From positions 1 to 17,832 of the forward strand of contig JACPSX010000259.1 of NCBI GenBank assembly GCA_016193065.1: a stretch of 17,832 nt of DNA, read 5' to 3'. How positions within the stretch are numbered: the stretch's first letter is position 1; each line of letters starts with the position of its first letter. The position numbers were made by a program, and so were the translations under genes. Of this stretch, positions 1 through 17,832 are shown one piece after another. The DNA is from Candidatus Tectimicrobiota bacterium. GTDB lineage: Bacteria; JACPSX01. Under the pieces are notes generated by a model. It saw nothing but the letters and a program-made list of their open reading frames with translations. It had not been told where the DNA came from and searched no databases.

Positions 1-105
1 CAGGTCGTACACGTGCAGGACGCCGAACTTGTTCCGCTTGACTGCCTCCTCGAGGTCGCGGGCCGCGGTCTCCACATCCTTTGTGGTCTCAACGATGTAC
101 AACAT
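1..105 (-). CDS. DUF302-like protein, N-terminal 35 codons (cut by window edge)
   Basis: Reads MLYIVETTKDVETAARDLEE and continues off the left edge. The pattern of a short beta strand, then VETxxxDLEEAVKRNKFGVLHVYDL, matches the start of DUF302 proteins, which are small alpha/beta proteins of unknown biochemical function often found near periplasmic redox and sulfur genes. The ATG at 105 is preceded by GGAGG about ten bases upstream. It lies 21 bases beyond the stop of the cytochrome gene on the same strand, so it is probably the next gene in the same operon. There is no signal peptide in the visible part. Assignment rests on 35 residues only. Confidence 0.65.
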   Translation of the reverse strand, partial: MLYIVETTKDVETAARDLEEAVKRNKFGVLHVYDL

Positions 106-126
106 GGATCGTTCCTCCCAACGGTT

Positions 127-681
127 TTATTTCAGGGTCTTCAAGAACGCCACGAGATCCTCCGCATCGTCCGGGCTCATCTGCCAGCGAGGCATGGTCC
201 AGTCCAGGGGATTGCCGGCCGGATCAATCCCCTCTGTGATGGCTCGCTTGATGAGGGGATCGGTGTAAGGAGGATGCTCCCGGGTCTTTTCGTCTTCCCG
301 ATGTTCCTCCTTGGTGAGCGCCTCATAGCGGATGTCCGAAGGGATTGCGCCGCCCATCATCACCGGCACGCCGCCGCGCCCCTCCACGCCGTGGCAGGCC
401 ACGCAACCGCCCCCGCGCATCCCGATCCACATAGGGCCACCCCGGGCCGGGAGCGGTCCGGTCCTCTCGCTAACCCCCGTATAGTAAATTCGCTCTCCAT
501 TCGAGGCGTACCGCGTCTTTGGATACCACCCAGTGAACCATCTACCCGCCATTCCAGGTCCCATCATGCCGGGGGCCCAGCCCAGGTCCGGCTCCCACCC
601 GCCGCCAGCGGAAAGGAGGAGGAGCCCGGCGCCGCCAAGGAAGATGAGGACCAGGCCGAAAACCGGATATCGCTTCCTCAT
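127..681 (-). CDS. Membrane-anchored or secreted monohaem cytochrome c (class I type)
   Basis: 184 residues. Residues 1-27 form a basic start plus a hydrophobic stretch, a signal peptide or membrane anchor for export. One haem-binding CxxCH motif (CVACH) is at residues 93-97, inside a glycine-rich context. Met164 or Met168 near the C-terminus, followed by a helix ending LVAFLKTLK, is a plausible sixth haem ligand and C-terminal helix as in class I cytochromes. It should carry electrons in the periplasm; partners are unknown. The ATG at 681 was chosen because AAGGAG lies just upstream and the signal sequence starts there; the frame is open 46 codons further but without such features. It follows the SHOCT gene by 28 bases and precedes DUF302, so it is likely cotranscribed. 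Confidence 0.85.
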   Translation of the reverse strand: MRKRYPVFGLVLIFLGGAGLLLLSAGGGWEPDLGWAPGMMGPGMAGRWFTGWYPKTRYASNGERIYYTGVSERTGPLPARGGPMWIGMRGGGCVACHGVEGRGGVPVMMGGAIPSDIRYEALTKEEHREDEKTREHPPYTDPLIKRAITEGIDPAGNPLDWTMPRWQMSPDDAEDLVAFLKTLK

Positions 682-709
682 GACACTGTCTCCTTGTGCA
701 GGCGACGGT

Positions 710-964
710 CTACAGCAGGTCTCTCTTCTTTGCCTCGAATTCTTCCTTGCCGATCTCGCCCCGGGCATAGCGCTTCTTGAGAATATCAAGGGCGGACTCG
801 CTGCCCGCATCCGAAGCACTTCCGCGTCTGCCCTGCTCGACGAACCACTTCACAACCAGGACGATTCCGACAATGATCAGCGCCCAGAAGACCAGCATGA
901 AGATCATCCCGAAAGCTCCACCGCTCCAGCCGCCACCCATCCCCCAGCCCCACGGCATCATCAT
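710..964 (-). CDS. Small membrane protein with C-terminal SHOCT domain
   Basis: 84 residues. A Met/Gly/Trp-rich start is followed by one strong transmembrane helix (about residues 18-42) and, at residues 58-84, the short SHOCT pattern LKKRYARGEIGKEEFEAKK. SHOCT is a short oligomerisation module often found at the C-terminus of small membrane proteins; its exact job here is unknown. The start has three ATG codons in a row at 964, 961 and 958; GAGGAGG lies upstream. It sits between the DUF3105-like gene and the cytochrome gene on the same strand. Confidence 0.85.
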   Translation of the reverse strand: MMMPWGWGMGGGWSGGAFGMIFMLVFWALIIVGIVLVVKWFVEQGRRGSASDAGSESALDILKKRYARGEIGKEEFEAKKRDLL

Positions 965-1027
965 GATCTCACCCTCCTCTTCGACAGCTCTTCCGAGTCA
1001 AAGAGTATACCATCCCTATCCCCTTGC

Positions 1028-1491
1028 TCACCCCTCGATGAACGCGCGAATCCGCATCTGCTCCACCTCGTCGAGGGTGAGGATTTTCCCCGGCTTTGTG
1101 ACCGCAATCTTGACGTCCATTTCCGGGTAAGGGGCAAGGTAGACAAACTCCGGATACCGCCGCACGACTTCGGCGAGGCGCTCAACCGTCCCGTCCGGGC
1201 AGCGAAACTTCACGCAGTTATAGTTGATAATGACCCCGGGGCGGCCACCGCCGTCGGCGTGTTCCAGCATGTGCTTTTGAATCGCCAGGGGCATGGGGGT
1301 CGTGAGGATGTGGCCGGGGGGCACCTCCTCAGTGTGACCAACGATCGAGGTTGGAGGGAGCCGCTTGGTTGTAGCAATCGAGTACCCGAGCCATCCCAAC
1401 CCGGCGGCGCCTCCTTTTGCCGGGCCTTGAGCTGCCGTCGCTCCGTTCGGGAGAGGCCGCCTTTGGCCTCTTCTTGGATCTGCCGCATCAT
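1028..1491 (-). pseudogene. DUF3105-like membrane-anchored protein, frameshifted near the membrane segment
   Basis: Two minus-strand frames join to make one protein. The first, from the ATG at 1491 (AGGAGGGG just upstream), gives a charged cytosolic tail MMRQIQEEAKGGLSRTERRQ and on to ARQKE. The second frame, up to 1028, begins with AAGLGWLGYSIA and continues through PPTS, a conserved His (H21 counting from the TTG at 1399), the HMLEHADGGG-type segment and a C-terminal IRAFIEG. PPTSxxxH and HxLEH are hallmarks of DUF3105. The frames must switch around 1400-1420, and only about 12 hydrophobic residues remain where a full membrane helix is expected, so a small deletion is likely. An alternative is translation of only the second part from TTG 1399, which has AAAGGAGG about ten bases upstream. 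A sequencing error cannot be excluded. Confidence 0.6.
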
Positions 1492-1545
1492 TCCCCTCCT
1501 CTCCGCAAGGTTCACCAAGGGCCGCCTCTCCAACGACCGGGAGGA

Positions 1546-1965
1546 TTAGTGGAGGGCCCAGCGAAACACTCGTACCGGGATGCCGGCCACGCCCTTCACG
1601 ACCAGTTCAAGATTCTTCGGCTTCCGCTCCGGCCAGGCAAACCGAACGGTCGCTTTGCGGTGATGCCCACTCCCCTCGGCCCCCTCCACTGCCGTCGGCG
1701 CCAGCTCGCCGCCCCGCCCATCCCGCAACCGCACGATCTCCTCGAAGTGGTAGCTGTCCAGGTCCACCGAATGCGTATCCAGAACCACCAGGAAGGTCGG
1801 GTCATCGCCACGCTCCGCGAGGAGCGTGACGTCTACCGTGACCCCACCCCCCCGGACCGACTGCTTTGCGCCGGGGGGCTCCTCAGCCGCGACCGGGCGC
1901 CCCGGCCCCATGAGAACCAGCGCGCCTGTCATCAGGATTCCCAACAGCATCCCTGCGAAGCCCAT
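1546..1965 (-). CDS. Small exported protein of unknown function
   Basis: 139 residues. Residues 1-27 are a clear Sec signal peptide ending VAA, with predicted mature start at EEPPG. The mature part alternates hydrophobic and polar residues (VTVDVTLLAERG, TFLVVLDTHSVDLD, NLELVVKGV) as in a small beta-sandwich, and ends with FRWALH. I do not recognise the family. The start at 1965 has AAGGAGG eight bases upstream. It lies 32 bases after the propeller gene and 54 before the DUF3105-like gene, so it belongs to the same putative operon and should act in the periplasm. Confidence 0.75.
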   Translation of the reverse strand: MGFAGMLLGILMTGALVLMGPGRPVAAEEPPGAKQSVRGGGVTVDVTLLAERGDDPTFLVVLDTHSVDLDSYHFEEIVRLRDGRGGELAPTAVEGAEGSGHHRKATVRFAWPERKPKNLELVVKGVAGIPVRVFRWALH

Positions 1966-1997
1966 TGACGTGCCTCCTTCGCAATCCCAGATCCGCT

Positions 1998-2990
1998 TTA
2001 GCGTCCGGGAGCAAACACGATTTGATGCGGTTCTTTTCCGACACTGATTCTCCGAACCGTCGCCAGACTCTTCGCATCCAGCAACACCAGCTCTCCTGCC
2101 TCCGGACGGGCCGCGACGATCCAGCGGCCGTCCGGGGTGATCTCCACGTGCTCCGGTCCGCTCCCCACCTTCGCCGTCCGAATGACCGCCATCGCTGCGG
2201 TGTCCACGGCCGACACGGTCCCATCTTCGTGACTGGACACGTAGGCCCGGGTCCCGTCCGGGCTCACGGCGACCCCGTGGGGCTCGTTTCCCACCCGGAC
2301 TGCGGCCACCCCCTCCGCTTGGGCCACATCGAGCACGGCCAGCGTGCCGCTTCCCTCGTTCACCACATAGAGCCGGCGCCCGTCCGGGGAGAGGGCCATG
2401 TGACCCGGCGCCTGCTTCACCGGGATCCTCCGTGTGATCCGCAAGGCCGCCACGTCGATGACTACGACATTGTTGGCCTCCATATTGGAGACAAAGGCCG
2501 TCTGCCCATCCGCGGAGAACACCGCGTAATTTGCGCCTGCTCCCGTCTCAATGTCCCCCACGGCCCGCAGGGCCTGAACATCCACCACAACGGCGCGCCC
2601 CGCCTCCGACCGGGTGACATAGAGCCAGCGGCCGTCCGGGCTGAGACTCAAGTGGTGGGAACCCTTCCCGACGCCCACCCGTCCGACCATCGAGCCGCTG
2701 GTAGAATCCACCACTTCCAGGGCGTCCCCCTTTGTGAGGTCGGCGGCAAAGACCCTGCGGCCATCCCGGGTGACGGCCGCACCGTGAGGCTCCACGGATA
2801 GAGGGAGCCTGGACAGCACCCGACCGGCGCCCAGGTCCACCACGGACACCGCCTTGCCCGGCCCCATGGCAACATAGGCGATACCTTCCCAGGAGGGAGG
2901 GGTACCCGCGCCGGCGCAGCCCGCCAGCGCCACGATGATTGCAGCCATCCCGGTCCACCACCAACGGTTCCGGCGCTTCGCGTACGTCAT
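1998..2990 (-). CDS. Seven-bladed YVTN-type beta-propeller lipoprotein
   Basis: 330 residues. A basic N-terminus and hydrophobic stretch lead to the lipobox LAGC with Cys25, so the protein should be lipid-anchored on the periplasmic side. The rest is about seven repeats of roughly 40 residues, each with the core SPDGRxLYV...VxVVDxA. These are YVTN/surface-layer propeller repeats, known as binding platforms and seen in nitrite reductase- and amine dehydrogenase-like folds, but no cofactor motif is visible. The start at 2990 has GAAAGGA upstream and begins the lipoprotein signal. It ends HQIVFAPGR, completing the last blade. It lies 49 bases downstream of the rhodanese gene, and the tight same-strand spacing suggests the two are made together. 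Confidence 0.85.
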   Translation of the reverse strand: MTYAKRRNRWWWTGMAAIIVALAGCAGAGTPPSWEGIAYVAMGPGKAVSVVDLGAGRVLSRLPLSVEPHGAAVTRDGRRVFAADLTKGDALEVVDSTSGSMVGRVGVGKGSHHLSLSPDGRWLYVTRSEAGRAVVVDVQALRAVGDIETGAGANYAVFSADGQTAFVSNMEANNVVVIDVAALRITRRIPVKQAPGHMALSPDGRRLYVVNEGSGTLAVLDVAQAEGVAAVRVGNEPHGVAVSPDGTRAYVSSHEDGTVSAVDTAAMAVIRTAKVGSGPEHVEITPDGRWIVAARPEAGELVLLDAKSLATVRRISVGKEPHQIVFAPGR

Positions 2991-3039
2991 CTCGTGTTTC
3001 CTTTCCACAACGTGCCGGGAATACTGCCCGGAAAACTGT

Positions 3040-4011
3040 TCACCGCGCGACAGGGAGGCCGGGATCGGCCGCCCACTCCACGAACGAGCCATCGTACAGG
3101 CGCACCTTCGGATACCCCAGGAGACGCAGCACAAAGTAGGTGTGGGAAGCGCGGACGCCCGTCCGGCAGTACACCAGGATCTCCTTGTCCGGCGTTACGC
3201 CCGCCCTGCGATACAGGCGCGCCAGCTCCGCGCCAGCCTTGAACCGCCGGGTCTCCGTTGGGGTGAGGTTTCGCACCCAGTCCACGTTCACGGCCCCGGG
3301 GATGTGCCCGGGGCGCGACACTTCTCTCCCCGGGACCTCCCCATCGAATTCCTCGGGGGAGCGGCTATCCACCAGCACCGCCGCGGGGTCGTCCAGGCGG
3401 GCCTTTACCCAAGCTGCGTCCGCAAGCCTGGTGGAATCAGGCGCCGCGCGATAGCGCGTGACCAGCGGTTGTGACGGATCACGGGCGACCGGCCGGCCCT
3501 CCCGCTGCCACAGCCCGAATCCCCCTTGCAGAACGCTCACCCGGGGGTGACCCATGAAATCCAGAGCCCAGAACAACCGGGTCGCCTGATCGCCGCCGAA
3601 GTCGTCATAGATGACCACCCGGCTCTCGCGTGTTACCCCCCGGGCCCCCAGCGCCTGCTCCACCTCCCGGACGGGGGTCAGCATCCCGGGGACCCCGTTG
3701 ATGGTCCGGCTAACCTCGGCGACGGGCAGGTTGACCGCGCCTGGAATGTGGCCGGCAGCGTACCGCTCCGGGCTGCGGGCATCGAGGATCCGGACCCCGG
3801 CTTCCCCGAGGTGGTCGGCCACCTCCTGTCCAGAGGCGAGGAGCGCCGCGTTCCCATAACCCTGGGCCTTCGCCTGGTCCCCCCAGCACTGCGCGTATCC
3901 TGTCGACGCGATCAGCAGCAGTACGGCAACCACTGCGCCGGCCCATGCCCACCGTTGTCTTACAGAGCTCAACACCGACCCCTCAGAGAAAAGCAGTCTC
4001 ACCTTCTTCAT
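3040..4011 (-). CDS. Exported two-domain rhodanese (thiosulfate/3-mercaptopyruvate sulfurtransferase type)
   Basis: 323 residues. A hydrophobic segment at 22-40 is a signal peptide or anchor. The N-terminal rhodanese-like domain (about 55-175) has LDARSPERYAAGHIPGA but an Asp-rich loop (IYDDFGG) where a catalytic Cys would be, so it is structural. The C-terminal domain (about 195-323) carries the active-site loop VYCRTGVRAS with Cys282, and ends with the usual LYDGSFVEWA. These enzymes move sulfane sulfur from thiosulfate or mercaptopyruvate to thiol acceptors via a Cys persulfide; the CRTGVR loop resembles thiosulfate-type enzymes. Start at 4011 follows GGGGAGA. Together with the adjacent propeller and cytochrome it hints at periplasmic sulfur redox chemistry, which is inference. 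Confidence 0.9.
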   Translation of the reverse strand: MKKVRLLFSEGSVLSSVRQRWAWAGAVVAVLLLIASTGYAQCWGDQAKAQGYGNAALLASGQEVADHLGEAGVRILDARSPERYAAGHIPGAVNLPVAEVSRTINGVPGMLTPVREVEQALGARGVTRESRVVIYDDFGGDQATRLFWALDFMGHPRVSVLQGGFGLWQREGRPVARDPSQPLVTRYRAAPDSTRLADAAWVKARLDDPAAVLVDSRSPEEFDGEVPGREVSRPGHIPGAVNVDWVRNLTPTETRRFKAGAELARLYRRAGVTPDKEILVYCRTGVRASHTYFVLRLLGYPKVRLYDGSFVEWAADPGLPVAR

Positions 4012-4094
4012 GGGCCATCTCCCCAGTCAGGAGGAGGATCGAGGCACCTCCAGAAAACGGATCAAGATTGGAAATCAGCGTTCGCCGGGGTGGA

Positions 4095-4373
4095 TCAGGC
4101 AGGCAATTCGGGGGGATGATCGATGGACTGAGCCAGGGACCAGATTGGATAGACCTCAGGCAAAGAACTTACGCCTGCATCCGGAAAAGCGTAGGGCACA
4201 AGAACAACCGGAAGGGGGATCTCCACGGAGCCGGCATTCAGGATGCCGCAGAAATCGCTGCTGCTCTGAGCAGGCGCAGTCGTCGCTGCTTCTGTACCCG
4301 GCACATCGAAGGCACAAAGGACGACCATTATAGTGAACAGGAGCAGGAAAATCTTTGCAGAATCAGATTTCAC
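4095..4373 (-). CDS. Small exported protein of unknown function, GTG start
   Basis: 92 residues. Residues 1-29 are a convincing signal peptide (basic start, FLLLFTIMVVLCAF, cleavage after TEA). The mature part is short, with one Cys (FCGIL) and a proline-rich end. I do not recognise the family. The GTG at 4373 is the only start that gives the full signal; its ribosome site is weak, which lowers confidence. A TTGACA element and a hairpin lie upstream, so this may be the first gene of the left cluster; the rhodanese starts 83 bases after its stop. Confidence 0.5.
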   Translation of the reverse strand: MKSDSAKIFLLLFTIMVVLCAFDVPGTEAATTAPAQSSSDFCGILNAGSVEIPLPVVLVPYAFPDAGVSSLPEVYPIWSLAQSIDHPPELPA

Positions 4374-4406
4374 CGTGGGTTCCCATCAATCCCGGCCTGC
4401 AAGGTT

Positions 4407-4431
4407 TCGGGAGGTTGGGCCTTCCTCCCGA
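4407..4431 (-). promoter_or_regulatory. Hairpin in the leader of the left operon
   Basis: Perfect 8-bp inverted repeat TCGGGAGG / CCTCCCGA with a 9-base loop, 34 bases upstream of the GTG at 4373. In the transcript it could fold as a leader hairpin; there is no T-run after it on the minus strand, so it does not look like a standard terminator. Confidence 0.35.
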
Positions 4432-4448
4432 GACCCGATAGGACTTCC

Positions 4449-4477
4449 TGGTTACCACCCCTGCCGGGGGCTGTCAA
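4449..4477 (-). promoter_or_regulatory. Candidate sigma70 promoter for the left operon
   Basis: On the minus strand TTGACA (4477-4472) matches the -35 consensus exactly. Seventeen bases later is TAACCA (4454-4449), a poor -10. It would drive the 4373 gene and the rhodanese cluster. The weak -10 keeps confidence low. Confidence 0.3.
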
Positions 4478-4510
4478 TGGGTATTTCTCCCTCAGCCAAA
4501 ATGATCTTGT

Positions 4511-4548
4511 GATGCATTAACGTGCCCTGACAGGGCACTTATGCAATC
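4511..4548. repeat. Palindrome, possible operator or bidirectional hairpin
   Basis: Core GTGCCCTGACAGGGCAC (4522-4538) has 7-bp perfect arms. The arms extend imperfectly outward to GCAT at 4514 and ATGC at 4544, then GAT/ATC at the ends. It sits in the gene-poor stretch 4374-4708, upstream of the left operon. It could be a repressor site or a hairpin; no U-run follows strongly on either strand. Confidence 0.45.
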
Positions 4549-4708
4549 CAAACTATAACAACCGCGCCAGCAAGAACCTCCACACGCGGGGTCTCTGAGA
4601 AGGGGGTGGAGGCCCGCGACGGCGCGCCCGTGGCCGCCCCTGCCTGCGCGGTGCTGTTGCTCAGGGCGGCAAGCAGGCGGGTCTAGCCCAACTTTGACAA
4701 CTCGGGGT
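4549..4708. other. Stretch without a recognisable gene
   Basis: GC-rich sequence between the palindrome and the BrnT remnant. I see no supported coding region on either strand. The BrnT remnant begins abruptly at its right edge, so a deletion or rearrangement breakpoint lies near 4700. Confidence 0.4.
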
Positions 4709-4880
4709 GCTGATGATATTAAGCATTCTGAAGAGGAAAACCGCTTCTCTGCCCTCGGGCATACGGATAGCAGCAGGATGCTCTTTGTCGTATTCATTGT
4801 CGCGACGTGACAAAATACGGGTGATATCGGCAGGGGATATGAACCGCAAGGAAAGGAAGGTGTACGAGTCCCATGAATAA
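4709..4880 (+). pseudogene. brnT: BrnT-type toxin remnant (N-truncated, frameshifted)
   Basis: The plus strand from 4709 reads ADDIKHSEEENRFSALGHTD, then SSRMLFVVFIV. One extra base near 4802 shifts the frame, after which RRDKIRVISAGDMNRKERK and VYESHE follow to a TAA at 4878-4880. The HSxEExRF, LFVVF and IRxISAxxxxxKERKxYE segments are the conserved second half of BrnT, a small RelE-fold ribonuclease toxin. The first half is missing; upstream codons show no BrnT sequence. The stop overlaps the ATG of the following brnA-like gene (CATGAATAA), the normal brnTA arrangement. Truncation plus frameshift make it almost certainly inactive. Confidence 0.75.
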
Positions 4881-5137
4881 AAAGATACCCAAGTTCAAGA
4901 GCGAAGATGAGGAAGTTCTGGGCTACCCATGATTCCAGCGAGTACATCGGCTGGAAGAAGGCAAAACGGGTCGTATTGCCCGAACTCAAGCCCTCGCTTA
5001 AGACCATCTCCTTGAGGCTTCCGGAGTCGATGATAGAGGAACTGAAGCTCCTTGCTCACAAAAGGGATGTGCCTTATCAGTCGCTCCTGAAACTGTTCTT
5101 GTCGGAAAAGATAAGCGAGGAACTGAAGGCTCACTGA
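4873..5137 (+). pseudogene. brnA: BrnA/CopG-type antitoxin with an N-terminal frameshift
   Basis: The natural start is the ATG at 4873, giving MNKKIPKFKSEDEE and then a stop after VLGYP. The correct continuation RKFWATHDSSEYIGWKKAKR is in another frame that is open from 4907 to 5137 and ends ISEELKAH. KFKSEDEExKFWATHDSxEYxxW is the typical N-terminus of BrnA-like antitoxins, and SLKTISLRLPESMIEELKLL is the ribbon-helix-helix DNA-binding part. The frames switch within 4907-4915. A 76-residue protein could still be made from the ATG at 4907, which has a poor ribosome site; it would keep the DNA-binding domain, so some function is possible. A sequencing error is the alternative. Confidence 0.7.
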
Positions 5138-5173
5138 CGCACGGGTGACACCGGCGGCCGGAGCATTGTCTGC

Positions 5174-5236
5174 ATGCGAAGAACCAATATCGATCTTGAC
5201 GAAAAACTGGTGAAGGCGGCTATGAGTCTCACCTGA
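5174..5236 (+). pseudogene. vapB: VapB-type antitoxin N-terminal stub
   Basis: Twenty codons reading MRRTNIDLDEKLVKAAMSLT then a stop. MRRTNIDLDEKLVxEAMxLT is the standard start of VapB antitoxins of VapBC systems, which normally run to about 65-90 residues. The rest, and the vapC toxin, are absent. It lies 36 bases after the BrnA-like gene and is a second toxin-antitoxin relic in the same spot. Confidence 0.6.
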
Positions 5237-5654
5237 CGCGCCGGGTGCCCGCCGACCGGGTCATCAACGCTCTTCCGCCCAGGGTTCGCAACCGCAAGCC
5301 GCCCAAGGCTCGCCCGCCCCGGGTGGTCGAGTTCCTCCGCAAGGCCCTCGAATGGTCCGTCGACCGGCGATCACTGAGCGCGCCCCTGGCCCATCGCGCA
5401 GCTCAAAGAGAACCGCGAGAGCAGTGGATCGCTTTTTCCGCGATGCAAGTATGAGAATCATGTTTCGGAAAGTGTCCGAAGCTACATGCCTCCAGCATCT
5501 TTCCGTCCGCTCGCACCATGAGCATCACCCTGCAGTCATCCCGAGATCTACTATATGGAGAGCAGGAATGCCTCGGAACTCGCCCCCATCGTCACTACAA
5601 TCGGCGTACATCTGTCTTCACCAGACTCCTCATCAGGCATACTTATGTGGACGT
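5237..5654. other. Gene-poor stretch with decayed coding sequence
   Basis: No intact gene is supported. From about 5245 a plus frame reads VPADRVINALPPRVRNRKPP and PPRVVEFLRKALEW before losing character. This is loosely like the small helix-turn-helix proteins found beside site-specific recombinases, but too short to assign. A 6-bp inverted repeat TTCGGA/TCCGAA (5464-5480) is the only other structure I noticed. Confidence 0.3.
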
Positions 5655-5835
5655 TTAGCAGACGCAAACGTTGATCTGGATGCAAACCGAATCGGAGATT
5701 CGCACTGCGCAGTAGGGAGCGAGCGCGGTCCGGTAGGCGTCCTTCGCCCCGGCTTGGGCCTTCTCCAGCCCGCCCTTCGCGGTTTCAACCGGCTTGCGCA
5801 GGGCGTCGAGGCTCGAATGGGACTTGCAAATTAGA
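5655..5835 (-). pseudogene. Unidentified minus-strand gene scrap
   Basis: A minus frame reads SHSSLDALRKPVETAKGGLE, then KAQAGAKDAYRTALAPYCAV, followed by unlikely sequence to a stop at 5655. The first 40 residues have the look of a real amphipathic helical segment (regular charge, good codon use), but there is no start codon or ribosome site. The part above 5835 runs into the ATPase promoter. I do not recognise the family. Confidence 0.3.
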
Positions 5836-5851
5836 AATTTGTTTCTATAAT
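5824..5851 (+). promoter_or_regulatory. Sigma70-type promoter of the AAA_14 ATPase with an internal palindrome
   Basis: TTGCAA (5824-5829), 16 bases, then a perfect TATAAT (5846-5851). The spacer contains the perfect inverted repeat CAAATT-AGA-AATTTG (5827-5841), a candidate operator. The ATG at 5859 lies at the predicted transcription start, seven bases past the -10, so the message would be leaderless. This stretch is much more AT-rich than its surroundings. Confidence 0.6.
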
Positions 5852-5858
5852 ACAAAAT

Positions 5859-7013
5859 ATGATCCGGCGGGCGGTACGTGAGCTTGTTCTGGAACGCCTG
5901 GGGGCCTATCCGGCTGTGTTGCTCGTCGGGCCGCGCCAGTGCGGAAAAACGACCCTGGCCCGGGCGATCGGCGGGACGTATTTCGACCTGGAACAGCAGC
6001 CCGAACGCCTGCGCCTCGACCTCGAATGGGAGACGATCGTCGCCCAGAGGAACCTGGTCATCCTGGACGAGGCCCAATCCTGGCCCGAAGTCTTCGCCCG
6101 GCTGCGCGGAGCCATCGACCGGGACCGCAAACGCACTGGCCGTTTTCTGCTCCTGGGCTCCGTCTCACCCTCGCTCATGGTGCAAGTGTCGGAGTCGCTG
6201 GCAGGTCGCTTGTCGCTGGTGGAGCTGACGCCGCTTCTATTGACCGAACTGAAAGCGAAGGTGTCGCAAGGCCGGCGATGGCTGTGTGGCGGCTATCCGG
6301 ACGGCGGCGTGCTCGAACCCAAGCGCTTTCCCCGATGGCAGCGGGATTACGCGGCGCTCCTGTCTCAGCGCGACCTGCCGGCGTGGGGCCTTCCGGCCAA
6401 GTCGCAGACGACGGATCGCCTGCTGCGCATGCTGGCCGCGCTGAACGGCCAGGCCTGGAACGCCTCGCAGGTGGGCCAAAGTCTCGGCCTGTCCTACCAG
6501 ACGGTCAACAGCTACCTCGATTATCTCGCGGGAGCCTTCCTGATCCGGAGGTTGCCGCCGTACCAGGCGAATCTCAGAAAACGATTGGTCAAGAGCCCCA
6601 AGATCTACTGGCGGGACAGCGGCCTGCTTCATACCTTGCTGAACGTATCGGACGAAAACACCTTGCTCGCCCAACCGTGGGTGGGTGCGAGCTGGGAGAG
6701 CTACGTGATCGAACAGGCGCTCGGGGTGCTTTCGAGCAAAGGGCGGACCTACGATGCCTACTACTTCAGGACCAGCGATCAATACGAGCTCGATCTCATG
6801 CTGGACTTCGGGAAGGATCTGTGGGCCATCGAGATCAAACTGACGTCCTCTCCAGGCCCCGAGGATATGGCCCGATTGGACAAGACGGCCGATCTGGTCA
6901 AGGCGTCGCGGCGCTTCCTGGTCTCGCAGACTCGCCGACCGAGCGGCGATGAACGCCGCGTCTCTTGCGACCTTCCGTCCTTCCTCGATCGCCTCCGCGA
7001 GAACGAATCGTAA
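5859..7013 (+). CDS. AAA_14/DUF4143 family ATPase
   Basis: 384 residues, full family length. Walker A GPRQCGKTT is at residues 24-32 and Walker B LVILDEAQ at about 66-73. A GRxxxxxLxPLxxxE segment follows at about 116-130. A winged-helix-like region (LGLSYQTVNSYLDYL, about 209-223) comes next. The DUF4143 C-terminal domain has YELDLMLDF...WAIEIKLT (about 309-328), the D...ExK pattern of a PD-(D/E)xK-like fold. Family members are common in bacteria and archaea, often next to toxin-antitoxin genes; their cellular role is unsettled. No ribosome site precedes the ATG, consistent with a leaderless transcript. It is the only intact gene between the toxin-antitoxin relics and the island, and is oriented opposite to nearby large genes. 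Confidence 0.9.
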   Translation: MIRRAVRELVLERLGAYPAVLLVGPRQCGKTTLARAIGGTYFDLEQQPERLRLDLEWETIVAQRNLVILDEAQSWPEVFARLRGAIDRDRKRTGRFLLLGSVSPSLMVQVSESLAGRLSLVELTPLLLTELKAKVSQGRRWLCGGYPDGGVLEPKRFPRWQRDYAALLSQRDLPAWGLPAKSQTTDRLLRMLAALNGQAWNASQVGQSLGLSYQTVNSYLDYLAGAFLIRRLPPYQANLRKRLVKSPKIYWRDSGLLHTLLNVSDENTLLAQPWVGASWESYVIEQALGVLSSKGRTYDAYYFRTSDQYELDLMLDFGKDLWAIEIKLTSSPGPEDMARLDKTADLVKASRRFLVSQTRRPSGDERRVSCDLPSFLDRLRENES

Positions 7014-7029
7014 AGGGGAAGGACTCCAT

Positions 7030-7227
7030 CCAGCCGACCTCCTCCTTCGGGCTGACGTGCTTGTCGGTGTAGGCGCAGGCGGCCTTGTTGATGGACTCCT
7101 TGAGAGCGGCAAGGGGGATCACCTCCTCTTCCGTCCCGGGGTAGAGTGGCAGGCGGAATTTCTGAGATCCGGGCAGCTCAAGCAACAGGCACTGTTGCCC
7201 GTCCCCGGCATGAGGACGAACGGGTCG
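7030..7227 (-). pseudogene. Unidentified minus-strand gene scrap next to the ATPase
   Basis: Reading leftward from about 7227, the minus strand gives GDGQQCLLLELPGSQKFRLP and TEEEVIPLAALKESINKAAC, then AYTDKHVSPKEEVGWMESF, after which it becomes antisense of the ATPase. The composition looks like a genuine protein (a strand-rich part, then a helix), but I do not recognise it and there is no good start. It is directly downstream of the duplicated hydrolase 3' end and may be what followed that gene in an ancestor. Confidence 0.35.
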
Positions 7228-7302
7228 TCAAAAGCGATGGTTGAAAAATACACTCTTCACAACGCCCGCCGTATCCATGACCACCCGCAGCACCATATGG
7301 TT
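7227..7302. repeat. Left copy of a 76-bp direct repeat (hydrolase 3' end)
   Basis: Matches 11024-11099 with two mismatches. On the minus strand it encodes the C-terminus NHMVLRVVMDTAGVVKSVFF followed by NHRF and a stop, identical but for one residue to the end of the intact hydrolase at 11025. A further 8-bp match (cccggcat) sits at the same distance beyond the stop in both copies, so the homology may once have been longer. It is cut off on its 5' side at 7302, where the DUF1156 remnant begins. Confidence 0.9.
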
Positions 7303-7600
7303 TCCCCCCTGCCCTGCGCAGGTGCTGAGCCGTAGGGACGACTTTGCCCTGGACGCTCGGCAGAAGCTGTCGTGCTTTCCGCTTGAAGCCCTCCGGGCAA
7401 CGCGAATCACACGGGTCCGGCCAGCAGCCCAAGCAGCATTGTCCGGCAGGCGCGAGGGGTCGCCTCGGCCACCAAAGGTGCAATATCGAGATGTGCCCGT
7501 GCAGTGGCGACTTGTCCCGAACACTCTCCGCTGAGATCTCCCGGATCGGGAGCGCCACCTCGATCAGGCGGGGGCAAGTTGTGTCGTTTTGTATGGTCAT
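7303..7600 (-). pseudogene. DUF1156 DNA methylase, N-terminal remnant
   Basis: From the ATG at 7600 the minus strand reads MTIQNDTTCPRLIEVALPIR and EISAESVRDKSPLHGHISIL, then HLWWPRRPLA. RLIEVALPIxEIxxESxRDKSxxHGHISTLHxWWARRPLA is the diagnostic start of DUF1156 proteins, large (about 900-residue) adenine-specific methylase-like proteins found in phage-defence clusters. Later residues (DPCDSRCPEGFKRKARQLLP) still follow the family but with poor substitutions around PAGQCCLGCW. At 7303 the sequence passes into the duplicated hydrolase end. About 100 of some 900 residues remain, so it is inactive. Confidence 0.75.
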
Positions 7601-7722
7601 TTGCGTTCTCTCAGCATATACGCCCGGTACGGGTCCTTGGGACCGCTGCTTCGCCAGCGTAAACGGACAGGATACCTCGGCGAAGAGCTCGGACGCTACT
7701 CGGACATCAATATCGTCCGAGT
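7601..7722. other. Short decayed segment inside the island
   Basis: On the minus strand one frame reads EMNSDDIDVRVASELFAEVS without a stop into the DUF1156 start. It may be the tail of the preceding chimera in another frame. I do not recognise it. Confidence 0.25.
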
Positions 7723-8040
7723 TCATTTCCGAGCATGGCTGCTCATCAAGGAATGTGTTTCGGGCCAGCCGCGACTGCGCTCGTAGCGCATGGCCACGTC
7801 CATGGCGATGGACTCGACCTCGTTGTCCCGGCGCATCGGAACACCCTTCGACGGCCCTTCTTCCTCGCTTTCCACGGTGGCCATGGGCACTGGAGCAATC
7901 ACGGCTTCCGTCAGGAGATCGGGGAGATCGGCGGTCAGGCGCTCGAAGCTGCGCACACCGAACAGGTCGAGCAGCCACTGGTGGAGCACCAGCCGTTGCT
8001 CGAAGCGCAGTCTATCGGCTGTCTTCGACTGCCTGGGCAT
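7723..8040 (-). pseudogene. Chimeric helicase relic: helicase N-terminus fused to a DUF3883 fragment
   Basis: 105 codons from an ATG at 8040 that overlaps the stop of the DUF4276 gene (ATGA). Residues 1-39, starting MPRQSKTADRLRFEQRLVLH, resemble the extreme N-terminus of large DEAD/DEAH helicases of restriction-type systems. From about residue 75 the text changes to VESIAMDVAMRYERSRGW, the opening of the DUF3883 domain that lies near the C-terminus of large SNF2-type helicases, and then collapses at PETHSLMSSHARK. This is what a large in-frame deletion would leave. An alternative is a short coincidental protein, but the two matches and the conserved overlap argue against it. Confidence 0.55.
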
Positions 8041-8732
8041 CAGACTCCGATCCCCTGTCTAAGTCGTTCCAACTTGCGAATCCATTCGTCAAAGTGTCTG
8101 CACTTCGACCGGAGCGCGGAAAGCCCGATCTTTTCGGCCACCAGCGGTCCTGCGGAGACCTTCATCCCCTCATACTCCGGAATTTCCTTTATGATGCGCT
8201 TGGAAGGCGCGGCGTCATCCCCGTCGTCAATCAACTCGGGAGAATTGAATTCGGATGCCATCTGAATGAGGTTCTGAATAGCGGCGTCGTGTTCGAGGTA
8301 TATCCAGTCCAGTTTTCGCGGGTCAGCCAACAACAACGCCTCAAACTCGTGAAGTTGAATGTACGGAACAAATCGCGAATTCCCAATGTCTTTGTGCATA
8401 GCATTTTCCAGAGCCGATACGCGACCATAGGGATCGGTTATCCCGTGTGCGTTTTCATAGCCGGGGAAATTGCTCGGCAAGGCGTAAAGGTCAAACATGG
8501 TGGTGAAGACCACGTCTGGATTCTGATCTTCCTTCATCCACAATTGGATGTCCCTCTTGGCTTGTTCGTAGCTTCGAAGACCGCCCCGATATTTGACCCC
8601 ACGCTTTCGGCTTGTCATGACACAGCGGACCTTGCCCCAAACGGAGCAATTTGCCAGATGGGGAATCAGTATCCGGTTGACGAAGGTTTCCTCCGTTTGG
8701 CCTTCAACGATAAAGTGAAGCCTCACACTCAT
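8040..8732 (-). CDS. DUF4276 family (TOPRIM-like) protein partnering the AAA ATPase
   Basis: 230 residues. The N-terminus MSVRLHFIVEGQTEETFVNR has the family's VEGxTE motif. Next come the FTTMFDLYALPSNFPG segment and IQLHEFEALLLADP, both typical of DUF4276. The Glu in VEGQTE and the Asp in MFDLY fit the acidic residues of a TOPRIM-like metal site, as in OLD-family nucleases; catalysis is inferred. The ATG at 8732 was chosen because it overlaps the ATPase stop as ATGA and has GGAGGG eight bases upstream; the frame is open 21 codons further. DUF4276 genes commonly sit directly after an AAA15/AAA21 ATPase, as here. Full length, no disruption seen. Confidence 0.85.
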   Translation of the reverse strand: MSVRLHFIVEGQTEETFVNRILIPHLANCSVWGKVRCVMTSRKRGVKYRGGLRSYEQAKRDIQLWMKEDQNPDVVFTTMFDLYALPSNFPGYENAHGITDPYGRVSALENAMHKDIGNSRFVPYIQLHEFEALLLADPRKLDWIYLEHDAAIQNLIQMASEFNSPELIDDGDDAAPSKRIIKEIPEYEGMKVSAGPLVAEKIGLSALRSKCRHFDEWIRKLERLRQGIGV

Positions 8733-9841
8733 GCTGGCCGCCCTCCGAGCACATTCTTTTCCCACAACTCGGAGAGCGAATAGTTCTTCAGCCACTCCTC
8801 AAGGGCTCTGCCGTCCAAGCGACAAAACTTGGATTCTCGCTGTTCGCGCTCCACCACGACAATGTCGTTCGGCTCGAAGCAGTCAACGAGGGCCATCGAT
8901 TGCGTTGCCACAATGACCTGAGTCTTCTCCGAAACGCCGCGAATCAGTCCTCCCACTAGGTTGATGGCGTAGGGATGAAGCCCAAGCTCCGGTTCGTCGA
9001 GAATCAAAACATCTGGAAGGTCCCTTTCGGGCTGGAGGAGAAGCGTCACCAACGCCATCGCCCGCAGCATGCCGTCCGCAGCTTGCGATGCGTTGAACAC
9101 TCGGTCACTGCTTTGCTCACGCCATTTCAAGAGGAGCCTGCTGTTCTCCGGCTCCAACTCGAAGTCGGCAAAGAACGGCAGGATCAGCCGGATCGTCTCC
9201 ACGATTCGCGAGTAATACCTGGGCTCATTTTGTTGCAAGCGGCGCAGGAAGGGTGCCAGGTTAGCGGCGTCTTCTTTGAGCCAGCGGTTGTCTTCCACGT
9301 CCCATTTGCTGCGCATTCGAGCCGTAGCCGAGGTGTTGTGGAACTGGTACACGATGATCTTGCGCAGGAGACCGAGAATCACTCGGGCCGTGGTATTGCC
9401 CTCGTCAGCCTTCGCGATGAGGTTCGGCTCCCGATGTCCGGCACCCAGTTCCTGCCAATAGGCTGGTGACGGCAATCCCTCTTTGGAGAAACGGAATCGT
9501 TCATCGGTGTAAATCAGTGTATCGCCCGCGGCAAAGACGAGCCGAAAAGTATATTGGTTTTCCCCGGCGTTGGTCACCAATGTCAGGTCAGCTTCGATTT
9601 CGCGGGTTATGGCCGGCCCATCGTGTAGCAGGGCACTCGCCCCGCCCAATTCGCTGACGTGAACTTGCAGGTTTCCAGGCGAAGCGAGCGTCCAGGAGAG
9701 CATTCGAAAGAAGGAGATGAAGTTCGACTTTCCCGCGCCGTTCGGACCGATGAGTACGGTTAGGGAACCGGGCTTGAAATCCGAAAGGTCGCGGATGGTC
9801 TTAAATCCCTTTAGGGTCAATTTCCCCAATCGGTTTCGCAT
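8729..9841 (-). CDS. AAA15/AAA21-type (SMC/OLD-like) ATPase of a defence pair
   Basis: 370 residues. Walker A IGPNGAGKSN is at 31-40, an ABC-like signature SQAADGMLR at 252-260, and Walker B VLILDEPELGLHP at 278-290, followed by VIVATQSMALVDCF (309-322) where the usual switch His is replaced by Gln314. The N-terminus LTLKGFKTIRDLSDF is typical for RecF/OLD-like ATPases. It lacks the C-terminal TOPRIM domain of single-chain OLD proteins; that function may be supplied by the overlapping DUF4276 gene. The start at 9841 has AGGAGG six bases upstream, and the gene begins nine bases after the preceding chimera's stop. No frameshift or missing motif, so this pair may be the only working part of the island. 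Confidence 0.9.
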   Translation of the reverse strand: MRNRLGKLTLKGFKTIRDLSDFKPGSLTVLIGPNGAGKSNFISFFRMLSWTLASPGNLQVHVSELGGASALLHDGPAITREIEADLTLVTNAGENQYTFRLVFAAGDTLIYTDERFRFSKEGLPSPAYWQELGAGHREPNLIAKADEGNTTARVILGLLRKIIVYQFHNTSATARMRSKWDVEDNRWLKEDAANLAPFLRRLQQNEPRYYSRIVETIRLILPFFADFELEPENSRLLLKWREQSSDRVFNASQAADGMLRAMALVTLLLQPERDLPDVLILDEPELGLHPYAINLVGGLIRGVSEKTQVIVATQSMALVDCFEPNDIVVVEREQRESKFCRLDGRALEEWLKNYSLSELWEKNVLGGRPA

Positions 9842-9850
9842 TGGTGCCTC

Positions 9851-10624
9851 CTACACGTCCTGCACGTCGAACATGAGCCGCCTGAATTCCTCCTCGATGA
9901 GCCGGACTTTCCAGGTCTGGTCGAGCTTGCGGAGGTTCTCCAGGTTGTTGTCGCCGTTCATGTAGATGACGTCGAATTCCTGGTCCTTGGTGCTGTAGCC
10001 CTGCTTGCGCAACCACGCGTCGAGGGCCTGCTGTGGCCCCGTGCGCTTGACCTTGAGGTTGTTGAACGTGTCCTCGTAGGATTCGAGGCGGAGGACCTTC
10101 ACAATACGCGGGCTGCGCTCGGCCTCTTCTTCCGTGGCCATCCGTTTCGGCTTTCCGTCCTTCCACTGGACGGGACGAACATCGGACGCGCGGGCGCTGG
10201 CGAAGTGCGTCGACGTGACCACGATCTCGTCCGCCTCAAAGGGATTGGGCACCCCCCGAGCCTGTCGGTCCCGGTACTCCTTCGCGTCGAGGATGACCGT
10301 CGGCAGGTTGAACTTCTCCGCGAGCTCGAGCGCCCACTGCTTGCGAATGGATGCGGGGCAGATGACGAGGAGCCGTCGCCGCCTTTCGGCCCAGAGCTGG
10401 CAGAGGACCAGGCCGGCCTCGATGGTTTTCCCAAGACCGACCTCGTCCGCGAGAAGGACGCCCTTGGAGATAGGAGACCGGAAGGCGAACAGTGCCGCCT
10501 CGATCTGGTGCGGATTCAGATCAACGCACGCGTCGAAAAGGGACCGGGAAAGACCCTCCACCCCTGCCCCGCCGATGCGGGTCAGCTCGCACGCAAAGTA
10601 CTTGGCGTGGTAGGCCGTGCTCAT
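9851..10624 (-). pseudogene. Chimera of SNF2-type helicase N-terminus and DNA methylase C-terminus
   Basis: 257 codons, continuous. Residues 1-140 are the start of a large SNF2-like defence helicase: LNPHQIEAALFAF, motif I LLADEVGLGKTIEAG (57-71), motif Ia LLVICPASIRKQW (85-97) and a strand DEIVVTS. All later helicase motifs (DEAH, VI) are absent. From about 147 the text becomes RPVQWKDGKPKRM and IVKVLRLESYEDTFNNLK, then GDNNLENL and WKVRLIEEEFRRLMFDVQDV, which I recognise as late and C-terminal parts of large site-specific methylases of restriction systems. A second jump near residue 203 is likely. An internal deletion of several kilobases joining two genes in frame explains this. The start overlaps the XRE gene stop (ATGA). 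Without helicase motifs it cannot be an active translocase. Confidence 0.65.
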
Positions 10625-10845
10625 CGTGGAGTCTTCCCCTTCGGTCGCTTGTTCTCGCTTTCATCCAGCTCGCGTTTCATCTCCAAGAGTCGTTTTACGA
10701 GAAAAGGGAGGGGTACTCGCTTGCCGTTCTCCCAGTGGTTCACGGTGCTGTAGGTGACGCCGACCGTCTGGGCGAACTGCTCCTGGGTGAGATCGAGCCG
10801 TTGTCGAAGCTCTTTGATGAGCGCCGGAATGGCCTCATTCTTCAT
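10621..10845 (-). CDS. XRE-family helix-turn-helix regulator
   Basis: 74 residues. The HTH is clear: IKELRQRLDLTQEQFAQTVG then VTYSTVNHWENGKRVP (about residues 10-45), the classic XRE/Cro fold, with a basic tail (NKRPKGKTPR). It probably represses or tunes the downstream defence operon. The ATG at 10845 was chosen for GAGGTGG six bases upstream; an ATG seven codons earlier is possible. Its stop overlaps the start of the helicase chimera (ATGA), so it is the first gene of the island's operon. A promoter with an inverted repeat lies directly upstream. Confidence 0.88.
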   Translation of the reverse strand: MKNEAIPALIKELRQRLDLTQEQFAQTVGVTYSTVNHWENGKRVPLPFLVKRLLEMKRELDESENKRPKGKTPR

Positions 10846-10885
10846 GGAGCCACCTCGAACCTTCATTTTGCGGACGCGATGGGAA

Positions 10886-10928
10886 CATGTAGGGCGATAT
10901 GCTAGCTTACATGATGGGGTGTTGTCAA
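10886..10928 (-). promoter_or_regulatory. Promoter and candidate operator of the defence island
   Basis: On the minus strand TTGACA (10928-10923) is followed after 18 bases by TAGCAT (10904-10899). The inverted repeat CATGTA (10886-10891) / TACATG (10908-10913), centred on a GCTAGC palindrome region, overlaps the -10. Its position suits autorepression by the XRE protein encoded 40 bases downstream. Confidence 0.55.
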
Positions 10929-11023
10929 TCTTCCTTCTCGTCCCGGGGCCGGAGTGGCTGGAATCCGGACAGACCACGCTGCGGGCATCATCGTCCGTCT
11001 CCCGGCATCGGGGCAGGTGGGCG

Positions 11024-11099
11024 GTCAAAAGCGATGGTTGAAATATACACTCTTCACAACCCCCGCCGTATCCATGACCACCCGCAGCACCATATGGTT
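11024..11099. repeat. Right copy of the 76-bp direct repeat (inside intact hydrolase 3' end)
   Basis: Same orientation as 7227-7302, two mismatches. This copy is the natural 3' end and stop codon of the hydrolase gene. Between the copies lie only the defence island genes. Confidence 0.9.
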
Positions 11100-11963
11100 G
11101 GTCTCCCCGTCAGCCCCAAAGCGGATGTCGCGGTATTCGACGATGTGCTCCCCGCCACTCTCGAGATAACGGATCCAGGGAAAGCGGGCGAACCACAGGA
11201 ACAGGCGAACCGATTCCGCCGCATCGCTCCGCTCCACATAGCGGTTCCGGGGTGCCTGAATGTAGGAGCGAACGTCCATGTTGCCGCCGGGCCAGGGGGC
11301 CACTGCAGCCTGGTACAGGCGACCAGGCGCCTGAGCCACGGCCCTCCATCGGAAAGGGCTGTGAAGGCGGGGAACTACTCCGATCCGGTCGGCCGCGATC
11401 ACTCGCCGGTCCAGCTCCGCGGCAAACCGCGCCTGGGCCGCCGCCTTGGCCCCGGCAGCCAGGGCAAGGTAGAGGACCGCAACGCTCAGGCCGGCCCACA
11501 CCGCGCGCGCTGCAAGTCGGGGCCGCCGCCAGGCCACCAGCAGGGGGACGGCAAAGGTGGCGGTGAGGATCGGATCTATGATGAAGGCCAAGTCCCAGGC
11601 CAGGCGCGCGTCGCTGAACGGATAAAATACCTGGATGCCGAACGAAGTGATCAGGTCCAGGCCGATGTGGACCAGAATTCCGAGGTAGACCAAACCCACG
11701 AGCTTCCCATACTGCTTGTGGGCACCCCACCGGTAGATGGGCCAGGCAACCAGAAGGGCCAGGAGGATCCCACCGAGGAGCGAGTGAGTCAGTCCTCGGT
11801 GGTACTTGATGGCCGCAAACTGATCCCAGAGCCCCATGACGCTGTCCAGATCCGGGGCGATTGCACCGGCGGTCACCGCCAGGAGAGCAGACCGACCAAT
11901 CCGCTGGCGGAAGCCCGCGTTGGCCACTGCGATACCGGATAGGGTGTGAGTTATGAAGTCCAT
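11025..11963 (-). CDS. YdjM/YbcI-like membrane-bound metal-dependent hydrolase
   Basis: 312 residues. The family's metal-binding motifs are present: His6 in ITHTLSG, APDLDS (about 36-41), HRGLTHS (about 55-61) and HIGLDLITS (about 98-106). Several transmembrane helices follow (LLGGILLALLVAWPIY, LVGLVYLGILVHIGL, AGLSVAVLYLALAAG). After about residue 175 a soluble region ends with VVKSVYFNHRF. The family is predicted to be membrane hydrolases; substrates are unknown. The start at 11963 has GGGAGAA about ten bases upstream. It follows the rhodanese gene by 82 bases on the same strand. Its last 76 bases are duplicated at 7227-7302. Confidence 0.88.
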   Translation of the reverse strand: MDFITHTLSGIAVANAGFRQRIGRSALLAVTAGAIAPDLDSVMGLWDQFAAIKYHRGLTHSLLGGILLALLVAWPIYRWGAHKQYGKLVGLVYLGILVHIGLDLITSFGIQVFYPFSDARLAWDLAFIIDPILTATFAVPLLVAWRRPRLAARAVWAGLSVAVLYLALAAGAKAAAQARFAAELDRRVIAADRIGVVPRLHSPFRWRAVAQAPGRLYQAAVAPWPGGNMDVRSYIQAPRNRYVERSDAAESVRLFLWFARFPWIRYLESGGEHIVEYRDIRFGADGETNHMVLRVVMDTAGVVKSVYFNHRF

Positions 11964-12045
11964 GTACGATACGTTCTCCCGCAGGTGGGTCCGCGTCGAG
12001 CCAGTGCGAATTTGATCCGCAAGCTGGCCCGACCGCCTCGATCAT

Positions 12046-12483
12046 TCAACGCTGCCGATTCCCCAAAGGGAAACCGGCTCTCTGCCAGGCAATCATGCCG
12101 CCCTTCAAGTCAAACACATTTGTGTAACCCAATCCAGCCAGAGTCCGCGCGGCAATTTCCGACATTGTCCCGCTGCGGCAGTAGATAACGATCTTTGCCT
12201 TCTTATCTTTGGGGAACCGGTCCAGGTTTCTCTCCACTTCATTGTATGGCACATGGAGATCCGTGCCCTTTATCTCTCCTTCGTACGGGATGTGGACGTT
12301 GACAAAAAGAAAGTCCTTTGCCCTGAGAATCTTTTCCAAATCTTTTGCCGTCAGTTCGGCGTACTTTGCCACCTGGTTCTGCGATCCAGACTGTTGCGCA
12401 AACGCATCCCGAGTGGAAAAAGAACTGGCCAAGATAACAACCAGCCCGATAAGAATTCCCTGAACCATCCCTTTGACAACCAT
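12046..12483 (-). CDS. Periplasmic single-domain rhodanese
   Basis: 145 residues. A signal peptide covers residues 1-30 (VQGILIGLVVILASSF, cleavage after AFA). One rhodanese domain carries the active-site loop YCRSGTMS with Cys102 and ends with VFDLKGGMIAWQRAGFPL. It should handle sulfane sulfur or persulfides in the periplasm. The start at 12483 follows a strong GGAGGGAGGAG. It lies between the YkgJ-like gene and the hydrolase on the same strand, and is the second rhodanese of the window after the one at 3040. Confidence 0.9.
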   Translation of the reverse strand: MVVKGMVQGILIGLVVILASSFSTRDAFAQQSGSQNQVAKYAELTAKDLEKILRAKDFLFVNVHIPYEGEIKGTDLHVPYNEVERNLDRFPKDKKAKIVIYCRSGTMSEIAARTLAGLGYTNVFDLKGGMIAWQRAGFPLGNRQR

Positions 12484-12586
12484 CTCTCCTCCCTCCTGTC
12501 CATCCTCCTGTTTCAGCGCCTCGCCCTGAGTACCTGATCTCTTCTGAACAAACCCGGTTAGCAACCACTTGCCAGAAAAGAAAAAA

Positions 12587-13018
12587 TTAAAGATCCGGAT
12601 CGTACTTGGGCCGCCGATCCCAGAGCACTGGAAACGATGGGGCAGGAACAACTTCGGGCCGCCGGATCGGGAAAGAGTAACTGCAAACCCCGCCTAGGTC
12701 GCGCAGATCCCGCTCATCAATGGGGAACCGCTTGCACACGTCAGGCCTGCACGTGTTGTAGATGAGGCAGCAGTCTCCCTTGAGGTAAGGGCAGGAAAAA
12801 ACCAGTTTGCAGCAGGCGCCGCACTGGTTGCAGGAGCCCTGCCGCAGGGTCATTTGTTGCTCGACGTAATGCAGGGCAAACAGGCAGAACCCAAATCGCC
12901 TGATTTTTCCCCACAACAGGCGCAGTCCTCTGACAGAAAAAAACGTCGGTACAACCGTAAGACAACGAAAGGGATGGGCGAGCATCTTCGCCACAATGAT
13001 CGACTGGCCTCTGAGCAC
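12587..13018 (-). CDS. YkgJ-like Cys-rich (CxxCGxCC) protein
   Basis: 143 residues from a GTG at 13018 with GGAGG eight bases upstream. The C-terminal two thirds carry CNQCGACCKLVFSCPYL, then DCCLIYNTC and DVCKRFPIDERDLRDLGGVC, the pattern of the YkgJ family, thought to bind zinc, iron or an Fe-S cluster. The 55 residues before it include hydrophobic pieces and may form a membrane association region. A shorter product from the ATG at 12853 would keep all cysteines but has a poor ribosome site. It lies 35 bases after the thioredoxin-like gene. Confidence 0.8.
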   Translation of the reverse strand: MLRGQSIIVAKMLAHPFRCLTVVPTFFSVRGLRLLWGKIRRFGFCLFALHYVEQQMTLRQGSCNQCGACCKLVFSCPYLKGDCCLIYNTCRPDVCKRFPIDERDLRDLGGVCSYSFPIRRPEVVPAPSFPVLWDRRPKYDPDL

Positions 13019-13053
13019 GTTGGTCCTCCCGATGGCATCTAAAATTCAAATCC

Positions 13054-13530
13054 TCAGGGACTGGCAATAAATTTCTCCATGTAGCCTTTGGCTTCCTTAC
13101 TGGCCCAATCCCGACTCCCGACGGCCTCGGCGGCAACCCTGCCGAGACGGTCAATCAGATAGGTCGTGGGTATCCCCCGCACCCTGTAGAGCGAAGCGAC
13201 GGCTCCATCCCGATCGAGCAGCGGAGTGAAGGTCAAATTCAATTGTTGGAAGAAATCCTTCACCCGTTCGGGCCTCTCCCGGATATCAACCGCCAGCATG
13301 ACCAAGCCCCGGTCTTTATAGAGATTGTACAGCTTCTCCATGGACGGCATTTCCCGGCGGCAGGGGGGACACCATGTGGCCCAGAAGTTAACAAAGATAA
13401 CGTTCCCTCGCAAGTCCTTCAGTCGAACTTTTCGGCCATTTAAGTCAGGAAGCGTGAAATCCGGAGCCTCCACCTTCTCTTTAAGTACTTGCAGCCGCAG
13501 GGCAGAGGCATAAGGGACCGACCCGGCTAG
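13054..13530 (-). CDS. TlpA/ResA-like thioredoxin-fold protein, start missing or unresolved
   Basis: The domain is intact: APDFTLPDLNGRKVRLKDLR, then NFWATWCPPCRREMP with the redox-active CPPC, GLVMLAVDIRE, and GIPTTYLIDRLGRV with the cis-Pro of the fold. Such proteins reduce or deliver electrons to periplasmic disulfides, for example in cytochrome maturation or copper-site assembly. Upstream of the domain, LAGSVPYASALRLQ looks like the tail of a signal peptide (cleavage after ASA), but its beginning is missing: at 13530 the frame runs into the 3' end of the multicopper oxidase gene, with no ATG, GTG or TTG in between. The first in-frame alternative start is GTG at 13473, which would leave it cytosolic. 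A small deletion at the gene junction or an assembly error is likely. Confidence 0.75.
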   Translation of the reverse strand, partial: LAGSVPYASALRLQVLKEKVEAPDFTLPDLNGRKVRLKDLRGNVIFVNFWATWCPPCRREMPSMEKLYNLYKDRGLVMLAVDIRERPERVKDFFQQLNLTFTPLLDRDGAVASLYRVRGIPTTYLIDRLGRVAAEAVGSRDWASKEAKGYMEKFIASP

Positions 13531-15041
13531 GCTACCCCTCTGTACTCGAACACGCTTGCCATGCCAGTGGCCAGGTGCCACTCGATGTGGCAGTGGAACA
13601 GCCAGCGCCCGGGGTTGGTGGCAGCCCACTGAAGCACAAGCGTATTTCTCGCCGGGACGTCCACCGTGTCCTTCAACAGGGGATCGGTCAGGTTGAGACG
13701 GTCCGGCCTGCCCAGTACGTAGAACGAGTGGCCGTGCAGGTGCATCGGGTGATCCATTTCCGTGGGGTTCTCCAGGACGAGACGGATCGATTCCCCCCGC
13801 TCAACCGGGATCGGGGAGGACTGGGGATAGGCCTGGCCGTTGATGGTCCACGAATACGGCGCCATGTTCCCACCCATCTGCAGGGTCACCTGGCGAAACG
13901 GCGCCCGAGCAAGGTTCACCGGCTCCAGCGGGCGCAGCATGGCGAGGGTGAGCGCCCTGCGCCCCCACACCACCGGACCCGGGCGCGGCTCGGCCGGGCG
14001 TGCACCCCGCGTGCGGAGGATCGCCCGGACCTCCTTGCCGTCCAGAGTGACCGCGCGAATCCAGTACGCGCCCGCCCGTTTTCCCTCCACGAGGACGTCG
14101 TAGCGCTCCCCAATGGAGACCAGCAGATTGTCCACCGTGACCGGCTTTACGGGGGTCCCGTCAGCGGCAATGACCGTAAGAGGGTGACCGTCGATCTGGA
14201 ACCGGAACGCGTAGGTGGAAGAGGCGTTGATGATCCGGAACCGGATTCGCTGGCCCTGGCCCACCTCAAAGGTGGTCAGGGGGCTTTTGGTGTCGCCGGG
14301 CGCGCGTCCCCGGCCGTTGATCAGGCCCATCTCGAAGGGGACATCGGCAATGTCGGCCATCTCTTCCATCTTCATGCCCGGCATGTGCCCCATTTGCATC
14401 CCCTGCATTCCCCCCCTCTCCCCGGCACCTCCACGGATCAGGCCCTGGAGGATCTCCTCGGAAGGTTTGCGGAACCAGTCGTTGATCACCAGCACCTCGT
14501 CCCGGTCGTAGTTGCTCCGCTCCTCCCGGCGCTCGATGATCAGAGGGGCAAGGAGCCCCTCGGAGTATTGGACCCCCGTGTGGGAGTGGTACCAGTGAGT
14601 CCCTGCGGGGCTGGCGAGAAACTCGTAGATGAATTCGGCTCCAGGCGCGATCCCGGCCTGAGTGAGCCCTTCCACACCATCCATCCGCCAGGTCCCGATC
14701 TGATGCAACCCGTGCCAATGAATCGTTGTGGGCCGGGCCAGTTCATTTTTCACGCGGATCCGAAACATGTCCCCCTCGGTGGCACGGATGATGGGGCCCG
14801 GTACTTGCCCGTTATAAGCCCAGACCTCCCGTTGAACCCCGTAAGGGGCTCCGGGCAGTATGCCTACCCGCAGAGAAAACGGGATGACCCGGCCTGCTTT
14901 TTCCTGGGCGTTTGCCTTTCCAACCGGGAGCCCTCCCACCAGCAATGGGCTGAGCAGTAGGGATCCTCCGGCAGCCCCCGTCACAGACAAAAACCGACGT
15001 CGACTCATAGAAAGATTCATCTTTCTGTGCTCATTTCGCAT
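13527..15041 (-). CDS. Tat-exported multicopper oxidase with Met-rich loop
   Basis: 504 residues. A Tat signal (SRRRFLSV at 13-20, hydrophobic to about 45) sends it out folded. Three cupredoxin domains carry all four copper motif groups: HWHG (108-111), HWYHSH (149-154), HPMHLHGHSF (431-440) and HCHIEWHLATGM (483-494; Cys484 and Met494 fit the type 1 copper). It should oxidise a substrate (Cu(I), phenols or metals) and reduce oxygen to water in the periplasm. A loop at 212-228 holds seven Met and one His, like the Cu(I)-binding inserts of CueO/CopA-type oxidases, suggesting a copper tolerance role. The ATG at 15041 has GAGGAG at good spacing; ATGs at 15020 and 15008 also keep the Tat motif. 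It is followed directly by the TlpA-like gene. Confidence 0.93.
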   Translation of the reverse strand: MRNEHRKMNLSMSRRRFLSVTGAAGGSLLLSPLLVGGLPVGKANAQEKAGRVIPFSLRVGILPGAPYGVQREVWAYNGQVPGPIIRATEGDMFRIRVKNELARPTTIHWHGLHQIGTWRMDGVEGLTQAGIAPGAEFIYEFLASPAGTHWYHSHTGVQYSEGLLAPLIIERREERSNYDRDEVLVINDWFRKPSEEILQGLIRGGAGERGGMQGMQMGHMPGMKMEEMADIADVPFEMGLINGRGRAPGDTKSPLTTFEVGQGQRIRFRIINASSTYAFRFQIDGHPLTVIAADGTPVKPVTVDNLLVSIGERYDVLVEGKRAGAYWIRAVTLDGKEVRAILRTRGARPAEPRPGPVVWGRRALTLAMLRPLEPVNLARAPFRQVTLQMGGNMAPYSWTINGQAYPQSSPIPVERGESIRLVLENPTEMDHPMHLHGHSFYVLGRPDRLNLTDPLLKDTVDVPARNTLVLQWAATNPGRWLFHCHIEWHLATGMASVFEYRGVA

Positions 15042-15154
15042 TGAGTAGCTCCTCGAACTTCTGTGAGAATCCGGCACCAAACGGCTTACGACCGGCCCGT
15101 GCCGCCAACAACTCCAGCGAGCGGGTTCGATCGGAAAAGGAATCTGGCGAGGAC

Positions 15155-15403
15155 TTAGGATCGGGGCGGCCTGTAGGGAAGGGAGTCCATCCGGGGGGGC
15201 ACGGGACGAGCAAAAAGCCAGGAACCCCAGATGATCGAGAGAAACAGGACGAGGCCAAAGGAGCCGATTGCCAGAGCCAGGCAGAAAGAGCTGTGGTCCT
15301 GGAGATGGGAAAAGGATGAAGCCAGCCCGCTGGAGGGGGCAACCAGGCAAACAATCCCGGATACAACAACAAAAAAGGCCAGCACACTCGCTGCGGTCTT
15401 CAT
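15155..15403 (-). CDS. Small two-helix membrane protein
   Basis: 82 residues with two hydrophobic helices (about 5-29 and 40-65) joined by a short loop with His and Cys, and a basic, proline-rich tail ending RPPRS. I do not recognise a family. The ATG at 15403 has AGAGGGGG upstream. It lies directly downstream of a good promoter and 113 bases before the oxidase gene, so it is probably the first gene of that operon. Confidence 0.65.
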   Translation of the reverse strand: MKTAASVLAFFVVVSGIVCLVAPSSGLASSFSHLQDHSSFCLALAIGSFGLVLFLSIIWGSWLFARPVPPRMDSLPYRPPRS

Positions 15404-15434
15404 TGTCCCCCTCTGGTCTAAAAGTTCGTGTTTC

Positions 15435-15463
15435 ATTTTAACGAAAACCAATCTCTTCGACAA
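15435..15463 (-). promoter_or_regulatory. Sigma70-type promoter of the oxidase operon
   Basis: Minus strand TTGTCG (15463-15458), 17 bases, then TAAAAT (15440-15435): four of six and five of six matches to consensus. It sits 32 bases upstream of the 15403 start. It lies in the divergent gap shared with the zinc-ribbon gene. Confidence 0.5.
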
Positions 15464-15541
15464 CCGCATCCCCCAGAAAGTTCCCGCGATCCCCTTTCGG
15501 CGAAACTCTTCCCCGAGTTCCCTGTTGCCCGCAGGTCTTCT

Positions 15542-15880
15542 GTGATAGAATCCTCGAAAAACAGTCCGAGCCGAATCGTCAGCGAGAGGGAAGAAGAATA
15601 CTTCGCCCGCGTCGAGTTCGAGCGCAAGCAGAAGGAAGCCCAGGAGCGGGAAGCAAAGCTCAAGGAAGAGGAACGCCGGCAGCGCAAGGCCCTCCACTTC
15701 ATGTGCTGTCCCAAGTGCGGCATGGAGCTCATCGAGATCGAGTACAAAGGGGTGAAGATCGATAAGTGCAGCGACTGCGCGGGAGTGTGGTTGGATTGCG
15801 GGGAATTGGAACGGATACTCGGCACGGACAGGAATTTCCTCGCAGAAATGCTGGACATCTTCCGCCGCAAAACCGATTAG
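15542..15880 (+). CDS. TFIIB-type zinc-ribbon protein with N-terminal coiled coil
   Basis: 112 residues from GTG 15542. A highly charged helix (about 13-50, Glu/Lys/Arg rich) suggests a coiled coil. The zinc ribbon has CPKCG (Cys56, Cys59) and CSDCAGVWLDCGELE (Cys76, Cys79), the zf-TFIIB pattern of small nucleic-acid-binding-like proteins; the true ligand partner is unknown. The start is uncertain: the frame is open upstream to 15428, but that part is rich in improbable residues. The GTG is the first start near the typical length, with a weak AGG upstream. It is divergent from the oxidase operon. Confidence 0.75.
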   Translation: MIESSKNSPSRIVSEREEEYFARVEFERKQKEAQEREAKLKEEERRQRKALHFMCCPKCGMELIEIEYKGVKIDKCSDCAGVWLDCGELERILGTDRNFLAEMLDIFRRKTD

Positions 15881-15952
15881 GTCTCATAGGACTATGCCAA
15901 TCCCTGCATCAGGCATGCTTCTCCCCCTCTCTTCTGAGACTGTGTGATAAGT

Positions 15953-15985
15953 CCGTTCATGGTTCGCCAGGCTCACCACGAACGG
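15953..15985. repeat. REP-like hairpin
   Basis: CCGTTCATGGT / ACCACGAACGG arms (11 bp, one mismatch) around TCGCCAGGCTC. The arm and loop sequence resembles a palindromic repeat family that is widespread in bacterial genomes (CCGTTCATGGTnnGACAGGCTCACCATGAACGG type). It lies in the 231-base gap after the zinc-ribbon gene. Confidence 0.6.
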
Positions 15986-16018
15986 ATGATGACAAACAGA
16001 AAATCAATCACATAGCCG

Positions 16019-16045
16019 TTCGCCCTGAGCGTGTCGAAGGGCGAA
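16019..16045. repeat. Second REP-like hairpin
   Basis: TTCGCCCT / AGGGCGAA perfect 8-bp arms around GAGCGTGTCGA. The loop core (GAGCnTGTCGA) is the reverse complement, with small changes, of the first hairpin's loop, so the two are diverged members of one repeat family in opposite orientation. Confidence 0.65.
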
Positions 16046-16111
16046 TAGCAGATTGCGACACAGTATCTCTGGCGGGAGAAGACAGAGTGAACAAGGGTTT
16101 TCTGAGCGGAC

Positions 16112-16441
16112 TTACCGTCCTAGGTCCTCGCTCCGAGGACGACCCCGGAGGTATCCTGTCAGATCCCCGTAAAAGTTCTCATGCACCCCCACGTCCAGAA
16201 CTTCAATCACGTTGGACTTGGGAAAGAAGTGGTAAGCCAGGAGATACTGGTGATCACCCCCGCGGAACTTGACTACTCGCACCCCTTTAAGCGCCCCGGT
16301 CTTTGGCTCTCCGAGTAACGGGTCCCCCACGATGGCCCTTACCTGTCCATCCACAGCATCTTGGATTGCGCCAGGCAGCCTCCGCTTGGCCCTTCGGAAT
16401 CGGGGAACCTGCTGAACCCTTCGAGGCGAAGTCTCATTCAC
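16112..16441 (-). CDS. RelE/ParE-superfamily toxin
   Basis: 109 residues. The text PRFRRAKRRLPGAIQDAVDG, then GALKGVRVVKFRGGDHQYLL and VIEVLDVGVHENFYGDL, fits the RelE/ParE fold: a helical hairpin, the LKGxRxVKFR strand and the IxxLDVGxHENFY C-terminal strand with a conserved His. Such toxins cleave mRNA or block gyrase; which one applies here is not visible. GTG 16441 overlaps the antitoxin stop (GTGA), suggesting translational coupling; GTG 16456 is an alternative. No disruption is seen, unlike the other toxin-antitoxin genes in the window. Confidence 0.8.
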   Translation of the reverse strand: MNETSPRRVQQVPRFRRAKRRLPGAIQDAVDGQVRAIVGDPLLGEPKTGALKGVRVVKFRGGDHQYLLAYHFFPKSNVIEVLDVGVHENFYGDLTGYLRGRPRSEDLGR

Positions 16442-16713
16442 CCGATCCGTCCCCACTGGTAGGGTTCAGCGAGTCCCGTCCGGCTTTCCTCCAACCCCTC
16501 CAGGATCCCTTCGATGAAACTCATAGGGAGATCCGGGTTCTCCTTTCCCATCATCCCCAGGTGAGCATAGTACTTGATTTGTTCCGAGAGGGATCGCTTG
16601 CTTGCCCGGGCTCGCGCCCGCAGGACCCGTACCATCGGTTCGTCGTCCTTTCGGAACCGGATCGACACAGGAGTACTGATCCCTGTTGCCCTTTTCCTGG
16701 CTGTCTTCGCCAT
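16438..16713 (-). CDS. Ribbon-helix-helix (ParD/Arc-like) antitoxin
   Basis: 91 residues. TPVSIRFRKDDEPMVRVLRA then RARASKRSLSEQIKYYAHLG (about 14-53) is a ribbon-helix-helix DNA-binding domain. The acidic C-terminus (SFIEGILEGLEESR) would wrap the toxin. It should neutralise the partner and autorepress the operon. The ATG at 16713 has AAGGAAGG upstream. It is the first gene of a two-gene operon with the toxin, behind a near-consensus promoter. Confidence 0.82.
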   Translation of the reverse strand: MAKTARKRATGISTPVSIRFRKDDEPMVRVLRARARASKRSLSEQIKYYAHLGMMGKENPDLPMSFIEGILEGLEESRTGLAEPYQWGRIG

Positions 16714-16742
16714 CTCTGCCTTCCTTTCTGCTTTCTTGTACG

Positions 16743-16776
16743 ACTACATTGTAGTTATCGTGGGGAAGGCTGTCAA
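16743..16776 (-). promoter_or_regulatory. Strong promoter and palindromic operator of the toxin-antitoxin operon
   Basis: Minus strand TTGACA (16776-16771), exactly 17 bases, then TACAAT (16753-16748): 11 of 12 consensus bases. The -10 lies inside the perfect palindrome ACTACA-T-TGTAGT (16743-16755), an obvious binding site for the ribbon-helix-helix antitoxin. It sits 35 bases upstream of the antitoxin ATG. Confidence 0.8.
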
Positions 16777-17028
16777 GGCGGGTAAGACACTATTTGTTGA
16801 TGAATGCGAATTCCCCCGGTTCGGATGTCGGCCCTTTTTCGGTTTGGGACTATCAGGCGCCATGGTTCGAAAGGACTATGGCGGCCTGGTCCGAACGGGT
16901 TGGGGTAGGCTCATCAAGAAATTGAGTCAATTGCCCTTCCTGTCTTTTCTTGATCTCTCTGTTAACCTCACGAAAGAATCGAACCGCGAGAGAAGCCGAT
17001 CAGAAACCCGATCCTCACGGAGGAGCGG
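16777..17028. other. Intergenic region, divergent toxin-antitoxin and oxidoreductase genes
   Basis: About 250 bases with no supported gene on either strand. It should hold the promoter of the plus-strand oxidoreductase. I see an 8-base inverted pair TCAAGAAA (16914-16921) / TTTCTTGA (about 16946-16953) but no convincing -35/-10 pair. Confidence 0.4.
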
Positions 17029-17832
17029 ATGCCTGGCAAATTTCAAGTAGAACTTCCAGACTTCTCGCACTGGCAGAAAACCGTCAAGTGCCAGGATGCC
17101 TGTCCCGTTCACACGGATGCCCGAGGGTATGTCGCGGCCATCGCGGAGGGGGATCCTGAAAAGGCGTACGTCATTGCCAGGGAACCGAACCCCTTTGCGT
17201 CGATTTGCGGCCGGGTCTGCGCGGCTCCCTGCGAGATCGCTTGCCGCCGGGGAGACGTGGATGCTGCCATCGCAATCCGGGCACTGAAGCGCTTCGTAAC
17301 CGAGCGCTTCGGCGTCGAGGCTCTCCTCACGCTGGGAAGAAAGGCAGAAGTCGCTGCGGAAAATCTGGGTTTTAACCTGGTCGCAAAGAGAAAGCTCCTG
17401 CTGGAATCTCACAGCATCCAGGACCTTAGTGCTTTGCAGAACCTAGCTACACTTTCCGGACCCCCTCTGAAGAAAGACGTCTCGGGCCCCAAGCGCGTGG
17501 CGGTCATCGGCTCGGGAGTTGCGGGCTTGACGTGCGCTCACGATCTGGCCGTCCTGGGGTACCGGGTGACCGTCTTCGAGGCCCAGAAGATTCCGGGAGG
17601 AATGCTGGTCCTGGGTGTGCCGGAGTACCGCCTGCCGAGAGCTCTCATCCGGGCGGAGATCGACGCGATCCTGGAGTTGGGGGTCGATCTCAAGATGGGC
17701 CGGAAACTGGGCCGGGATTTTTCGATTCAGGACCTGCGGGCGGAGGGGTTCGATGCGATCTTCATCGCCATCGGAGCCCACAAGACCAGGGAGTTGAGAA
17801 TGGATGGAGTGGAGTTCGATGGAGTCTTCCGG
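17029..17832 (+). CDS. GltD-like Fe-S/FAD NAD(P)H oxidoreductase, first 268 codons (runs off window)
   Basis: An open frame from ATG 17029 (GGAGGAG just upstream) to the right edge. Residues 1-90 are the N-terminal Fe-S domain of glutamate synthase small-subunit-like proteins: KCQDACPVHTDARGYV (Cys21, Cys25) and SICGRVCAAPCEIACRRGD (Cys60, 64, 68, 72), ligands for [4Fe-4S] clusters. The FAD-binding Rossmann motif VIGSGVAGLTCAHDLAVLGY (159-178) and PGGMLVLGVPEYRLPR (189-204) follow. Relatives pass electrons between NAD(P)H, flavin and Fe-S partners in glutamate synthase, NfnB or heterodisulfide-reductase-type complexes. The C-terminal NAD(P)H site and any partner gene lie outside the window, so the exact role is open. 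A linker at about 95-150 is longer than in textbook GltD. Confidence 0.9.
   Translation, partial: MPGKFQVELPDFSHWQKTVKCQDACPVHTDARGYVAAIAEGDPEKAYVIAREPNPFASICGRVCAAPCEIACRRGDVDAAIAIRALKRFVTERFGVEALLTLGRKAEVAAENLGFNLVAKRKLLLESHSIQDLSALQNLATLSGPPLKKDVSGPKRVAVIGSGVAGLTCAHDLAVLGYRVTVFEAQKIPGGMLVLGVPEYRLPRALIRAEIDAILELGVDLKMGRKLGRDFSIQDLRAEGFDAIFIAIGAHKTRELRMDGVEFDGVFR

Follow-up and report, generated by a model that had tools for sequence, protein, structure and literature searches.

A duplicated hydrolase gene end brackets a putative HEC-01 defence pair in a Candidatus Tectimicrobiota contig

The window analysed here is a 17,832-nucleotide stretch of DNA that forms one contig (C226; JACPSX010000259.1) of the 294-contig Candidatus Tectimicrobiota assembly GCA_016193065.1. 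In this window, the 3' end of a membrane hydrolase gene is present twice, and the two copies bracket an island of defence-type genes. About even confidence can be placed in the reading favoured here, that the island entered beside the hydrolase by a recombination that duplicated the 3' end of the gene and required no recombinase of its own, or in other words by insertion with a long target duplication. The movement of recombinase-free defence genes between genomes is poorly understood. A duplicated gene end that brackets a known defence pair is a searchable scar, and it makes the question testable across genomes.

The duplicated gene end

A repeat search and an in-register comparison identified positions 7227-7302 and 11024-11099 as a direct repeat in which 74 of 76 bases are identical (spacing between the copies 3797; BLAST E=2e-32). 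This agrees with the initial annotation, which had described a 76-bp repeat with two mismatches. The features concerned are:

11025..11963, minus strand: YdjM-family membrane hydrolase gene, 312 aa, with its 3' end duplicated (Pfam PF04307, E=6e-33)
11024..11099, minus strand: right copy of the 76-bp repeat, comprising the last 24 codons of the hydrolase, its stop and one base
7227..7302, minus strand: left copy of the 76-bp repeat, an orphan

The hydrolase reading frame is complete, and the target gene is left intact by the repeats flanking the island. The near-identical repeat spans codon 289 to one base beyond the stop codon, and the right copy is indeed the natural 3' end of the 312-aa gene (11963-11025, minus strand), as had been proposed. 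The left copy encodes NHMVLRVVMDTAGVVKSVFFNHRF* and lacks the upstream gene. It had been read as an orphan encoding the last 25 residues and the stop; it does encode the gene end and stop, with 24 residues rather than 25. The coding sequences of the left and right copies differ by one Y-to-F change and one synonymous change. A genome-wide search for further copies, which had been suggested as a check, returned exactly these two and none at other places (2.9 Mb, 294 contigs searched). A second hydrolase in the genome (C83) was considered as a carrier of the repeat and rejected, being merely 33% identical and without the repeat. A search of genome contigs with the hydrolase found no relative in which an empty site might be seen. 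Escherichia relatives, at ~24% identity, were rejected as a model of the empty site.

Similarity beyond the stop codon

The similarity between the two sides of the island is not confined to the gene. When the hydrolase gene end was compared with the left side by BLAST, the match ran on past the stop codon, and ~100 bp beyond it align at roughly 60-65% identity (identity in ~61 of the initial 100 alignment columns). For the 60 bases just past the stop, global alignment gave a score of 15, compared with a mean of -4.2 for shuffled sequences, and none of 2000 shuffles did as well. Apart from positions overlapping the query itself, few windows in a contig-wide scan scored this high. Two zones can thus be distinguished in the repeat, 76 bp at 97% followed by ~100 bp at ~61%. 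The sequences on this side are:

10924..11023, minus strand: diverged continuation of the repeat 3' of the hydrolase stop, ~61 of 100 columns identical to 7226 down to ~7127
7014..7226, minus strand: left flank, coding-like, with a fragment resembling the C-terminal portion of a protein (203 aa) from another genome (61-63% over ~36 aa), whose first ~100 bases match the right flank

The island edges had been placed at 7303 and 11023. Because the flanks still align past the stop codon, 11023 is not a clean edge; at the opposite edge of the repeat there is no excess similarity (380 of 2000 shuffles as good).

Similarity of both flanks past the stop codon is also what a tandem duplication might leave, an alternative raised in the initial annotation. 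Here, the hydrolase end and the island would have been duplicated together, after which most of the second unit was deleted to leave the orphan end. Such tandem units are known at another HEC-01 locus, L127 (PEP carboxylase), and in the Electrothrix relative G386 (a murG orphan with a truncated HEC-01A), and the island itself is full of deletions. However, a duplication recent enough to have accumulated only 2 changes in 76 bp should have left the sequence past the stop ~97% identical, and it is ~62% identical. This route also requires two rearrangements instead of one, and overall it appears unlikely.

Genes between the repeat copies

Six coding features lie between the copies, all on the minus strand:

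10621..10845, minus strand: XRE-type HTH regulator, 74 aa, apparently intact (PF01381, E=2e-13)
9851..10624, minus strand: in-frame fusion of deletion remnants from an SNF2/DrmD-like helicase and a type III-like methyltransferase (tblastn and profiles)
8729..9841, minus strand: HEC-01A, AAA_21 ATPase, 370 aa, apparently intact (PADLOC HEC-01A, E=1.5e-130)
8040..8732, minus strand: HEC-01B, DUF4276 protein, 230 aa, apparently intact (PF14103, E=7e-55; HEC-01B, E=3e-77)
7723..8040, minus strand: remnant of a type III-like restriction helicase, its first ~50-60 residues followed by unassigned sequence (tblastn)
7337..7599, minus strand: remnant of a DUF1156/HmaB DNA methylase, an N-terminal piece (PF06634, E=8e-13; HmaB, E=1.5e-14)

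Only the XRE gene and the HEC-01A/HEC-01B pair appear intact, and the remaining genes between the copies are end fragments. In the fusion at 9851..10624, SNF2 residues 1-154 are joined to methyltransferase residues ~821-860 and 958-1025, as determined by tblastn with the intact homologues from L049 and by matches to the DrmD and MTase_III profiles. The remnant at 7723..8040 matches a restriction subunit at 42.6% over 54 aa (tblastn, E=5e-6), and that at 7337..7599 is 50% identical over 78 aa to a DUF1156 protein. Intact homologous operons in L049 (whose contig is shared with L129) and L134 contain the SNF2 helicase, the type III-like methyltransferase, HEC-01A, HEC-01B and the type III-like restriction subunit, the SNF2, methyltransferase and restriction subunits being complete in L129 and L134. 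Of these proteins, the island retains 154 of 956 SNF2 residues, ~110 of 1025 methyltransferase residues and ~54 of 1073 restriction subunit residues. Of any restriction-modification (R-M) cargo, only fragments of type III-like and DUF1156 methylase genes are left. A complete Hma system (HmaA helicase and HmaB methylase, plus HmaC) is absent, with ~80 HmaB residues and the N-terminal SNF2 piece remaining. The description of everything between the copies as a defence-type operon is correct as to origin but not as to intactness, as most of the genes are fragments.

Abrupt gene junctions of this kind, of which there are many, could also arise from a chimeric assembly, since the draft genome is fragmented (294 contigs, estimated 86% complete). 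However, when two sequences are wrongly joined through a shared repeat, a single copy is left where they meet, and no second copy arises. Moreover, the fused reading frames stay open across the junctions, and comparable scars are present in other assemblies, so that a chimera is very improbable. The open frames across the fusions would need no selection if the event was recent, as the divergence of the orphan end at 2 of 76 positions suggests.

HEC-01AB lies between the type III-like methyltransferase and the restriction subunit in at least four lineages (L129, L134, L119 and the window at 8040-9851). On the restriction side in the window, the adjoining genes have a start/stop overlap. In L048 (= L119), HEC-01AB is accompanied by the same C-terminal methyltransferase and N-terminal restriction-subunit remnants as in the window.

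HEC-01A and HEC-01B

HEC-01A has homologues up to 75% identical. For HEC-01B, the predicted structure (pLDDT 93) most closely resembles the C-terminal region/TOPRIM of OLD, which ranks first among the matches and scores higher than unrelated entries (VIA-align Z 9.4 over 170-176 aligned residues; best Foldseek E 1.9e-3). Further fold matches include a chain of the PARIS complex (Z 7.4), retron Eco8 (7.4) and a chain of the GajA-GajB complex (6.7). An AAA_21 ATPase beside a partner of predicted OLD-like TOPRIM fold makes a split OLD-like defence pair likely. Based on these predictions, HEC-01A and HEC-01B are probably a split OLD/PARIS-like anti-phage pair composed of an ATPase and a TOPRIM-type protein.

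The pair corresponds to the PADLOC entry HEC-01 (Hma-embedded candidate 01) in that HEC-01A and HEC-01B are adjacent, co-oriented and near an HmaB fragment. In contrast, the surrounding systems are broken in the window. With the ATPase + TOPRIM proteins of the OLD, PARIS and Gabija type, it shares an AAA_21 ATPase paired with a protein whose TOPRIM fold is predicted to be OLD-like, but here the domains are encoded by separate genes of other families (DUF4276).

Bracketing repeats at other HEC-01 loci

For comparison, 80 HEC-01 loci were retrieved. Under sensitive settings, close direct repeats bracket HEC-01AB at 12 of 72 loci, compared with 21 of 495 ORF-based control windows (Fisher p=3e-4); under tighter settings, the pair is bracketed at 7 of 67 loci, compared with 0.5% of shifted placements. 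At ~7 of the 12 bracketed loci, as sorted by inspection into gene-end repeats and others, the repeat corresponds to one end of an adjacent gene, and no two of these genes belong to the same family:

L091: repeat covers the end of an HD_3 gene
L103: repeat covers the end of a SnoaL_2 gene
L125: repeat covers the end of an M16 peptidase gene, weak
L126: repeat covers the 3' end of an AAA_14/DUF4143 gene
L127: repeat covers the 3' end of a PEP carboxylase gene
L139: repeat covers the 5' end of murG
L160: repeat covers the end of a HepT-like gene

The genes seen between the copies at these loci are HEC-01 and toxin-antitoxin (TA) genes. In L127, HEC-01 is present twice, the two copies being separated by the PEP carboxylase 3' end. 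At the other 5 of the 12, the repeats are dispersed or non-coding. With no close bracketing repeat at 60 of 72 loci, the scar is a minority feature of HEC-01 loci. Comparable scars at HEC-01AB in several unrelated bacteria lend support to an insertion that leaves a copy of a gene end on the far side.

The repeats of L048 (= L119), at 94-384 and 2938-3227, bracket HEC-01AB and include a 28-base palindrome; they were rejected as a gene end, being a dispersed repeat with ~30 matches in that genome. In L073, near-identical 1.1-kb repeats occur at 507-1633 and 8637-9761, one of them between HEC-01A and HEC-01B; this is probably an insertion sequence. Integron attC sites were also rejected as the source of the bracketing repeats, since the motifs RYYYAAC and GTTRRRY are missing from the window repeat and from most of the others. 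In L123, both attC core motifs are present, inside a long hairpin.

In the murG region of Electrothrix, related genomes that carry the insertion can be compared with others that lack it. In L139, murG is preceded by two orphan copies of its 5' end. Its relative G389 also has a murG orphan, with HEC-01AB between the orphan and murG; HEC-01AB lies next to the orphan in both genomes that have one. In G392, G393 and G390 there is just one murG start, and HEC-01 is absent. The murD-murG gap contains HEC-01AB but no murG orphan in G387, and other genes in G388. In G386, a truncated HEC-01A start follows a murG orphan (reported for the first and for the second orphan), indicating that deletion and tandem copying also take place. 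The idea that the murG orphans are followed by a shared "unit end" was considered and dismissed, because that sequence is the start of a HEC-01A copy and is explained by tandem copies.

The murD-murG gap is variable in the Electrothrix relatives G386, G389 and G388 (L197, L198 and L203), with HEC-01AB and VapBC. In G388, it contains a gene pair, the first member of which resembles a Gabija-type ATPase, and then a truncated VapB-like ORF just before murG. At L139:10001-11797, HEC-01A and HEC-01B are fused in one reading frame of 598 codons.

Recombinases and phage sequences

The contig of this assembly, which is estimated to be 86% complete, contains no match to the tyrosine recombinases (PF00589, phage-integrase family), consistent with the earlier remark that no integrase is seen. 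The genome encodes two full-length tyrosine recombinases, both XerC/XerD-like, the rest being fragments, and the incomplete assembly has no match to the serine recombinases (PF00239). Between the copies of the comparison HEC-01 units, no recombinase was recognised by reading of the ORFs and one XerC-like query. A phage origin was rejected because HEC-01B has no match in phage records and the 20-base core of the repeat has none in viral contigs.

These results bear on the possibility that the island is an integrative element that entered at the hydrolase 3' end by means of its own or a borrowed site-specific recombinase, supplied a copy that restored the gene and later lost its integrase and most of its cargo, the repeats being attL and attR. 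As in integrative islands that use gene 3' ends, the 3' end is duplicated and the gene kept intact, and the extent of the near-identical repeat is that expected of gene-restoring att sites. Additionally, such islands typically carry defence cargo, and this one has lost much of its content. However, no integrase was found on the contig, the full-length enzymes of the genome are Xer-like only, and the repeat core is not matched in viral contigs. The comparable HEC-01 units use the ends of unrelated genes, among them a 5' end, and element DNA would not be expected to resemble the sequence beyond the stop codon. Overall, this origin is possible but rather improbable. The initial proposal of an element entering at the 3' end of a gene is partly supported, in that an insertion leaving a gene-end copy on the far side is favoured, but a dedicated integrase finds no support.

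A possible route of insertion

For R-M systems, insertions that duplicate long target stretches of variable length have been reported (PMC3031569), as described by Nobusato et al. (2000) and Furuta et al. (2010) according to the summary in that article. In Escherichia coli, when a plasmid that lacked part of the homologous fragment recombined with the chromosome by a single crossover, duplications of 109-950 bp resulted (PMC3240628). Common to the window and the R-M insertions are defence cargo that lacks a recombinase of its own and direct repeats of host sequence that are long and variable. The window differs in that a HEC-01 pair and R-M debris make up the cargo and in that the repeat corresponds to a protein gene end, which is continued by a diverged zone.

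Under the favoured insertion with target duplication, the donor would be a fragment carrying the defence cluster and the hydrolase gene end, from a diverged relative whose island also adjoined this hydrolase. This fragment may have been circularised, or joined illegitimately at one end, and a single crossover within the conserved hydrolase gene end would then produce one complete hydrolase gene, the cargo and an orphan gene end. The cluster may later have shrunk by deletion, or may have come already shrunken, leaving HEC-01A/B. A single crossover with a diverged donor would yield near-identity over 76 bp and then a diverged stretch on one side only, and of the routes considered it gives the best fit to the two-zone repeat.

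The fall from 97% in the gene end to ~62% just past the stop nevertheless counts against an insertion, as it needs either a diverged donor with homogenisation of the gene end or gene conversion, neither of which was observed. Also counting against it are G387, which has HEC-01AB without a murG orphan, the 60 of 72 loci that are unbracketed and the 5 of 12 bracketed loci with dispersed or non-coding repeats. A broader and decidedly doubtful speculation is that HEC-01AB and other small ATPase-TOPRIM pairs, at times together with toxin-antitoxin genes, move between phyla as recombinase-free units. Such units would show a preference for the ends of unrelated host genes, which they would enter and duplicate, perhaps aided by their own nuclease activity.

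Other features of the window

The convergent left neighbour of the island is:

5859..7013, plus strand: AAA_14/DUF4143 ATPase, PADLOC candidate PDC-S01

This family adjoins the island in the window (5859-7013), and in L126 the 3' end of a family member is duplicated. Near the right end of the window, a ParD-like/ParE-like toxin-antitoxin pair is encoded at 16112-16713 on the minus strand.
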